A DNA stretch of 64,000 nt from positions 62,001-126,000 of the forward strand of contig NZ_JAKSYI010000062.1 in NCBI RefSeq assembly GCF_022829285.1, read 5' to 3'. The notes below the pieces were generated by a model. It had not been told where the DNA came from and ran no database searches. It was given only the letters and a program-made list of their open reading frames with translations. Both the position numbers and the translations under genes were made by a program. Below, piece by piece: positions 1 through 64,000 of this stretch. Numbering within the stretch: position 1 is the stretch's first letter; each line of letters opens with the position of its first letter. This DNA comes from Methylobacterium sp. J-078. GTDB lineage: Bacteria; Pseudomonadota; Alphaproteobacteria; Rhizobiales; Beijerinckiaceae.

Positions 1-2178
1 GTGACGGGAGCCAACGTGCTGGTGGCGATCTTCGCCGAGCGCGAGAGCCACGCCGCCTACTTCCTGCAGGAGCAGGACATGACCCGCTACGACGCGGTCA
101 ACTACATCAGCCACGGCATCGCCAAGCGTCCCGGCGCCTCCGAGGCCAAGCCCGTGCGCGGCGCCGAGGACGAGCCCGTCGCCGAGCGTCCCAGCGGCGA
201 GGAGGGCGACAATCGCGCCAAGAAGAAGGGCGATGCCCTCGAGGCCTACTGCGTCAACCTGAACAAGAAGGCCCGTGATGGCCGGATCGACCCGCTGATC
301 GGCCGAGAGGCCGAGGTGCAGCGCACGATCCAGATCCTCTGCCGCCGCCAGAAGAACAACCCGCTCCTCGTGGGCGAGCCCGGCGTCGGCAAGACCGCCA
401 TCGCGGAGGGGCTGGCCCGCAAGATCATCAACAAGGAGGTCCCCGAGGTCCTCATCGACGCGACCGTGTTCTCCTTGGACATGGGCACGCTGCTGGCCGG
501 CACCCGCTACCGGGGCGATTTCGAGGAGCGCCTGAAGCAGGTGATGAAGGAAATCGAGGCGCACCCGAACGCGGTGCTCTTCATCGACGAGATCCACACG
601 GTGATCGGCGCCGGCGCCACCTCCGGGGGCGCGATGGACGCCTCGAACCTCCTCAAGCCCGCTCTGGCCAACGGGTCGCTCCGTTGCATCGGCTCGACCA
701 CCTACAAGGAGTACCGCCAGTACTTCGAGAAGGACCGCGCCCTGGTGCGCCGCTTCCAGAAGATCGACGTTAACGAGCCGTCGATCCCCGACGCGATTGA
801 GATCGTGAAGGGCCTGAAGCCGTATTTCGAGGAGTTCCACAAGCTCAAGTACACCACCGAGGCCGTGAAGGCCGCGGTCGAGCTATCGGCGCGCTACATC
901 AACGACCGCAAGCTGCCCGACAAGGCCATCGACGTCATCGACGAGACCGGCGCCTCGCAGATGCTGGTGCCGGAGGCGCGCCGCAAGCGCACCATCGGCG
1001 TCAAGGAGATCGAGGCGACCATCGCCACGATGGCCCGCATCCCGCCCAAGACCGTGTCGAAGGACGACGCGGTGGTGCTCAAGAACCTGACCGAGAACCT
1101 CAAGCGTGTCGTCTACGGCCAGCCGAACGCCATCGAGGCGTTGACCTCGGCGATCAAGCTGGCCCGCGCCGGCCTGCGCGATCCCGACAAGCCGATCGGT
1201 TCGTACCTGTTCGCGGGTCCGACCGGCGTCGGCAAGACCGAGGCCGCCAAGCAGCTCGCCGCCTCGCTCGGCGTCGAGATGCTGCGGTTCGACATGTCCG
1301 AGTACATGGAGCGCCACACGGTCAGCCGCCTCATCGGCGCGCCGCCCGGCTACGTGGGCTTCGATCAGGGCGGCCTGCTCACCGACGGCATCGATCAGCA
1401 CCCGCACTGCGTGCTGCTTCTCGACGAGATCGAGAAGGCGCATCCGGACCTGTTCAACATCCTGTTGCAGGTCATGGACCACGGCAAGCTGACCGACCAC
1501 AACGGCAAGCAGGTCGATTTCCGCAACGTGATCATCATCATGACCACGAATGCGGGTGCGTCCGACCTCGCGCGCTCGGCCTACGGCTTCACCCAGACCA
1601 AGCGCTCGGGCGACGACGTGGAGGCGATCAACAAGCTGTTCGCGCCGGAATTCCGCAACCGGCTCGACGCGATCATCTCGTTCGGCCACCTGCCGAAGGA
1701 CGTGGTGGCGAAGGTGGTCGACAAGTTCGTCCTCCAGCTCGAGGCGCAGCTCGCCGACCGCAATGTCACCATCGAGCTCTCGGACGAAGCCCGCGATTGG
1801 CTGACCGAGAACGGCTACGACGACGCCATGGGCGCCCGTCCGATGGCGCGCCTGATCCAGTCCACGATCAAGACGCCGCTGGCCGACGAGGTCCTGTTCG
1901 GGCGCCTCAAGGAAGGCGGGGCCGTCCGGGTCGTGGTGCGCAAGCCCGACGCGGGGGCCAGGGACGGGACGAAGGATGTCCTCGGCTTCGAGTTCCCCGC
2001 CGGACCGGTCACGCCGAAGCCCGAGAAGGACGTGGCCAACGCCGCCAAGAAGCACAAGCGCGCCAAGGTGAAGGCCTCCGCACGCAAGCCGAACGATAAG
2101 CGCGACGACAAGGGCGGTCCGAACGGCGGCTCGGGTGGCGTGCGCACCGTTCCCAAGGTGCCCCTGGTCAAGGCCTGA
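1..2178 (+). CDS. clpA: ATP-dependent Clp protease ATP-binding subunit ClpA (5' partial)
   Basis: AAA+ unfoldase that feeds substrates to ClpP in the cytoplasm. Two nucleotide-binding domains are visible: Walker A GEPGVGKT near residue 125 with Walker B LFIDEIHT, then GPTGVGKT near residue 408 with LLDEIEKAH. The reading frame runs off the left edge. The first visible residues ([11 protein letters not shown]) match the middle of the ClpA N domain, so roughly the first 90-100 residues and any upstream clpS lie outside the window. The segment before EFRNRLD that carries the ClpP-contact loop reads AYGF where E. coli ClpA has SIGL. The C-terminus carries a Lys/Gly-rich tail of about 60 residues that E. 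coli ClpA lacks. A strong terminator follows immediately. Confidence 0.96.
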
Positions 2179-2187
2179 GCCGAACCG

Positions 2188-2221
2188 AACGGCCTCCCCG
2201 GATGATCCGGGGAGGCCGTTT
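2188..2221 (+). terminator. Rho-independent terminator of clpA
   Basis: A perfect 16-bp inverted repeat (arm AACGGCCTCCCCGGAT and its complement) with a minimal loop is followed by TTT. It begins 10 bases after the clpA stop codon. Confidence 0.85.
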
Positions 2222-2384
2222 CCCTATGGGGACACACCGTCACGGCGGCCCGACAAATGCACGCCCGGCGGTCGACACGCGATCCTGGTATGGTTAGCAA
2301 GCGCGGGACACGGAGGGCGGGCAAGACGACAGACCAGCCGGAAACGCCTCCCATCGCAGCGATCGACCGAGGAGGGCGTCCCCG

Positions 2385-2651
2385 ATGAACGACTTGCACG
2401 AGGGCCCCCTCACGCCCGTCACCGGCACGCAGGCCCAGACCGCTCCGAAGCTGTCCCGGCGCGAGGAGCGCCGCCTGCGCCGCAAACGCCGGCGGCGGGG
2501 CGAGGAGATCCTGGGCTGGATCCTCGTCCCGCTGATCGTGTTCGGCATCTACTGGGGCGTGACCGCCGGCCTCGACTTCCTCGGAACCTCGCCGGGCCAG
2601 CTCTGGGACCAGCTCATGCAGGTCAAGGCCATGATGGAAAAGCGCGCCTGA
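2385..2651 (+). CDS. Small single-pass membrane protein, 88 aa
   Basis: Not recognised as a named family. The N-terminal 28 or so residues are polar. A strongly basic stretch (RREERRLRRKRRRRG) at about residues 25-39 precedes one hydrophobic segment (WILVPLIVFGIYWGVTAGL), and a short amphipathic tail ends in KRA. The charge pattern suggests a cytoplasmic N-terminus with a single inner-membrane helix. A GAGGAGG ribosome-binding site lies about 10 bases upstream of the ATG, which supports real translation. The gene is convergent with egtD, whose stop lies 5 bases away. Function unknown. Confidence 0.7.
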   Translation: MNDLHEGPLTPVTGTQAQTAPKLSRREERRLRRKRRRRGEEILGWILVPLIVFGIYWGVTAGLDFLGTSPGQLWDQLMQVKAMMEKRA

Positions 2652-2655
2652 GGGA

Positions 2656-3630
2656 TCAGGGTCGCCGGAGCGCGTGGATCGAGAACAGGCGCTCGGGATC
2701 CGTCCAGACCTCGGTCGGAATCCAGCCGGCCTCGCCTGCAAGAGCCTGAAAGCGCTCGACCGTGTACTTGTAGCTGTTCTCCGTATGGATCGTCTCGCCG
2801 GCTTTGAAATCGATCCGCCGGTTGGCGAGGCGGATCGACTGCGCCCGCAGGCTGACGAGGTGCATCTCGATGCGAGAGGCTTGCGCGTCGAAGAAGGCCT
2901 GGTGCGCGAAGCCGTCGAGGTCGATCTCGGCGCCGAGTTCGTTCCGGATACGGGTCAGGAGGTTACGGTTGAAGGCCGCCGTCACCCCGGCCGCGTCGTC
3001 ATAGGCCGCATCGAGCACGGCCTTGTCCTTCACGAGGTCGACGCCGATGATCAGGGTCGCGCCCGGCCCCAGCACCCGGCCGAAATGCGCCAGCAGGCTG
3101 GTGGCCTGGGGCGGCTCGAAATTGCCGATGGTCGAACCGGGGAAGAAGCCGGCCACCGGTCCCTCGGACAGCCCCTCCGGCAGGGTGAAGGCGCGGGTGA
3201 AATCGGCTGCCACCGGGGTGATCGTCAGGTTCGGGACGTCGCGAGCCAGCGCCTCCGCCTCGCTCCGCAAGAAGCTCTCCGATACGTCCACCGGCACGTA
3301 GGCGGCGAGATCCGGCCGGTGCACCATCAGGCGCCGCACCTTCACGGTGGAACCGCTGCCGAACTCCACTAGGTTGGCCCGCGCCGGCAGGGTCGCGGCG
3401 ATGGCCGCGCCCTGATCGTCGAGGATGCCGAGTTCGGTGCGGGTCGGGTAGTATTCCGGCTGGTGGGTGATCGCCTCGAAGAGGTCCGACCCGGCCGCGT
3501 CGTAGAAGTACTTGGCCGAGAGGAACTTCTGGGGTGCCGACAGGCCCTCCAGCACGTCGTCGAGGAATTGCCGCTCGGCGTCGATGGCGGCGATCGGGGT
3601 CGCGTCCGTGAAGACGGGATTGATGGTCAA
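2656..3630 (-). CDS. egtD: L-histidine N-alpha-methyltransferase (EgtD)
   Basis: SAM-dependent enzyme that trimethylates histidine to hercynine, the first step of ergothioneine synthesis. The 324-residue length fits the family. It carries the typical N-terminal block (FLSAKYFYDAAGSDLFEAI, PEYYPTRTE) and a SAM-binding glycine motif (LVEFGSGST). The gene lies 35 bases downstream of egtB on the same strand, forming a two-gene egtBD unit. Ergothioneine synthesis is common in Methylobacterium. The other enzymes, EgtA/C/E-type, are not in the window. Confidence 0.93.
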   Translation of the reverse strand: MTINPVFTDATPIAAIDAERQFLDDVLEGLSAPQKFLSAKYFYDAAGSDLFEAITHQPEYYPTRTELGILDDQGAAIAATLPARANLVEFGSGSTVKVRRLMVHRPDLAAYVPVDVSESFLRSEAEALARDVPNLTITPVAADFTRAFTLPEGLSEGPVAGFFPGSTIGNFEPPQATSLLAHFGRVLGPGATLIIGVDLVKDKAVLDAAYDDAAGVTAAFNRNLLTRIRNELGAEIDLDGFAHQAFFDAQASRIEMHLVSLRAQSIRLANRRIDFKAGETIHTENSYKYTVERFQALAGEAGWIPTEVWTDPERLFSIHALRRP

Positions 3631-3665
3631 GGCGTCTCTCCGGATACGTGACGGGTCTCGAGAAC

Positions 3666-4934
3666 TCAGCGGACGTCCGACAGGCGCAGGCCCGTGAACT
3701 GCCAGCGCTGGTGCGGATAGAAGAAGTTGCGGTAGCCCACCCGCGCATGACCCTGCGGCGTCGCCACCGAGGAGCCGCGCAGCACGAACTGGTTCGACAT
3801 GAACTTGCCGTTGTACTCGCCGAGCGCCCCGTCCACCGGCCGGTAGCCCGGATAGGCGGTGTAGGCGCTACGGGTCCATTGCCAGACGAGGCCGAAGGCA
3901 TCGGCGAGGCGATCCTCGCGAGCGGCCACTTCCCATTCGAACTCGGTCGGCAGGTCGCGCCCGGCCCAGCGCGCATAGGCGTCGGCCTCGTAGTAGCTGA
4001 TATGGGTGACGGGGAGCGCCGGATCGACGGCCCGGATGCCCGCGAGCGTCATGCTCGCCCAGTCTTCGCCCACGCGCCGCCAATAGCCCGGCGCGTCCCA
4101 GCCCTCGGCTTGCGCGGCGATCCAGCCGTCCGAGAGCCAGAGTTCGGGCCGCGCGTAGCCGCCGTCTGCCATGAAGGCGAGCCACTCGGCATTGGTGACC
4201 AGGGCGCGGTCGATGGTACCACCCTGGATCAGCACGTCGTGGCGGGGCGATTCGTTGTCGAACGAGAAGCCCTCGCCGGCATGACCGATCTGCGTGATGC
4301 CGCGTGCAAGCTCCGCCCGACCCGTGGCGCCCTGCGGCCGGGGAAAGCGCCAGTTCGGGTCGTAGGCGGGGCCGAGGGGGTTCTGCGCGAAGGCGTGCAG
4401 GATGTCGGTGATCAACAGTTCCTGGTGCTGCTGCTCGTGGTAGAGCCCGATTTCCAGGACCGGCAGGATCGCCTCGAGGGCGCTGGCCGAGGCCTGGCTC
4501 AGGAGAGCCTCGACGGCGCGGTCCACATGCGCCCGGTAGCCCGCGACCTCGTCCGCCGTCGGACGGGTGATGAGGCCCCGCATGATCCGCGGCTGACGGG
4601 GGCCGGCGGCGACGTAGTACGAGTTGAACAGGTAGTGCAGCCGCTCGTCGTAGATCGCGTAGCCCGGCAGGTGCTCGCGCAGGAGGAACTGCTCGAAGAA
4701 CCAGGTGGTGTGCGCCCGGTGCCACTTCGTCGGGCTCGCATCCGCCATCGACTGGACCTGCTGGTCCTCCGGCGACAGGGGGGCGGCGCGACGCTCCGTC
4801 TCGTCGCGCACGTGGCGGAAGGCGGCGATCCAGGCCGCCCGATCGACCGGGCGCGCGCCGAGCGGCGGGGGCGGGAAGGCCGCCCGGTCGGCCACCTCGT
4901 CACGGGTCTCGCGAAACGCTGCCGTCGCTGCCAT
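3666..4934 (-). CDS. egtB: Ergothioneine biosynthesis protein EgtB (iron-dependent sulfoxide synthase)
   Basis: Couples hercynine to a thiol donor (gamma-glutamylcysteine or cysteine) using iron and oxygen. The N-terminal DinB-like part has WHRAHTTWFFE and the HX3HXE metal motif in YHEQQHQE. The C-terminal part is a formylglycine-generating-enzyme-like fold ending in RVGYRNFF and TGLRLS. The frame is open further upstream, but the ATG at 4934 gives 422 residues, close to the usual EgtB size, and has a GGGAG site 10 bases upstream. An alternative ATG at 4952 lacks a clear site. Transcribed together with egtD. Confidence 0.92.
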   Translation of the reverse strand: MAATAAFRETRDEVADRAAFPPPPLGARPVDRAAWIAAFRHVRDETERRAAPLSPEDQQVQSMADASPTKWHRAHTTWFFEQFLLREHLPGYAIYDERLHYLFNSYYVAAGPRQPRIMRGLITRPTADEVAGYRAHVDRAVEALLSQASASALEAILPVLEIGLYHEQQHQELLITDILHAFAQNPLGPAYDPNWRFPRPQGATGRAELARGITQIGHAGEGFSFDNESPRHDVLIQGGTIDRALVTNAEWLAFMADGGYARPELWLSDGWIAAQAEGWDAPGYWRRVGEDWASMTLAGIRAVDPALPVTHISYYEADAYARWAGRDLPTEFEWEVAAREDRLADAFGLVWQWTRSAYTAYPGYRPVDGALGEYNGKFMSNQFVLRGSSVATPQGHARVGYRNFFYPHQRWQFTGLRLSDVR

Positions 4935-5154
4935 GGCGGCCACTCCCAACATCCATCGAGAGGGGGAGATATGGCTGCGCGGCCATTCGACAACCGAGGC
5001 CCGACCGGGCTCTTCGTCGCGACCACGCCACCCGCGACCGAACCGCGTCCTACGCGGCGGAACCGCGTCGCCTTTTTGCCGCCACGGTGAGATCGCCTTA
5101 ACCCTCCGGGGCCGACACTCCGCTTTCGACGCGGGGCAACCGGACCGGACTCGG

Positions 5155-6030
5155 ATGCGGATCGATCTCATGGCAGGAGCGACCACGGGCGCCGTGGCAC
5201 GCAAGCTGGCGCCGACGCCCACGATCCTGGTTTTCGATTCCGGGCTCGGCGGCCTCACGGTGCTGGAGCAGGTCCGGCGAGCCCGCCCGGACGCCGCCTA
5301 CGTCTACGCCGCCGACGACGCGGCCTTCCCGTATGGCCGCCTCTCGGAGCCCGTTCTGGTGGAGCGGGTGCTCACCGTCATGGAGCGCCTAATCGGCCTG
5401 CACGCCCCGGACCTCGTGGTGGTGGCCTGCAACACGGCTTCGACCCTGGTCCTGCCGGCGCTTCGCCAGCGCTTCGTCACCCCGTTCGTCGGCGTCGTGC
5501 CGCCGATCAAGCCGGCGGCGGAGGCCACGCGCTCGCGGGTGGTGAGCCTGCTGGCGACCCCCGGCACCGTGGCACGGGCCTATACGCACGAACTCGTGGA
5601 AACCTACGCGGGCGCCTGCGCCGTCACCCTGGTGGGTGCTCCGAACCTCGCCGGCTTCGCCGAGGCCGAACTGGCCGGCAGCCCGGTCGACGACGCGGCG
5701 CTCGCCCGCGAGATCGCGCCCTGCTTCGTCACCCTGGAAGACGGCCGGCGCACGGACGTGGTCTGCCTCGCCTGCACGCATTATCCGCTCCTGCTACCCC
5801 GCTTCCAGGCGCTCGCCCCCTGGCCGGTGACCTGGATCGACCCCGCCCCGGCCATCGCCCGGCGGGTGATCCAGCTCCTCGGCCCGGTCGATCGCAATGC
5901 CCCGGATGCCGCCCCGGTGTTCGGCGCCTTCACCGGCGGAGCCGGTCTGACCGCTCCGCTGCGGCGCTCCCTGGCCACGCGGGGCGTCGGCGGGATCGCG
6001 GTCGAGGCCATGCCGCTGGGCCTGCAATAG
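5155..6030 (+). CDS. murI: Glutamate racemase
   Basis: Interconverts L- and D-glutamate for peptidoglycan synthesis in the cytoplasm. The substrate motif FDSGLGGLTV follows a short N-terminal extension. The two catalytic cysteines lie in VVACNTAST and VCLACTHYPLL. The start is uncertain: ATG at 5155 gives 291 residues and ATG at 5170 gives 286. The open frame extends upstream of 5155, but family homology starts only around TILVFDSG. Divergent from egtB across about 220 bases. No strong ribosome-binding site decides the start. Confidence 0.93.
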   Translation: MRIDLMAGATTGAVARKLAPTPTILVFDSGLGGLTVLEQVRRARPDAAYVYAADDAAFPYGRLSEPVLVERVLTVMERLIGLHAPDLVVVACNTASTLVLPALRQRFVTPFVGVVPPIKPAAEATRSRVVSLLATPGTVARAYTHELVETYAGACAVTLVGAPNLAGFAEAELAGSPVDDAALAREIAPCFVTLEDGRRTDVVCLACTHYPLLLPRFQALAPWPVTWIDPAPAIARRVIQLLGPVDRNAPDAAPVFGAFTGGAGLTAPLRRSLATRGVGGIAVEAMPLGLQ

Positions 6031-6480
6031 CGGGCCCGATACAGGTCCACGGTTTCGATTTCCTCGGGGAGGGGACATCGGCGCAGGCAGGTAAATCGCC
6101 GGGGCGAACGAACCGGCCATGCCGTTCATCGGCGTCACGCGCCCGCGCTTCCGCTCCGTCCGCGTCCTGCCGGGCTTCGGGCTCCCAGGACATCCGGATC
6201 CGCAGCACGCGACGATGACCGACCGCGCGCCGCGCCTGACCCGTTCGGGGCCGATCCACCCGGCGGCGTCGGACCGTGCCGAGCCGGCTCGGCATTGACG
6301 CGGGGGCGGGCCTGCTCTAACGAAGCGCCGGTGACGGGGCTCCGACGAGGGGCCCCGACGCATTTTCAAGCGCACCCGTGGGCGGCCCTGTCCGTCCTGT
6401 CGCTCCGTCCCCGGCCCGAGCCGGCGGCGAAGAGAGGAGGGCGCGTTCCTCGACAGATCTCCATTGCGAGAGGAACCGCG
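6031..6480. other. Intergenic region murI-rpsD, 450 bases
   Basis: No supported gene. Short open frames on both strands have Arg/Pro-rich compositions typical of spurious high-GC frames and no ribosome-binding site. A candidate promoter for rpsD lies at 6295-6323, leaving a leader of roughly 150 nt. The stretch 6031-6290 shows nothing recognisable. Confidence 0.5.
6295..6323 (+). promoter_or_regulatory. Candidate sigma70-type promoter of rpsD
   Basis: TTGACG and TAACGA are separated by 17 bases, placing transcription start near 6330 and leaving a leader of about 150 nt before rpsD. In E. coli, S4 regulates its own operon. No specific structure for that was identified here. Confidence 0.4.
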
Positions 6481-7098
6481 ATGTCAAAACGCATTCAGGC
6501 GAAGCACAAGCTCGATCGCCGCATGGGCCAGAACATCTGGGGCCGCCCGAAGAGCCCCGTCAATCGCCGCGAGTACGGCCCCGGCCAGCACGGCCAGCGC
6601 CGCAAGGGCAAGATGTCCGACTTCGGCACCCAGCTGCGCGCCAAGCAGAAGCTCAAGGGCTACTACGCCAACATCACCGAGAAGCAGTTCCGCCGCTACT
6701 ACGCCGAGGCGATCCGCCTGCGCGGCGATTCCGGCGAGAACCTGATCGGCCTGCTGGAGCGCCGCCTCGACGCCGTCGTGTACCGCGCGAAGTTCGTGCC
6801 GACCCCGTTCGCGGCGCGTCAGTTCGTCAACCACGGGCACGTCAAGGTCAACGGCCAGCGCGTCAACATCGCCAGCTACCTCGTGAAGACGGGCGACCTG
6901 ATCGAGGTCAAGGATTCGTCCAAGCAGCTCGAGATCGTCGTCGTGGCCGCGCAGCTCCCCGAGCGCGACGTGCCGGACTACATCGAGGTGGATCACCAGA
7001 AGATGACGGCCCGCGTCACCCGCGTGCCGAACCTCGGCGAGGTTCCCTACCCGGTCCAGATGGAACCGAACCTGGTCATCGAGTTCTACTCGCGCTGA
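6481..7098 (+). CDS. rpsD: 30S ribosomal protein S4
   Basis: Primary 16S rRNA-binding protein of the small subunit. The 205 residues show the S4 N-terminal domain ([19 protein letters not shown]) and the S4 RNA-binding domain ([30 protein letters not shown]). The start is supported by GAGAGGA just upstream. It stands alone rather than in the alpha operon, as is usual in Rhizobiales, and is followed by its own terminator. Confidence 0.98.
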
Positions 7099-7126
7099 TC
7101 TTCAACGATCAGAGCCGACACGCAGG

Positions 7127-7155
7127 AGGGCCGCCCCGGGAGGGCGGCCCTTTTT
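7127..7155 (+). terminator. Rho-independent terminator of rpsD
   Basis: A 10-bp perfect stem (AGGGCCGCCC and its complement) with a 5-base loop runs into TTTTT, 28 bases after the rpsD stop. Confidence 0.9.
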
Positions 7156-7243
7156 CGTTGTCGCTCGGGGAAAGCCGCTCCCGGATCGCTCCGGCGGGCC
7201 GCAAGCCACGGGGAAAGCGGACGTCCAGTTCGCCGGGCGCCGC

Positions 7244-9403
7244 TCAGACCGAGCCGATGGTCCGGAGCCGGGCGCGGGGATGGATCTCGGCCTGGCTCAT
7301 CACCGGCGTCTCGCGGCGGAAGCGCTCGATGATGGAGCGCACGAAGGGCCGGGCCTGGACGGAGGTGACGAGCACCGGCATCTCGCCCATGCGGGCGGCG
7401 GCCTCGAAGCGGTCCCGCACCGTGTTGACGAATTCCGAGAGCTTGGAGGGCTGCATGGCGAGGTAACGCTCGTCGCGCTCGCCCGCGATCGATTCGAGGA
7501 AAGCCTGCTCCCAGGCCGGCGACAGCGTGATGATCGGCAGCATGCCGTCCGGCCCCTGGTACTGGGCGCAGATCTGGCGGCCGAGGCGGGCGCGGACGTG
7601 CTCGACGATGTCGCGCGGGTTCTTCACGTGGCCGGCCACCTCCGCGATGCCCTCGACGATCGACCCGAGATCGCGGATCGAGACCCGTTCGGCTAGCAGG
7701 AACTGCAGCACGCGCTGGATGCCCGTGGTGCCGATCTGGCTCGGCATGACTTCCTTGAGGAGTTCGCCGTGCTCCTTGGAGAGTTCGCGCAGGAGCTTCT
7801 GCACCTCGACATGGTTGAGAAGCTCGGAGACGTGCGCCTTGATGATCTCGGTGAGGTGCGTCGAGACCACGGTTGCGGCATCCACCACCGTGTAGCCCTT
7901 GAGCTGGGCCTGGTCGCGCAAGCTTGCGTCGATCCAGGTGGCGGGCAGACCGAAGGTCGGCTCCAGCATGTGCTGGCCGGGCAGCTGCACCTGCCCGCCC
8001 ATCGGGTCCATGGCCATGAACTGGCCGGGGAAGATCTGCCCCGTGCCGGCCTCGATCTCCTTCACCCGGACCACGTAGGCGTTGGCGTCGAGCTGCACGT
8101 TGTCGAGGATGCGCACGGAGGGCATGACGAAGCCGAGATCCGCCGCGAGCTGGCGGCGCAGGGCCTTGATCTGGTCGGTGAGCCGGTCCTGCCCCTCCGG
8201 TCCGTTGACCATGGCCAGCAGGGCGTAGCCCATCTCCAGCTTGAGGTCGTCGAGCTTGAGGAGGTCGGTGACGGTCTCCTCCTTCGCGGCCTGGGCGGCG
8301 GCGACCGCGGTGGCGTCCATCGGCGCGCCGTCGGCGTCGAGGGGAGGGGCGTCGCGGGCGACCTTAGCGAAGTGCCAGGCGGCGTAGCCCGAGGCCCCGG
8401 CGAGGCCCAGGAACGGCAGCATCGGCATGCCGGGCAGGAGCGCGATCAGCACCATGACGCCGGACGACATGCCGAGGGCCTTGGGGTAGTTCGCCAGCTG
8501 CTTGCCGAGCGCCTTGTCGGCCGAGCCCTTCACGCCCGCCTTCGACACGAGGATGCCGGCCGCCGTGGAGACGATGAGGGCGGGCACCTGGGAGGCCAGA
8601 CCGTCACCGATGGTGAGCAGCGTGTAGGTCTTGGCCGCCCCCATGAAGGGCATGCCCTGCTGGGCGACGCCGATGACGATGCCGCCGATCACGTTGATGA
8701 AGGTGATGAGCAGCGCCGCGACGGCGTCCCCGCGCACGAACTTCGAGGCACCGTCCATGGCGCCGAAGAACGAGGATTCCTCCTCGAGGGCCGCGCGGCG
8801 GGCTTTCGCCACCTTCTCGTCGATGAGCCCCGCCGAGAGGTCGGCGTCGATGGCCATCTGCTTGCCGGGCATCGCGTCGAGGGTGAAGCGGGCGGCCACC
8901 TCGGCGATGCGGCCCGAGCCCTTGGTGATGACCACGAAGTTCACGATGATCAGGATCGCGAACACGATGATCCCGATGACGAAGTTGCCGCCCATCACGA
9001 AGTTGCCGAAGGCCTCGATGACGTGGCCGGCGGCCGCCGTGCCCTCGTGCCCGTGGCCGAGGATGAGGCGGGTGGAGGCGAGGTTGAGGGCGAGGCGCAG
9101 CAGGGTCGCGACCAGCAGCAGGGTCGGGAAGACCGTGAACTCCAGCGGGTTGTCGATGAACAGCCCGGTCATCATGATCAGCACCGAGATGATGATCGAG
9201 ACCGCGAGCAATAGGTCGAGGAGAAACGCCGGCAGCGGGAAGATGAGCACCGTAAGGATGCCCATCACGGCGGTCGCGAAGAACAGGTCCGTGCGCTTGG
9301 ACAGCGCGTTCAGGTTCGCCCGGTTGGGGATCGCGAAGAGCGCGAACTGCCCGAACCCGGCGCCCGACCCCGCCGCGGGCGTGGCAACGGCAGTCTCGCT
9401 CAT
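7244..9403 (-). CDS. flhA: Flagellar biosynthesis protein FlhA
   Basis: Inner-membrane component of the flagellar type III export gate. The 719 residues fit the family. The N-terminal half has about eight hydrophobic helices, including LLRLALNLASTRLIL and the conserved cytoplasmic loop (GSGRIAEVAARFTLDAMPGK, QMAIDADLSAGLID). The C-terminal half is the cytosolic chaperone- and substrate-docking domain. The ATG at 9403 is preceded by GAGGA at a proper distance. An upstream in-frame start at 9442 is less likely. No other flagellar gene is in the window, so flhA is isolated from the main flagellar clusters. Confidence 0.96.
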   Translation of the reverse strand: MSETAVATPAAGSGAGFGQFALFAIPNRANLNALSKRTDLFFATAVMGILTVLIFPLPAFLLDLLLAVSIIISVLIMMTGLFIDNPLEFTVFPTLLLVATLLRLALNLASTRLILGHGHEGTAAAGHVIEAFGNFVMGGNFVIGIIVFAILIIVNFVVITKGSGRIAEVAARFTLDAMPGKQMAIDADLSAGLIDEKVAKARRAALEEESSFFGAMDGASKFVRGDAVAALLITFINVIGGIVIGVAQQGMPFMGAAKTYTLLTIGDGLASQVPALIVSTAAGILVSKAGVKGSADKALGKQLANYPKALGMSSGVMVLIALLPGMPMLPFLGLAGASGYAAWHFAKVARDAPPLDADGAPMDATAVAAAQAAKEETVTDLLKLDDLKLEMGYALLAMVNGPEGQDRLTDQIKALRRQLAADLGFVMPSVRILDNVQLDANAYVVRVKEIEAGTGQIFPGQFMAMDPMGGQVQLPGQHMLEPTFGLPATWIDASLRDQAQLKGYTVVDAATVVSTHLTEIIKAHVSELLNHVEVQKLLRELSKEHGELLKEVMPSQIGTTGIQRVLQFLLAERVSIRDLGSIVEGIAEVAGHVKNPRDIVEHVRARLGRQICAQYQGPDGMLPIITLSPAWEQAFLESIAGERDERYLAMQPSKLSEFVNTVRDRFEAAARMGEMPVLVTSVQARPFVRSIIERFRRETPVMSQAEIHPRARLRTIGSV

Positions 9404-9577
9404 CGTGATCCTCGACGCCCCGAGGATGACGGGGCCCGGCAAGATTTGCCGAGCACAGGGTTAGCGAAGAGTTAACGCGGGCGCCGATCCGGCCATCGGG
9501 TCGGCACGCTCACGCGACCGCCGACCGCCGACCGGGACGTGACCGGTGGCGGGTGTCGCCTCAGGCCAGGTATTTGC

Positions 9578-10822
9578 TCAAGCCAGGTATTTGCGCGCCA
9601 CCACGGTGGCGGTGAAGACCACGGCGGCGCCGCCGGCGATCAGGGCGATGAGGAGGAGGCGGCGCGGCTGCTGCGAGGATTCGGGCTTCACCGGCTGCAC
9701 GATCGAGGTGAAGAACTCCACCTGCCGCTCGGCCATGATGCGGGCGCGCTCGTTGGCGATCAGCACCTTGGAGAAGTACTTCTCGGCATCGGCCCGGTCG
9801 GCGTCGAAGGCCTCGAAGCGGGTCAGCGAATCGGCGAGGATTCGGCGCTGCTCGGGATCCTCGCTCGCCGATTGCCGCTCGATACGAGCGATGTTCTCGT
9901 CGAGATCCTTGAGCTGTGCCTTCATGTCCTGGATGCGCCGGGTCTCGGGCGACAGGTCCCGCTGGCCCTGGATCAGCTGGACCGCGAGGTTGATGCGGGC
10001 GGTGCGCAGTTCGGCGATGACCTTGAGATTGCTCTCGTTGGTCTTCTGGGCGTCGAGAACTCCGTCCTTGTTGCGAAGGGCCGCCACCGCGATGCGGATC
10101 TTGGCCATGCGCTCCTCGGCGCGCTTCAACTCGCGCTCGCTCTCCGCGACGGCGTCGGCACGGGCGCGCATGCTGATGGCGTTCACCATGCGCTCGCTCT
10201 CGGCGAGGATGGCCTGCGAGAGTTCGAGGGATTCCTGCGGATCGAAGGTGTTCACCGTCAGGGTGATGATGCCGGAGCCGGATTCGATCGCGGTGTGGAC
10301 CCGGTTGTGCCAGAACTTCACCAGCTTCTCGATGGGCTTGTCGGCATTGAAGCGGGAGAAGAAGTCGATGTCGGGCCGCGAGAACATCTGCCGCAGGGGC
10401 AGGACCTTCTCCATCGCCTCGACCATCGGCCGGCTCATTATGTAGTTGGTCGTGATCAGGCTGTCCTGCGCCACCATCTGGGACGAGGTCGAGCCGGAAT
10501 TGGTGCCAACCTGATCGGGGGCCGCCTTGTCGACGCTGCCCAGCGCCGGACGCAGGGCGAAGCGCGATTCGACCACGTAGCGGTCGGACACGATGAAGCC
10601 GAAATACACGACCGCCACGAGGGTCGGGATCAGGAAGCAGAACGCGAAGAGCGCCGGGATCAACGGATCCGTCTTCACGTGGCTCTGGTAGGAACGGATG
10701 CCCTTCTTGCGGTCCGCGAAGCGCGAGACGCGCGCCATCTGCCGCAGGGATTCCGCGACGGCGTTCGACCGGTCGGCGGTCGTGAGCGGCTGCCCCTGAG
10801 GATTGCGGATTTCGACGCTCAT
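9578..10822 (-). CDS. Capsule/polysaccharide export inner-membrane protein, KpsE/Wzz-like
   Basis: Polysaccharide copolymerase-type protein of 414 residues. It has a cytoplasmic N-terminus, a first transmembrane helix at about residues 55-78 (LIPALFAFCFLIPTLVAVVYFGF), a long periplasmic coiled-coil region rich in Glu/Arg/Lys, and a C-terminal transmembrane helix (LLLIALIAGGAAVVFTATVVA) just after a short proline-containing linker. This architecture matches KpsE/BexC/CtrB proteins that work with KpsM-KpsT ABC exporters. It lies 106 bases downstream of the KpsT-like gene. The start at MSVEIRNP removes an unlikely upstream extension. No KpsM permease or KpsD-like outer-membrane partner lies nearby. 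Confidence 0.82.
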   Translation of the reverse strand: MSVEIRNPQGQPLTTADRSNAVAESLRQMARVSRFADRKKGIRSYQSHVKTDPLIPALFAFCFLIPTLVAVVYFGFIVSDRYVVESRFALRPALGSVDKAAPDQVGTNSGSTSSQMVAQDSLITTNYIMSRPMVEAMEKVLPLRQMFSRPDIDFFSRFNADKPIEKLVKFWHNRVHTAIESGSGIITLTVNTFDPQESLELSQAILAESERMVNAISMRARADAVAESERELKRAEERMAKIRIAVAALRNKDGVLDAQKTNESNLKVIAELRTARINLAVQLIQGQRDLSPETRRIQDMKAQLKDLDENIARIERQSASEDPEQRRILADSLTRFEAFDADRADAEKYFSKVLIANERARIMAERQVEFFTSIVQPVKPESSQQPRRLLLIALIAGGAAVVFTATVVARKYLA

Positions 10823-10928
10823 CTGCCCCGGTATTCCATCTGGTCCGGCGGAATCCGCGCCGGCACGTCCCGCACCCTGCATCGACCGCACGGCGAAACC
10901 ATGGCCGAGCGCCCCCGCCCGTCGATTC

Positions 10929-11582
10929 TCAGGCGTTCAGGCGGCGATAGACCTCGATGGCGTCGTCGATGTTCTCGTAGACGATCGCGCGGCCGTTGAT
11001 GAGCACGATGCCCTGCTGGCACCAGGTGCGCAGGGTGTCCATGCCGTGCGAGACCATGATGACGTCCGCGTTGGCCCGTCGCGCGCTGAAGGCCTCCTCG
11101 CAGCGCTTCGAGAAGCGGGCATCGCCCACGGCCGTGACCTCGTCGATGAGGTAGCAGTCGAACGGGATCGCCATGCTCATGCCGAAGGCGAGCCGGGAGC
11201 TCATACCCGAAGAATAGGTCCGGATCTGGACGTCGAGGTAGCTGCCGAGTTCTGAGAAATCCTCGACGAATTCGAGCACCCGGCGCGGGTCCTCGCCGTA
11301 GATGCGCGCCACGAAGATGATGTTGTCGCGTCCCGTCATGTTCGGGTGGAACCCGCCCGAGAAGCCCAGGGGCCAGGAGACGCGTCGGTTCCGCACGACG
11401 CGGCCCTTGGTGGGCATCTCGCCCCCGCCGAGCAGGCGCATCGTGGTGGATTTCCCGGCGCCGTTGATTCCCAGGATGCCGTAGCTGATCCCGGGCTTCA
11501 GGGTGAACGAGACGCGATCCAGGATGGTCCGGCGATGGCCGTCCGTGCGGTAGATCTTGGTCACGTTGTCGAAACGGATCAC
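10929..11582 (-). CDS. Polysaccharide ABC transporter ATP-binding protein, KpsT-like (GTG start)
   Basis: ATPase of a capsule-type polysaccharide exporter. Walker A GINGAGKST, signature YSSGMSSRLAFG, Walker B CYLIDEV and the H-loop MVSHG are all present. The frame is open upstream, but the conserved N-terminus is VIRFDNVTKIYR, so a GTG at 11582 (217 residues, the normal KpsT length) is the likely start. An upstream GGGAG supports this weakly. It is presumed to be co-transcribed with the KpsE-like gene. Confidence 0.88.
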   Translation of the reverse strand: MIRFDNVTKIYRTDGHRRTILDRVSFTLKPGISYGILGINGAGKSTTMRLLGGGEMPTKGRVVRNRRVSWPLGFSGGFHPNMTGRDNIIFVARIYGEDPRRVLEFVEDFSELGSYLDVQIRTYSSGMSSRLAFGMSMAIPFDCYLIDEVTAVGDARFSKRCEEAFSARRANADVIMVSHGMDTLRTWCQQGIVLINGRAIVYENIDDAIEVYRRLNA

Positions 11583-11742
11583 GGTGGTCAGTCGCTCCCG
11601 AGGCTCTCGGACGGCCCTGCGAGAGGGAGGCCTGCCCGCCGAAGACGGCGAATTTGCGGATCGTCCCCGCACCACGGCGACGCGTTCGCGTCCGTGGACG
11701 CACATTCTTTCCCGGAATCGGCAGCTTTGCCGTTCGCGCCGC

Positions 11743-11771
11743 TTGCACCCTGCGGGCACGGCTTGTACACG
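11743..11771 (+). promoter_or_regulatory. Candidate promoter of tRNA-Ser
   Basis: TTGCAC and TACACG with a 17-base spacer lie about 65 bases upstream of the tRNA. The -10 match is weak. Confidence 0.3.
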
Positions 11772-11836
11772 ACGCCTCCCGGCGCGAGCGAAGCCCGGCC
11801 GTCCACGCGGCGGCTGCGAGACGCGGCGACGGGACC

Positions 11837-11926
11837 GGAGGGGTGGCCGAGTGGTTGAAGGCGCACGCCTGGAAAGTGTGTATACCGGAAACGGTATCGC
11901 GGGTTCGAATCCCGCTCCCTCCGCCA
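11837..11926 (+). tRNA. tRNA-Ser (anticodon GGA)
   Basis: A 90-nt cloverleaf with acceptor GGAGGGG pairing to TCCCTCC (one G-T pair), D-arm TGGCCGAGTGG, anticodon loop CTGGAAA (anticodon GGA, reading UCC/UCU), a long class II variable arm (ATACCGGAAACGGTAT), T-arm GCGGG-TTCGAAT-CCCGC, discriminator G and an encoded CCA. The long variable arm is diagnostic of tRNA-Ser. No integrase or duplicated tRNA 3' end was found next to it. Confidence 0.96.
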
Positions 11927-12449
11927 GATCTCGACCCAGGTGAAGCGACGCATCGGATCGGTTGCTCGATGCGCGGAACAACGGCGTTTCTCAGGGAGAG
12001 CGGTGCTCCTCAAGAATCCAGCGCCGTCACGAGTTCGAGGGCCGCGCGCCGGCCTCGATCGAGGTCGTGAAGACTGGTGCGAAAGACCATCGGCAGGTGT
12101 GGACTGGAAGACCCGGCCTCCAGTGAACCCGGCCCCGGAAGCGTGCCCGAAGCTCGCGCTCGTGATCGTACCGTAGTCCGAAAGTGTGCTGGCGCGGACG
12201 ATGGCGTGACCGCGTACGTTCGTCTCGGCCGCGAGCGGTTCGTCCACGGACGCCCCATAGGTCACGGAAAGCAGGTCGGCGCGCCCCAGGTGAACCTCCT
12301 CGATCGCGATGTCCCGCCGGCTGCGATTGACGATCTCGATGGCGGCGGTCGTCCGCGTTCGGTCATCCGAGCGCGGACCCGAACCCTCCCGGTCGACGAC
12401 GGTCGGTCGTGCGCGCGGGCGGTTCGGAAGCACCAGCTTGCCCCCGCTC
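11927..12449. other. Intergenic region tRNA-Ser to SPL-family gene, 523 bases
   Basis: No intact gene is supported. The minus strand of 12010-12380 contains the probable decayed coding sequence listed separately. The part nearest the tRNA shows nothing recognisable. Confidence 0.45.
12010..12380 (-). pseudogene. Possible decayed small gene (frameshifted)
   Basis: Two minus-strand segments in different frames each look protein-like and unlike the Arg/Pro-rich noise around them. The upstream segment (about 12380 to 12160) encodes AAIEIVNRSRRDIAIEEVHLG, then ADLLSVTYGASVDEPL and IVRASTLSDYGTIT. The downstream segment (about 12140 to 12010) encodes HLPMVFRTSLHDLDRG then RRAALELVTALDS followed by a stop. 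Joined by one frameshift they would make a protein of about 120 residues of unknown family. Neither part alone has a convincing start and ribosome-binding site. Could be chance. Confidence 0.28.
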
Positions 12450-13517
12450 TCAGAACGCGTAGCGCACCGTGCAGTACGGCATGCGCGCGGCGAGCAGCGC
12501 CTTGAAACGGGCGAGCCATTTGCTCTTCCAGCCGGTGCGGTAGCGCAGGTTCGCGCCGCCGCCCTCGGAGACCTTGGCCTCCTGGATGTCCGGGCGCCAG
12601 AGCAGCTCCTCGGCCCTGGGATGCCAGCCGAGATTGACCGCGTGCAGGTCGGCATTGTGGGTGAGGAGGATGATCTCCGCCTTCAACTGGGCCCGGGCCG
12701 CGGGGCCGATCGCGCCGTCGACGGCATCGAACAGGGCGCACCAATCCGCCTCCCAGCCCTCGTGGAGAATCACCGGCGAGAAGTTCAGGTGGACTTCATA
12801 GCCGGCGGCCACGAAGTCGTCGATCGCGGCGATGCGCTCGGGGATCGGGGCGGTGCGCACGTCGACGATGCGGGCGATGCGCTCCGGCATCAGCGAGAAG
12901 CGGATGCGGGTCTTGCCCTGCGGATCGTAGGCGAGGAGGTCGCGATTCACCGCCTTGGTGGCGAAGGACGCCTTGGCGTTGGGGATGTCCCGGAACAGCG
13001 CCACGAGGTCCCGCACGGTGTCGCTCACCATCGCGTCCACCGAGAGGTCGCCGTTTTCGCCGAGGTCGTAGACCCAGAGGGCGGGATCGATGGTGTCGGG
13101 CTCGGTCAGTGGGCCCTGGCGGGCGGCGTGCCGGACGATCGCGGCCGCGATCGCCTCGACGTTCACGAAGATCGAGATCGGGTTGGCGAAGCCCTTGCGG
13201 CGCGGCACGTAGCAGTAGGCGCAGGCCATGGCGCAGCCGTTGGAGGTCGAGGGCGCGATGAAGTGGGCGCTGCGCCCGTTCGGCCGCATCGCCAGCCCCT
13301 TCTTCACGCCGAGGACCAGGGTGGAGCGCTTGATGCGCACCCAGTCCTCCACCGAGCCGGCATTGCCGTGCAGGCTCGGAATGTTCCAGTGCGAGGGCAC
13401 CACGATGCGCTCGGCCTTCGGGAACCGATCCAGGATCTCCTGCCCGCGCAAAAAATCCGGCACCGCCGGCTCGTGGTAGATGGTGGTGACGTCGAGGAGA
13501 TCGCGGGGCCGGGCCAT
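12450..13517 (-). CDS. Spore photoproduct lyase family radical SAM protein
   Basis: A 355-residue radical SAM protein. The cluster-binding motif is CX3CX2C in SNGCAMACAYCYVPRRKG, the spacing used by spore photoproduct lyase. The surrounding sequence (FIAPSTSNGCAMACAYCYV, ICEX-type strand replaced by WVYDLGENGDLS) and the C-terminal part match the SPL-like family found in many non-sporulating alphaproteobacteria. In Bacillus the enzyme splits the thymine dimer of spores and uses a further cysteine as hydrogen donor. No obvious counterpart is seen here: later cysteines lie only in DWCALF and YCTVRY. Substrate therefore unknown. ATG at 13517 has GAGGCGGG upstream. Confidence 0.85.
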   Translation of the reverse strand: MARPRDLLDVTTIYHEPAVPDFLRGQEILDRFPKAERIVVPSHWNIPSLHGNAGSVEDWVRIKRSTLVLGVKKGLAMRPNGRSAHFIAPSTSNGCAMACAYCYVPRRKGFANPISIFVNVEAIAAAIVRHAARQGPLTEPDTIDPALWVYDLGENGDLSVDAMVSDTVRDLVALFRDIPNAKASFATKAVNRDLLAYDPQGKTRIRFSLMPERIARIVDVRTAPIPERIAAIDDFVAAGYEVHLNFSPVILHEGWEADWCALFDAVDGAIGPAARAQLKAEIILLTHNADLHAVNLGWHPRAEELLWRPDIQEAKVSEGGGANLRYRTGWKSKWLARFKALLAARMPYCTVRYAF

Positions 13518-13553
13518 GGTCCCGCCTCAGATCGGGCGCCGGAGCCTCCGGGA

Positions 13554-14324
13554 CTAGAGGCGGGCCAGCAACTCGGCCTTCTTGGAGGCGAATTCGGTCT
13601 GATCGAGGATGCCCCGGCGGTGCAGATCGGCCAGGCGTTCGATCGTTCCCAGGATCTCGTCCGCCCGGCCGGCGGAGGCCAGGATTGCGGGTGTTGCCGG
13701 TGGAGCGTGGGACCCAGGTTCAAATGGCCCAGGCTCGGCGGGCGCGGGCTCGAACGGCTGGACCTCGGGCGGCGCGTCCGGTGTCCCCTCGGCGGCGGCT
13801 CCGACCTCGTCGACACGCTTCAGGCTGGCGAGCTCGACGGCACCGTCGCGTCCGGAGAAGCGCAGGCTCGACATACCGCCCTGCTGCTGGGCGACACCGC
13901 TGATGTCGTGGCCCTCCGTGTCGTAGAGCGCGACCCGGCCCTCCGTCTCCACGGCCAGGCGATGCCGGGCCGGGAAATAGGCGTAGCGCATCCCGTTCTG
14001 CGAACCCGACGTGGCGGGCGGCCCCCATTCGGCCGGCCAGCCCGCCGCAGCGGTCCGGGGCTCGACCCAGCCGGCGGCCGGAAGGGAGGAAGAGAGGTCG
14101 GCGCACAGGGCGCTCACGCGGGCCTTCAGCCCGGTGTTGAACATGTCGCCGATCATCGTCATGCCGCCGCTGGTCCACTGCCCGAGGCCGCCGAGATCGG
14201 GATGGTTGAACTGCGCCATGCGCCCCTGGCCCGCCTCCAGGGACCGGACGAGATGGCGGACCGCATCGAGGCTGAATCCGTGCCGCTCCGCGATGCTCTG
14301 CAAGGCGTTGGGGTGCTCGGTCAT
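13554..14324 (-). CDS. SHOCT domain-containing protein, 256 aa
   Basis: The last 30 residues (IERLADLHRRGILDQTEFASKKAELLARL) form a SHOCT domain, a short helical hairpin often found at protein ends. The N-terminal half contains a Gly/Met-rich patch (GGLGQWTSGGMTMIGDMFNTG). A central region resembles a small beta-domain (GMRYAYFPARHRLAVETEG, RVALYDTEGHDISGVAQQQGG), and a Pro/Glu/Ala-rich linker precedes SHOCT. Tandem-use function is unknown. ATG at 14324 has GAGGAG upstream. The stop lies 36 bases before the SPL-family gene on the same strand, so the two may be co-transcribed. Confidence 0.8.
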   Translation of the reverse strand: MTEHPNALQSIAERHGFSLDAVRHLVRSLEAGQGRMAQFNHPDLGGLGQWTSGGMTMIGDMFNTGLKARVSALCADLSSSLPAAGWVEPRTAAAGWPAEWGPPATSGSQNGMRYAYFPARHRLAVETEGRVALYDTEGHDISGVAQQQGGMSSLRFSGRDGAVELASLKRVDEVGAAAEGTPDAPPEVQPFEPAPAEPGPFEPGSHAPPATPAILASAGRADEILGTIERLADLHRRGILDQTEFASKKAELLARL

Positions 14325-14507
14325 CCGGGGGCTCCTCGTGGCGTTCGCCGCAGCGCGGCGGTGAGATCCAGTCATGCCGCATGCGCGTGCGGCAGGGAAG
14401 CCGGGGGGTCGCCGGCATGCCCGTCTGGCGCCAGCTTTGCGCAGCGCAAAAAGTTTCCGGCCCGGCGGACCTTCCGCCGAAGCGTGAGCGTTGCCGTCGT
14501 GGTTTTC

Positions 14508-14538
14508 AGGGTCCGGGCATCGCCGATGCCCGGACCCT
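14508..14538 (+). promoter_or_regulatory. Perfect hairpin in the glgX leader
   Basis: A 13-bp perfect inverted repeat (arm AGGGTCCGGGCAT) with a 5-base loop ends 25 bases before the glgX ATG. It has no T-run on either strand, so it is more likely a leader RNA structure than a terminator. Confidence 0.4.
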
Positions 14539-14563
14539 CGTCGAGAACGCTTCCGGAGCGCAA

Positions 14564-16840
14564 ATGGCCGACACGACTTCTCCCGCCGATCGCGCGAGCC
14601 CCCAGAGCCGCAGCGCCCGCTCGCGCATCAAGGAGGGGTCGCCCTATCCCCTCGGCGCGAACTGGGACGGCCTCGGCGTCAACTTCGCGCTCTTCTCCGC
14701 CCATGCCACCAAGGTCGAGCTCTGCCTGTTCGACGACGAGGGCGTGAACGAGATCGAGCGCATCGAACTGCCCGAGTACACGGACGAGATCTGGCACGGC
14801 TACCTGCCCGACGCGCGCCCCGGCACGATCTACGGCTACCGCGTGCACGGCCCCTACGAGCCGAAGGCCGGCCACCGCTTCAACCACAACAAGCTGCTCA
14901 TCGACCCCTACGCCAAGGGCCTCGTCGGCTCCATCACCTGGAACCCGGCCCTGTTCGGCTACCAGATGGAGACCGGCGACGACCTGACCTTCGACGAGCG
15001 CGATTCCGCGCCCTTCACCCGGCGCAGCCGCGTCATCGACCCGGCCTTCACCTGGGGCCGGGACCGCAAGCCGCACGTGCCGTGGGAGAAGACGATCTTC
15101 TACGAGACCCACGTGAAGGGCTTCACGAAGTTGCACCCTGCGGTGCCGGAGAAGCTGCGCGGCACCTATGCGGGCCTCGGCACTCCGGCGGTGCTCGACT
15201 ACATCAAGAGCCTCGGGGTCACCTCGGTGGAGCTCCTGCCGGTCCATGCCTTCGTGCAGGACGACTACCTGCAGGAGAAGGGCCTGGTGAACTACTGGGG
15301 CTACAACACCATCTCGTTCTTCACCCCCGCGCGGCGCTATTCGGCGGTGCCGGACTTCGCCTTCTCCGAGTTCAAGGAGATGGTGGCGCGCATGCACGGC
15401 GCCGGCCTCGAGGTGATCCTCGACGTGGTCTACAACCACACGGCGGAGGGCAACGAGAAGGGCCCGACCCTGTCGTTCAAGGGCGTGGACAACGCCTCCT
15501 ACTACCGGCTGATGCCGAAAGAGCCGCGCTACTACATCAACGACACCGGCACCGGGAACACCTTCAACCTGTCGCACCCCCGCGTGCTGCAACTCGTGAC
15601 CGACTCCTTGCGCTACTGGGCCACCGAGATGCGGGTGGACGGCTTCCGCTTCGATCTCGCCACCATCCTGGGACGCGAGCCGCACGGCTTCGACGAGGGC
15701 GGCGGCTTCCTCGACACCTGCCGGCAGGACCCGGTGCTGAACGCGGTCAAGCTCATCGCCGAGCCGTGGGATTGCGGCCCAGGCGGCTACCAGGTCGGCG
15801 GCTTCCCGCCGGGCTGGGCCGAGTGGAACGACCGTTTTCGCGACGACGTGCGCGGCTACTGGCGCGGCGACGAGGGCAAGCTGCCGGATCTCGCCGCCCG
15901 CCTCACCGGCTCGGCCGACAAGTTCAACAAGCGCGGGCGCAAGCCCTGGGCGTCCGTGAACTTCCTCACCGCCCATGACGGCTTCACGCTGAACGACACC
16001 GTGTCGTACAACGAGAAGCACAACATGGCCAACGGCGAGGACAACCGCGACGGCCACTCGCACAACCTCTCGAACAATTACGGCGCCGAGGGACCGACCG
16101 ACGATTCCGAGATCCGCGCCATCCGCCTGCGCCAGATGCGCAACATGCTGGCGACCCTCTTCCTGTCGCGCGGCACCCCGATGCTGCTCGCCGGCGACGA
16201 GTTCGCCCGCACCCAGAACGGCAACAACAACGCCTATTGCCAGGACAATGAGATCTCCTGGCTCGACTGGGAGGCCATCGGCCCGGAGGAGCGGGATCTG
16301 GCCGAGTTCACGCAGCGCCTGACCCTGCTGCGCGAGGCCCTGCCGATCCTGACCCGCGGGCGCTTCCTCACGGGGGCCTACGACGAGGAGTTCGGCGTCA
16401 AGGACGTGACCTGGCTCCGCCCGGACGGCGGGGAGATGTCGCCGGAGAACTGGACGCAGGGCGATGCGCGGGCCATCGCAGTGCTGCTCGACGGCCGGGC
16501 CCAGGCCTCCGGCATCCACCAGCGCGGCGGCGATGCCACTCTGCTGCTGCTCTACAACGCCTACCACGACCTCGTGTCGTTCACGGTGCCGGAATCCGTG
16601 GGCGGCGTCGGCTGGACCCGCCTCCTCGATACCAACCTGCCCGACAGCCAGGACGTGGTCAGCAAGCCCATCGGCGCGACCTACGACGTCACCGGCCGCT
16701 CGATGCTGATGTTCGTCCTGAAGCCCGAGGAGGTGGACGGCGTCGAGGCCACAGACATGGAGCGCTCCTACCAGCACGTCATGCAGGCCTTCGAGCGGGC
16801 CAACGTGAACAGCGTCCGCTTCGAGCTGAAGCAGCGCTGA
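14564..16840 (+). CDS. glgX: Glycogen debranching enzyme GlgX (isoamylase type)
   Basis: GH13 enzyme that removes alpha-1,6 branches from glycogen. An N-terminal CBM48-type region (YPLGANWDGLGVNFALFSAHA) precedes the catalytic barrel. The nucleophile lies in VDGFRFDLA, the acid/base in KLIAEPWD and the transition-state aspartate in NFLTAHDGFTLND. ATG at 14564 has GGAG 8 bases upstream and gives 758 residues. The frame is open further upstream but without family similarity. No other glycogen genes lie beside it in the window. Confidence 0.93.
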   Translation: MADTTSPADRASPQSRSARSRIKEGSPYPLGANWDGLGVNFALFSAHATKVELCLFDDEGVNEIERIELPEYTDEIWHGYLPDARPGTIYGYRVHGPYEPKAGHRFNHNKLLIDPYAKGLVGSITWNPALFGYQMETGDDLTFDERDSAPFTRRSRVIDPAFTWGRDRKPHVPWEKTIFYETHVKGFTKLHPAVPEKLRGTYAGLGTPAVLDYIKSLGVTSVELLPVHAFVQDDYLQEKGLVNYWGYNTISFFTPARRYSAVPDFAFSEFKEMVARMHGAGLEVILDVVYNHTAEGNEKGPTLSFKGVDNASYYRLMPKEPRYYINDTGTGNTFNLSHPRVLQLVTDSLRYWATEMRVDGFRFDLATILGREPHGFDEGGGFLDTCRQDPVLNAVKLIAEPWDCGPGGYQVGGFPPGWAEWNDRFRDDVRGYWRGDEGKLPDLAARLTGSADKFNKRGRKPWASVNFLTAHDGFTLNDTVSYNEKHNMANGEDNRDGHSHNLSNNYGAEGPTDDSEIRAIRLRQMRNMLATLFLSRGTPMLLAGDEFARTQNGNNNAYCQDNEISWLDWEAIGPEERDLAEFTQRLTLLREALPILTRGRFLTGAYDEEFGVKDVTWLRPDGGEMSPENWTQGDARAIAVLLDGRAQASGIHQRGGDATLLLLYNAYHDLVSFTVPESVGGVGWTRLLDTNLPDSQDVVSKPIGATYDVTGRSMLMFVLKPEEVDGVEATDMERSYQHVMQAFERANVNSVRFELKQR

Positions 16841-16845
16841 CACGC

Positions 16846-16877
16846 CCCGCCGCGCGCCGGCCCCGGCGCGCGGCGGG
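16846..16877 (+). terminator. GC-rich hairpin after glgX
   Basis: A 13-bp perfect stem (CCCGCCGCGCGCC and its complement) with a 6-base loop starts 5 bases after the glgX stop. The following bases are TCACG, with no T-run, so factor-independent termination would be atypical. Confidence 0.5.
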
Positions 16878-16989
16878 TCACGAGAGGTTGCGTGCGTACC
16901 GCCACTTTCGCGGGAAACCCGGATGGCGCCGGGCGTTGGAGCAATGTTAGGGGCCCGTGGCCGGAACCCACCGATGTGATGGCGCGACC

Positions 16990-18606
<1,617 letters not shown>

Positions 18607-18638
18607 GCCGGCGGCGGGCTGAACATCGGAGGTCTGGC

Positions 18639-18962
18639 ATGGCCCAGGGCGACAAATCGAAATACACCGACAAGCAGCGCCGCAAGGCCGAGCACATCGC
18701 CGAATCCTACGAAGCGCGCGGCGTGCCCGAGCCGGAGGCCGAGGCGCGGGCCTGGGCCACGGTCAACAAGGACGATGGTGGCGGCAAGAAGCCGGGCGGC
18801 TCCGGACGGGGCAGGGCCAGCGCCCACCCGGCGGCGCATCGCGGCGGCAAGATCAGCGGCAAGGCCTCGGCCGGGCGTACGCCGGAGGAACGCTCGGCCT
18901 CCGCGCGCAAGGCCGCCGCCACCCGAAAGCGGAATGCGGACGCCGCGCAGCACGCCTCCTGA
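18639..18962 (+). CDS. Small basic protein of the 'plasmid stabilization protein' family, 107 aa
   Basis: Begins MAQGDKSKYTDKQRRKAEHI with ESYEARGVPEPEAEARAWAT, a block highly conserved in a small family commonly annotated as plasmid stabilization protein in alpha- and gammaproteobacteria. The rest is a Gly/Lys/Arg/Ser/Ala-rich, probably disordered tail. I know of no firm function, and the name should not be read as evidence of a plasmid origin. GGAGG lies 10 bases upstream of the ATG. It follows the LOV kinase by 32 bases on the same strand and may be co-transcribed. Confidence 0.8.
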   Translation: MAQGDKSKYTDKQRRKAEHIAESYEARGVPEPEAEARAWATVNKDDGGGKKPGGSGRGRASAHPAAHRGGKISGKASAGRTPEERSASARKAAATRKRNADAAQHAS

Positions 18963-19052
18963 GTGAGGCGTGCGACCTTTCCGGTTGCCCCCCGCCCGGG
19001 TTGTCGGAGGCACGCAGTCCGATGGGTTCCGATCGCTGTTCGCGACAGAGCC

Positions 19053-19164
19053 GTCATCCCGGGGCTGCGAAGCGGAACCCGGGACCCAGAGCCGTCGACA
19101 GGGCTCCGTCTTGCCACCGCGGTGGGTCTGGATTCCGGGTTCGCCCGCGGCGCCCCGGAATGAC
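19053..19164. repeat. REP/BIME-like inverted repeat element
   Basis: The left arm (about 19053-19090, starting GTCATCCCGGGGC and ending GGGACCCAGA) and the right arm (about 19127-19164, starting TCTGGATTCCGGGT and ending CCCCGGAATGAC) are imperfect reverse complements. This matches the style of dispersed intergenic palindromes seen in Rhizobiales genomes. Confidence 0.65.
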
Positions 19165-19181
19165 ACGGGGGATGCCAAGGC

Positions 19182-19205
19182 CGAAGGGCCTTCGAAGGCC
19201 CTTCG
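19182..19205. repeat. 24-base perfect palindrome
   Basis: The sequence is identical to its reverse complement (half-site CGAAGGGCCTTC). It sits 110 bases after the icd stop on the minus strand and could act as a bidirectional structure element. Confidence 0.55.
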
Positions 19206-19315
19206 CAGATGCAGGAATACGAGGGGCGCAGGGTCAAGGTGGCTGCGCCGACCGGCGTCGGACGAGGCGTTACCCAACCGACGCCACCGCCAACGCTGCC
19301 CTCCTCGCGACGGCC

Positions 19316-20527
19316 TCAGGCCATCGCGGTCTTGAGGTGCTGGTCGACCTTGTCGAGGAAGCCCGTGGTCGAGAGCCACTTCTGATCGGGACCGACGAGC
19401 AGGGCGAGGTCCTTCGTCATGAAGCCGGCTTCGACGGTGTCGACGCAGACGGTCTCCAGGGTGGTGGCGAACTTGGCGAGCGCCGCGTTGTCGTCGAGCT
19501 TGGCCCGGTGGGCGAGGCCACGGCTCCAGGCGAAGATCGACGCGATGGAGTTGGTCGAGGTCTCCTTGCCCTTCTGGTGCTCGCGGTAATGGCGCGTCAC
19601 CGTGCCGTGCGCGGCCTCGGCCTCGACGGTCCGGCCATCGGGGGTAAGAAGCACGGAGGTCATCAGGCCGAGCGACCCGAAGCCCTGCGCCACCGTATCG
19701 GACTGCACGTCGCCGTCGTAGTTCTTGCAGGCCCAAACGTAGCCGCCGGACCATTTCAACGCGGAGGCCACCATGTCGTCGATCAGGCGGTGCTCGTAGG
19801 TGATGCCGGCGGCATCGAACTTCGCCTTGAACTCGTTCTGGAAGACCTCCTCGAACAGGTCCTTGAAGCGCCCGTCATAGGCCTTGAGGATGGTGTTCTT
19901 GGTCGACAGATAGACCGGATACTTGCGGTTCAGGCCGTAGTTCATCGAGGCGCGGGCGAAGTCGCGGATCGAGTCGTCGAGGTTGTACATCGCCTGGGCG
20001 ACGCCGGGGCTCGGGAACTTGAAGACTTCCCGCTCGATGACGGTGCCGTCCTCGCCCTCGAACTTGATGGTCAGGCGGCCCTTGCCCGGCACCTTGAAGT
20101 CGGTGGCCTTGTACTGGTCGCCGTAGGCGTGGCGGCCCACCACGATGGGCTGGGTCCAGCCCGGCACGAGGCGGGGCACGTTCTGGCAGATGATCGGCTC
20201 GCGGAAGATGACGCCGCCGAGGATGTTGCGGATGGTGCCGTTGGGCGACTTCCACATCTCCTTGAGGCCGAACTCCTTCACCCGCGCCTCGTCGGGGGTG
20301 ATGGTGGCGCACTTCACGCCGACGCCGTGGCGCTTGATCGCCTCGGCCGCCTGCACGGTGACCTGGTCGTTGGTGGCGTCGCGGTGCTCGACGCCGAGGT
20401 CGTAATATTCGAGATTCAGGTCGAGGTAGGGGTGGATCAGCTTGTTCTTGATCTCGCTCCAGATGATCCGGGTCATCTCGTCGCCGTCGAGTTCGACGAC
20501 TGGGTTCGCAACCTTGATCTTGTCCAT
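19316..20527 (-). CDS. icd: NADP-dependent isocitrate dehydrogenase (type II, eukaryote-like)
   Basis: TCA-cycle enzyme producing 2-oxoglutarate, CO2 and NADPH. The 403 residues begin [20 protein letters not shown], typical of the alphaproteobacterial/eukaryotic homodimeric group. Substrate and metal motifs are visible in [27 protein letters not shown] and [11 protein letters not shown]. The NADP-binding region has [17 protein letters not shown] at 20527 has AGGAAGG upstream, and the open frame further upstream lacks similarity. A TGACA-N12-TGTCA inverted repeat lies at 20645-20666 in its upstream region. Confidence 0.96.
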
Positions 20528-20784
20528 CTGCAGCACGCCTTCCTGAGCCGGGATGTCCGGCGCCACGCAAGGCGGATGCCGAACCCGCGCCGTCCTTAGC
20601 CCGCGCGGTCCCGGGGCGGAAGCAGGCTGGCCGCTCCGGGGCCATGACAAACGTATTGGCCTGTCACGGCAGATCCGGGCGAACACGGCGGGTCCGGGTT
20701 TGCCTCGGGCGCTGCGCGGGCTTCTTCGAATCGCTGCGCCGGCGCAGCCGAAACCTCCGCCGCTTCGATCGCGCGGCGGTGCGA

Positions 20785-22125
20785 TCAGGGACCCGCGACG
20801 AGGCGCGCTTTGCGCGTGGCTTGATCGAACATGGAGTTCAGCGCGTTCTGGATCTCGCTCGCCGAGCTCGCGGTGCGGAAGTAGCCCGGCGTGGCACAGG
20901 CCTGCAGCGTCGCCGGAACGTTGGGAATGAGCCCGTTCACCACGACGTTCTCGTATCCCACATTGGTGTTGAATGGCAGGGCGAGCGGAACGTACGGGAT
21001 GTAGAGGATCGACACCGTGACCCCTCTATTCTTCAGTGTCGAGCACAGGGTGGGATCGAGCAGCTTGGCCTGCGACCCGGTCCAGCCCGTCGTATTGTAC
21101 CAGAACTGATTGTTTCCGATGCCGTCGGTGATGAGGAAGATGAAGGGCTGCGGCTTGCTGGAGCTGGACCCGTCACCGACCGTCGCGATCTTGGTGTTGA
21201 TGGAAGAGAACACGTTCTCGTAATGCGTCCCGCCGCTGCCGCGCGGCACGGTCGAGTCGCCGATGTCCATGTAATTCTCGAGGTTCACCGTCGAGAGGGA
21301 AGTCAGGTTCGTCGTGAGGGCGGCGGCGGTCTCCAGGAAGCTGACGAACGGGTAGAGGCCGATCCGATACTGATTCGTCAGGGTCTGGTTGGACTGCGCC
21401 TTCGTGATCAGCTGCTGGACAGCGTTGCTGACTGTCGCAATCCGCAACTCGATGTTGTTCGTCTTGGCCAGATTGAATCCTTTCCAGCCGGAAAAGTGGC
21501 AGGCGAAGGCGCAGTTGTTTCCGTTGCCGTCGGCCATGTCAGGATTCAGCTTGGCGAACTGCACCTGCGCGGCGCTGGAAGTGGGAAAGCCCATCGACCC
21601 CGAAGTGTCGAGGAGGAGATAGAAATCGGCATAGTTGCCGAGCGTCAGGCTGGACGTGGATTGGCCCGAGACGGCGACCGCGGTCACGTTGCCCAGCACC
21701 CGGTTGAGAGAGGAGTCGAAGTTCGAGGCGTAGTTCGCCGTCGCCGTGACGGTGCCGCCCGTCCGTGTCACCGTGAGCGTCGGCGTGAGGCCCAGGCTCG
21801 TCAGCATCGAGCCGGCATTGACGCGGAAGGCGGCCAGTCCGCGCGTCTGACCGAGGGCGAGCGCCGAGGCCGTGGGGTTCGACTCGTTGTTCGGGTTCGC
21901 GGAGATGTAGTCCCGCGCCGCCGCGATCGCGGTGATCGTCGCGGCATCCGCCGCGCGGTCGAGCTGAGCCCGGTAGTTGAGGCCCCGGGCGTAATCGATA
22001 CCGATGCTGGCCAGCCCGATCATCGGCACCAGGGCCAGGGCGAAGATGATCAGGACGTTGCCGCCGCGATCACGACGCAGGCGACGCAGCGACAGGATGA
22101 GCCGTTCGGCCAGGTTCTCGGACAT
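20785..22125 (-). CDS. TadG-like pilus assembly protein with VWA domain
   Basis: 446 residues. After a basic N-terminus there is a Tad-type hydrophobic helix ([22 protein letters not shown]), typical of TadE/F/G pseudopilin-like proteins. A von Willebrand factor A domain follows with the metal-site motif DTSGSMGFP and LITDGIGNN. Cysteines in [10 protein letters not shown] and later positions suggest an exported, disulfide-containing body. It is the last gene of a three-gene minus-strand unit and starts 12 bases after the preceding stop. The rest of the tad/cpa assembly locus is not in the window. Confidence 0.82.
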
Positions 22126-22136
22126 GAGAGGACGCC

Positions 22137-22793
22137 TCACGAGAGGGGGCAGGCAAAGGCGGACGTGGAACCTCCGCTCGGATCGAAGGCGATGGCCGAG
22201 ACGTAGCGCGGCGCGAAGTAGAAGGATTTCGCGATGTCGATGGAGCCGACGACGGACTGGGCGATCAGCGGTTTGTAGGTGTAAACGATGTCGGCCACGA
22301 CGAGGAAACCGGGACCGAAGGTGTCGCTCGGGAGGGTCGTGGGACTCGGCGTGGCCGTGTTCGGCGCCGCTTGCAGGGGGACGAGGCAGGGGCGCTTCTG
22401 GCCCGACGTCCATGACACGGTCGGGATGTAGGTGCATTGCGATGTGCAGGTCGGCAGGGTCCGGAACTGGACGCCGGACAGGGACCACCTCAGCAGCGAC
22501 CACACGGAGGTGCCACCATCCCGAGCTGCCTTCATCGCCTCGGGGAAAATCACGAGCTGCGTCTTCGAGATCGACAGGATGTCGGCCTGCGTGATCTTGC
22601 CGGTGTCGTTGCGCGCCACGAGGTCCGCCATGGTGCTGGCGGCAAGCTCGACCTTGCGCAGGAAGAAGATGTACCGGACGAGATCGACGCTGACGCAGGA
22701 CAGCAGGATCATCACAGGGGCGATCACGGCGAACTCGACGATCGCCAATCCGCGCCGGTCGCGTCCGAAATGGGTGAGGCTCAGGCGGGGCAT
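22137..22793 (-). CDS. TadE/TadF-like pilus assembly protein (middle gene)
   Basis: 218 residues with a TadE signature helix (DRRGLAIVEFAVIAPVMILLS) and a following helical stretch. The remaining exported region has paired cysteines (TCTSQCTYIP). The start at 22793 is supported by conservation of the helix position and lies 8 bases after the stop of the upstream TadE-like gene. Such proteins are minor pilin-like components of tight-adherence (Flp) pili. Confidence 0.8.
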   Translation of the reverse strand: MPRLSLTHFGRDRRGLAIVEFAVIAPVMILLSCVSVDLVRYIFFLRKVELAASTMADLVARNDTGKITQADILSISKTQLVIFPEAMKAARDGGTSVWSLLRWSLSGVQFRTLPTCTSQCTYIPTVSWTSGQKRPCLVPLQAAPNTATPSPTTLPSDTFGPGFLVVADIVYTYKPLIAQSVVGSIDIAKSFYFAPRYVSAIAFDPSGGSTSAFACPLS

Positions 22794-22800
22794 GGCGGCG

Positions 22801-23448
22801 TCAGCACCCCGTGGCGACGTTGGCGGTGGTGTAGGGCTCGTTGCGGAAGGCGATCGCTGCCCGGGTGAAGACGACCTTCGCGCCGTTCCAGTCGGTCGCG
22901 TTGGCGAGCGTCCTCCAGATCGGACTGAAGACCGGCACGGCATAGAAGACCTGGATGTACCCGTAGGTGCCGGGGGCTCCCGTGCAGTAGTCGGTCTGCG
23001 CGTTGTTCATGGTCACCGGGACGAGACTCAACTCGTCGGCGCTGACGAATTTCGAGAAGCCCGTGCCGGAGCCCGACAGGGTCGTGGTCTGCAGACTGGT
23101 GACGACGTTGTCGCAGGACAGGCCGGCGATCAGGTTCGCGCAGACGACGGAGGTGCGGAATCCGCTGGCGGTGGATGCCGACGCGCTCAGCGCGCCGATC
23201 ATCACGGCGCGGCTGGCGTCACTGGTCGCCTTCTCGAGGGCCGCAGTACAGAATATGTACAGTCCGCCCTGGAAGATCTCGATCAGCAACAAACAGAAGA
23301 GCGGAATGACGAGCGCGAACTCGACAGCCGTCGCGCCGTCGGAGGAGCGTCGAAACCCGTCCACGCGCCAGCGGGACAGGCGTGTGACCACGGGAACGGC
23401 GCGACCTGCGATGTCGTCGCGATAACTCGATTTGATGAACCGCGTCAT
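22801..23448 (-). CDS. TadE-like pilus assembly protein (first gene)
   Basis: 215 residues with the TadE motif GATAVEFALVIPLFCLLLIEIFQ and downstream cysteines (SCDNVV, DYCTGAPG, ATGC). First gene of the three-gene unit. GAGGTCGGGA lies upstream of the ATG at 23448. Likely anchored in the inner membrane by the N-terminal helix with the bulk in the periplasm. Confidence 0.82.
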   Translation of the reverse strand: MTRFIKSSYRDDIAGRAVPVVTRLSRWRVDGFRRSSDGATAVEFALVIPLFCLLLIEIFQGGLYIFCTAALEKATSDASRAVMIGALSASASTASGFRTSVVCANLIAGLSCDNVVTSLQTTTLSGSGTGFSKFVSADELSLVPVTMNNAQTDYCTGAPGTYGYIQVFYAVPVFSPIWRTLANATDWNGAKVVFTRAAIAFRNEPYTTANVATGC

Positions 23449-23733
23449 TTCATCCCGACCTCACGGCTCCGATCACGCGCATTCCACGATCCAGCGGCGT
23501 AGACAGTCGAACCGTCGTTCGCACGGGGAGCCTTAAGGCCGGATTACGCGGATCGTCGAAGCCGTGGGGGAACCGCGCCGGACCCCGCGCCATCCCCAGG
23601 CGGGCGACCGCCCGGGCATGCGACGGGAGGAATCGTCGAGGCGGAGGGTTCGAGGGGGCTGGACTTCGCGCGCGCCAGGGTGAAGTCCCATCCGGCGCGG
23701 ACAGTCCGCGCACGACGCCAGCGGAGGAACCCC

Positions 23734-24282
23734 ATGAGCGAACGCATCATCCTGCGGGCCGGCGAGGCCCTTGTCGCCGGCGGGCCGCCCAACACGGCCG
23801 CCGAGCCCGAGGTCATCATCGGCGAACTCGACGGGCCGGTTGGCACGGCGCTCGCCACCCTCACGGGCGACCAGGTGGTGGGCCACAGCCGGGTCTTCGC
23901 GCTCCTTAACACCGACATCATGGTGCGCCCGGTGACGCTCTGCGTCTCGAAGGTGAGCGTCACCGAGTCGAAATACACCTCGATCCTGATGGGCACGGTG
24001 CAGTTCGCCATCGCCAACGGCGTCCTCGACGCGGTGCGGGCGGGCTACATCCCCAAGGCGAAGGCCAACGATCTGGGCATCATCTGCTCGGTCTGGCTCA
24101 GCCCCGGGGTGATCGAGGCCGAGCGCGTCGACCACAAGGCGCTGTTCGAGATCCAGCGCCGGGGCATGACGGAAGCGATCCGCAAGGCCATGACCAACGA
24201 GCCCTCGATCGACTGGCTCCTCGAGAACCAGGACAAGATCACCCACAAGTACTACCAGATGGGCCTCGACGGGAAGATCTGA
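23734..24282 (+). CDS. Formaldehyde-activating enzyme (Fae) family protein
   Basis: 182 residues aligning along the length of Fae, which condenses formaldehyde with tetrahydromethanopterin in methylotrophs. Visible matches are AGEALVAGG, EVIIGELDGPVGTAL, KVSVTESKYTSILMG, AIANGVLDAV and GYIPKAKANDLGII. Compared with my memory of canonical Fae, the conserved N-terminal histidine (in HIDLIIG) is replaced: this protein reads EPEVIIG. It may therefore be a Fae paralogue with altered or no catalytic activity, as known for extra fae copies in Methylobacterium. GGAGG lies 8 bases upstream of ATG. Single gene, followed by trmJ. Confidence 0.85.
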   Translation: MSERIILRAGEALVAGGPPNTAAEPEVIIGELDGPVGTALATLTGDQVVGHSRVFALLNTDIMVRPVTLCVSKVSVTESKYTSILMGTVQFAIANGVLDAVRAGYIPKAKANDLGIICSVWLSPGVIEAERVDHKALFEIQRRGMTEAIRKAMTNEPSIDWLLENQDKITHKYYQMGLDGKI

Positions 24283-24345
24283 AGCAGCCCCGGCCCGCGC
24301 GCGCGCCACTTGGCGCGCCCGCGCGCGCCATGCGAGAGGGCGGGG

Positions 24346-25122
24346 ATGTCCTCCGCCCTCGACGATCCCCACGCGACCATGACCCAAGCGACGTCCCCCG
24401 CCGGCCCCGTCATCATCCTGGTCCAGCCGCAGCTTGCCGAGAACATCGGCATGACGGCGCGCGCCATGGCGAATTTCGGCCTGTCCGAGCTGCGCCTGGT
24501 GTCTCCGAAGAACGGCTGGCCGAAGAAGGGGGTGCGCGAGGCGGCCTCCGGTGCCACGCACATCCTCGACGCGGCCACCATCCACGCCACCCTGGCCGAG
24601 GCGATCGCCGACCTGCACTACGTGCTGGCGACGACCGCCCGCGAGCGCGGCCAGATGAAGCGCGTGCTCGCCCCCGACGCGGCCATGCAGGACGTGGTCG
24701 CCCGCGAAGGCCAGCGCGTCGGCATCCTGTTCGGGCGCGAGCGCGCGGGCCTCGACAACGACGAGGTCTCGCTGGCCGACGCCATCGTGACCTTCCCGGT
24801 CGATCCCCGGTTCTCGTCGCTGAACCTCGCGCAGGGCGTGCTGCTGATGGGCTACGAGTGGCGCCGTGCGGCCGGCCTCTCGGTGCTGCCTTTCACGGGC
24901 GAGATGCTGTCGCCGCCGGCCACCCGGGAGGCGATGGCCTCCCTGGTCGCGAGCCTGGAGGACCAGCTCGCCGCCGCCGGTTTCTACCCGCCGGAAAAGC
25001 GCGAGATCATCGCCCGCAACATGCGCGACATGCTCCACCGCATGGCCATGACCGAGCAGGACGTGCGTACGATGCGCGGCGCCCTGCGCGCGCTGGCGGC
25101 CCGTCGGACGCGTGCAGGCTGA
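24346..25122 (+). CDS. trmJ: tRNA (cytidine/uridine-2'-O-)-methyltransferase TrmJ-like
   Basis: SPOUT-class RNA ribose methyltransferase of 258 residues. The N-terminal knot-forming block (VIILVQPQLAENIGMTARAM, ANFGLSELRLVSP) and the SAM loop (ILFGRERAGLDNDEV, FSSLNLAQGVLLMGYE) are typical of TrmJ, which modifies position 32 of tRNAs. ATG at 24346 has GAGAGGG upstream. An internal ATG at 24379 is an alternative. The 63 bases between the fae-like stop and this start are a GC-rich inverted repeat that might form a hairpin. Confidence 0.88.
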   Translation: MSSALDDPHATMTQATSPAGPVIILVQPQLAENIGMTARAMANFGLSELRLVSPKNGWPKKGVREAASGATHILDAATIHATLAEAIADLHYVLATTARERGQMKRVLAPDAAMQDVVAREGQRVGILFGRERAGLDNDEVSLADAIVTFPVDPRFSSLNLAQGVLLMGYEWRRAAGLSVLPFTGEMLSPPATREAMASLVASLEDQLAAAGFYPPEKREIIARNMRDMLHRMAMTEQDVRTMRGALRALAARRTRAG

Positions 25123-25185
25123 GGGCGTACACAATCGTCGCGGCCTTAACGGCTGCGCCATACTTCGCCATTATTGCCCTAGGTT

Positions 25186-27513
25186 ATGTCGAGTCATCGT
25201 CTCAGAGCGTTCGGGGGTGAGTTCGCCTCTCCGGCCGAGGAAGCCACCTTCCAGGCGGAGCGGCTGCCCGAGACCCTGCGCCACGCGCGCCTCGTCCTGA
25301 TGTTCACGATCGCGTTGAGCGTGATCTTCCTGGCCAGCGACCTGCGCTTCATCGGCACCGACCGGTTCGTGCCCGTCCTGTGCGTCCGCGCCCTGATCGT
25401 GGCGGTCGCCGTCCTGGCGATCGTGGGCCTGCGGCGGGTCCGGACCTTCGACGCCCTCCAGGGCGTCCTGGTGGCCTGGCAGGCGCTCACCGCCCTGGCG
25501 GTGGGCTACATGACCACCTCGCGCTCCGAGGTCGCGCTGCTCGCCGCGTTGATCCTTCCGGCGGTCTACATGCTGGTGCTGCCCACGCGCTTCGTCTGGA
25601 CGATGGCGTCCGGCGCCTTCACCGCCGTGATCCTGCTCGGATGCTACCTGCTGCCCCTGCCGCTCCCGTCGACCGCCGTGGGTCTGCTGACCATGTCGGT
25701 CATGGCCAACGGGGCGATCATCCTCTTCGTCGTCCGTTCGAACCGGCTGAGGCGCCTGGAATGGATGGCGACCGAGGCGGAACGCCGGGCCTATCGCGAC
25801 CTCACGGAAAGTCGCCGACTGTTCGAGACGACGTTCCGGGCGGTGCCGGTTCCGATCGTCGTGTCCAGCGTCTCGGATGGCCGCATCGTCGGCACCAACG
25901 ATGCGGGCAACCGCTTCTTCGCGGTCGGCACGGGAGACAGCCTCGCGAATTACCGCACCGCCGACTTCGTCTCAAAGGACCAGCGCGCCGAGATCCAGCG
26001 CCTCCTCGACGCCGAGGGCACGATCCGCGACCACGAGACGAGCATCGTCGACTTGGGCGGACAGCGCCACGACGTCCTGCTGTCGATCGAACCGGTGCGG
26101 GTGGAGGGCGCGCCCTGCATCATCTCGAGCCTCGTCGACATCACCAGCCGCAAGGCGATCGAGGAGCAGGCCCGCACGGCCGCCCATCACGACGTGCTCA
26201 CTGGATTGCCGAACCGGGCCCTGTTCCACGCGACCCTGGACGCCAGCCTCGCCCGCGCGCGCGCCGAGGGCGGGGAGGTCGGCCTGATCCTCCTCGACCT
26301 CGATGCCTTCAAGGAGATCAACGACACCCTCGGACACGATTCCGGCGACGCCCTGCTGACGGAGGTGGCCCGTCGCCTGCGCAGCGTCGTCGAGCCCCAG
26401 GACCTCGTGGCCCGCCTCGGAGGGGACGAATTCGTGATCATCTGCGCTCAGGGCGCATACCGCGTTCACGTGATCGCCACGCGCATCCTCGAAGCCCTGC
26501 GGCCACCGATGGCGATCCGCGGGCGGATGGTGGCGGCCCGGGCCAGCCTCGGGCTGGCGCTCTACCCGGAACACGCCGGCAACCCCGCCGACCTGTTCAC
26601 CAATGCCGACCTCGCGCTCTACGCCGCCAAGGCGTCCGGCCGGAACTGCGCGACCCTGTTCGTACCGACCCTGCGCGCCGATATCGAGGAGCGGGTGGCG
26701 GTGACCCGCGAGATGCGCGCGGCCCTCGAGGCGGGCAGCGGGCTGGTGGCGTTCTACCAGCCGAAGATCGAGCTGGCCTCGGGCGCGGTGATCGGGTTCG
26801 AGGCCCTGGCCCGCTGGCAGCACCCGATCCGCGGCCTGCTCGCGCCGGCCTCCTTCTCGGCCGTGTTCGACGATCCGGAGATCGGCGTCGCGGTGGGCAC
26901 CGCCCTGCGCCGCCAGATCTGCGCCGACATCGTCCGCTGGATCGGCCTCGGGCTCGATCCCGGACGGGTCTTCATCAACCTGTCCTCCGCCCAGTTCGCG
27001 CAGGGCGACCTGGCCGAGAGCCTCCTCGACGACGTGGCGCGCAGCGGCGTGCCGCGCGGCCGGATCGGCGTCGAGGTGACCGAGACCGTCCTGCTCGCGG
27101 GCCACGGCGACCGGGTGAACGCCGTGCTCCACACCCTCCACGCGGCCGGCATCCGCGTGGCTCTCGACGATTTCGGCACCGGCTACGCCTCGCTGACCCA
27201 CCTGAAGCAGTTCCCCGTCGACGAGATCAAGATCGACCGCAGCTTCATCCGCGATCTGGAGCGCGACGCCAACGACGCCGCCATCGTCACCGCCGTGCTT
27301 CAGCTCGGCCGGAGCCTGGGGCTGGACGTCACCGCCGAGGGCGTCGAGACCCTGGAGCAGGCCACCTTCCTCGGCCAGGAAGGGTGCACGAACGTGCAGG
27401 GCTACCTCTACGGCAAGCCAATGCCGGCGAGCCGCGTCCCCTGGTTCCTGCGCAACCGTCCCGACCTCCTCGGCGGCGAGGACGAGGCGATGCCGGAGCG
27501 GCGCCTCGCCTGA
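25186..27513 (+). CDS. Membrane-bound PAS-GGDEF-EAL cyclic di-GMP protein
   Basis: 775 residues. The N-terminal about 190 residues contain six or so hydrophobic helices. A PAS region (FETTFRAVPVPIVVSS) follows, then a GGDEF domain with intact active site LGGDEF and a substrate segment DAFKEINDTLGHDSGD. The EAL domain has FEALARWQHP, EVTETVLL, DDFGTGYASL, IKIDRSFI and TAEGVET, all intact, so both synthesis and hydrolysis of c-di-GMP are possible. The ATG at 25186 lacks a clear ribosome-binding site. An AT-containing stretch just upstream may hold the promoter. Confidence 0.92.
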   Translation: MSSHRLRAFGGEFASPAEEATFQAERLPETLRHARLVLMFTIALSVIFLASDLRFIGTDRFVPVLCVRALIVAVAVLAIVGLRRVRTFDALQGVLVAWQALTALAVGYMTTSRSEVALLAALILPAVYMLVLPTRFVWTMASGAFTAVILLGCYLLPLPLPSTAVGLLTMSVMANGAIILFVVRSNRLRRLEWMATEAERRAYRDLTESRRLFETTFRAVPVPIVVSSVSDGRIVGTNDAGNRFFAVGTGDSLANYRTADFVSKDQRAEIQRLLDAEGTIRDHETSIVDLGGQRHDVLLSIEPVRVEGAPCIISSLVDITSRKAIEEQARTAAHHDVLTGLPNRALFHATLDASLARARAEGGEVGLILLDLDAFKEINDTLGHDSGDALLTEVARRLRSVVEPQDLVARLGGDEFVIICAQGAYRVHVIATRILEALRPPMAIRGRMVAARASLGLALYPEHAGNPADLFTNADLALYAAKASGRNCATLFVPTLRADIEERVAVTREMRAALEAGSGLVAFYQPKIELASGAVIGFEALARWQHPIRGLLAPASFSAVFDDPEIGVAVGTALRRQICADIVRWIGLGLDPGRVFINLSSAQFAQGDLAESLLDDVARSGVPRGRIGVEVTETVLLAGHGDRVNAVLHTLHAAGIRVALDDFGTGYASLTHLKQFPVDEIKIDRSFIRDLERDANDAAIVTAVLQLGRSLGLDVTAEGVETLEQATFLGQEGCTNVQGYLYGKPMPASRVPWFLRNRPDLLGGEDEAMPERRLA

Positions 27514-27719
27514 GGCACTGCCCCGGTCGCCGATGCCGTGGGTCGGGGACTTCGCTCACGCAGACTCGTCTGGACCGACGTTACGGCTTGCAATCATGCG
27601 ACACCGGCCCCGGCGGCGAACCTTCGGCGGAAAGCGCGTCGGAACGCCGGAAATGTCGAACAATCGCGATTCGATCGGTGACCTGCACTCCATATGCGCC
27701 TGAACAACTGCTTCCATCG

Positions 27720-27745
27720 AAAAAAGGCGGGCTCGAAAGCCCGCC
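27720..27745 (-). terminator. Rho-independent terminator, probably of xoxF
   Basis: Read on the minus strand, an 8-bp perfect GC stem (GGCGGGCT and its complement) with a TTCG tetraloop is followed by TTTTTT. It lies about 190 bases beyond the xoxF stop, implying a long 3' untranslated region or read-through of the nearer hairpin. Confidence 0.8.
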
Positions 27746-27891
27746 GATCCATTTCCGCATGACGACAGGGTGGAGGACGTACGCCACGCGGAGGTTCGGA
27801 TCAGTCGATGTCGCAAACAGCCCCCTTCATCGTTGGCGCGAGGGCGACACGCCATTCCGCCGAGCAGGGATGACTGCGCGGGGAGACTGTG

Positions 27892-27922
27892 CGTGCATCC
27901 GCTCCGTTGGAACGGATGCACG
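27892..27922 (-). other. Hairpin directly after xoxF
   Basis: A 10-bp perfect stem (CGTGCATCCG and its complement) with an 11-base loop starts 13 bases after the xoxF stop. No T-run follows, so it may stabilise the mRNA end rather than terminate. Confidence 0.45.
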
Positions 27923-27934
27923 GAGCTGACGTCG

Positions 27935-29737
27935 TCAGTTCGGCAGCGAGAAAACCGTCAACTGACCGCCGAGGTTGGTGTAGCTCGACAGAGCGGCGTA
28001 ACCACCCACCGCGCCGAGACCGGCGTTCGGGTCGGTCAGGCCGGCCGCGAGGCCGATGCCGGCCCAGCCACCGACGCCCGACAGGATGGCGAGGTGCTGC
28101 TTGCCCTTGTGGGTGTAGGTCATCACGTTGCCGATGATGCCCGAGGCCGTCTTGAACTTGTAGAGTTCCTTGCCCGACTTGGCATCGACGGCCTTCAGGT
28201 AGCCCTCGAGGGTGCCGTAGAACACGACGTCACCGGCGGTGGCCAGGGCGCCCGACCACACCGAGAACTGCTCCTGGTTCGACCACTTGATCTGGCCCTT
28301 GATGTTGTCCCAGGCGATGAAGTTGCCCATGCCGCCGTGACTGTTGGGAGCCGGATACATCGAGACTGTCGCGCCGACATAGGGCTGGCCCGGGGTGTAG
28401 GAGACCCGGAACGGCTCGTAGTCCATGCAAACATGGTTGGTGGGCACGTAGAATAGTTGGGTTTTCGGCGAGTAGGCGGCGGGCTGCTGGTCCTTGGTGC
28501 CGAGGGCGGCGGGGCACACCCCCTTCGTGTTGGTGTCCTCGCCGTTCTGATCGGTGGAGTACTTGGCGGCGACGAGCGGACGACCGTAGGTGGGCGAGGC
28601 CTTGTCCAGGTCAACCTTGGAGGCCCAGTTCACCACCGGATCAAATTTTTCCGCGACGAGCACTTCGCCCGTCGCCCGGTCCAGGGTGTAGGCGAAACCG
28701 TTGCGGTCGAAGTGGGTCAGGAGCGGGCGCTCCTTGCCGTCGATCTTCTGATCCGTGAGGATCATCTCGTTGATGCCGTCGTAGTCCCACTCGTCGTGGG
28801 GGGTCATCTGATAGACCCACTTGGTCATGCCTGTGTCGGGGTTACGGGCGAAGATCGCCATGGTCCACTTGTTGTCGCCCGGACGTTGCTTGGGGTTCCA
28901 AGTCGAGGGATTGGCGGTGCCATAGTAGACGAGGTCGAGCTTCGGATCATAGGAGTACCAGCCCCAGGTCGCGCCTCCTCCGGTCTTCCACTGGTCGCCC
29001 TCCCAGCTCTTCAGCGAGGAATCCTTGCCGATCGGCTTGCCGAGCGATGTCGTCTTTACCGGGTCGACGATCATGTCCTCATCGGATCCGACACTGTATC
29101 CGCGCCAGACGCGCTGACCCGTCTTGGCATCGTAGGCGGTGATGTGACCACGGATGCCGTACTCGGCACCGGATATTCCAACGATGATCTTGTCCTTGAC
29201 CGGCAGCACCGTAGCGGTGTTGGTCTCACCGATCTTCGAATCCCCGTTCTTGACCGACCAGTTCACCTTGCCGGTCTTGGCGTCCAGTGAAACCAGGGTG
29301 GTGTCTGCCTGATGCAGGATGATGGCGCCGTCCGCATAGGCCAGCCCACGATAGACCGTGTCGCAGCACATCACCGGGATGACCGATGAATCCTGCTTCG
29401 GCTCGTACTTCCAGAGGATCTTGCCTTCGTTGTTGAGATCGAGGGCGTAGACGATGTTCGGGAAGGGGGTGTGGACAAACATCATGTCGCCGACGACGAG
29501 CGGCGAGCCTTCATGGCCGCGCAGGACGCCAGTCGAGAAGTTCCAGGCGACCTGCAGGGTCTTCACGTTCCCGGCATTGATCTGGTCAAGCTTCGAGTAG
29601 CGCGTGTTGGCGTAGTCGATCGTCTGCAGAACCTGCTGATTGGGGTCCTGGCTGCGCTTTAGAACGTCATCATTGGCAAGCCCGGCGGTGGCACCCGCAG
29701 CCGCGAGGCTCAAGCCGAGAAGGCAAGCGTGTTTCAT
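27935..29737 (-). CDS. xoxF: Lanthanide-dependent methanol dehydrogenase XoxF
   Basis: Periplasmic PQQ quinoprotein oxidising methanol, passing electrons to a cytochrome c. 600 residues with a Sec signal peptide ([19 protein letters not shown], likely cut before LAND). The vicinal disulfide lies in [10 protein letters not shown], a metal ligand Glu in [12 protein letters not shown] and the catalytic Asp in DEWDYDG. The extra Asp two residues later (DYD instead of DYA of the calcium enzyme MxaF) marks the lanthanide-binding XoxF type. GGAGGAAATCC precedes the ATG. No xoxG cytochrome or xoxJ follows it, so this is a stand-alone copy. Divergent from a sensor kinase/regulator pair. Confidence 0.96.
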
Positions 29738-29817
29738 GGATTTCCTCCGGTCGCCGGCTGCCTTCTTCGATCGTCTTGCGGAGCAGCCCGACGGATCGGA
29801 CGCTACGGGCCCGCCGG

Positions 29818-29834
29818 TGCCCTCAGGTAGGGCA
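29818..29834. promoter_or_regulatory. Inverted repeat in xoxF/sensor-kinase divergent region (site 1)
   Basis: TGCCCT-N5-AGGGCA, a perfect 6-bp dyad about 80 bases upstream of the xoxF ATG. The AGGGCA half-site resembles the halves of site 2. Candidate binding site for the adjacent NarL-type regulator. Confidence 0.35.
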
Positions 29835-29851
29835 AGCTCCCCGTCGCTGAT

Positions 29852-29866
29852 TGGGCATTTTGCCTG
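29852..29866. promoter_or_regulatory. Inverted repeat in xoxF/sensor-kinase divergent region (site 2)
   Basis: TGGGCA followed after two bases by TTGCCT: a shorter dyad (GGCA-N3-TGCC core) 18 bases from site 1, with half-sites like those of site 1. Confidence 0.3.
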
Positions 29867-29941
29867 ATCGTGGCCCAGACCCCTTGCCAGCATCCCGCGG
29901 TTGCGTGCCTCCTCTACCCGGGAAGCGAGGAACGTGAGGCC

Positions 29942-31366
29942 ATGAGTCTCTTCATCGGGCTGATCGTCCGGGTCGCCGTCGTGGTCTTCCTCTGCCTGGG
30001 CGTCGCTACGGCTTGGGTCATCGCCGAGGTGCACCATAGCATTCGCGAGGAGACGGCGGCATCGGCCGATCGGGTGGTGCGCGAGGCCCAGGAACTTGCT
30101 TGGCGTGAAATGACGTGGCGCGGCAGCGCCGGGCGCTTTGCCAAGTACGCCTTTCCGGACTGGCGCAGCTCGCACACACTCCGCTTCATCAGCCCCGGGA
30201 ACTGCGTCGCCCTGACTTGGGAAGGCGAGGCGACGCTTCAGCAATGCAGCGGTCTGGAGACTGCCGGCGGACCGGCCCCGGCTTGGTTCGAGGAATTCTA
30301 TCGCGTGGCATTCGGAGCGATCTCGCCGATCCGCCGCGCGGTGATCCTGAATCGCAGGGAGGCAGGGATCGTCGTCACCACGCCCGACCGGGGCGCAGCC
30401 GTTCGCCAGGTCTGGCGCCAAGTGCGGGTACTGATGGCCGCCGCCGCCGCCATGCCCGTCAGCATCACCCTCCTGGCCACGATCGTGATCGGCGCTGCCC
30501 TGCAGCCCGCGCGCATCATCACGCGCAACCTCAGACGGCTGGAGCGAGGCGATCAATTTACCTACCTGCCCCGCTTCCGGGCCGCAGAGTTCGATGGAAT
30601 CGCGTGTGCCGTCAACGCCCTGAGCGAGCGCCTCCAGCACACCACGGCCGAGCGGACCGCACTGACCCGGCGCCTCTTCGCCGTCCAGGAAGCGGAGCGC
30701 CGCGCTCTCGCCCGAGACCTCCACGATGAGTTCGGACAATGTCTCACCGCCACGGGCGCATTGGCGAGTGCGATCGAGGGCGAAGCCAGCGATCGTCCGG
30801 CATTGCGTGACGACGCCCGCGCGATCGGCCGGATCACCCGCCACATGATGGGTACGCTGAAGGGGGCACTCGCACGTCTGCGCCCTCCGGATCTCGATGA
30901 GTTCGGCCTGGAGCACGGACTGCGCCGGCTCGTCTCCACGTGGCAGGGACGAAGCGCGAAGCCCGTGGCCTTTCATCTCAGTGTCATCGGTGACCTCTCC
31001 ACGGTGAGCGGACTGGCCGCGCTCAACGTCTACCGCATCGTTCAGGAGTGCCTGACCAACGCTGTTCGCCATGGGCGGCCGACCCGCGTCGACGTCAGCA
31101 TCATCCGCATTCAGGACACGGTGATGCTCCGGGTCGTGGACGATGGCGGGGGCGACGCGGGGCTTGTCGAGGCCGGAAGTGGCCAGGGCGTCCTCGGTAT
31201 TCGAGAACGGGTCGGGGCTCTCGGAGGGACTTTGAGCATCGAGACTGCGCTCGGCGGCATTCGCATCGCAGCGACGATTCCGTGCTCGCCCAGCGCAGAT
31301 CCACCGCCATTTCTGAGTGAAGGGAAGATCGGTCCAAACCTGGCGTTGACGGAACGCGCCGCATGA
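29942..31366 (+). CDS. NarL-type (HisKA_3) sensor histidine kinase
   Basis: 474 residues. A transmembrane helix at about residues 3-28 and a second near 168-190 enclose a periplasmic sensor segment of about 140 residues with cysteines ([16 protein letters not shown]). A HAMP-like linker, then a HisKA_3 domain (phospho-His in [14 protein letters not shown]) and an ATPase domain ([33 protein letters not shown]) follow. Overlaps the regulator start by 4 bases (ATGA). The divergent xoxF and the resemblance to FlhS/MoxY-type kinases of Paracoccus suggest control of C1 oxidation. The signal is unknown. ATG at 29942 is chosen over the upstream open frame because the first helix begins there and GTGAGG precedes it. 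Confidence 0.88.
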
Positions 31367-32022
31367 GTGGGATCGCGATCCTGCTCGTGGATGACCATCC
31401 GGTCATTCGGGAGGGCTATCGCCGCCTGCTGGAGCGTCAACCTGGATATCGCGTCGTCGCCGAGGCCGAGACAGCGGCCGAGGCCTACCGGGCCTACAAG
31501 GCGAGCAGCCCGACGCTGGTGATCATGGATTTGGCGTTGCCGGGTCCGAGCGGGCTCGAGGCGGTCCGGCATATCCGGCAATGGGACCCTTGCGCCCGTA
31601 TCCTGGTGTTCACCATGCATCAGGGGGCGGCGTTTGCCCTGAAGGCATTCGAGGCAGGGGCCTCAGGCTACGTCACCAAGAGCAGTGCGCCCGAGGAACT
31701 GATCCGGTCGGCTGCCCTGGTGGTACGAGGCGATCGAGCCGTCAGCGCCGACATCGCGCAGGAGCTCGCCGCGGAGCGACTGGATGGGAAGCGCTCGATG
31801 CTCGAGGAACTCGCTCCGCGGGAGGTGGAAGTGCTTCAACTCGTGGCTTCCGGCATGAGGACGGAAGCCATTGCCGCGGCGCTCAACCTCAGCCCGAAAA
31901 CCATTCAGAACTACCACTATGGCATCAAGGCGAAACTGGGGGCTCGCAATGATGCCCACCTGGTCTGGCTGGCCATCGACGCGGGGCTCGTCAGGCCGAG
32001 CGGCCCGCACCGTCACACCTGA
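31363..32022 (+). CDS. NarL/FixJ-type response regulator
   Basis: 219 residues. The receiver has [16 protein letters not shown], phospho-acceptor [13 protein letters not shown], and [11 protein letters not shown] containing the conserved Lys. The C-terminal LuxR-type HTH has [20 protein letters not shown] and [20 protein letters not shown]. Translationally coupled to the kinase. Related pairs (MoxYX, FlhSR) and the orphan regulator MxaB control methanol and formaldehyde oxidation genes in methylotrophs, so xoxF is the obvious candidate target. Confidence 0.9.
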
Positions 32023-32105
32023 AGCACCAGCGCGAAACTCCTCATCCCAACCGTAAGGCTGACGGGCGGGTGACGACCCTCCCTCGCCCCTGGACAGGGT
32101 GTCCC

Positions 32106-33401
32106 TCAGCCGAGCTGCGCCAGGGCCTGTTCGACGTCGGCGACGAGGTCCTCGGCGTTCTCCAGGCCGATCGACAGGCGCACCGTCTCGGGGCCGACCT
32201 TGGCGGCGGCCTTGTCGGCGGGGTTGAGCTGGCGGTGGGTGGTGGTGGCCGGGTGGATCGCCAGGGACTTGATCTCGCCGATGTTCACGAGGTGCGAGAT
32301 CAGCTTCAGGCTCATGATGAACCGGACCGCCGCCGCCTCGCCGTCCTTGAGCGCCACGGTGAAGATCGAACCCGGGCCCTGCGGCACGTAGCGGGCGGCC
32401 ATGGCCTCGCCCTCCTGGCCGGGCAGGGCGGGGTAGCTCACCCAGGCCACCGCCGGGTGGTCCTTGAGGAAGGCCGCCACGGTCCGGGCGTTCGAACAGT
32501 GCCGCTCCATCCGCAGCGGCAGGGTCTCGATGCCGGTGAGCGTCAGGAAGGCGTTCATGGGCGACAGGCCGGGGCCGAGTTCGCGCATGCCGAACACCCG
32601 GCAGGCCGCCGCGAAGGCGAAATCCGGAAAGCGCTCGGTGAGGACGAGGCCGTCGTAATCGGCCCAGGGCTCGCTCATCAGGTCGTATCGGCCGGGAACC
32701 GCCGCCCAGTCGAACTTGCCCGCGTCGCAGATCACGCCGCCGATGGTCTGGCCCGAGCCGCCGAGGAACTTCGAGGTGGAGTGGATGACGATGTCGGCCC
32801 CGTGCTCGATCGGCCGGATCAGGGCCGGGGAGGCCAGCGTGTTGTCGACGACGAGCGGCAGCCCGTGCCGGCGCGCCACTTCGGCGATGCCGGCCAGATC
32901 CATCACGGTGGCGCAGGGGTTGACGATCGACTCGCAGACGATCGCCCGCGTCTGCGGGGTGATCGCGGCCTCGAAATCCGCCGGGGTCAGGCCCTTCGTG
33001 AACTGGGGCTTGAGGTCGTAGCGCCCGTCGAGGCGGTTCATCAGGCCGAGCGAGCCGCCGAAAAGCCGCGAGGAGGCGACGTAGGCGTCGCCGCTCTTCA
33101 TCAGGGTCATCAGCACCATGAGCACGGCCGACTGGCCCGAGGCCACCGCCACGGCGGCCTTGGCGCCTTCCAGCGCGGCGACGCGGCGCTCGAGGGCCGC
33201 CACCGTCGGGTTCGACCCGCGCGAGTAGGAGAACCCGGTCCGGCGCATGGCGAAGATGTCGGCCGCCTGCTGGGTGTCCTCGAAGACGAAGCCGTTCGTG
33301 AAGTAGATGGGCTGAATCCGGGCGCCGGTGGCGGGGTCGGGCGCGGCGCCGGCATGGATCGCCTGGGTGGCGAAGCGATGGGTCTGGGTCTCGGTGGCCA
33401 T
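32106..33401 (-). CDS. O-acetylhomoserine/O-succinylhomoserine sulfhydrylase (copy 1)
   Basis: Cys/Met metabolism PLP-dependent enzyme of 431 residues that makes homocysteine (or methionine with methanethiol) from activated homoserine. The PLP lysine is in IHSTSKFLGGSGQ; SYSRGSNPTV and VVDNTLASPALIRP are family motifs. GGGAGG precedes the ATG. Compared with copy 2 at 34130-35410 it shares the overall pattern but differs in many positions, so these are diverged paralogues rather than a recent duplication. Exact acyl donor cannot be told from sequence. Confidence 0.9.
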   Translation of the reverse strand: MATETQTHRFATQAIHAGAAPDPATGARIQPIYFTNGFVFEDTQQAADIFAMRRTGFSYSRGSNPTVAALERRVAALEGAKAAVAVASGQSAVLMVLMTLMKSGDAYVASSRLFGGSLGLMNRLDGRYDLKPQFTKGLTPADFEAAITPQTRAIVCESIVNPCATVMDLAGIAEVARRHGLPLVVDNTLASPALIRPIEHGADIVIHSTSKFLGGSGQTIGGVICDAGKFDWAAVPGRYDLMSEPWADYDGLVLTERFPDFAFAAACRVFGMRELGPGLSPMNAFLTLTGIETLPLRMERHCSNARTVAAFLKDHPAVAWVSYPALPGQEGEAMAARYVPQGPGSIFTVALKDGEAAAVRFIMSLKLISHLVNIGEIKSLAIHPATTTHRQLNPADKAAAKVGPETVRLSIGLENAEDLVADVEQALAQLG

Positions 33402-33437
33402 CGGGGCCTCCCGTCTCTGTGAAGGTCGGGTGAGCGG

Positions 33438-33842
33438 TCAGGCGGCGCGGCGGGCGAAGGCGCGCAGGGTCCGGACCAGGGTCGAGGGCTCGTAGGGCTT
33501 CGGGATGAAGCGCGCCCCGTCGGGCATGTCGTTCGGGCCGGGCGTGCCCATGCCGGAGACGACGAGGACCGGGATGCCCGGCCAGCGATGGGCTACGAGG
33601 CGGGCCAGCGCGAAGCCGTCCATGGAGCCGCGCGGCATGTCGACGTCGGTCATCAGCACGCCGACATCGTCGCGGCTTTCCAGCACCGAGAGGGCGTTGT
33701 CGGCGTGGCTCGCCTCCACCACCTCGAACCCGGCATCCACGAGGGTGTCGGCGGCTTCCATCAGGAGCAGGCCGTCATCCTCGACGAGGAGCACGACGGG
33801 GAGGTCTGTCGACTCGTGGCTGTCTGGCGGGTTCTGCGTCAT
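33438..33842 (-). CDS. Stand-alone CheY-like receiver protein
   Basis: 134 residues consisting of a single receiver domain: LLVEDDGLLLMEAADTLVDAG, phospho-acceptor LMTDVDMPRGSMDG, VVSGMGTPG and conserved Lys in FIPKPYEP. No output domain. The start (MTQNPPDSHES) is an ATG at 33842; the open frame extends upstream without similarity. It lies between the two sulfhydrylase genes on the same strand, 36 bases upstream of copy 1. Single-domain receivers of this type usually serve sensor kinases encoded elsewhere. Confidence 0.85.
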   Translation of the reverse strand: MTQNPPDSHESTDLPVVLLVEDDGLLLMEAADTLVDAGFEVVEASHADNALSVLESRDDVGVLMTDVDMPRGSMDGFALARLVAHRWPGIPVLVVSGMGTPGPNDMPDGARFIPKPYEPSTLVRTLRAFARRAA

Positions 33843-33904
33843 CGACGGCCGGACGATCTCGCGACAGGGGTGAGACGGGGGCCTAGGCCCCGCCGACGGT
33901 GTCG

Positions 33905-34060
33905 TCAATAACGGCCGGTGTCGCGCATTCGTTTCGCCAGGGCCGGACGCCGGCGCGGCAGGGGCGGCGCGCAGGCCACCGCCAGGGCCACCAGGAGGGC
34001 CAGGACGCCGCAGAGCGCCAGGATTTCGTTGACCTGTTCCAACCCGCCCATGGCCGACAT
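33905..34060 (-). CDS. Small single-pass membrane protein, 51 aa
   Basis: A very short gene with a convincing ribosome-binding site: GGAGGG six bases before ATG on the minus strand. It encodes MSAMGGLEQVNEI, then a hydrophobic helix (LALCGVLALLVALAVACA), then a basic tail (PPLPRRRPALAKRMRDTGRY). The predicted topology is periplasmic N-terminus with a positive cytoplasmic tail. Function unknown. It sits between the receiver gene and sulfhydrylase copy 2, all on the minus strand. Confidence 0.6.
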   Translation of the reverse strand: MSAMGGLEQVNEILALCGVLALLVALAVACAPPLPRRRPALAKRMRDTGRY

Positions 34061-34129
34061 CGCACCCTCCGGTGACCGTCCCGCGAGCCTCGCTCCGGCT
34101 TGGTAAAGGAAGCGTTAACACGGGGGCGC

Positions 34130-35410
34130 TCAGGCCTTCAGGGCGGCGTCGAGATCCTCGATGAGATCCTGTGGATCCTCGAGGCCGACGGAGAGGCGCA
34201 CCACCTCCGGCCCGGCCCCGGCGGCGATGCGCTGCGGGTCGGTGAGCTGGCGGTGCGTGGTGGAGGCCGGGTGGATGATCAGCGAACGGGTGTCGCCGAT
34301 ATTGGCCAGGTGCGAGAACAGGGTAAGGTTCGAGACGAGCTTGACGCCGGCCTCGTAGCCGCCCTTGAGGCCGAGGGTGAACACCGCGCCGGCGCCGTTC
34401 GGCGTGTAGCGCTTCGCGAGCTGGTGGTAGCGGTCGGTCTCCAGGCCCGGATAGCTGACCCAGGCCACCGCCGGGTGGTTCTGCAGGAAGGTCGCCACCG
34501 CGAGCGCGTTGTCGCAGTGGCGCTGCATGCGCAAGGGCAGGGTCTCGATGCCGGAGAGCAGCAGGAAGGCGTTGAAGGGCGAGAGCGCCGGCCCGAGGTC
34601 GCGCAGGCCCAGCACCCGCACCGCGATGGCCAGCGCGAAGTTGCCGAAGGTCTCGGCCAGCACCTTGCCGGCATATTCGGGGCGCGGCGCCGACAGCATG
34701 GGGAAGCGCGCGTCCCCCGCCCACGGGAAGGTGCCGCCGTCCACCACGAGGCCGCCGATGGAGTTGCCGTGGCCGCCGAGGAACTTGGTGGCCGAGTGCA
34801 CCACGATGTCGGCCCCGTGCTCGAAGGGGCGGATGAGGTAGGGGCTCGCCATCGTGTTGTCGACGATGAGCGGAATGTTGTGGCGGCGGGCAATCTCCGA
34901 GAGCGCCGCGATGTCGGTGATGACGCCGCCGGGATTCGCGATGGATTCGCAGAAGATCGCCTTGGTGCGCGGCGTGATCGCGGCCTCGAACGAGGCCGGG
35001 TCGTCGGTCTTGGCCCAGACCACGTTCCAGCCGAAGTTCTTGTAGGAATGGTTGAACTGGTTGATCGAGCCGCCGTAGAGCCGGTCGGCGGCGATGAATT
35101 CGTCGCCCGGCTGCATCAGGGCGTGCATCACAAGGAACTCGGCGGCGTGGCCCGAGGCCACCGCGACGGCGGCGGTGCCGCCCTCGAGTGCTGCGACGCG
35201 CTCCTCCAGCACCGCGTTGGTCGGGTTGGTGATGCGCGAGTAGATGTTGCCGAAGGCCTCGAGCCCGAACAGCGAGGCGGCGTGCTCGGCATCGTCGAAC
35301 ACGAACGAGGCGGTCTGGTAGATCGGGGTCGCGCGCGCGCCCGTGGTTGGATCGGGCGCCGCGCCGGCATGGATGGCCCGCGTGTTGAAGCCGGGCAGAC
35401 GATCGGTCAT
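34130..35410 (-). CDS. O-acetylhomoserine sulfhydrylase / aminocarboxypropyltransferase (copy 2)
   Basis: 426-residue Cys/Met metabolism PLP enzyme. It starts [20 protein letters not shown] and has [34 protein letters not shown] and PLP lysine in [12 protein letters not shown]. The pattern fits the MetY group that uses O-acetylhomoserine and sulfide. GGGAGG lies 10 bases upstream of ATG at 35410, and a good promoter lies about 100 bases upstream. The long open frame that continues upstream is not coding. Confidence 0.92.
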
Positions 35411-35510
35411 CGGAAAAATCCTCCCGGGCCGGCGGGCCCGCAACGCGCGTCTTCTACGCCCGGACCCGGGACGGCGGAAGAGGACGCAATTCGTTGAAAC
35501 GAACGTAGGT

Positions 35511-35539
35511 TCTTTATGACGGACGGGAGAGGGGGTCAA
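35511..35539 (-). promoter_or_regulatory. Promoter of sulfhydrylase copy 2
   Basis: On the minus strand, TTGACC and TAAAGA are separated by exactly 17 bases, about 100 bases upstream of the ATG. The predicted leader contains a TTCGTT-TCAACGAA dyad just after the start site. Confidence 0.6.
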
Positions 35540-35610
35540 GACGGAGGGGACGCAAAGGAAGATCGGGAGCGAATGACCGATGACGTCGTCCACCGACGAT
35601 CGCGCGCATT

Positions 35611-35793
35611 CCCCTCGCCCCGCTTGCGGGGAGAGGGTCACAGGCACCCCGTCGTGCCTGTGACGAGCGGAGCGACGGTGAGGGGGCGATGCCGAACCGA
35701 CCAGATCCGTCGAGGCCCCCTCACCTTCGGCTGCCGCCTTGCCGCGCCGACGACGAGGTCGTCGCGGCCCTCTCCCCGCAAGCGGGGCGAGGG
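35611..35793. repeat. Nested palindromic intergenic element (MITE/BIME-like)
   Basis: The outer arms 35612-35637 and 35768-35793 are perfect 26-bp inverted repeats (each itself a hairpin around CCCCGC-TT-GCGGGG). Inside lie a 10-bp palindrome (TCACAGGCAC and its complement, 35638-35663) and inverted GGTGAGGGGGC / GCCCCCTCACC. It could fold into a multi-stem structure about 180 bases long. Confidence 0.75.
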
Positions 35794-35842
35794 AACTCCT
35801 TTCCCCGAGACCCGGCGCTATCCTGCCGGTCGCGCTTCGGTT

Positions 35843-37168
35843 ATGGCCCCGGCCATGAGCCAGACAGCAACGCGCCAGACAGCGACCCGCCCCACGACCG
35901 CCCCGGAAGCCGTGCCGGCGGCGCGCATCCTCATTGCGAGCTTCGTCGGCACCGCGATCGAGTTCTACGACTTCTACGTCTACGCCACCGCCGCCGCCCT
36001 GGTGATCGGGCCGATCTTCTTCCCGCCCGGCGATCCGGCGGTGCAGACGCTGGCCGCCTTCGCCACCTTCTCCATCGCGTTCATCGCCCGGCCCCTGGGC
36101 GCGGCCTTCTTCGGGCATTTCGGCGACCGGGTCGGCCGCAAGGCCACGCTGGTGGCCTCCCTGATGATCATGGGCCTGTCGACGGTGCTGATCGGCTGCC
36201 TGCCCTCCTATGCCACCGCCGGCTGGTGGGCGCCGCTGGCCTTGTGCGTCCTGCGCTTCGGCCAGGGCGTGGGTTTTGGGGGCGAGTGGGGCGGGGCGGC
36301 GTTGCTGGCGGTGGAGAACGCGCCGCCCGGACGGCGCGCGCTCTACGGTATCTTCCCGCAGCTCGGCGCCCCCGTCGGCTTCATCACGGCGAATCTCGGC
36401 TTCCTGGGGCTGGCGTTGGCGCTCAGCCCCGCCGACTTCCAGGCCTGGGGCTGGCGCATCCCGTTCCTGGCCTCGGCCGCCCTCGTCGGCGTCGGGCTCT
36501 ATGTCCGGCTTAAACTCACCGAGACCCCGGTCTTCAAGGCCGCCCTGGAGAAGGCCGCCCCCGAGCGGGTGCCGCTGGCCGTCATCTTCACGAAGTACAT
36601 CCGCGCGACCCTGCTCGGCACCTTCGCGATGGTGGCCTGCTACGCGGTGTTCTACCTCTCCACCGTGTTCGCCCTCAGCTACGGCGTCTCGACGCTGGGC
36701 TTCACCCGGCCGACCTTCCTGCTCTTCGAGTGCGTGGCCGTGCTGTTCATGGGCCTCGGCATCCCACTCTCGGGCTGGGCCGCCGACCGCTACGGGCGCC
36801 GCCCCGTCCTGCTCTCCGGCCTGATCTTTACAGCAAGCCTCGGCCTCGTGATGGGCCCGATGCTCGGCAGCGGCCAGGGCGGCCTCGTCCTCGGCTTCCT
36901 GTGCCTCGGCCTGTTCGCCATGGGCTGGCTGTTCGGCCCCATGGGCGCGCTGCTGCCCGAACTCTTCCCGACCCGCGTGCGCTACACCGGGGCTTCCGTG
37001 ACCTACAACCTGGCGGGGATCTTGGGGGCCTCCGCCGCGCCGTACCTGGCACAGCGGCTGAGTGAGTGGGGTGGTGTGGGTTGGGTGGGGCTTTATTTGG
37101 CGGTGGCGGCTGGGATTAGTTTTGTGGCTGTTGCGCTGATGTCAGAGACGCGAAGTCAATCTATCTAG
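35843..37168 (+). CDS. MFS transporter, metabolite:proton symporter (MHS) family
   Basis: Inner-membrane secondary transporter of about 441 residues with 12 predicted helices. MHS signatures include GTAIEFYDFYVYATAAALVIG, GHFGDRVGRKATLV, GQGVGFGGEWGGAALLAVE and DRYGRRPVLL. Substrates of the family include citrate, 2-oxoglutarate, proline/betaine and shikimate; the specific one is unknown. The start is either ATG 35843 or 35855, neither with a clear ribosome-binding site. The last 25 or so codons use more T/A, merging into the AT-rich island that begins right after the stop. Confidence 0.88.
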   Translation: MAPAMSQTATRQTATRPTTAPEAVPAARILIASFVGTAIEFYDFYVYATAAALVIGPIFFPPGDPAVQTLAAFATFSIAFIARPLGAAFFGHFGDRVGRKATLVASLMIMGLSTVLIGCLPSYATAGWWAPLALCVLRFGQGVGFGGEWGGAALLAVENAPPGRRALYGIFPQLGAPVGFITANLGFLGLALALSPADFQAWGWRIPFLASAALVGVGLYVRLKLTETPVFKAALEKAAPERVPLAVIFTKYIRATLLGTFAMVACYAVFYLSTVFALSYGVSTLGFTRPTFLLFECVAVLFMGLGIPLSGWAADRYGRRPVLLSGLIFTASLGLVMGPMLGSGQGGLVLGFLCLGLFAMGWLFGPMGALLPELFPTRVRYTGASVTYNLAGILGASAAPYLAQRLSEWGGVGWVGLYLAVAAGISFVAVALMSETRSQSI

Positions 37169-37176
37169 ATCGAATA

Positions 37177-37605
37177 TTAATATGCCATTTCAATCTGGAG
37201 TTCATTTTTTACTGTTTGATTTGAGAGCTCTAGAGGGCAGTACATAAACGATTGAGGAGGTGTAAAAGAAGGCATCGTTAATTTCGGATCTATTGGAATA
37301 GGATATTTTGTTACAGATCCAATGCTTAATGCATATGCTAATTTTCGACTTTTAAAGTAAATATCGTAATTCTCGCGACTGATGCCTGCAAACTGGTGTG
37401 TTTTATCCCAAATTTTATCTGGACTGTCGGACAAAATACTATCGATACGAAATTCTCCAACAATTTTTTGTATTGGCGCGGTCATATAAATAACGACAAT
37501 ATCTACACTTCTATTTGAATGTATTGCTCTGCGGAACTCATACCGTTTCTCGCCCTTTAGTATTTTTTCTGCGAACTCTGGCTTAATCGACAATAATATT
37601 CGCAT
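37177..37605 (-). CDS. ASCH-domain protein in AT-rich island
   Basis: 142 residues. It opens MRILLSIKPEFAEKILKGEK and has the ASCH motif GxKxxExR in GEKRYEFR, followed by strand-rich segments (VDIVVIYMTAPIQKIVGEF, YALSIGSV). ASCH domains are PUA-like folds thought to bind RNA; E. coli YqfB of this fold hydrolyses N4-acetylcytidine. Base composition is far from the genome: the 60 bases at 37321-37380 contain 18 G+C. Its start overlaps the end of the upstream GNAT gene by 23 bases, implying translational coupling. Convergent with the MHS transporter (8 bases between stops). Likely acquired horizontally. Function inferred only from the fold. Confidence 0.82.
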   Translation of the reverse strand: MRILLSIKPEFAEKILKGEKRYEFRRAIHSNRSVDIVVIYMTAPIQKIVGEFRIDSILSDSPDKIWDKTHQFAGISRENYDIYFKSRKLAYALSIGSVTKYPIPIDPKLTMPSFTPPQSFMYCPLELSNQTVKNELQIEMAY

Positions 37606-38626
37606 TTAATACACCAAGATTTGCAAGATGTCGGACTTGATCTTCGGTGAGCTCTCGCAGGTCCCACCGCGGTTGCTCGGTGATACCGACAAGATCCAAC
37701 ATTTTGTCACGTATAACACGTTTAGTAAAAGCTGCGTTATACGTCATGCGAACTATATAGTGCCGATCTGGGTCAGCATAAATTTTCCGCAATTCCGCAA
37801 CAGAAAACACGCTATGTGGAACTGAAAATTTAAGAAACTCGGCTAGATTTGAAAAATCTTTCTTCTTTCTGACTTCTTCTACTACGCAAATTGAAGTTAT
37901 TACTGAACGAAAACGCGCCTGCCCGGGTCTGTCGGTGGTTCGATACATTATGACGATGTCGCCGCGCTTCATACGAGTGAGCGGCATTTTAGCAATATAA
38001 ACTTTATGGATTGTATTAGTATAGCTTATGTCTTGGACCAAATCAGCATCTTCATTATGCAATATTGAGTCTGGGAAAAGTTTTGTATGATATTCTGGAT
38101 ATATTGCCAACAGAAAACATTTGTGCCCCGACAATGCAATATGGGGGTAATCCTTAATTATATCGCCAGAATGTGTGTTCAGCTCTCCGAAAAATACAAT
38201 TTCGCCATCCTTCATACCGCATTTTGAGAATCCGTATCTCTCGAAGAGCTTTATCAGACCTACATGCTTTGGAAATATTGTTACGTAGATTTCACTCACG
38301 CCCTCTGCAATAGCAGTATCGAAAGCTTTCTTTAAAACTCGTTCGCCGAGCTTCGTTCCATGAGCAATGATCTTGAGCGTACCAATCTTCAGCCTTTTAG
38401 CAGCTGCCATAACCGGAACAACATCGCCGACTTCCCCATCTTCTACCTTGAGATAAAGAAAACCACGGATTCCGGGCTTTGATACATTATCAACTACATA
38501 ACAATTTTGATTTAGCTTGCTATTGTACCATGTATTAAATCCAACATAATCTTCTCGAAGAGAGTCAAAAAATTCATCCGAAAGGTCGACGTCCTCGAAT
38601 TTCGCCAGTCTTAGATTATTGAGCAT
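37583..38626 (-). CDS. GNAT acetyltransferase fused to a PUA/EVE-like domain, AT-rich island
   Basis: 347 residues. The N-terminal about 150 residues look like a GNAT N-acetyltransferase (NCYVVDNVSKPGIRGFLYLKV, LKIIAHGTKLGERVLKKAFD acetyl-CoA region, LFERYGFSKCGM). The C-terminal half (from about residue 175) has a PUA/EVE-like pattern (YPEYHTKLFPDSI, IHKVYIAKMPLTRMKRGDIVIMYR, RSVITSICVVEEV). ATG at 38626 with GAGAAG just upstream is preferred to a TTG at 38638. Same anomalous low G+C as its neighbour. With the ASCH gene it forms a compact two-gene cassette. Substrate unknown; a role in RNA or nucleotide modification or phage defence is only a hypothesis. Confidence 0.78.
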   Translation of the reverse strand: MLNNLRLAKFEDVDLSDEFFDSLREDYVGFNTWYNSKLNQNCYVVDNVSKPGIRGFLYLKVEDGEVGDVVPVMAAAKRLKIGTLKIIAHGTKLGERVLKKAFDTAIAEGVSEIYVTIFPKHVGLIKLFERYGFSKCGMKDGEIVFFGELNTHSGDIIKDYPHIALSGHKCFLLAIYPEYHTKLFPDSILHNEDADLVQDISYTNTIHKVYIAKMPLTRMKRGDIVIMYRTTDRPGQARFRSVITSICVVEEVRKKKDFSNLAEFLKFSVPHSVFSVAELRKIYADPDRHYIVRMTYNAAFTKRVIRDKMLDLVGITEQPRWDLRELTEDQVRHLANLGVLNANIIVD

Positions 38627-38669
38627 TTCGCTTCTCAAAAACTCGCGCTCTGAATTCGCTAAGCAGAGA

Positions 38670-38697
38670 AGAATAAAACAAGAACATAAAAATTCAA
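38670..38697 (-). promoter_or_regulatory. Candidate promoter of the GNAT-ASCH cassette
   Basis: TTGAAT and TATTCT on the minus strand with a 16-base spacer, about 45 bases upstream of the GNAT ATG in AT-rich DNA. Confidence 0.4.
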
Positions 38698-38748
38698 CCT
38701 GAGATTACGTCCCGATGCAAAATTTTTCAGCGAAACCCTAAAACCGCA

Positions 38749-39177
38749 TTAGACCCGACAAATCTCGATCTTCGGGCACCGATCCATCACCACCACACAC
38801 CCCTTCGCCTCAGCCCGCGCCGCCGCCGCAGCATCCCGCACCCCGATCTGCATCCAGACGAAGCGCGGCGGCGGCGTGAGGGCGAGGGCCTCGTCCACCA
38901 CGCCACCCGCCGCGTCCGAACTGCGAAAGATCTCGACCATGTCGACGGGCTCGCTCAAATCGGCGAGACGCGCGACCACGGGCTGGCCCAGGAGTGTCTG
39001 CCCGGTGAGCCCGGGATTGACCGGGATCACGCGGTAGCCGCGCGCCAGCAGGAAGGCCATGACGTGGTGGCTCGGCCGGGCCGGATTGGCCGAGGCGCCG
39101 ACGAGCGCGATGGTCCGGGTCTCGGCGAGCACCCGGCGGATCAGGGCGGGGTCGTAGGCATCGTGGGGCTGGCGCAT
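38749..39177 (-). CDS. CoA-binding domain protein (YccU-like)
   Basis: 142-residue Rossmann-type CoA-binding protein. It contains TIALVGASANPARPSHHVMAF, GYRVIPVNPGLTGQTLLGQPV and a conserved end (KGCVVVMDRCPKIE). Homologues bind CoA but their role is unclear. ATG at 39177. Divergent from the thioesterase gene by 57 bases, and first normal-GC gene after the AT-rich island. Confidence 0.87.
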   Translation of the reverse strand: MRQPHDAYDPALIRRVLAETRTIALVGASANPARPSHHVMAFLLARGYRVIPVNPGLTGQTLLGQPVVARLADLSEPVDMVEIFRSSDAAGGVVDEALALTPPPRFVWMQIGVRDAAAAARAEAKGCVVVMDRCPKIEICRV

Positions 39178-39234
39178 CCCCCATCTTGTCGGGCAGGAAC
39201 GGCCGTGCCGCAAGGTGAGCCGGAGCCCCCCACG

Positions 39235-39675
39235 ATGTCCGAGACCCTGCCCCAGACCCTGTCGCTGCCTGAGACCGTGGCGTTCCTCGACTCGGCGTTT
39301 CCGCAGATGGCGGCCGGGGGCAGGACCTATCACCTCGTCGAGGTCGGCCCCGGCCTCGCCCGGATGCGGATGGACCACCACGAACGCCACCTGCGCCCGG
39401 GCGGCACGGTCTCGGGGCCGTCGATGATGGCTTTGGCCGATTACGCCCTCTACGCGGCGATCCTGGCGAGCCTCGGCCCGGTGGCCCTCGCCGTCACCAC
39501 GAGCCTGACCTTCAACTTCCTGCGCAAACCGGGGCCTTCCGGGCTCATCGGCACCGCGCGCCTGCTCAAGCTCGGCAAGCGGCTCGCCGTCGGCGAGGTC
39601 CACATCACGGGGCCGGAGGGCGGGCCGCTCGTCTGCCACGCCACCGGCACCTACGCGATTCCGCCCGCGCGGTGA
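39235..39675 (+). CDS. PaaI-type hotdog thioesterase family protein
   Basis: 146 residues with a hotdog-fold pattern: a central helix region GTVSGPSMMALADYALYAAIL followed by TSLTFNFLRKPGPSGLIGTARLLKLGKRLAVGEV. This resembles PaaI/YbgC acyl-CoA thioesterases. The acyl substrate is unknown. ATG at 39235 is chosen because similarity begins there. Upstream open frame lies over the divergent promoter. Confidence 0.85.
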   Translation: MSETLPQTLSLPETVAFLDSAFPQMAAGGRTYHLVEVGPGLARMRMDHHERHLRPGGTVSGPSMMALADYALYAAILASLGPVALAVTTSLTFNFLRKPGPSGLIGTARLLKLGKRLAVGEVHITGPEGGPLVCHATGTYAIPPAR

Positions 39676-39689
39676 GGCGTGGCGCGGCT

Positions 39690-39803
39690 CTCCTCCCCCA
39701 TGCGGGGAGGAGTTGGAGGTGGGGGTGGTTGGGTGACCCTCAGGCCTAGGAGGCTGGCGGCGCCACCCCCACCCCTGACCCCTCCCCGCAAGGGGGAGGG
39801 GGA
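39690..39803. repeat. Palindromic intergenic element between thioesterase gene and tyrS
   Basis: The left part (about 39690-39730, CTCCTCCCCCATGCGGGG then GGTGGGGGTGG) and the right part (about 39763-39803, CCACCCCCACCCC then CCTCCCCGCAAGGGGGAGGG) are imperfect inverted repeats, each with a small hairpin tip. Same style as the element at 35611. It separates two convergent genes. Confidence 0.65.
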
Positions 39804-39816
39804 CGTCGCCTCCGCC

Positions 39817-41091
39817 TCAGCCGACGCGCACCAGCATGTGCTTCTTGCGACCGAACGAGAGCTTGATGACCCCGTCCGCCGTCAGGTCGGCTGTGCGCAG
39901 CACGGCGCGCTCGTCCGTCACCGGCACGTCGTTGACACGCAGGCCCCCGCTCTTGATCTGGCGGCGTCCCTCGCTGGTGGAGGGCAGGAGCTTGGCATGG
40001 TCCGGCCCGAAGGCCGAGAGGACGCCGAGGCCGGCCTCCAGCAGGTCGGCCGAGACCGTGATGCTCGGCAGGTCCTGCGCCACCGTGCCCTCCACGAACG
40101 TCTTGTGCGCGGTCTCGGCGGCGGCCTCCGCCGCCTCGCGGCCGTGCATCAGGGCGGTGGCCTCGGTGGCCAGCACCCGCTTGGCCTCGTTGATCTCGGC
40201 GCCGGAGAGCGCTTCGAGGCGGGCGATCTCGTCCATCGGCAGCAGGGTGAAGAGCTTGAGGAAGCGGCCCACATCCGCGTCCTCGGTGTTGCGCCAGAAC
40301 TGCCAGTACGCGTACGGGCTGAGGAAACCGGCATCGAGCCAGACCGCGCCGGCGGCGGTCTTGCCCATCTTGGCGCCGGACGCCGTGGTCAGGAGCGGGC
40401 AGGTCAGCCCGTAGAGCTGCGGCGTGCCCATGCGGCGGCCGAGATCGATGCCGTTGACGATGTTGCCCCACTGGTCCGAGCCGCCCATCTGCAATACGCA
40501 ACCGTAGCGGCGGTTCAGCTCCACGAAGTCGTAGGATTGCAGGATCATGTAGTTGAATTCCAGGAACGAGAGTTCCTGGTCGCGCTCCAGGCGCATGCGG
40601 ACGCTGTCCATCGACATCATCCGGTTCACCGAGAAGTGGCGCCCGATGTCGCGCAGCATCTCGATGTAGTTCAGCTTCGTCAGCCACTCGGCGTTGTCGA
40701 CCATGGTCGCCGCGTTGGCGGCACCCTCGAAGGTGAGGAAGCGCGAAAAGGTCTTCTGGATGCCGGCCTTGTTCTCCTCGATCTGCTCCAGGGTGAGGAT
40801 CTTTCGCGATTCGTCGCGGCCCGAGGGGTCGCCGACCCGCGTGGTGCCGCCACCCATCAGGGTGATGGGCGTGCCCCCCGTGGCCTGGAGCCAGTGCAGC
40901 ATCATGATCGAGAGGAGGTGGCCCACATGGAGCGAGGCCGCCGTGCAATCGTAGCCCACATAGGCCGTCAGCCGGCCCTCCAGCGCCGCCGCGTCGATGC
41001 CGGCGAGATCCGAGCCCTGGTGGATGTAGCCGCGCTCGGTGAGGACCTTGAGGAAATCGGATTGCGGCTGGAAGGGGGCGTCGGAGGACAT
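39817..41091 (-). CDS. tyrS: Tyrosyl-tRNA synthetase
   Basis: Class I aminoacyl-tRNA synthetase of 424 residues. HIGH-type motif HVGHL in [21 protein letters not shown]-type motif KMGKT in [14 protein letters not shown], tyrosine-binding [13 protein letters not shown], and a C-terminal S4 RNA-binding domain ([17 protein letters not shown]). ATG at 41091. Divergent from anmK. The frame extends upstream but without similarity. Confidence 0.96.
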
Positions 41092-41224
41092 GCGTGGTTC
41101 CGGTCTCTGGCAACGCGGCGCGCGACAGGCTCGGAGGCCGCGTGATAGCACCGCACGGGATATGGGCGGCTCCTTAGCAGGGCTGCGGACGGAAGGCACG
41201 GGCATGAACGCCCGGGGAGGCACC

Positions 41225-42364
41225 ATGACGATGATGCGCGCGATCGGACTCATGAGCGGCACGTCGCTGGACGGCGTCGACGTGGCGCTGATCGAGACCG
41301 ACGGCGAGACCGTGCGGGTGGTCCAGAGCCACAACGGCTACCTCGAGCCCCTCGGGCCCACCGGCTACCGGGGCTACGCGGACGAGGACCGGGCGCTGCT
41401 GCGCCAGGCGCTGGTCGATGCGGAAGGGATCGTCGCCCGCGAGGACCGGCCGGGCTGCCTCGGCGCGGCGGAAGCCTTCGTCACCGCCGCCCATGCGGAG
41501 GCGGTGGAGAGCTTCCTTTCCGACAACGGCCTGACGCCCGCCGACATCGACGTGATCGGCTTCCACGGCCAGACCGTCGTGCACCGGCCGGACCAACGCA
41601 TGAGCGTGCAGATCGGGGACGGCGCGGCGCTCAGCCGACGCCTCGGCATCCCGGTGGTCTCGGACCTGCGCCACGCCGACGTGCTGGCGGGCGGGCAGGG
41701 GGCGCCGCTCGTGCCGGTGTTCCACCAGGCGCTCGCCCGCGCCTCCGGATTCGAGGGGGCGCTCGGCATCCTCAACATCGGCGGGGTGGCCAACGCCACC
41801 ATCCTGTCGGCCAACGGCGACGTCATCGCCTTCGACACCGGCCCCGGCAACGCGCTGATCGACGACTGGATGCGCGAGCGCACCGGCCGCCCCCTCGACG
41901 ACGGCGGCCGCACCGCCGCCCGCGGTCGCCCCGACGAGCCCCTGCTGGCCTGGCTGCTGATCCACCCGTTCTTCGCCCGGCGCCCGCCGAAATCGCTGGA
42001 CCGGAACTGGTTCTCCCACAAGCTCGCGGGCCAGCTCTCCACGGAGGACGGCGCGGCGACGCTCACCGCCTTCACCGCCCGGGCGGTGGCCCGCGCCCTC
42101 GACCACGCCCCCGAGATTCCGGCCCGCTGGATCGTGGCCGGGGGCGGCGCGCGCAACGGCGAACTCGTGCGCCTCCTGAACTACCACCTGCGCGCCGAGA
42201 TCACGACCGCCGACGCCATCGGCTGGTCCTCGGCCTACCTCGAGGCCCAGGCGTTCGCGCATCTCGCGGTGCGCTCGCTGAAAGGCCTGCCGATCACCTT
42301 CCCGTCGACCACCGGGGTGCGCGCGCCGACCACCGGCGGCGTGCTGGCGCGCCCCGCCGCATGA
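41225..42364 (+). CDS. anmK: Anhydro-N-acetylmuramic acid kinase
   Basis: Cell-wall recycling kinase converting anhydro-MurNAc to MurNAc-6-phosphate. 379 residues; ATP-binding [15 protein letters not shown] at the start, [36 protein letters not shown] and a GGGARNGEL loop. GGGGAGG precedes the ATG at 41225; an upstream ATG at 41204 is possible. Divergent from tyrS by 133 bases. Confidence 0.95.
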
Positions 42365-42460
42365 TGCACCGCGCCCGCGCGCGCTTCCCCCCAAGAGGAC
42401 GGGTTGCACCGGGGCCGAGCGGGTGGAAGACTCGTGGCGCACACGGGCGGGAGGGGCGGC

Positions 42461-43168
42461 TTGGCGATCGAGGAAGCGCATCCGCCCAGGCGCGTCGGGC
42501 GTCCGCGCCGGGGCACGGAGGGTGAGGCCACCCGCCGCATCATCGACGCGGCGATCCCGATCTTCCTCGCGGACGGCTTCGAGGCGGCCAGCGTCGATGC
42601 CATCGCGGCGGCGGCGGGCGCCTCCAAGAAGACCGTCTACACGAAGTTCACCTCGAAGGCGGACCTGTTCGAGGCGGCCTGCCTGCGCTTCATCGAGACG
42701 CACATGCCGCGCGTCGAACTGGAGGCCGCCCTCGGCGGCTCCACGGCCGAGTGCCTCTACCGCATCGCCCACGCGGTCCTGACGGCGGCGATCGCCCCCT
42801 CCTGTATCGCATTGCGTCGCATCGCCGCCGCGGAGGCGGTCCGGTTCCCCGAATTCGCGCGCACGCTGCATGATTTCGGACATGCGCGCATCGCGATCCT
42901 GATCGAGCAGAGCCTCGCCCTCGGCGTGAAGCGCGGCGACATCGCGATCGACGACCTGCGCTTCGCGGCCGATTACTTCGTCAACGTCGCGATCATGCCG
43001 CCCCTGGACCGGGCGACCTTCGGGATCGAGCGACCGGAACTCACGCACATCAAGCGCGAGACCCTGTGCCGAACGATTGACACGTTCCTGCGGACCTTTC
43101 AGCCAGCTCACGCCCTGACGCCCGGTGGAGACGTTCACGGCCTTCCCGAGCGCCTGACGGCGCGCTGA
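42461..43168 (+). CDS. TetR/AcrR family transcriptional regulator
   Basis: About 235 residues. The N-terminal HTH has RRIIDAAIPIFLADGFEAAS and VDAIAAAAGASKKTVYTKFTSKADLFEAA, followed by an all-helical ligand domain. The start is uncertain: TTG at 42461 is preceded by GGGAGG, GTG at 42434 is an alternative, and an earlier in-frame ATG exists at 42404. Convergent with the YeiH-type exporter gene (30 bases between stops). Target unknown. Confidence 0.85.
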   Translation: MAIEEAHPPRRVGRPRRGTEGEATRRIIDAAIPIFLADGFEAASVDAIAAAAGASKKTVYTKFTSKADLFEAACLRFIETHMPRVELEAALGGSTAECLYRIAHAVLTAAIAPSCIALRRIAAAEAVRFPEFARTLHDFGHARIAILIEQSLALGVKRGDIAIDDLRFAADYFVNVAIMPPLDRATFGIERPELTHIKRETLCRTIDTFLRTFQPAHALTPGGDVHGLPERLTAR

Positions 43169-43198
43169 CGGCGCGCTGACGGCGAACGTCGATCGGAT

Positions 43199-44284
43199 TC
43201 AGGCGATCCGCAGAACCCAGATCAGCGACAGGCTGACGAGGAGGAGGACGACGAGAGAGCCCGTCACCGCCAGGGTGACCCGGCCGCCGACCCGCGCCAG
43301 CACACGCACGTCGACGCCGAGACCCAGCGCCGCCATCGACACCACGGTGAGGAGGCCGGCCAGCCGCGTCACCGGCTGGGAGGCCGCATCCGGGACGAGC
43401 CCCACCGAACGCAGGGTCGCCAGCGCCAGGAAGCCGAGGATGAACCAGGGCACGATCTTGAAGAAGCCGAGGCGCCCGGGCCGCCCCTTGGCGGAGGCCC
43501 CTTCCGCTGGCAGGTGCGGCGCGATGAACGAGAACGCCACCACGACGGGCCCGAGCATCAGCACGCGCACCAGCTTGACCAGGGTGCCGACCTGGGTCGC
43601 CAGAATGCCGACCGGCACGGTTGCGGCGAGCACCTGCGGCACCGCGTAGACGGTCAGGCCCGCCAGCGTGCCGTACTGATGCTCGGACAGGCCGGCGAGG
43701 GGGATGAACAGGGGCAGGCCCAGCACCATCAGGACACCCAGAACCGCCGTGAAGGCGATGGCTGCCACCACGTCCTTGCTGTCGGCCCCGATCACGGGTG
43801 CCACCGCGGCAATGGCCGAGTTCCCGCAGATGGCGTTGCCGCAGGCCACCAGGATCGCCATGCGGGGCGGCAGACCGAGCAGCCGGCAGATGGCGTAGCT
43901 GGCCACGATCGCCAGCACCACCGTGGCGACGATGCCGACGAGGAGGCTCGTCCCGGAGGCGACGATGGCGCCCAGGCTGATCGAGGCGCCCAGCAGGGTG
44001 ACGGCGAGTTCGAGTACCTGCTTGGCCGAGAACGCGATGCCGGCCCGGAAGCGCTCGCCCGGGCTCCACAGGGTGCGCAGCGCGATCCCCAGCAGAATCG
44101 CGATGACCAGCGCCTCGACATAGGGGTGGCCCGTGGCGCGCTCCTCCAGGGCCTGCACGGCGAGAGCCACCACCGTGACCGCGAGGCAGACGAGGATGCC
44201 GGGCACGAGGGAGGCGATCCGGCCGCTGGCGGCCCCCGGCTTGCCCGCCCCGGCGGCGGCCGTGGAGATGCTCTTGACGCTCAT
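43199..44284 (-). CDS. YeiH/UPF0324 family putative sulfate exporter
   Basis: 361-residue polytopic membrane protein with about 10-11 hydrophobic helices. Family motifs are GIALRTLW, FSAKQVLELAVTLLGASISL, CGNAICGNSAIAAVAPVIGA and GLTVYAVPQVLAAT. The family is annotated as putative sulfate exporters because members occur with sulfonate-degradation genes. Here it lies about 450 bases from the sulfite dehydrogenase genes of the sulfolactate locus, which makes sulfite or sulfate export a reasonable but unproven role. Confidence 0.87.
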   Translation of the reverse strand: MSVKSISTAAAGAGKPGAASGRIASLVPGILVCLAVTVVALAVQALEERATGHPYVEALVIAILLGIALRTLWSPGERFRAGIAFSAKQVLELAVTLLGASISLGAIVASGTSLLVGIVATVVLAIVASYAICRLLGLPPRMAILVACGNAICGNSAIAAVAPVIGADSKDVVAAIAFTAVLGVLMVLGLPLFIPLAGLSEHQYGTLAGLTVYAVPQVLAATVPVGILATQVGTLVKLVRVLMLGPVVVAFSFIAPHLPAEGASAKGRPGRLGFFKIVPWFILGFLALATLRSVGLVPDAASQPVTRLAGLLTVVSMAALGLGVDVRVLARVGGRVTLAVTGSLVVLLLVSLSLIWVLRIA

Positions 44285-44418
44285 GCTGCCGTCCCATGCG
44301 GCGATCGGAAGGAACTTCTACTACGGGCGGAGCCACGAGAATAAAGCTCTCTCCCGGCGGGAATCTTCGCAAATCCCGTCCATTGATCGGTCGGGGTCGA
44401 AGCGCGACATTTACCCCC

Positions 44419-44661
44419 ATGAGCAAGCGTTCCGACAGCCCGGCGATGGCCTACGATCCGTTCGGCGAACCCGTCGAGATCGCCTGCCACGGTACGACCC
44501 AGGCGGGCGACCGCCGGGCGCGCAGCGTGGCCGTGACCGGCTTCTGGCTGGTGGCCGCGACCCTGACGGCGAGCCGGATCTACTTCGCCGACGAGCCCGT
44601 GGCGCAGATGGTCTCGAACGCTCATGCGCAGGTTGCCGCCTTCATCACCGCCATCCTGTAA
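44419..44661 (+). CDS. Small hypothetical membrane protein, 80 aa
   Basis: Starts MSKRSDSPAMAYDPFGEPV and has one hydrophobic segment (VAVTGFWLVAATLTASRIYF) after a basic stretch (GDRRARS). The rest is Ala/Val-rich. Not recognised as a known family. The ribosome-binding site is unclear. Divergent from the YeiH gene; coding character is plausible but weakly supported. Confidence 0.5.
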   Translation: MSKRSDSPAMAYDPFGEPVEIACHGTTQAGDRRARSVAVTGFWLVAATLTASRIYFADEPVAQMVSNAHAQVAAFITAIL

Positions 44662-44730
44662 GGGCCTTCCGGTAAGGGTCCGGTGCCGCGTGTACGGTGC
44701 CCGGTATCCCTCGGCCTCGTAAGCCGGAGC

Positions 44731-45051
44731 CTAGTACGCCGCCGCGAGGTAATCGGCGATGGCCGGGCCGTCCGCCTCGCTGATCGGCGCATGGTAGACC
44801 TTGCGCATCTTCGTCACCTCGCTGACCCAGAACGCCGCGCCTTTGCCCGGTGGCTGCATCGCAATGTAGTCCACCGAATGACAGCTCTGGCAGTTCGCCT
44901 CGGCCGCCGCGAGGCCGGCTTCGTGACCGGGCGCCGGGCGCAGTTGCGCGGTCGGCTCCGGCAGGTCGTAGCTCAAGGGTGCGGCAGCGGCCGGGAGGCT
45001 CGCCAGAAGGCCGGCGGCGGCCAGCGCCGCCGCGAGGGGACGCACAATCAT
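44731..45051 (-). CDS. Sulfite dehydrogenase cytochrome c subunit (SorB-like)
   Basis: 106-residue periplasmic monohaem cytochrome. Signal peptide MIVRPLAAALAAAGLLASLPAAAA, haem motif CQSCH, and a methionine-containing distal region (VTKMRKVYH). It is encoded 11 bases after the molybdoenzyme subunit and would accept its electrons, as in SorAB sulfite dehydrogenases. Last gene of the eight-gene sulfolactate unit. Confidence 0.85.
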   Translation of the reverse strand: MIVRPLAAALAAAGLLASLPAAAAPLSYDLPEPTAQLRPAPGHEAGLAAAEANCQSCHSVDYIAMQPPGKGAAFWVSEVTKMRKVYHAPISEADGPAIADYLAAAY

Positions 45052-45062
45052 CCTGTCTCTCC

Positions 45063-46268
45063 TCATGCCGCCCGCACCCGGACGGTCTCGATCACGTTGC
45101 GCATGTAGCCCGGCGGATTCCAGCGCGGCTCCATCGGCTGGGTCGCGCCGTCGTTGCCGGTCGCCCGGACCCGGAGCGCGTGCGCACCGGCGGGGAGATC
45201 GACCGACAGGGTCCAGGGCCGGAACGAATACCGACCGAGATCGGGGCCGAGGCTCGCCTCGGTCCAACTCCGCCCGTCATCGGTAGAGACCGCCACCGCC
45301 CGGATGCCGGAACCGCCGTCGAAGGCGATACCGCGCAGGTCCGTGCGCCCCGCCCGAACGGAAGCGCCGTCCGTGAGGTTCGTCACGAACGATCGGATCG
45401 TGAAGCGGTTGATCGGAACGGTGGCCTTGGGGGTCTGCCCGGGCTCGACGCAGGCGCAGGCATTGTCGGGAATGCGATAGGCCGATTTCATCCAGAAGCC
45501 CTCGTGGGGCTTATCCATCACCGTGATCGCGTCGAGGTGCTTGACCCAGTAGGTGCCGTAGAAGCCCGGGACCACGAGGCGTAAGGGATAGCCGTTGAGC
45601 CAGGGCAGGTCCTGCCCGTTCATGGCCCAGGCCAGCATCACCTCGCCGTCGCGGGCGTGATCGAGGCCGAGCGCCTTGGCGAAGTCCGGGGTTTCCGGGA
45701 GGACCGGGCCGTCGAGGCCCTCGAACACGACCTGTACCGCGCCGGCCTTCACGCCGGCCCGGTCGAGCACGGCCTTCAGCGGCACGCCCGTCCAGCGGGC
45801 GTTGCCCATCGCGCCGTTGGCGAGCTGGCCGCCGGCGACGCGGGGCTCGACGAAGCCGCGGGAATTGCCCGAGCACTGGTTGACCGCGACGATCTCGGCG
45901 TTCGGCATCGCCTTGAGCTCGGCGAGCGACAGCGAGACCGGCCCGTCGACATGCCCCGCGACCGTCAGGCGGAACGTGGCGGGATCGATGGAGGTCGGGA
46001 TGTCGGCGAGGTGGTAGCGCACGAAGAAGGCGTCGTTCGGCGTGATCACGGCCTCGTCGAAGACCGCGAACGGCGTCTCCAGCTGTGGCGGCCGCGCGGT
46101 CATCTGCAGCAGCGGGCGCTTGCCCGGATAGGCCACGAGGGGGCGCTCGCCGTTGCCGAAGGGCAAGGTGACGGCCTCGCCGGCCCGGGCCGCGAAGGGT
46201 GCGAGGGCCGCACCGAGCAGCCCGGCCCCGGCCTGCCTCAGGAGCGTTCTGCGATCGGTCTCGATCAT
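45063..46268 (-). CDS. Periplasmic sulfite dehydrogenase molybdoenzyme subunit (SorA-like)
   Basis: 401 residues. Sulfite-oxidase family enzyme: twin-arginine-type signal (TDRRTLLRQAGAGLLGAAL), molybdopterin-binding cysteine in VNQCSGNSRGF, WTGVPLKAVLDRAG, LPWLNGYPLRLVVPGFYG, and a C-terminal dimerisation domain (FTIRSFVTN, STDDGRSWTEASLG). It oxidises sulfite to sulfate in the periplasm, passing electrons to the neighbouring cytochrome. Its place in the sulfolactate operon indicates it detoxifies sulfite released by SuyAB. GGAGATTCCGGG precedes ATG at 46268. Confidence 0.9.
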   Translation of the reverse strand: MIETDRRTLLRQAGAGLLGAALAPFAARAGEAVTLPFGNGERPLVAYPGKRPLLQMTARPPQLETPFAVFDEAVITPNDAFFVRYHLADIPTSIDPATFRLTVAGHVDGPVSLSLAELKAMPNAEIVAVNQCSGNSRGFVEPRVAGGQLANGAMGNARWTGVPLKAVLDRAGVKAGAVQVVFEGLDGPVLPETPDFAKALGLDHARDGEVMLAWAMNGQDLPWLNGYPLRLVVPGFYGTYWVKHLDAITVMDKPHEGFWMKSAYRIPDNACACVEPGQTPKATVPINRFTIRSFVTNLTDGASVRAGRTDLRGIAFDGGSGIRAVAVSTDDGRSWTEASLGPDLGRYSFRPWTLSVDLPAGAHALRVRATGNDGATQPMEPRWNPPGYMRNVIETVRVRAA

Positions 46269-46306
46269 CCCGGAATCTCCATGTCCCGCTGGCAGCCTCC
46301 GCGCGA

Positions 46307-47035
46307 TCATCGCAGGACGGAGGCGTAGTGGATGTCCTCGGTGAGGCAGGTCGACAGGCGCCACTCCACCGGGCGGTCCTCGAGATCGACGGCGACGCGG
46401 TCGACTTCGAGGACGGGCGTTCCCGCCGGCTTGTCCAGCAGGGCCGCCTTGTCGGGGCTGAGCGCGATCGCCTTCAGGCGCTCGTGCGCGGTCGCGATCG
46501 TGATGCCGAACCGGGTCGCGTAGAGGCTGTAGAGCGTGTTCGGCAGCGCCATCCCGGCCAGGCCGGGAAACAGGCTCGACGGGACCGCGATGGTCTCGAA
46601 CAGGCAGGCGCGCCCGTCGAGGGAGCGCACCCGCTCCAGCCGTACCACGCGCGCGTTGCGCAGGAGGGCGAGCCGGTCGCGCTCGTCGAGGGTGGCGGCG
46701 GCCTCCGCGATGGCGACGACGCGGCTCGACGGCGTGCCGGCGACCGCCCCGTCGGGCCGCAGCTTGAAGAAGCGGAAGACGCTCTGCTTGTCGTCGTGCT
46801 CGGCCACGAAGGTGCCGCGCCCCTGGCGGCGCACCAGCAGGCTGTCGGCGGTGAGCGCGTCGAGGGCTTTCCGCACCGTCCCCTGGCTGACGCCGAGTTC
46901 GGCGGCGAGCACGCCCTCGCTCGGCAGGATCTGGCCCGGCTGCCAGACCGCATCGGCGAGGCGGCGCAGGAGCGTGTCGTAGACCTGCCGATAGAGCGGC
47001 CGGAAACCGACCGCATTGCCACCTGTGCGTTCCAT
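46307..47035 (-). CDS. GntR/HutC-family transcriptional regulator of the sulfolactate locus
   Basis: 242 residues. N-terminal winged helix (PLYRQVYDTLLRRLADAVWQ, PGQILPSEGVLAAELGVSQG, TVRKALDALTADSLLVRRQGRG) and a C-terminal UTRA ligand domain. It sits between comC-like and sorA-like genes, so it most likely senses sulfolactate or a product and controls the cluster. The palindromes at 52356 and 52506 are candidate operators. An in-frame ATG at 47194 would add 53 residues of low-complexity sequence and is considered less likely. Confidence 0.87.
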   Translation of the reverse strand: MERTGGNAVGFRPLYRQVYDTLLRRLADAVWQPGQILPSEGVLAAELGVSQGTVRKALDALTADSLLVRRQGRGTFVAEHDDKQSVFRFFKLRPDGAVAGTPSSRVVAIAEAAATLDERDRLALLRNARVVRLERVRSLDGRACLFETIAVPSSLFPGLAGMALPNTLYSLYATRFGITIATAHERLKAIALSPDKAALLDKPAGTPVLEVDRVAVDLEDRPVEWRLSTCLTEDIHYASVLR

Positions 47036-47196
47036 GTCGGTGCGCCGCTGCTCCCCGGGCGTGGGAAGAGGAAAGGAGAGGTTTCCCAGCACGGTGTCCC
47101 GTTCCTCGATAAGGCCGAGCCCGGCTCCGGGCAATCGGTCGATCCGGAGGGCCGGAGGCCTGGGACGAAATCCGCTCGGGCTGGCGGCCTTCATGG

Positions 47197-48186
47197 TCAG
47201 AGCGCCCTGATCTCGGCGACGAGCGCGTCCGGGACGGTGAGCCCCTCGGCCTCGGCCCGGGTCCGGAGGGCGAGGCGGCGCGCACCGGGCAGGCGCGCCC
47301 CGGCCTGCGCCGCGATGGAGCCCGCGAGATCGGCGAACCGGGAGAGGGCCCCGGGCCCGAACGCATCCGCCGCGATGGCGAGGACGAGTTGGCCGGTGCC
47401 CGGCGGATCGCCCTCGGCATCGAGGAACGAGCTCGCCTCGGCGGCGAAGCGCCCGCCCGTCAGGCCGGCGGCGAGAAGCTCCACCATCAGGGCGAGCGCG
47501 GTGCCCTTGGCGTCGCCCAGCGGCACCATGGTGCCCTTCAGGGCCGCGCCCGGATCGGTCGTCGGCCGGCCCTCGGCATCGAGGGCCCAGCCCTCTGGGA
47601 TCGCCTCGCCGCGCTGCCGGGCGGCCATGATCGAGCCCCGCGCCACCTTCGAGAGGGAGAGGTCGATGACGATGGGCGCGCGCCCGGGCAGGGGACAGGC
47701 GAAGGCGAGGGGGTTGGTCCCGAACACCGCCCGCGACCCGCCCCAGGGCGCCATGGCGGCCGGGGTGTTGGCGAACAGGATCGCCACGAGTCCGGCCTCG
47801 GCCAGGGCCTCCACGGGCCGCCCCGCCGCGCCGCAATGGTGGGAGCGGCGGATGCCGGCCGCCGCGATGCCCTGATCCCGGACCATCGGCGGAAGCTGCT
47901 CGATCACCGCGTCGAGGGCCGGATAGGCGAAGCCGTGGGCGGCGTCCACCGCGAGGAGGCCGGGCCGGGGCCGCGTCACCGCGACCGCGGCGTCGCCCAC
48001 CACCTTCCCGACCCGGACCTGCCCCGCGTAGGACGCCACCCGCGAGAGGCCGTGGCCCTTCAGTCCGTCGGCCTCGGCGCCGACGAGGGCCCGGGCGACG
48101 CTCCGCGACGCGGGGGGCGCCGTCCCGCAGCGGACCAGGGCATCGGCCACGAGGGTGTGGGCTTCGGCGAGGGTCAGGGTCGTCAT
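47197..48186 (-). CDS. comC: Ldh-family oxidoreductase, probable (R)-sulfolactate dehydrogenase (ComC-like)
   Basis: 329-residue member of the malate/L-sulfolactate dehydrogenase family (not the Rossmann type). Motifs are DGLKGHGLSRV, HHCGAAGRPVE, WGGSRAVFGTNPLAFACP, and VIDLSLSKVARGSI. ComC oxidises or reduces the R enantiomer of 3-sulfolactate with sulfopyruvate. Starts 3 bases after the slcC-like stop. Together with that gene it would racemise sulfolactate through sulfopyruvate before SuyAB acts. Specificity is assigned from context. Confidence 0.82.
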   Translation of the reverse strand: MTTLTLAEAHTLVADALVRCGTAPPASRSVARALVGAEADGLKGHGLSRVASYAGQVRVGKVVGDAAVAVTRPRPGLLAVDAAHGFAYPALDAVIEQLPPMVRDQGIAAAGIRRSHHCGAAGRPVEALAEAGLVAILFANTPAAMAPWGGSRAVFGTNPLAFACPLPGRAPIVIDLSLSKVARGSIMAARQRGEAIPEGWALDAEGRPTTDPGAALKGTMVPLGDAKGTALALMVELLAAGLTGGRFAAEASSFLDAEGDPPGTGQLVLAIAADAFGPGALSRFADLAGSIAAQAGARLPGARRLALRTRAEAEGLTVPDALVAEIRAL

Positions 48187-48189
48187 GGC

Positions 48190-49131
48190 TTAGCCCTCCG
48201 AGAGGTGACGGCGCACGGCCCGGGCCGTGACGGCCGAGACGCGCACGTTCGATTCCCGGGTCACCCCAGCGATGTGCGGGGTCAGGATGAGGTTGGGCAG
48301 GTCCCGGAACACGGCGCCCGCCGCCGCGTCCAGGGGTTCCTGCGGGAAGACGTCGAGGGCGGCCCCGCCGAGATGGCCGCCGCGCAAAGCCGCCGCCACC
48401 GCGGCGACCTCGATCACCTCGCCCCGCGCGGCGTTGATCAGCACGGCCCCGGCCGGCATCCGGGCGAGGGCCCGCGCGTCGATCATCCCCCGCGTCTCGG
48501 GCGTCAGCGGCACGTGCAGGGACAGGACGTCGCTGCCGGCGAGGAGGGTGTCGAGGTCGAGGCGCGCGATCGTGCCGTAGGCCGGCCGCCACGCCGGATC
48601 CTCGGCCGGCAGGAGGGGATCGTGGGCCGCGACCTGCATGCCCAGGGCGACGGCGCGGCGCGCGGTCTCGCGGGCGATGGCGCCGAAACCGACGAGGCCG
48701 AGGCGCTTGCCCGCGATCTCCCGGCCCATGAGCGCGTTGCGCGGCCAGGTTCCCGCCGCCACAGCGTCGGTCGCGCCGTAGGCCCCGCGCAGGAGCAGCA
48801 TCGCCGTGCCGATGACGTACTCGGCGACCGCGACGTCGTTGGCACCGGTGGCGGGATAGACCGCGATGCCGCGGGCGCGGCAGGCCGCGAGATCGATGTT
48901 GTCGAGCCCGACCCCGAGGCGTCCGACCACCTTGAGGTCGGGCGCGGCGGCCAGGAGCGCCGCATTCACCTGCGTGCGGTTGCGGACCACCAGGGCGTCC
49001 GCGCCCGCCAGCGCCGCCATCAGGTCGGCGGGCCGGTCCACGAGGCCCGGATCGTAGAGGGTCGCGAACCCGCCGAGTTCGCCCGCGATGGCGGCCTCGT
49101 CCATGAATTCGCTGATGACGATCTTCGGCAT
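48190..49131 (-). CDS. slcC: D-isomer 2-hydroxyacid dehydrogenase, probable (S)-sulfolactate dehydrogenase (SlcC-like)
   Basis: 313 residues with NAD-binding motif GLVGFGAIARETARRAVALG, catalytic Arg in VVGRLGVGLDNID / NAARGEVIE region, Glu in DVFPQEPLD and His in LTPHIAGVT. SlcC oxidises (S)-sulfolactate to sulfopyruvate in the Chromohalobacter pathway. Specificity is inferred from its position between suyB/carrier genes and comC. ATG at 49131, 64 bases after the carrier stop. Confidence 0.82.
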   Translation of the reverse strand: MPKIVISEFMDEAAIAGELGGFATLYDPGLVDRPADLMAALAGADALVVRNRTQVNAALLAAAPDLKVVGRLGVGLDNIDLAACRARGIAVYPATGANDVAVAEYVIGTAMLLLRGAYGATDAVAAGTWPRNALMGREIAGKRLGLVGFGAIARETARRAVALGMQVAAHDPLLPAEDPAWRPAYGTIARLDLDTLLAGSDVLSLHVPLTPETRGMIDARALARMPAGAVLINAARGEVIEVAAVAAALRGGHLGGAALDVFPQEPLDAAAGAVFRDLPNLILTPHIAGVTRESNVRVSAVTARAVRRHLSEG

Positions 49132-49195
49132 GCGACCTGTCGGCGTGTCTGATGTCGGCAAGGGACAAAAACTCCGGTTGCGGGAATGCGGCCCC

Positions 49196-50566
49196 TCAGG
49201 TGGCCGGGACCACGGCGGGCATCGGGCGGTGACGGGCCGGGTTGGCGGGGGCGACCGGCGCGGGCGCCTCGTCCATCGCCTCGTCCGGCTCGTCGAGGCT
49301 GTCGAGGTCCGGCTGGATGCGCCCGTCGAGGACGGCGCGGGCATGGGCGAGGTCGATCTTGCCCTCCCAGCGGGCGATCACCAGGGTCGCCACCATGTTG
49401 CCGATGGCGTTGGTGATGCAGCGCAGCTCGTTGAGGATGCGGTCGACGCCGATGATGAGTGCGATGCCGGCGACGGGCAGGACCTGCGACGCCTGCAGCG
49501 TCGCGGCGAGCACGAACAGGATGGCGCCGGCGACGCCCGCCACCCCCTTCGAGGTCACGAGAGCGATGGCGAGGAGGCCGAGCTGCTGCTCCCAGCTGAG
49601 CGGGATGTTGAGCGCCTGGGCGATGAAGCCGATGGCCATGGTGAGGTAGATGCACGACCCGTCCATGTTGAAGGACAGGCCCGCCGGCATCACCAAGCCG
49701 GTGACGCCCTTCTCGACGGAGAGGCCGCCGAGCTTGGCCATCAGGCGGGGCAGGACCGATTCTGTGCTGGTCGTGCCGAGCAGGATGAACATCTCCTCGC
49801 GGACATAGAGGAACAGCTTCCAAAGGCTCAAGCCCACGTAGAACCGCATCACGCCGCCAAGGAACAGCACGATGAACACGAAGAAGGTCAGGTAGAGCGA
49901 GACGATCAGCAACCCGTACTGGGCGAGGATTCCGAGGCCGAACTTGCCGATGGTGAAGGCCATGGCGCCGAACGCCCCCACGGGGGCGAAATGCATGATG
50001 ATGCCTACGACTTTCATCAGGATATCGCCGAAGGCGTGGATCACCTTGAGGGGGAATTGCCCCTTCGGGCCCATGGCTGCGAGCCCCATCCCGACGAGGA
50101 CGGAGAAGAACATCACCTGGAGCAGGTCGCCCCTGGCGAAGGCATCGACCGCGCTGTGCGGGATGATGTTGGCGACGATCTCCATCACGCTCTGGGCGTG
50201 GGCCTTGCCGGCGATCGCGGCGACGCTCTTGGCGTCCAGGCTCTCGACCGTGGCGTTGATGCCGTCGCCGGGCCGCAGGAGGTTGACGAAGAGAAGGCCG
50301 GCGGCGAGCGCTACCGTCGTGGACACCTCGAAGTACACGAGGGTCTTGAGGCCAATGCGGCCGACGCTCTTCATGTCCCCGACATGGGCGATGCCGACCA
50401 CCACCGTGCAGAAGATCACCGGGCCGACGACCATCTTGATCAGGTTGATGAACATGTCGCCGAGGATCTTCAGGTCGACGGCGAACTTCGGAAACAGCAC
50501 GCCCACGACGATGCCGAGCGCGATGCCGACCAGGACCTGACCGTAGATCGATCGAAAAAACCTCAT
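49196..50566 (-). CDS. DctA-like dicarboxylate/cation symporter, probable sulfolactate carrier
   Basis: 456-residue DAACS family carrier. Conserved blocks include MFINLIKMVVGPVIFCTVV, SFNMDGSCIYLTMAIGFIAQ, LPVAGIALIIGVDRILNELR and TNAIGNMVATLVIARWEG. DctA takes up C4-dicarboxylates with protons or sodium. In this operon, where a TRAP carrier (SlcHFG) is used by some other bacteria, it probably imports sulfolactate. It has a 40-residue Pro/Ala/Asp-rich C-terminal tail. GGAAGG precedes the ATG. Confidence 0.87.
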   Translation of the reverse strand: MRFFRSIYGQVLVGIALGIVVGVLFPKFAVDLKILGDMFINLIKMVVGPVIFCTVVVGIAHVGDMKSVGRIGLKTLVYFEVSTTVALAAGLLFVNLLRPGDGINATVESLDAKSVAAIAGKAHAQSVMEIVANIIPHSAVDAFARGDLLQVMFFSVLVGMGLAAMGPKGQFPLKVIHAFGDILMKVVGIIMHFAPVGAFGAMAFTIGKFGLGILAQYGLLIVSLYLTFFVFIVLFLGGVMRFYVGLSLWKLFLYVREEMFILLGTTSTESVLPRLMAKLGGLSVEKGVTGLVMPAGLSFNMDGSCIYLTMAIGFIAQALNIPLSWEQQLGLLAIALVTSKGVAGVAGAILFVLAATLQASQVLPVAGIALIIGVDRILNELRCITNAIGNMVATLVIARWEGKIDLAHARAVLDGRIQPDLDSLDEPDEAMDEAPAPVAPANPARHRPMPAVVPAT

Positions 50567-50662
50567 GGCGTTCCTTCCCGGACGATCTTCGAACGGAATC
50601 CGCCGCCGCGATCACGGGCAGTCTCTCTCCGTTCGCGAACCCCGATGGCGTCGGGGTGGGAA

Positions 50663-50689
50663 CGCCGCGTTCCGACCCGGAACGCGGCG
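50663..50689 (-). other. Intercistronic hairpin between suyB and the carrier gene
   Basis: A perfect 11-bp stem (CGCCGCGTTCC and its complement) with a 5-base loop starts 14 bases after the suyB stop, with no T-run. It may protect upstream mRNA or attenuate read-through to the carrier gene. Confidence 0.45.
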
Positions 50690-50703
50690 CGCAAGTCCGC
50701 CCG

Positions 50704-51966
50704 TCAGGCGCTGCGGTAGAGCTTCGTCATCACGAACTCGCGGTGGCCGAGGGATTCGGCGGCCGTGAGACGCCCGTTCGCCGTGCGCACCACCATGTCG
50801 ATGAGCGCGTCGCCCGCCTGCGGGATGGTCATCTCCCGGGTGAGCACGCCCGAGACGTCGACGTCGATGTGCTCGCCCATGGTGCGCACGGTGCGCGGGT
50901 TGCCGGTGATCTTGATCACCGGGACGATGGGGTTGCCGATGACGTTGCCCTGGCCCGTCGGGAAGGTGTGGACGACGTAGCCCGCCGCCGCCATCAGGGT
51001 GATGCATTCGGCGGCCGCCGACGAGGTGTCCATGTAGTACAGGCCGGGCCCCTTGGCGGGCGCCTCCGCCGGCTGGAGCGCGTCGATGAAGCGGCTGTCG
51101 TGGCCGATCTTCTCAAGGTTGCCGAGCGCCTTCTCCTCGATGGTGCTCAAGCCCCCGAGGATGTTGCCCTTGGTCGGCTGCGAATCCGAGAGATCGTCGG
51201 TCTTGTGGGCCTCGATGACGTCGTCTTGGTAGGATTTCCACATGGCGAACCACTTGTCGCCGATCTCGGGCGTCGCCGCGCGCTCGCGGCAGAGGTGCTC
51301 GGCGCCGGTGATCTCCGAGGTCTCGCCGAACACGCCGTAGATCCCCTGCGGGATCAGCTTGTCGTAGAGATTGCCCACGGTGGGGCAGGAGGACAGTCCG
51401 GTGGTGGTGTCGGACTCGCCGCACTTCGTCGAGATCCAGAGGTCCGCGATCGGGCATTCCTCGCGGGGCAGTTCGGTCGCCCATTGCACGAAGCGCTTGG
51501 CCTGGTAGCTGGCCTTCGCGATGGTGGCGATGTCGCCGTGGCCCTCGATGCCGAACCCGATCACGGGCTTGCCGGTTTTGGCGATGCCCTCGACGATCCG
51601 GTTGGTCCACTGGTCCTCGATGCCGATGACCACGACGGCCGCGACGTTCGGATTCGAGCCGATGCCGATCAGGGTGCGGAAGTGGAGGTCGAGATCCTCG
51701 CCGAACTGCAGGCGGCCATAGGCGTGCGGCAGGGCCATCGTGCCCTTCACGTTGTTGGCCACGGCCTCGCAGGCGGCGTTCGACAGGTCGTCGAGGGGCA
51801 GAAGCACGACGTGGTTGCGCACGCCGACGCGGCCGTTCTCGCGGCGCCAGCCCATGAAGGTGGCGGCCTTGGTGTCCACGGAGGCGCGGCTGGAGCCGAG
51901 GGCCGTGGTGGCGAACTGGTCGGGGGCTCCGCCGACGAAGGGGGAGGTGGTCTCGGGGGCGTTCAT
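50704..51966 (-). CDS. suyB: (2R)-3-sulfolactate sulfo-lyase large subunit SuyB
   Basis: 420 residues of the altronate-dehydratase-like UxaA/SuyB family. Typical segments are [41 protein letters not shown] and [21 protein letters not shown]. With SuyA it cleaves (R)-sulfolactate to pyruvate and sulfite using an iron centre. ATG at 51966 has GGAGAG upstream; the small subunit gene ends 25 bases before. The presence of slcC-, comC- and sor-type genes downstream supports sulfolactate rather than a sugar acid as substrate. Confidence 0.9.
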
Positions 51967-51991
51967 GATGTTCTCTCCGGGCATCGCGACC

Positions 51992-52309
51992 TCACCAGCG
52001 CTTCGTCTTGAGGTTCTGCACGTGGACATGCTCGCCCTTGGCGACGTCCTGGATGATCTTCCCGATATCCTGGCCGTACTTGATGGCCGTATCGCCGGCC
52101 TTCAGGTCGGTGAGCGCCACCTTGTGGCCGATCGGGATGTCGTGGCGGACATGTACCGCGAACGTCGAATCGTCCTCCGTGATGACGCCGAGGGCGTCGG
52201 TGTTGGCGCTGAGACCTTCGATGACGGCGACGGCGACGTTGTCCAGCGGGCTGTGTGCGAGAAGGTGCGGCTTCGTCCGCCCCCCACCCGATCCGGCGTG
52301 GCTGCTCAT
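51992..52309 (-). CDS. suyA: (2R)-3-sulfolactate sulfo-lyase small subunit SuyA
   Basis: 105-residue SAF-domain subunit. It has [40 protein letters not shown] and an end typical of UxaA-type N-terminal domains ([25 protein letters not shown]). AGGAGG lies 7 bases before ATG. First gene of the minus-strand unit, just downstream of a palindromic operator candidate. Confidence 0.92.
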
Positions 52310-52355
52310 TCCGGGATCCTCCTTGGTGAAGCCGTCGGCTCTTTGCGGCGACTGA

Positions 52356-52371
52356 GTCTTGTATAAGACAT
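52356..52371. promoter_or_regulatory. Palindromic operator candidate 1 (suyA side)
   Basis: GTCTTGTATAAGACAT, containing the dyad GTCTT-GTAT-AAGAC, about 47 bases upstream of the suyA ATG. It shares TCTTRTATAAGACAT with site 2. Likely binding site of the GntR-type regulator encoded in the cluster. Confidence 0.6.
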
Positions 52372-52505
52372 CAGAATTTTCGACGTCAACCGGGATTGCA
52401 CGCCGGACGTCCGGGGAAGCGCTTCGAAGGGGTACAACAACCCTGCGCAAGAACGAGGAAGCAGGGCTTTTCGTCCCGATGCCCCCATCCCTTGATTGGT
52501 CGTGA

Positions 52506-52521
52506 ATCTTATATAAGACAT
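52506..52521. promoter_or_regulatory. Palindromic operator candidate 2 (tauE side)
   Basis: ATCTTATATAAGACAT with the perfect palindrome TCTTATATAAGA at 52507-52518, about 72 bases upstream of the TauE-family GTG. Its copy at 52356 is 150 bases away. The TATATAA core may overlap a -10 element. Confidence 0.6.
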
Positions 52522-52592
52522 GAAGCGTTCGGACGAGTACCCCGGCACGCGGCTCGAACCGCTCCCGAGCCCCCCGGAAACCGAGACGCACC

Positions 52593-53336
52593 GTGAACGA
52601 GACCCTCCAGATCGTCCTGTGCCTGAGCTGCGCGGGTCTCATTTCCGGCCTAACGGGCTTCGCCTTCGCGCTGGTGGCCTCCGGCACCCTGCTGTCGATC
52701 CGGGCCCCCATCGAAGCGACGGCCCTGGTTCTTACCTGCAGCATCCTTTCGCAGGCCCTCTCCGTGATGCGCCTGCGGACCCTGCCGCCGAGGGCCACCG
52801 CCCTGGCGATGATCGGCCCCGGCCTGCTCGGCGCGCCGATCGGGATCTACCTCCTCAAGGACCTGAACCCCGAGGTGGTGAAGGTGATGATCGGGGTGTT
52901 CCTGATCCTCTACAGCGCGGTGGTGGCGCTGCTGCGCAGCGACTATCGGGTGTCGTTCGGCAATGCCTGGAGCGACGGCGCCGTCGGCTTCCTCGGCGGC
53001 ATCCTGGGGGGCATCGCGGGCCTGTCGGGCGCGCTGCCCACCGCCTGGAGCTTGGTGCGCGGCTGGGAGCCGCGCATGCAGCGGGCGGTCTACCAGAGCT
53101 TCACCCTCGTTCTGCAGGTCTGGTCCCTGGCGATCCTGGCGGTGCTCAACCCGTTCCCGCCCGAGCTGATGGGCGACCTCGCCCTCGGGCTCCCCATCGT
53201 GCTGGTCAGCGTGCTCGTCGGGCTGTCGCTGTTCGCCAAGATCGACCAGCGCCGGTTCCGCTCCCTCGTCCTGGCGCTGCTGGCCGCCATCGGCCTGACC
53301 ACGACCGCCCTGGCGCTCCCCGGCCTGCTGCACTGA
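52593..53336 (+). CDS. TauE/SafE family exporter, probable sulfite exporter
   Basis: 247-residue membrane protein with about 7-8 helices. The repeats include GLISGLTGFAFALVASGTLL and FLGGILGGIAGLSGALPTAW, typical of TauE/SafE. Members export sulfite, sulfoacetate or related anions. It is transcribed divergently from suyA across a 283-base region that carries the two palindromes, so it is probably co-regulated and relieves sulfite stress. The start is a GTG at 52593 with a weak ribosome-binding site. Confidence 0.86.
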   Translation: MNETLQIVLCLSCAGLISGLTGFAFALVASGTLLSIRAPIEATALVLTCSILSQALSVMRLRTLPPRATALAMIGPGLLGAPIGIYLLKDLNPEVVKVMIGVFLILYSAVVALLRSDYRVSFGNAWSDGAVGFLGGILGGIAGLSGALPTAWSLVRGWEPRMQRAVYQSFTLVLQVWSLAILAVLNPFPPELMGDLALGLPIVLVSVLVGLSLFAKIDQRRFRSLVLALLAAIGLTTTALALPGLLH

Positions 53337-53490
53337 GGCGCCGGACCTCCGCCTCGGGCCCGAACGGCAGCGAAGGCCGGTGTCGGACCTGAGCGGCCAA
53401 GGCGCAGCCGGGTTCGCGGCGATGCGCGCCCGCTACCACCGCGCCGGCCTTCTCGCGTAGGATCGGCCGGTCCCGAGGGGAGGCAGACGC

Positions 53491-53973
53491 GTGCGGCGAC
53501 GCCTGATGAAGTTCCTCCACACGATGGGGGCGACCGGATTGATGGGCGCGATGGCGGCCCTCGTCGTCATGCTCGGCGTGGCGCCGCCCCCGAGTGCCCT
53601 CGACGGCTACGCCGCGGCGCGGGGCGCCATGGGCGCGGTCGCCACCTGGATCGTCCTGCCGAGCCTCGCGCTGACGCTGGTCTCCGGCCTGCTCGCCATG
53701 ACCCTGAACCGCGGCCTCCTGCAGGCGGGCTGGGCCTGGCTGAAGCTCGCCACCGGGGTGCTGATGTTCGAGGGCGTGCTCGTCTACGTGCAGGGCCCGA
53801 TGCGCCAGGAGGCCGAGCAGAGCGCCCTGGCGCTGGCGGGGCGCGTCGATCCCGCGACCCTCGCGGAGACCCTCGGGGCGGAGCGCAACACGCTCTGGGT
53901 GCTGCTCGTGGTGGCGACGGCCAACGTCGTCCTGGGGATCTGGCGGCCGCGGCTCCTGCGCCTGCCCCGATAG
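53491..53973 (+). CDS. Hypothetical four-helix membrane protein, 160 aa
   Basis: Four hydrophobic helices: about residues 11-30 (ATGLMGAMAALVVMLGV), 47-68, 80-100 and 135-152. The pattern LKFLHTMGATGLMGAM resembles bacterial DUF2269-like small integral membrane proteins, but the family cannot be fixed. GTG start at 53491 with GGAGG 7 bases upstream. No clear functional link to neighbours. Confidence 0.65.
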   Translation: MRRRLMKFLHTMGATGLMGAMAALVVMLGVAPPPSALDGYAAARGAMGAVATWIVLPSLALTLVSGLLAMTLNRGLLQAGWAWLKLATGVLMFEGVLVYVQGPMRQEAEQSALALAGRVDPATLAETLGAERNTLWVLLVVATANVVLGIWRPRLLRLPR

Positions 53974-54072
53974 GCGAGCCCGGAACCAGGCTTGGCATCC
54001 GGCTTCGGCCCGCGCTACCACGGCGCGATCACGGAAAGGCGCGCCATGCCCCGAGATGCGGAAAGGTCCGAG

Positions 54073-55476
54073 ATGCCGAGAGTTTGGGCGCTCGCCCTCT
54101 GCCTGCTCGCCCCCGTTCCGGCCGCGGCGCAATCGGACCCCAACCTCACCGCCCTGCGGGGCCTCGCCCCCGTGAGCGCCCTCGCCCGCAGCGCGGAGGG
54201 GCGGGCCGCCCTCGAGGCGAATCTCAGGGTCACGGGCGAGATCCAGTCCGGCGGCGGGCAGCCGGCCTTCCTGCTGCCGCTCTCCGAGCAGCGTCAGCTC
54301 GCCCTGCGCGACGCCTTCATCACGGACGGGAACGCGACGGAACTCGCCGACGGCCTCGGCAGCCGCCTCGGTGAGATCTACCAGACCAAGGCCCGCTACA
54401 CCCCCCAAGACAGCTTCACGAACGTGGCGCAGTCCGTCGCCGACCTCATCGGCTACACCAACAACGTCGCCAAGTCCGACTCGAACGCCGGCAAGTATTT
54501 CTTCGCCAACGCGACCCGGGACGGCAAGACGCCGGTCTCGGCGGACGCCGCCGCCATCCTGACGGAGCGGGGCGGCACCACTGACATCTTCGGCAAGGCC
54601 TACGAGCGGCCGGCGGGAACGCCGGGGTCCGATGCCTACGGCAATGCCCGCCCGTTCCAGACGCTGCCGCAGCTGTTCGCCTATCGCGGACACGACTATT
54701 TCGGTCGTCCCTCCCACAGCCTGGACTGGCTGCGGGGGCCGGGCCAGACCCTGACCGACAGCCCCTCCTACCCGAGCGGCCACACCACCTACGGCTACAC
54801 GGAATCCCTGGTCCTCGCGATCCTGGTGCCGGAGCGCTACCAGCAGATGATCGCCCGGGCGGCCGAGTACGGCAGCAATCGCATCGTCGTCGGCGCGCAT
54901 TACGCGATGGACGTGCTGGGCGGCCGGGCTGTCGCCCTGCACGCGGTGGCGCACCTCCTCGCCAACGATCCCGCCTACGTGGGTCAGGTCCGGCGCAACC
55001 CGGCGGTGGTCAACGAGATGAGCCGCACCACCGACGCGGCCGTGGCCCTCACGGATTACCCGGCGGCCCTGAGGGCCGCCCGCGCCGACCTGACGGCGTT
55101 TTTGCGGGAGGCATGCGGCGAGACCATCGCGGCCTGCGCGGCCGGCGACGGAGGCCGCTTTCGGGACCCGGCCGCCAACGCCGCCCTCTACGCGGCGACG
55201 CAGACCTACGGCCTGCCCGTCGTCCACCCGGAGCGGGCCGGCCGGGTCGCGGACGTGAACCAGGTGGCGCCCGAGGCCGGGCATCTCCTCACCGCCGCGT
55301 TCCCGTCACTCAGCCTGGAGGAGGCCAACGCGATCCTCACGGCGACGCTGGGCCCGGGCGGCGGCTTCCTCGACGACGGCTCGGCCTTCGGGTTGTATGC
55401 CCGTCTCAACCTCTACGCGGCGGCCGGGGAGGCGGCGGCGCTGGCGGCCCGCAAACAGGGCCAGCCGACTCGCTGA
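54073..55476 (+). CDS. Exported PAP2-type acid phosphatase
   Basis: About 467 residues. Signal peptide PRVWALALCLLAPVPAAAQ. Phosphatase motifs are SYPSGHTTYGY and a third motif GSNRIVVGAHYAMDVLGGR; the region around HDYFGRPSHSLDWLRG completes the PAP2 site. Secreted or periplasmic phosphomonoesterase is likely. Longer than classical PhoN (about 250 residues), with N- and C-terminal additions. The start may instead be ATG at 54046; both have GGAAAGG-like sites upstream. Confidence 0.83.
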   Translation: MPRVWALALCLLAPVPAAAQSDPNLTALRGLAPVSALARSAEGRAALEANLRVTGEIQSGGGQPAFLLPLSEQRQLALRDAFITDGNATELADGLGSRLGEIYQTKARYTPQDSFTNVAQSVADLIGYTNNVAKSDSNAGKYFFANATRDGKTPVSADAAAILTERGGTTDIFGKAYERPAGTPGSDAYGNARPFQTLPQLFAYRGHDYFGRPSHSLDWLRGPGQTLTDSPSYPSGHTTYGYTESLVLAILVPERYQQMIARAAEYGSNRIVVGAHYAMDVLGGRAVALHAVAHLLANDPAYVGQVRRNPAVVNEMSRTTDAAVALTDYPAALRAARADLTAFLREACGETIAACAAGDGGRFRDPAANAALYAATQTYGLPVVHPERAGRVADVNQVAPEAGHLLTAAFPSLSLEEANAILTATLGPGGGFLDDGSAFGLYARLNLYAAAGEAAALAARKQGQPTR

Positions 55477-55507
55477 GACGCGCCGCCCGCCGTCAGGCGC
55501 GGGGTTC

Positions 55508-56716
55508 TCAGGCGCGCGTCTCCGTGGCCCGCGCCGCCAGCCGGCGCCGGCCCTCCCGGGGCGCGAGGACAAGCACGAGGGCGCCGGCCAGCATGCAGGT
55601 CCCCGAGCCGATGAGAACCCCGACCTTCGTCGCCGTCTCGAGGTCGGGCCGCTCGGCGAAGGCCAGGAGCCCGATGAACAGGCTCATGGTGAAGCCGACG
55701 CCGCACAGGAGCGACAGCCCGAAGATCTGCCACCAGCCGGCACCTGCGGGGCGTTCCGCCAGCCCGAGCCGCACCGCCGCGAGGATGGCGCCGAAGACGC
55801 CGACCGGCTTGCCGACGAAGAGCCCGAGCGCCACCCCGAGGGTCACGGGCTCGAGAAGCATCCGGCTCGACAGGCCCGCCAGGGAGACGCCCGCATTGGC
55901 GAAGCCGAACACCGGCAGCACGAGGTAGGCCGACCAGGGATGGAGAGCGTGCTCGAGCCGGTGCAGGGGGGAAGCCGGATCGTCGGGCCGGGCCGGGCTC
56001 GGCCGCAGGGGGATCGTCAGGGCGAGGAGCACGCCCGCGATGGTGGCGTGGATGCCGGACCCGAGGACCAGGACCCAGAGCAGGGCCCCGAGCCCGAGAT
56101 AGGGCGACAGGCGGGTCACGCCGGCCCTGTTCAGCCCGACGAGGACGAGCAGCACGAGACCGGCGCCGCCGAGCATCGGCAGCGACAGGTCTGCGGTGTA
56201 GAACGCCGCGATGATGAGCACCGCGCCGAGATCGTCGAGGATGGCGAGCGCCGTCAGGAAGATCTTGAGCGAGACCGGGACGCGGGACCCCAGCAGGGTC
56301 AGCACGCCGAGGGCGAACGCGATGTCGGTGGCCGTGGGGATCGCCCAGCCGCGCAGGGTCTCGGGGGACGACCGGTTGACCGCGACGTAGACCAGGGCCG
56401 GCGCGAGCATGCCGCCGAGGGCCGCGATCCCCGGGAGGACCCGGTCGGGCCAGGTCCGCAGGCGGCCGTCGAGCACCTCGCGCTTGATTTCCAGGCCGAC
56501 CAGCAGGAAGAACAGCGCCATCAGGCCGTCGTTGATCCAATGCAGCACGCTGAGGCCGCCGACATGGGTCTTCAAGATCGTGGCATAGGCCTCCGACCAG
56601 CCGGAATTCGCCACCACCAGGGCGATCGCGGCGCTCGCCATGAGGATGAGGCCGGCGCTGGCGCCACTGGTGATCAGGCCGCGCAGGGCGGATGCGGGGC
56701 GGGCGAGGAAGGGCAT
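55508..56716 (-). CDS. nhaA: Na+/H+ antiporter NhaA
   Basis: 402-residue sodium/proton antiporter with 12 predicted helices. The ion-binding Asp pair lies in [50 protein letters not shown] and [13 protein letters not shown] are NhaA signatures. ATG at 56716 with GGAGA upstream. Convergent with the phosphatase gene. Acts in pH and sodium homeostasis. Confidence 0.95.
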
Positions 56717-56942
56717 CGGCACAGGTCTCCGCCGCTGGCGGCCCGACCAGCGCTGGCTCAACCTGCCGATCCAACCCTTCGGACCGCGCACCCGGGGCGA
56801 GCTATCGCATCGATGCGGGCCTCCCGCAATGCACACGGTCCCGGCGGACGGCACGATCCCCCCGGCAATCCCGACCCTGACCCGGCGAACCGGTCCACGC
56901 TGAGCGCAAGTCTCTCGGGCATCCCAATCGAATCCGCATCCC

Positions 56943-57142
56943 ATGCAGACCTACACCACCGCCGCCGGCCGCGACCAGATCCGCTACCACGACGCGATCT
57001 TCTTCGGCGCGGTGGGCGCGCCGGACGTGCCCGACCACATCATCCTCTGGGGCCTGCGGCTCGCCATCTGCCAGCCCTTCGACCAGTACACCAACGTGCG
57101 GCCGACCCGCATCCTGCCGGGGATCGTCGAGCCCCCCTTCGC
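56943..57142 (+). pseudogene. Fragment of a tartrate/isopropylmalate-dehydrogenase-like gene
   Basis: About 55 residues (YHDAIFFGAVGAPDVPDHII, LWGLRLAICQPFDQYTNVRP, TRILPGIVEPP) match the region of tartrate dehydrogenase/decarboxylase normally preceded by about 70 residues and followed by about 240. Both sides are missing: there is no matching N-terminal sequence upstream in any frame I could see, and the right side stops at the 3' end of the cysteine desulfurase gene (57143). A deletion remnant left when the neighbouring cassette arrived or by other loss. Confidence 0.75.
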
Positions 57143-59224
57143 TCATCGCCGCGGCAGGTTGTGCAGCGCCTTCAGGAAGGCGTCCACGTCCGCGCGGGTG
57201 TTGTAGAAGGCCAGCGAGGCCCGCACCGACTGGTCGACGCCGAAGCGGCGCAGGGCGGGGAGGGCGCAGTGATGCCCCGAGCGCACCGCGATGCCGCTCG
57301 CGTCGAGATGGTGGGCCACCGCCTCGTTCTCATGCCCGTCGATGACGAAGGACATCACGCTCGCCTTCTGCCGCGCGGTGCCGATCAGGCGCAGGCCCTT
57401 CACGTCGGTGAGGCCGGCCTGCGCGTAATCCAGCAAGTCGTGCTCGTAGGCGGCGATGCCGGGCAGGCCGACCCCTTCCAGGTAGTCGAGGGCGGCGCCG
57501 AGGCCGACCGCGCCGGCGATGTCGGGGGTGCCCGCCTCGAACTTCTCCGGTGCGCCCTTGTAGACGGTCTTCGCGAAGGTCACGTCCTCGATCATGTGGC
57601 CGCCGCCCTGCCAGGGCGGCATCGCCTCCAGGAGGTGCGTCTTGCCATAGAGGGCGCCGATGCCCGTTGGCCCGAACACCTTGTGGCCGGAGAAGACGAG
57701 GAAGTCGGCATCGAGCGTCTGCACGTCCAACGGAATGTGCGGCGAGGACTGCGCCGCATCCACCAGCACCGGCACGCCGTAGGCGTGGGACAGCGCGATG
57801 ATCTCCCGGACCGGGTTGATGGTGCCGAGGGCGTTGGCGACGTGGGTCACCGAGACGATCCTGGTGCGGCCCGAGAGCAGGGCGGCGAACTGCTCGAAGA
57901 TGATCTCGCCGCGGTCGTCCACCGGGATCACCCGCAGTGTCGCGCCCGTGGCCTGGGTCAGGAGCTGCCAGGGCACAATGTTGGCGTGGTGCTCGATCTG
58001 GCTGACGATGATCTCGTCGCCCGGACCGATGTTGGCGCGGCCATACGTGTTGGCCACGAGGTTGATCGCCTCCGTGGTACCGCGCAGGAAGACGATGTCG
58101 TCCTTCGAGGGCGCGTTGAGGAAGCGCCGGACCTTCTCGCGCCCGCCCTCGAACAGGTCGGTGGAGCGCGCCGCCAGGGTGTGGGCGGCCCTGTGAATGT
58201 TCGAGTTGTGGCGTGCGTAGAACTCGGACGTGGCGTCGATGACGCTCTGCGGCTTGTGGGTGGTGGCCGCGTTGTCGAGCCAAACCAAGGGGTGCCCGTT
58301 GACGCTCTGGTGGAGGGCCGGGAAGTCCTTGCGGACGCGCTCGACATCGAAGGGCGCCGCCACCGGGCTCGACCCGTGGGAGGTCACGCGCGGGGCCGGC
58401 CCGCCGTGTCGCGAGGGCTCGGCGCGCGGGGAAGCGTGCGGCTTCGAGGTGCGCCGGGACTGCGTCTGGGTGGAATCCGAGAGAAAATAGTAGTCGCCAG
58501 ACGCGGACGCCGCGTCGCTGCCCGCTTGCGCCGCGTGGACGGGCTCCCCCGAGAGATACCCCGTGCGCCGATAGTTTTCCTGGGCGACGTCCCCGCCGTG
58601 CTTCGACGGATCGGCCGGCACGAGGCTCGGTGCGATCGCGTGCGCGAAGGCGTTCGCGCGCGGATGGTCCTGCGCGATCGTCCGGTGGAGGTCACGGCCG
58701 CCGGGCAGGAAGGCGGCCACTTCCGGCACGGTGGGCACGAAGAATTCCGGCAGGCCGTGCCGGGCCGATAACGGGTCGGCGAGGGGATGGACCGAGGGGA
58801 TCGTCGCCGTATCGAGGAAGCCGGCGCCCGCCGGCGCGGGCGTTCCGCCGAACGGGTTGGCGGACGACGGCCCGGTCAGGCCCGGTAGCCCGACGCTCGG
58901 GCCACCGACGTTGCGCGCCCCGAGGGCCCTGCCGTCGGGCTGGAGGCCCGACGGCAGGGCGCCCGAGGGCGTGCCGATGGCGGCACCTGGCAGCGTGGGC
59001 TGCCCGGGGGCCTGGGGAAGGCTCTCCAGCGCCTGCGGAACCTGCGGCGCGGCCGGCAGCGCGGGAGCCAACGGCGCAGACGCCGCCTGGCCCTGTCCGT
59101 AGATCTCGCGGGCGAGGCGCCCGACGAGGTCGGCATGCGCCAAGGAACCGGCGGCGTCGCCGGCCGCGCCCGTGGGGAGGCCGAAACCGGACGAGCCCAA
59201 GACGCCGGCCTCAGGCGTAGTCAT
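57143..59224 (-). CDS. Family 2 encapsulin cargo: cysteine desulfurase with disordered N-terminus
   Basis: 693 residues. The N-terminal about 285 residues are Pro/Ala/Gly-rich and probably disordered, with short conserved patches such as ADLVGRLAREIYG, PLADPLSARHGLPEFFVPTV and SGDYYFLSD. This is the type of extension that targets the enzyme to encapsulin shells. The C-terminal 410 residues are a SufS-type PLP cysteine desulfurase: GHPLVWLDNAATTHKP, QIEHHANIVPW, PLP Lys in FSGHKVFGPTG, catalytic Cys in RSGHHCALPALRRFG. It removes sulfur from cysteine. Start overlaps the shell gene stop by 14 bases, implying coupled translation. Confidence 0.9.
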   Translation of the reverse strand: MTTPEAGVLGSSGFGLPTGAAGDAAGSLAHADLVGRLAREIYGQGQAASAPLAPALPAAPQVPQALESLPQAPGQPTLPGAAIGTPSGALPSGLQPDGRALGARNVGGPSVGLPGLTGPSSANPFGGTPAPAGAGFLDTATIPSVHPLADPLSARHGLPEFFVPTVPEVAAFLPGGRDLHRTIAQDHPRANAFAHAIAPSLVPADPSKHGGDVAQENYRRTGYLSGEPVHAAQAGSDAASASGDYYFLSDSTQTQSRRTSKPHASPRAEPSRHGGPAPRVTSHGSSPVAAPFDVERVRKDFPALHQSVNGHPLVWLDNAATTHKPQSVIDATSEFYARHNSNIHRAAHTLAARSTDLFEGGREKVRRFLNAPSKDDIVFLRGTTEAINLVANTYGRANIGPGDEIIVSQIEHHANIVPWQLLTQATGATLRVIPVDDRGEIIFEQFAALLSGRTRIVSVTHVANALGTINPVREIIALSHAYGVPVLVDAAQSSPHIPLDVQTLDADFLVFSGHKVFGPTGIGALYGKTHLLEAMPPWQGGGHMIEDVTFAKTVYKGAPEKFEAGTPDIAGAVGLGAALDYLEGVGLPGIAAYEHDLLDYAQAGLTDVKGLRLIGTARQKASVMSFVIDGHENEAVAHHLDASGIAVRSGHHCALPALRRFGVDQSVRASLAFYNTRADVDAFLKALHNLPRR

Positions 59225-60602
59225 GGTAGTTGCCCAGGAGCACGTTATCGAGGCGTGCGATGGCATCCTCCACCAGCACGGCGGCGGAGAAGTAGCGGGT
59301 CACGAGGTGCGAGGCGATGGAATGGTCGTTGGTGCCCATGTAGCGCACCGACAGGCCGGGCTCGATCTCGCCGGTGACGCCGGATTTCTGCAGGCCGACC
59401 ACACCCTGCTCGCCCTCGCCGACGCGCAGGAGCAGGATCGAGGTGGTTTGCGCCCCGGTGACCGGATCGGTGTCGATCGGCAGCTTGTCGCTCGGCACGA
59501 GCGGCACGCCGCGCCAAGTGATGAAGGGCGCGCCGAACAGGTGGATCACCACCGGGGGCACGCCGCGGCGGGTGGCTTCCCGGCCGAAGGCCGCGATGGC
59601 GCGGGGATGCGCCACGAAGAAGGCGGGCTTCTTCCAGACCAGCGTCAGCAGTTCGTCGAGGTCGTCCGGCGTGGGTGGGCCGCCACGGGTGGGGATGCGC
59701 TGGCGTCCGCCGACCTCGTTCAGCAGGCCGAATTCGGAGTTGTTCAGCAGCTCCCACTCTTCCCGCTCCTTCACGGCATCGACCGTGAGGCGGATCTGCT
59801 CACGCAGCTGGTCGATCTCGTTGGAGTAGAGGTCAGTGACGCGGGTGTGGGTGTTGAGGATCGTCTGGATCGTGGAGAGGTGGTACTCGCGCGGGTCGAT
59901 CTCGTAATCCACGAAGGTGGTGGGCAGGCGCGGCGCGCCGGTCTGCACCGCGAGCAGTTCGATGCCCTGCTCGCCGTGGCTGTTGGTGTGACCCCTCAGG
60001 CGATCACGCTCCTCGACATATTGCGCGATGCGGTTCTTGACGGCGTCGTCGTCCAGGGCCGCCCGGTCGAGGGTCAGCAGCGTGACGGCCGAGAGCGCCT
60101 TGACGGCGGGAGCGGGCTGCTCGGCGCCCGTGAGGGTGTCGTCGCCGAAGAAGTCGCCGCGGGTGGCGAGCCCCGAGCGCAGCCGGTTCTGGTACGGGCC
60201 GGACAGGGACAGCTCGACTGTGCCGTCGGCGACGATGGTCAGGCTGCGGTCGCCCGCGCCGCCGTCCGAGATCGTCTCGCCGGCTTTGTGCTTGCTCTCG
60301 GTGAACCGGTCGGCGAGGGCCGCGAGTTCGGCATCACCCAGCCGGCTGAACGGCGGAACGGCGCGCAAGGAAGCGGGGCTGATCGCGCGCGCCTTGTCGG
60401 CGCTGGCGAACGCGATGCGGCCGGGCTTGGCCAGCACGACCGCGCGCCGGTTCACGCGGTAGACGCCGCCATCCACGTTGACGAAAGGCAGGAGCCGCAG
60501 GAGCCAGCGCGGGGTGTTGGCGAGGTTCTGGACCGACGTGACGGTCGCCGTCGATAGATTGCGTGCTGCGGATGCGCCCACGCTCTGCCCCTGTCCGCTC
60601 AT
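59211..60602 (-). CDS. Family 2 encapsulin nanocompartment shell protein with cNMP-binding-like domain
   Basis: 463 residues. HK97-fold shell features match family 2 encapsulins (SrpI-related): TPRWLLRLLPFVNVDGGVYRV at the N-terminus; EIDPREYHLSTIQTILNTHTR, VTDLYSNEIDQLREQIRLTV, EEWELLNNSEFGLLN; and RYFSAAVLVEDAIARLDNV at the end. An insertion of about 110 residues near residues 80-195 (FSRLGDAELAALADRFTE, KAGETISDGGAGDRSLTIV, TRGDFFGDDTLTG) resembles a cyclic-nucleotide-binding domain, the hallmark of type 2B. It would assemble into a shell enclosing the desulfurase. GGAGA upstream of ATG. Confidence 0.9.
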   Translation of the reverse strand: MSGQGQSVGASAARNLSTATVTSVQNLANTPRWLLRLLPFVNVDGGVYRVNRRAVVLAKPGRIAFASADKARAISPASLRAVPPFSRLGDAELAALADRFTESKHKAGETISDGGAGDRSLTIVADGTVELSLSGPYQNRLRSGLATRGDFFGDDTLTGAEQPAPAVKALSAVTLLTLDRAALDDDAVKNRIAQYVEERDRLRGHTNSHGEQGIELLAVQTGAPRLPTTFVDYEIDPREYHLSTIQTILNTHTRVTDLYSNEIDQLREQIRLTVDAVKEREEWELLNNSEFGLLNEVGGRQRIPTRGGPPTPDDLDELLTLVWKKPAFFVAHPRAIAAFGREATRRGVPPVVIHLFGAPFITWRGVPLVPSDKLPIDTDPVTGAQTTSILLLRVGEGEQGVVGLQKSGVTGEIEPGLSVRYMGTNDHSIASHLVTRYFSAAVLVEDAIARLDNVLLGNYHDYA

Positions 60603-61065
60603 GGTTGGTCGTCTCCGTCTGGATCGTCGGGTGATGCCGTGCGCATCCGGCCGTGGATCGGCGCGAGCACAGTCGAGCGACTACGCATACGAGAATAGCG
60701 CAGCGGCGACCACGGCTAAGTCTTGTCATATCCGGAACGATTATTTGTACAGCGCCGGACGTGATGCGGTACTAACCGTGGCGGTGGGTCATCGTCAATG
60801 GAATAATTTTCCAAAGTTTAGGGCTTACTAGACGGACGTGCCCCAAAGCGCTTCGTATGCAAAATAGACTGCTTATAAGCTGGATAATTAGAGAAAACTG
60901 TTCTCCAAAGAGGGCGAACCGGAGAAACGGTTGGAACAATCTGGTCCGAGATCCACCGGCCCAGCAGAGGCTACCCGTGCACGCGGCAGGTCGCGAGGTT
61001 CGCCCGAGGATCGGAAGCCGGCTCCGCCAAAGCCCTCGGGGCCGTCCGTCCGGGCCCCGAACCCG
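60603..61065. other. Intergenic region cysE to encapsulin shell gene, 463 bases, partly AT-rich
   Basis: No gene is supported. It carries the shell promoter candidate at 60770-60798. The 60 bases at 60841-60900 contain 24 G+C, well below the genome level, and include A/T-rich tracts. An imperfect dyad (AACTGTTCTCC at about 60896 and GGAGAAACGGTT at about 60921) lies close to the cysE end. Confidence 0.5.
60770..60798 (-). promoter_or_regulatory. Candidate promoter of the encapsulin operon
   Basis: TTGACG and TTAGTA on the minus strand with a 17-base spacer, about 165 bases upstream of the shell ATG. The -35 match is good, the -10 match moderate. Confidence 0.4.
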
Positions 61066-61929
61066 TCAGATCCCGTCGCCGAAGAACTGGTCCATGGTCT
61101 GGGCGGGGTCCTCGGCGGCAGTGATTCGCGACACGACGCGGGCCGGCACCCCCGCCACGGTGGTATGGGCGGGCACGTCGTGCAGCACGACGGCCGCGGC
61201 AGCGACCTTCGCCCCCTCGCCGACCCGGATGTTGCCGAGCACCTTGGCGCCGACGCTGAGGAGCACGCCGCGCTCGATCTTCGGGTGGCGGTCACCGCTC
61301 TCCTTGCCGTTGCCCCCGAGGGTCACCGATTGCAGGATCGAGACGTCGTCGGCGATCACCGTGGTTTCGCCGATGACGACGCCGGTGGCGTGGTCGATGA
61401 AGACACCCGAGCCGATCCGCGCCGCCGGGTGGATGTCGGCGCCGAACACCTCGGAGATCCGGCTCTGGATGTGCAGCGCCAGGGTGGCCCGGCCCTGGTG
61501 CCAGAGCCAGTGCGCCACCCGGTAGCCCTCCAGGGCGGCGAGCCCCTTGTAGAACAGGAAGGGGTCGAGATAGCGCCGGCAGGTCGGGTCGCGCTCGCGG
61601 ATGGCCACGAGGTCGCGCACGGCGTGCTCGCCCGCATGCGGGTCGGCCTCGAAGGCCGAGAGGCAGAGGTCGCGGGTGGAGAGCCGCGCGAGGTCGCCGT
61701 CGCCAAGGCGATGGGCGAGGCGGTAGGCGAAGGCGTGGACCAGGCTCGGCTGGTCGAGCACCGTCGCCTGGATGATGCCGGCATAGAGCGGCTCCTCGAT
61801 GAGGGCCGCCTCCGCCTCGGCGCGCATCGCCCGCCAGACGTCGGAGCCGGCCGTGGTCTGGCTCACGCTGCGCAGGGGCGGGCGCAGGAGGTTGCTGGGA
61901 CCGCGCGAGGCCTGGCTGCCGGCGGTCAT
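61066..61929 (-). CDS. cysE: Serine O-acetyltransferase CysE (SrpH-like context)
   Basis: 287 residues. The N-terminal helical domain (SDVWRAMRAEAEAALIEEP, FAYRLAHRLG) is followed by left-handed beta-helix hexapeptide repeats (ADIHPAARIGSGVFIDHATG, VVIGETTVIADDVSILQSVT, LGGNGKESGDRHPKIERGVL). The last residue is Ile (GDGI), the tail that docks into cysteine synthase. It makes O-acetylserine for cysteine synthesis. Neighbouring the encapsulin/desulfurase genes it mirrors the srpGHI arrangement of Synechococcus, where the serine acetyltransferase is srpH. Confidence 0.94.
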   Translation of the reverse strand: MTAGSQASRGPSNLLRPPLRSVSQTTAGSDVWRAMRAEAEAALIEEPLYAGIIQATVLDQPSLVHAFAYRLAHRLGDGDLARLSTRDLCLSAFEADPHAGEHAVRDLVAIRERDPTCRRYLDPFLFYKGLAALEGYRVAHWLWHQGRATLALHIQSRISEVFGADIHPAARIGSGVFIDHATGVVIGETTVIADDVSILQSVTLGGNGKESGDRHPKIERGVLLSVGAKVLGNIRVGEGAKVAAAAVVLHDVPAHTTVAGVPARVVSRITAAEDPAQTMDQFFGDGI

Positions 61930-61983
61930 GCGGATCGGCTCATGCGGATCGCGAGGTCCGGGCGGCGCGCGGCGGCATCGGCC

Positions 61984-62175
61984 TCAACCGACGCGCTGGA
62001 AGAGGGCGGCGATGTAGCCCACGAGGAGGCCGTGTCCGTCGAACTGCACGTCCACGACCTGCGCCCCGTCCCGGGCCGGCAGGACGTCGACGATGCGTCC
62101 GGTGGCGTGGCGCCAGATCCCGAGGGCATCGGCCACGTCGAGCCGGGCGAACACAACCTGATCTCCGAGAACCAT
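61984..62175 (-). CDS. Small conserved-looking protein, 63 aa
   Basis: Encodes MVLGDQVVFARLDVADALGI, WRHATGRIVDVLPARDGAQV, and VDVQFDGHGLLVGYIAALFQ. The segment WRHATGRIVDVLPARDG and VDVQFDG suggests a small beta-barrel (SH3/SAF-like). GGAGAAAACG precedes the ATG. It ends 54 bases before the cysE start on the same strand, so it probably belongs to the same transcript. No family recognised; a link to the encapsulin or cysteine pathway is only positional. Confidence 0.6.
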   Translation of the reverse strand: MVLGDQVVFARLDVADALGIWRHATGRIVDVLPARDGAQVVDVQFDGHGLLVGYIAALFQRVG

Positions 62176-62423
62176 CGTTTTCTCCGGTCTGTACGTCGTC
62201 GCTCGAGGAGGGTGGCGAGGGAGTGCCGGTGGCGCGGTCCGGGGTCCGCAGACGGACCCTTGCGGGGCACGGACGGGAGCGCCGCGCCTCGGGGAAGTGT
62301 GCCGATCCGGGGCCTCCAGGGTCAATGAGAGCGGTTTCCAAAGATCGGCCGCCTGCGGGCACAGCCTTCCTCCCGGACGGGTCCCGGGAGCAGGCTTGTC
62401 CTGCGCGGGCGATTCCGGTTGGC

Positions 62424-62999
62424 TCAGCGCGCCGGCACCGGGATGTCGGGGCGCGCGTCACCGGTGAAGCCGTTCCGATTCGGCATCGCCACCGCCGGGA
62501 GCGTGCCTGCGTCCAGCACGGCGTCTTCCGGCAGGAGGCCGTTGAGGTGGAGGACGTAGGCGCTCAGGGCGTAGGTCTCGTCCGCGCCGAGGGATTGCGG
62601 CGCGTCGAAGGGCATGGCGCGGCGGATGTAGTCGAACAGGGTGGTGGCGTAGGGCCAGTAGCTGCCCACCGTCCGGACCGGCTTCGGTGTGGCGAGCGTG
62701 CCCTGGCCGCCGGCCAGCGCATCGGCGCTGCCGCCCTCGCCCTTCGCCCCGTGGCAGGCCGCGCAGCGCGCGCCGAACAGGGCGGCGCCGTCGCGGACGC
62801 TGCCGTGGCCCGGGGGCAGGCCCCGGCCGTCGGCCCGGACGTCGATGTCCCAGGCAGCGAGCACCTCGGGCGTGGCCGCGCGGCCGATCCCGAAGCGGGC
62901 CGTGCGTTCGTGCAGGCCTGTGGCGGGGCCGCCGGGATCGGCCAGGGCCGCGCCGGTCAGGACGAGGCAGGCGAGGGTTCCGAGGACGCTAACCCGCAT
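62424..62999 (-). CDS. soxD: SoxD-like cytochrome c (sulfane dehydrogenase electron acceptor)
   Basis: 191 residues. Signal peptide MRVSVLGTLACLVLTGAALA. One haem motif CAACH in GARCAACHGAKGEGG and a methionine-rich distal region (RRAMPFDAPQSLG). SoxD accepts electrons from SoxC during oxidation of sulfane sulfur on SoxYZ. The Paracoccus protein has two haem sites and is about twice as long; only one is present here. Starts 11 bases inside the soxC end; GGAGG lies before the ATG. No downstream Sox genes follow on this strand. Confidence 0.82.
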   Translation of the reverse strand: MRVSVLGTLACLVLTGAALADPGGPATGLHERTARFGIGRAATPEVLAAWDIDVRADGRGLPPGHGSVRDGAALFGARCAACHGAKGEGGSADALAGGQGTLATPKPVRTVGSYWPYATTLFDYIRRAMPFDAPQSLGADETYALSAYVLHLNGLLPEDAVLDAGTLPAVAMPNRNGFTGDARPDIPVPAR

Positions 63000-64000
63000 G
63001 GCTGACGCCTCCATCGGCGGCGACCCGCCAGCCGAACGTCGCGTTGTTGTGGTAGAAGGACTGGGTGCCCCGCACCGCGACCAGGGCGGCGCGGTCGGGC
63101 TGGACGTAGCCGGTCTCGTCGGTGGCGCGGCTGAGGAGTTGGGCCGGGCCACCCTCCCAGCGCCAGGGCAGCCGGAACCGGGTGAGGCAGCGCGGCAGGA
63201 CCGGACCCTCGAGGGTCGCCGCCTGCCAGCGGTCGCCCCCGTCCGTGGAGACCTCGACCCGGGCGATCCGACCCCGCCCGGTCCAGGCGAGGCCCCGGAT
63301 CTCGCGGAAGCCCGGCCCGCCCAGGCGCTCCCCGCCCGATGGCGTGGTGATGACGGATTTGGCCTCCATCACGAAGGTGAACTGCCGGGCCGTGCCGTCC
63401 GGCATCAGGTCGGTGTACTTCGCCGTCTCCTCGCGGGTCTGGAACGGCCGGTCCCCGACCTTGAGGCGGCGCAGCCACTTGACGCTGAGGTTGCCCTCCA
63501 CGCCCGGCACGAACAGCCGCAGGGGATAGCCCTGTTCCGGCCGCAGGCGCTCGCCGTTCTGGGCATAGGCCAGGATCGCCCCGTCGCGGGCGAGGTCGAG
63601 GGGAAGGCTGCGGCTCATTCCCGAGGCGTCGGCGCCCTCGGCGAGGATCCAGGCCGCGCCCGGCCTCACGCCGACCTCGTCGAGCAGGGTGGCGAGCTCG
63701 ACCCCGGTCCACTCGGAGCAGGAGAGCAGGCCGTGGCTCTCCTGCAGGGTCCAGGACGGCTTCGCCCCGAGCCAGGGCGTGTTGCCCGAGCATTCGAGGA
63801 AGTGGATGCGCGAGACGGCGGGCATCCGCAGAAGGTCGTCCATGGTCAGGACGAGGGGGCGCTCCACCAGACCGTGGATCGCCACCCGGTGCCGGTCCGG
63901 GTCGATCGCCGGCACGCCGGCATGGTGACGCTCGAAATGGAGGCCGTTCGGGGTTATGATCCCGTGCAGGTGCTGAAGCGGCGTGCCCGTCGAGGCCGCC
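62989..64000 (-). CDS. soxC: Sulfane dehydrogenase SoxC (partial, 5' end beyond window)
   Basis: Molybdopterin subunit of the SoxCD sulfane dehydrogenase in the periplasm. The frame is open to the right edge; the first visible residues TPLQHLHGIITPNGLHFERH are internal to SoxC. Molybdopterin cysteine in HFLECSGNTPW, WTGVELATLLDEVG, YPLRLFVPGVEGNLSVKWLR and the C-terminal dimerisation part (RGLAWTGRGRIARVEVSTDG). The paralogous sulfite dehydrogenase at 45063 has the same fold but a different partner. About 100 or more N-terminal residues and the rest of the sox cluster lie outside. Confidence 0.92.
   Translation of the reverse strand, partial: AASTGTPLQHLHGIITPNGLHFERHHAGVPAIDPDRHRVAIHGLVERPLVLTMDDLLRMPAVSRIHFLECSGNTPWLGAKPSWTLQESHGLLSCSEWTGVELATLLDEVGVRPGAAWILAEGADASGMSRSLPLDLARDGAILAYAQNGERLRPEQGYPLRLFVPGVEGNLSVKWLRRLKVGDRPFQTREETAKYTDLMPDGTARQFTFVMEAKSVITTPSGGERLGGPGFREIRGLAWTGRGRIARVEVSTDGGDRWQAATLEGPVLPRCLTRFRLPWRWEGGPAQLLSRATDETGYVQPDRAALVAVRGTQSFYHNNATFGWRVAADGGVSHAG

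Follow-up and report, generated by a model that had tools for sequence, protein, structure and literature searches.

Does an encapsulin shell gene that carries a cyclic-nucleotide-binding-like insertion and overlaps a cysteine desulfurase gene encode a sulfur nanocompartment in Methylobacterium, and what would the insertion and the neighbouring genes contribute to it? The window analysed here, 64,000 nucleotides from Methylobacterium sp. J-078, holds a minus-strand set of genes for a 63-residue protein (SMALL), CysE, a family 2B encapsulin shell protein and a cysteine desulfurase (CD) (Table 1). Our analysis confirmed this gene set as first described in a sequence-only reading, with the cNMP-binding-like domain (CBD) in the shell and a 14-base overlap between the shell and CD genes. 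The CD start falls within this overlap, which is open in 70 of the 78 loci compared. We favour, with a probability of about 0.78, a conventional cysteine-fed sulfur nanocompartment, in which the 2B shell protein would self-assemble around a SufS-type cysteine desulfurase.

Table 1. Features of the encapsulin locus, numbered by position in the window.
Feature	Position	Strand	Remarks
Family 2B encapsulin shell protein, 463 aa	59211..60602	-	NF041163 567.6 bits, cut-off 400
cNMP-binding-like insertion (CBD), about shell residues 70-205	59988..60395	-	
Cysteine desulfurase cargo (CyD type), 693 aa	57143..59224	-	NF041166, TIGR01979
Cargo motif 1, HADLVGRLAREIY, cargo residues 30-42 (693-aa numbering)	59099..59137	-	
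Cargo motif 2, DYYFL, cargo residues 244-248, ahead of the catalytic domain	58481..58495	-	
cysE, serine O-acetyltransferase, 287 aa	61066..61929	-	TIGR01172 over cut-off
SMALL, 63 aa, predicted SH3-like barrel	61984..62175	-	
Conserved promoter-like site and adjoining dyad, TTTGGAAAATTATTCCATTGAC ... TTA	60773..60815	-	about 170-215 bases ahead of the shell start
Weaker copy of the shell-upstream element, ahead of SMALL-cysE	62321..62342	-	2 mismatches

By its sequence, the shell protein belongs to encapsulin family 2, the SrpI-like group with an HK97 fold. It scores 357.5 bits with PF19307 (cut-off 22.8), exceeds the cut-offs of both NF041162 and NF041163, and is matched by the 2B shells of PDB entries 9bje (E = 8.2e-114) and 9bhu (E = 9.7e-105); the HK97-domain assignment comes from sequence, the predicted structure model being poor in that domain. 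The internal cNMP-binding-like domain makes it a family 2B member, and the family model bears out the type 2B proposed earlier. It is the single 2B shell over cut-off in the whole genome, which rules out a two-component 2B shell with two shell genes in one operon. The pair appears to be dedicated: besides this shell, the genome encodes a separate SufS and a second CysE elsewhere, both over cut-off.

A single 2B-CD lineage, separate from 2A and from terpene-type 2B, comes out in the trees of both shell and cargo. In the shell trees (52 and 50 rows, thinned at 90% identity and completed with two PDB chains), the window shell domain clusters with 2B-CD shells from Alphaproteobacteria and Verrucomicrobiota (support 100/99, and 100/100 without two long-branch rows). 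The cargo tree comprises 30 hand-picked rows with an outgroup added, L126, L130 and L131 having been dropped as the cutting motif is missing from them. An AU test does not reject a single clade of all 2B-CD (p = 0.0885), nor do the shell trees demonstrate one, their deep branching order being unsettled. CBD-less shells occur in other genera of the same family (49 of 74 genomes over cut-off). We reject a scenario in which a local 2A shell recently acquired its CBD, since the window shell domain groups with 2B-CD shells.

The CD protein scores 813.6 with the cargo family model NF041166 (cut-off 800), and solved desulfurases match it from residue 306 of the 707-aa ORF, which is close to residue 292 in the numbering of the 693-aa protein. 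The desulfurase is of the SufS type, and the earlier description of its long N-terminus as that of a cargo is upheld. Two loading motifs of 2A cargo, LARLANEFFS and AASPYYFLDG, are given in excerpts of PMC8049743, and both have sequence counterparts in the window 2B cargo, which is new here. Motif 1 reads DLVGRLAREIY, and the pattern [DE]L[VI][GA]RLA[RN]EIY is found in 67 of 74 Methylobacterium sequences; the pattern of motif 2, [YF][YF][FYWL]L, is found in 73 of the same 74, a set that includes near-copies (73 loci yield 69 distinct N-termini) and one sequence with a misplaced start (L013). A motif 1 profile trained on 2A cargos fails to pick it out in the window cargo, where the top-scoring position is a different one, at a score reached by 13 of 500 shuffles. 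Only 8 of 19 other 2B-CD cargos outscore at least 495 of 500 shuffles with this profile, and motif 1 was recognized via bridging relatives. On the shell side, the proposed cargo-dock residues Phe262 and Tyr273 of SrpI correspond to Tyr421 and His432 in the window shell and in 18 of 18 members of the 2B-CD lineage. These fixed substitutions mark the lineage in our alignments, and the dock is therefore not letter-for-letter that of 2A.

In the nanocompartment that we propose, the desulfurase would enter the shell by means of its long N-terminus with the counterparts of the two 2A motifs. Cysteine would diffuse into the shell and be converted to alanine and persulfide, and the sulfur would be kept or passed on inside or at the shell. 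The upstream cysE, whose link to the locus is supported, would give O-acetylserine, so that cysteine could be made as feed for the desulfurase. The CBD would be structural or pore-covering, or bound to a ligand other than a cyclic nucleotide, and SMALL would serve the cysE/sulfur side. The conserved promoter-like site ahead of the shell and CD genes also speaks for this reading. Sulfur storage in 2A shells has reportedly been described in a Sci Adv article. In the 2A system, excerpts of PMC8049743 state that the N-terminal domain is necessary for cargo loading, that encapsulation lifts desulfurase activity about sevenfold and that Synechococcus elongatus knockouts have no growth phenotype.

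The insertion in the shell protein matches the cNMP-binding fold, as had been predicted, and this fold is retained and under selection. PAPAVKAL replaces the phosphate-binding cassette and is exact in 59 of the 69 sequences of the genus set. Its matches include trypanosome PKA regulatory subunits titled cAMP-independent, of which 6hyq is titled as bound to guanosine and the title of 6hyi reads as far as ‘ino’; judging from the mutant that the 6h4g title names, these matches would be without the anchoring arginine. Excerpts of PMC12407261 suggest another ligand for the CBD and a position above the two-fold pore. All of this would fit a CBD whose ligand is another small molecule (a nucleoside, for instance, or a nucleotide of sulfur assimilation) and which covers or uncovers the two-fold pore according to sulfur status. 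We nevertheless consider this reading rather unlikely, as fast divergence between genera speaks against a single conserved ligand: in 11 lineage members outside the genus, the CBD shares 20-49% identity with that of the window, compared with 72-81% for the shell domain.

A more far-reaching version also draws on the region ahead of the shell gene. A promoter-like site with a dyad is conserved in 67 of 68 upstream regions, and the element has 0 mismatches at 60794-60815 and matches exactly nowhere else in the 5.5 Mb genome. Picking the site in each region relied on TTGAC and gave extra weight to A/T and GAA-TTY, so that these columns are in part a result of the picking; the TA at +24/+25, which played no part in it, is present in 66 of 67 at each position. 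A sigma-70 consensus scan called no promoter, although the conserved site has TTGAC; the site emerges from the comparison of relatives. At SMALL-cysE, the element passes the 99% level of shuffles in 13 of 65 upstream regions, which does not support a genus-wide shared operator. No riboswitch match over the gathering score was found on the encapsulin genes, and a sub-threshold F6 sRNA match inside the CD gene (29.3 of 46 bits) was taken as chance. One could imagine that the CBD of the CD lineage is a sensor of a sulfur-related metabolite that opens pores with sulfur status, that SMALL, specific to the genus, regulates CysE or the supply of O-acetylserine and ties cysteine synthesis to the store, and that a dedicated sulfur regulator controls the store through the dyad. 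We regard this combination as improbable. Metabolite sensing, if true, would explain a domain whose role is called unclear in excerpts of PMC12407261.

SMALL had been suggested to be included in the shell, and its distribution in the genus could be read in this way: 87 of 111 genomes have SMALL as well as the shell, and in 85 of these 87 the two lie at most 5 kb apart. By name, it occurs only in Methylobacteriaceae, except for rows of one MAG. A place as a minor shell or cargo component is nonetheless very improbable. SMALL was not found in 12 shell loci outside the genus set; in one relative (L144) it stays with cysE, most of the shell and CD genes being gone; and its copies without a nearby shell (six loci) share another neighbourhood, a transporter locus. 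DUF1918 (Pfam PF08940) matches 6 of 31 SMALL members with E values of 1 or below (the best being 0.0035) and gives no match for the window member. SMALL would rather be an accessory of the cysE/sulfur side than a part of the particle.

Cyclic-nucleotide binding is defined by a phosphate-binding cassette with conserved Glu and Arg. Compared with PKG, the window CBD has Asp at the Glu position and Pro at that of the anchoring Arg, and thus departs from the classical cassette; R-[TS]-A was seen at the cassette position in 0 of 30 aligned 2B rows, read by eye. The dN/dS of the CBD is about three times that of the shell domain (21 hand-picked close pairs, counting those with dS > 0.1). Excerpts of PMC12407261 report, second-hand via its reference 35, that a 2B CBD binds no cyclic nucleotide. 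Control of the shell by cyclic nucleotides, inferred in the sequence-only reading and already proposed for 2B shells in 2021 (PMC8346489, in excerpt), is therefore disfavoured, and we consider it highly unlikely that the CBD gates the pore or the cargo upon sensing a cyclic nucleotide, the identity range given above also speaking against it. The CBD is more likely a fast-evolving domain no longer with a classical cyclic-nucleotide pocket, and with a structural or pore-covering role or another ligand. Finally, that the shell is empty, or that the CD is a cytosolic neighbour and not cargo, is just as hard to credit: the docking residues differ from those of 2A, but the cargo family model, both loading motifs, the 14-base overlap and the matching shell and cargo trees all point to cargo.

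Some of these elements are already in print. Excerpts of PMC8346489 count, as of 2021, 199 family 2B operons with CD cargo in nine phyla, with cysE among the usual companions, so that a CD cargo in a CBD-type shell cannot be claimed as new. The 2B-CD encapsulins described there have the same CBD-bearing shell, a CD cargo with a disordered N-terminus and an enriched serine O-acetyltransferase accessory. Nothing essential differs from the window in these excerpts; they mention neither SMALL nor the upstream site, and the main text does not contain ‘methylo’. No experimental study of a 2B-CD shell was found in the literature searched. What is new here are the motif counterparts, the concordant 2B-CD trees with fixed dock substitutions, the distribution of SMALL and the promoter and dyad upstream of the shell. 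A common plant-associated genus is thereby offered as a model for the 2B-CD type, with testable handles: the two loading motifs, the Tyr/His dock pair, the anchor-less CBD, the cysE-linked SMALL and an upstream site for fishing a regulator.

The family 2A SrpI-CyD system of S. elongatus (locus L126; PMC8049743, in excerpt) resembles the window in its CD cargo with two N-terminal motifs, its epsC-type serine acetyltransferase upstream and its order of shell then cargo. SrpI differs in being without a CBD (56% shell-domain identity) and in its Phe262/Tyr273 dock, and cysK and a rhodanese-domain gene adjoin SrpI-CyD. The two-component 2B shells of Streptomyces lydicus (PDB entries 9bje and 9bix; PMC12407261, in excerpt) carry the CBD in the E-loop, as in the window, but are encoded by two shell genes, compared with one in the window genome. 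The 2B shell of S. griseus (PDB entry 9bhu) shares the same two-domain architecture over window residues 6-459, yet groups with terpene-type 2B shells, with 53% identity in the shell domain and 27% in the CBD.

The shell and its predicted cargo, a cysteine desulfurase (CD), form a real and conserved locus that the sequence-only reading had spotted correctly. In a profile search, the shell passes the curated cut-off of the family 2B model and CD that of the family 2 cargo model; the shell clears the 2A model too, that model spanning the HK97 domain common to both types. Among the best 80 of 325 relatives, the closest shell is that of Methylobacterium sp. J-090 (99%). The 14-base overlap of the shell and CD genes is real as well: it is open in 70 of the 78 loci measured (L007–L085), and annotations show it in one Kitasatospora 2B-CD pair and in two 2A-CD pairs of Azospirillum, which makes it a feature of the module.

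Features of the locus and its flanks in the window
Feature	Position	Strand	Transcription order
SMALL (63-residue protein)	61984-62175	minus	1st
cysE	61066-61929	minus	2nd
Shell	59211-60602	minus	3rd
CD	57143-59224	minus	4th
Cytochrome c + SoxC-type sulfite dehydrogenase	62424-63915	minus	
nhaA-I RNA motif (Rfam RF03057)	56733-56793	minus	
Longest nhaA ORF	55508-56944		

The cytochrome c and SoxC-type genes (the latter assigned by TIGR04555, over its cut-off) lie directly upstream of SMALL–cysE; SoxC is likewise placed in L007, L008, L009, L011 and L012, all close relatives among the 80 loci. The longest nhaA ORF includes the nhaA-I motif (49.9 bits versus a gathering threshold of 37) in its 5′ portion; nhaA therefore probably starts further downstream, beyond the motif.

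Shell identity is at least 83% in 68 of the 80 loci (Methylobacterium, Methylorubrum and one MAG labelled Beijerinckiaceae), and 65 of these have SMALL and cysE, the exceptions being the MAG and two contigs on which the shell match is incomplete. SMALL has no match in the other 12 loci (Xanthobacter, Aquabacter, Aureimonas, Chelatococcus, Acetobacter, Verrucomicrobiota, one Bacteroidetes-labelled MAG and Oscillatoria), three of which, from Xanthobacteraceae, keep cysE directly upstream (72–74% identity). The CD catalytic domain is present in 79 of the 80, the remaining one being cut by a contig end. Across 111 genomes of the genus, 89 have SMALL and 88 have the shell (both in 87, SMALL alone in two, shell alone in one, neither in 21). 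At L150, which has SMALL without a shell, the contig stops soon after cysE. L144 (genome G826, 4919-6845) is a natural loss of the compartment: SMALL and cysE are still open, and shell and CD are reduced to 81 N-terminal shell residues and the last C-terminal residues of CD.

Elsewhere, a SMALL copy lies in a conserved locus distant from the shell (L145–L149 and L151), beside an NlpA/NIL-domain transporter, a metallophosphoesterase and a CitMHS-type transporter (Pfam scan of L145 only). Genome G840 has two 2B shell matches (C43:41101-42300 and C207:450-1802), the second incomplete N-terminally, either a paralogue or an assembly artefact. A very divergent 2B-like shell with a desulfurase (L117, 4738-7622; 36% to the window, under the 2B cut-off) means that G314, a reduced genome (0.6 Mb, 88% complete) from the same class, also has an encapsulin.

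Upstream of the shell, 67 of 68 regions carry a site of consensus AAAWW.RGAA.ATC.TTYYRTTGAC 167–273 bases before the start, followed 19 bases on by a TA (66 of the 67) that played no part in picking the sites. Across the 5.5 Mb genome this is the single place that matches GAA-N5-TTYYRTTGAC-N17-20-TA, and the backward control of that pattern has no match. The dyad, which abuts the −35-like box, resembles a binding site for an activator or a repressor. Upstream of SMALL lies a weaker copy, common to a minority of relatives, mainly the window's near ones. Outside these, many Methylobacterium loci have a different recurring stretch before SMALL, like AATTATCAAG...TTAGCGAA...ATGCTC.

Two cargo N-terminus motifs were published for 2A, LARLANEFFS and AASPYYFLDG (PMC8049743). 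Their counterparts here are DLVGRLAREIY (pattern in 67 of 74 Methylobacterium sequences) and DYYFL (73 of 74). Cargos of Xanthobacter (L068, HTALISRLANELY) and Methylacidiphilales (L073, DTDLIARLAKEIF) bridge motif 1 to the 2A form, each with 0/500 shuffles scoring as high. Speaking against the correspondence, a 2A-trained motif 1 profile scores best elsewhere in the window cargo; eight of 19 other 2B-CD cargos have at most 5/500 shuffles as high. For motif 2, the same pattern matches 13 of the 18 other 2B-CD cargos and 14 of the 26 2A cargos. Neither pattern matches the three actinobacterial 2B-CD cargos (L120–L122; Kitasatospora and Streptomyces plasmids), whose N-termini are short, and these may therefore use a different loading tag.

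In SrpI, the 2A shell of Synechococcus elongatus, F262 and Y273 are proposed to touch cargo. These sites are Tyr and His in 18/18 shells of the window's 2B-CD lineage, mixed in the remaining five 2B-CD rows, and Phe and Tyr, each in 21 of 22 2A rows and 7/7 non-CD 2B rows (five with a terpene synthase as neighbour, the other two PDB chains). Given the motif counterparts and the Tyr/His pair, the lineage's cargo tag looks like the 2A tag, and the proposed dock has changed along with the lineage.

With two long-branch rows removed, the starred groups in the shell-domain trees are 2A-CD, non-CD 2B, the three actinobacterial 2B-CD shells, and the Alphaproteobacteria and Verrucomicrobiota 2B-CD shells, the window inside the last; terpene labels come from Pfam hits in the adjacent gene (L123, L124, L125, L132, L133). 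With those rows kept, the 2A and 2B-CD labels require at least one extra change. The trees as a whole give no settled order among the deep groups. The CD tree recovers the same 2B-CD lineage (support 100/100). In the window's own family (298 genomes), 74 are over the shell cut-off; 25 have the form with the cNMP-binding-like insertion (CBD), namely 22 of 25 genomes of the genus and three of another, and in the other 49 the match flanks the CBD, itself absent.

The sequence-only reading had associated CD cargo chiefly with 2A shells, which matches the split of Nichols et al., who linked CD to CBD-less 2A shells and terpenoid genes to 2B (PMC8049743). It had also regarded a nucleotide-gated sulfur store as novel for a methylotroph. 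Andreas and Giessen (PMC8346489) counted CD operons with 1281 2A and 199 2B shells, defined 2B by the CBD, found serine O-acetyltransferases and rhodaneses to be the most enriched accessories and proposed cNMP regulation; the combination, the cysE link and the regulatory idea are therefore already in print. The window system is of an already catalogued type and likely works as a sulfur nanocompartment fed by cysteine, most steps of that scheme being extrapolated from 2A systems.
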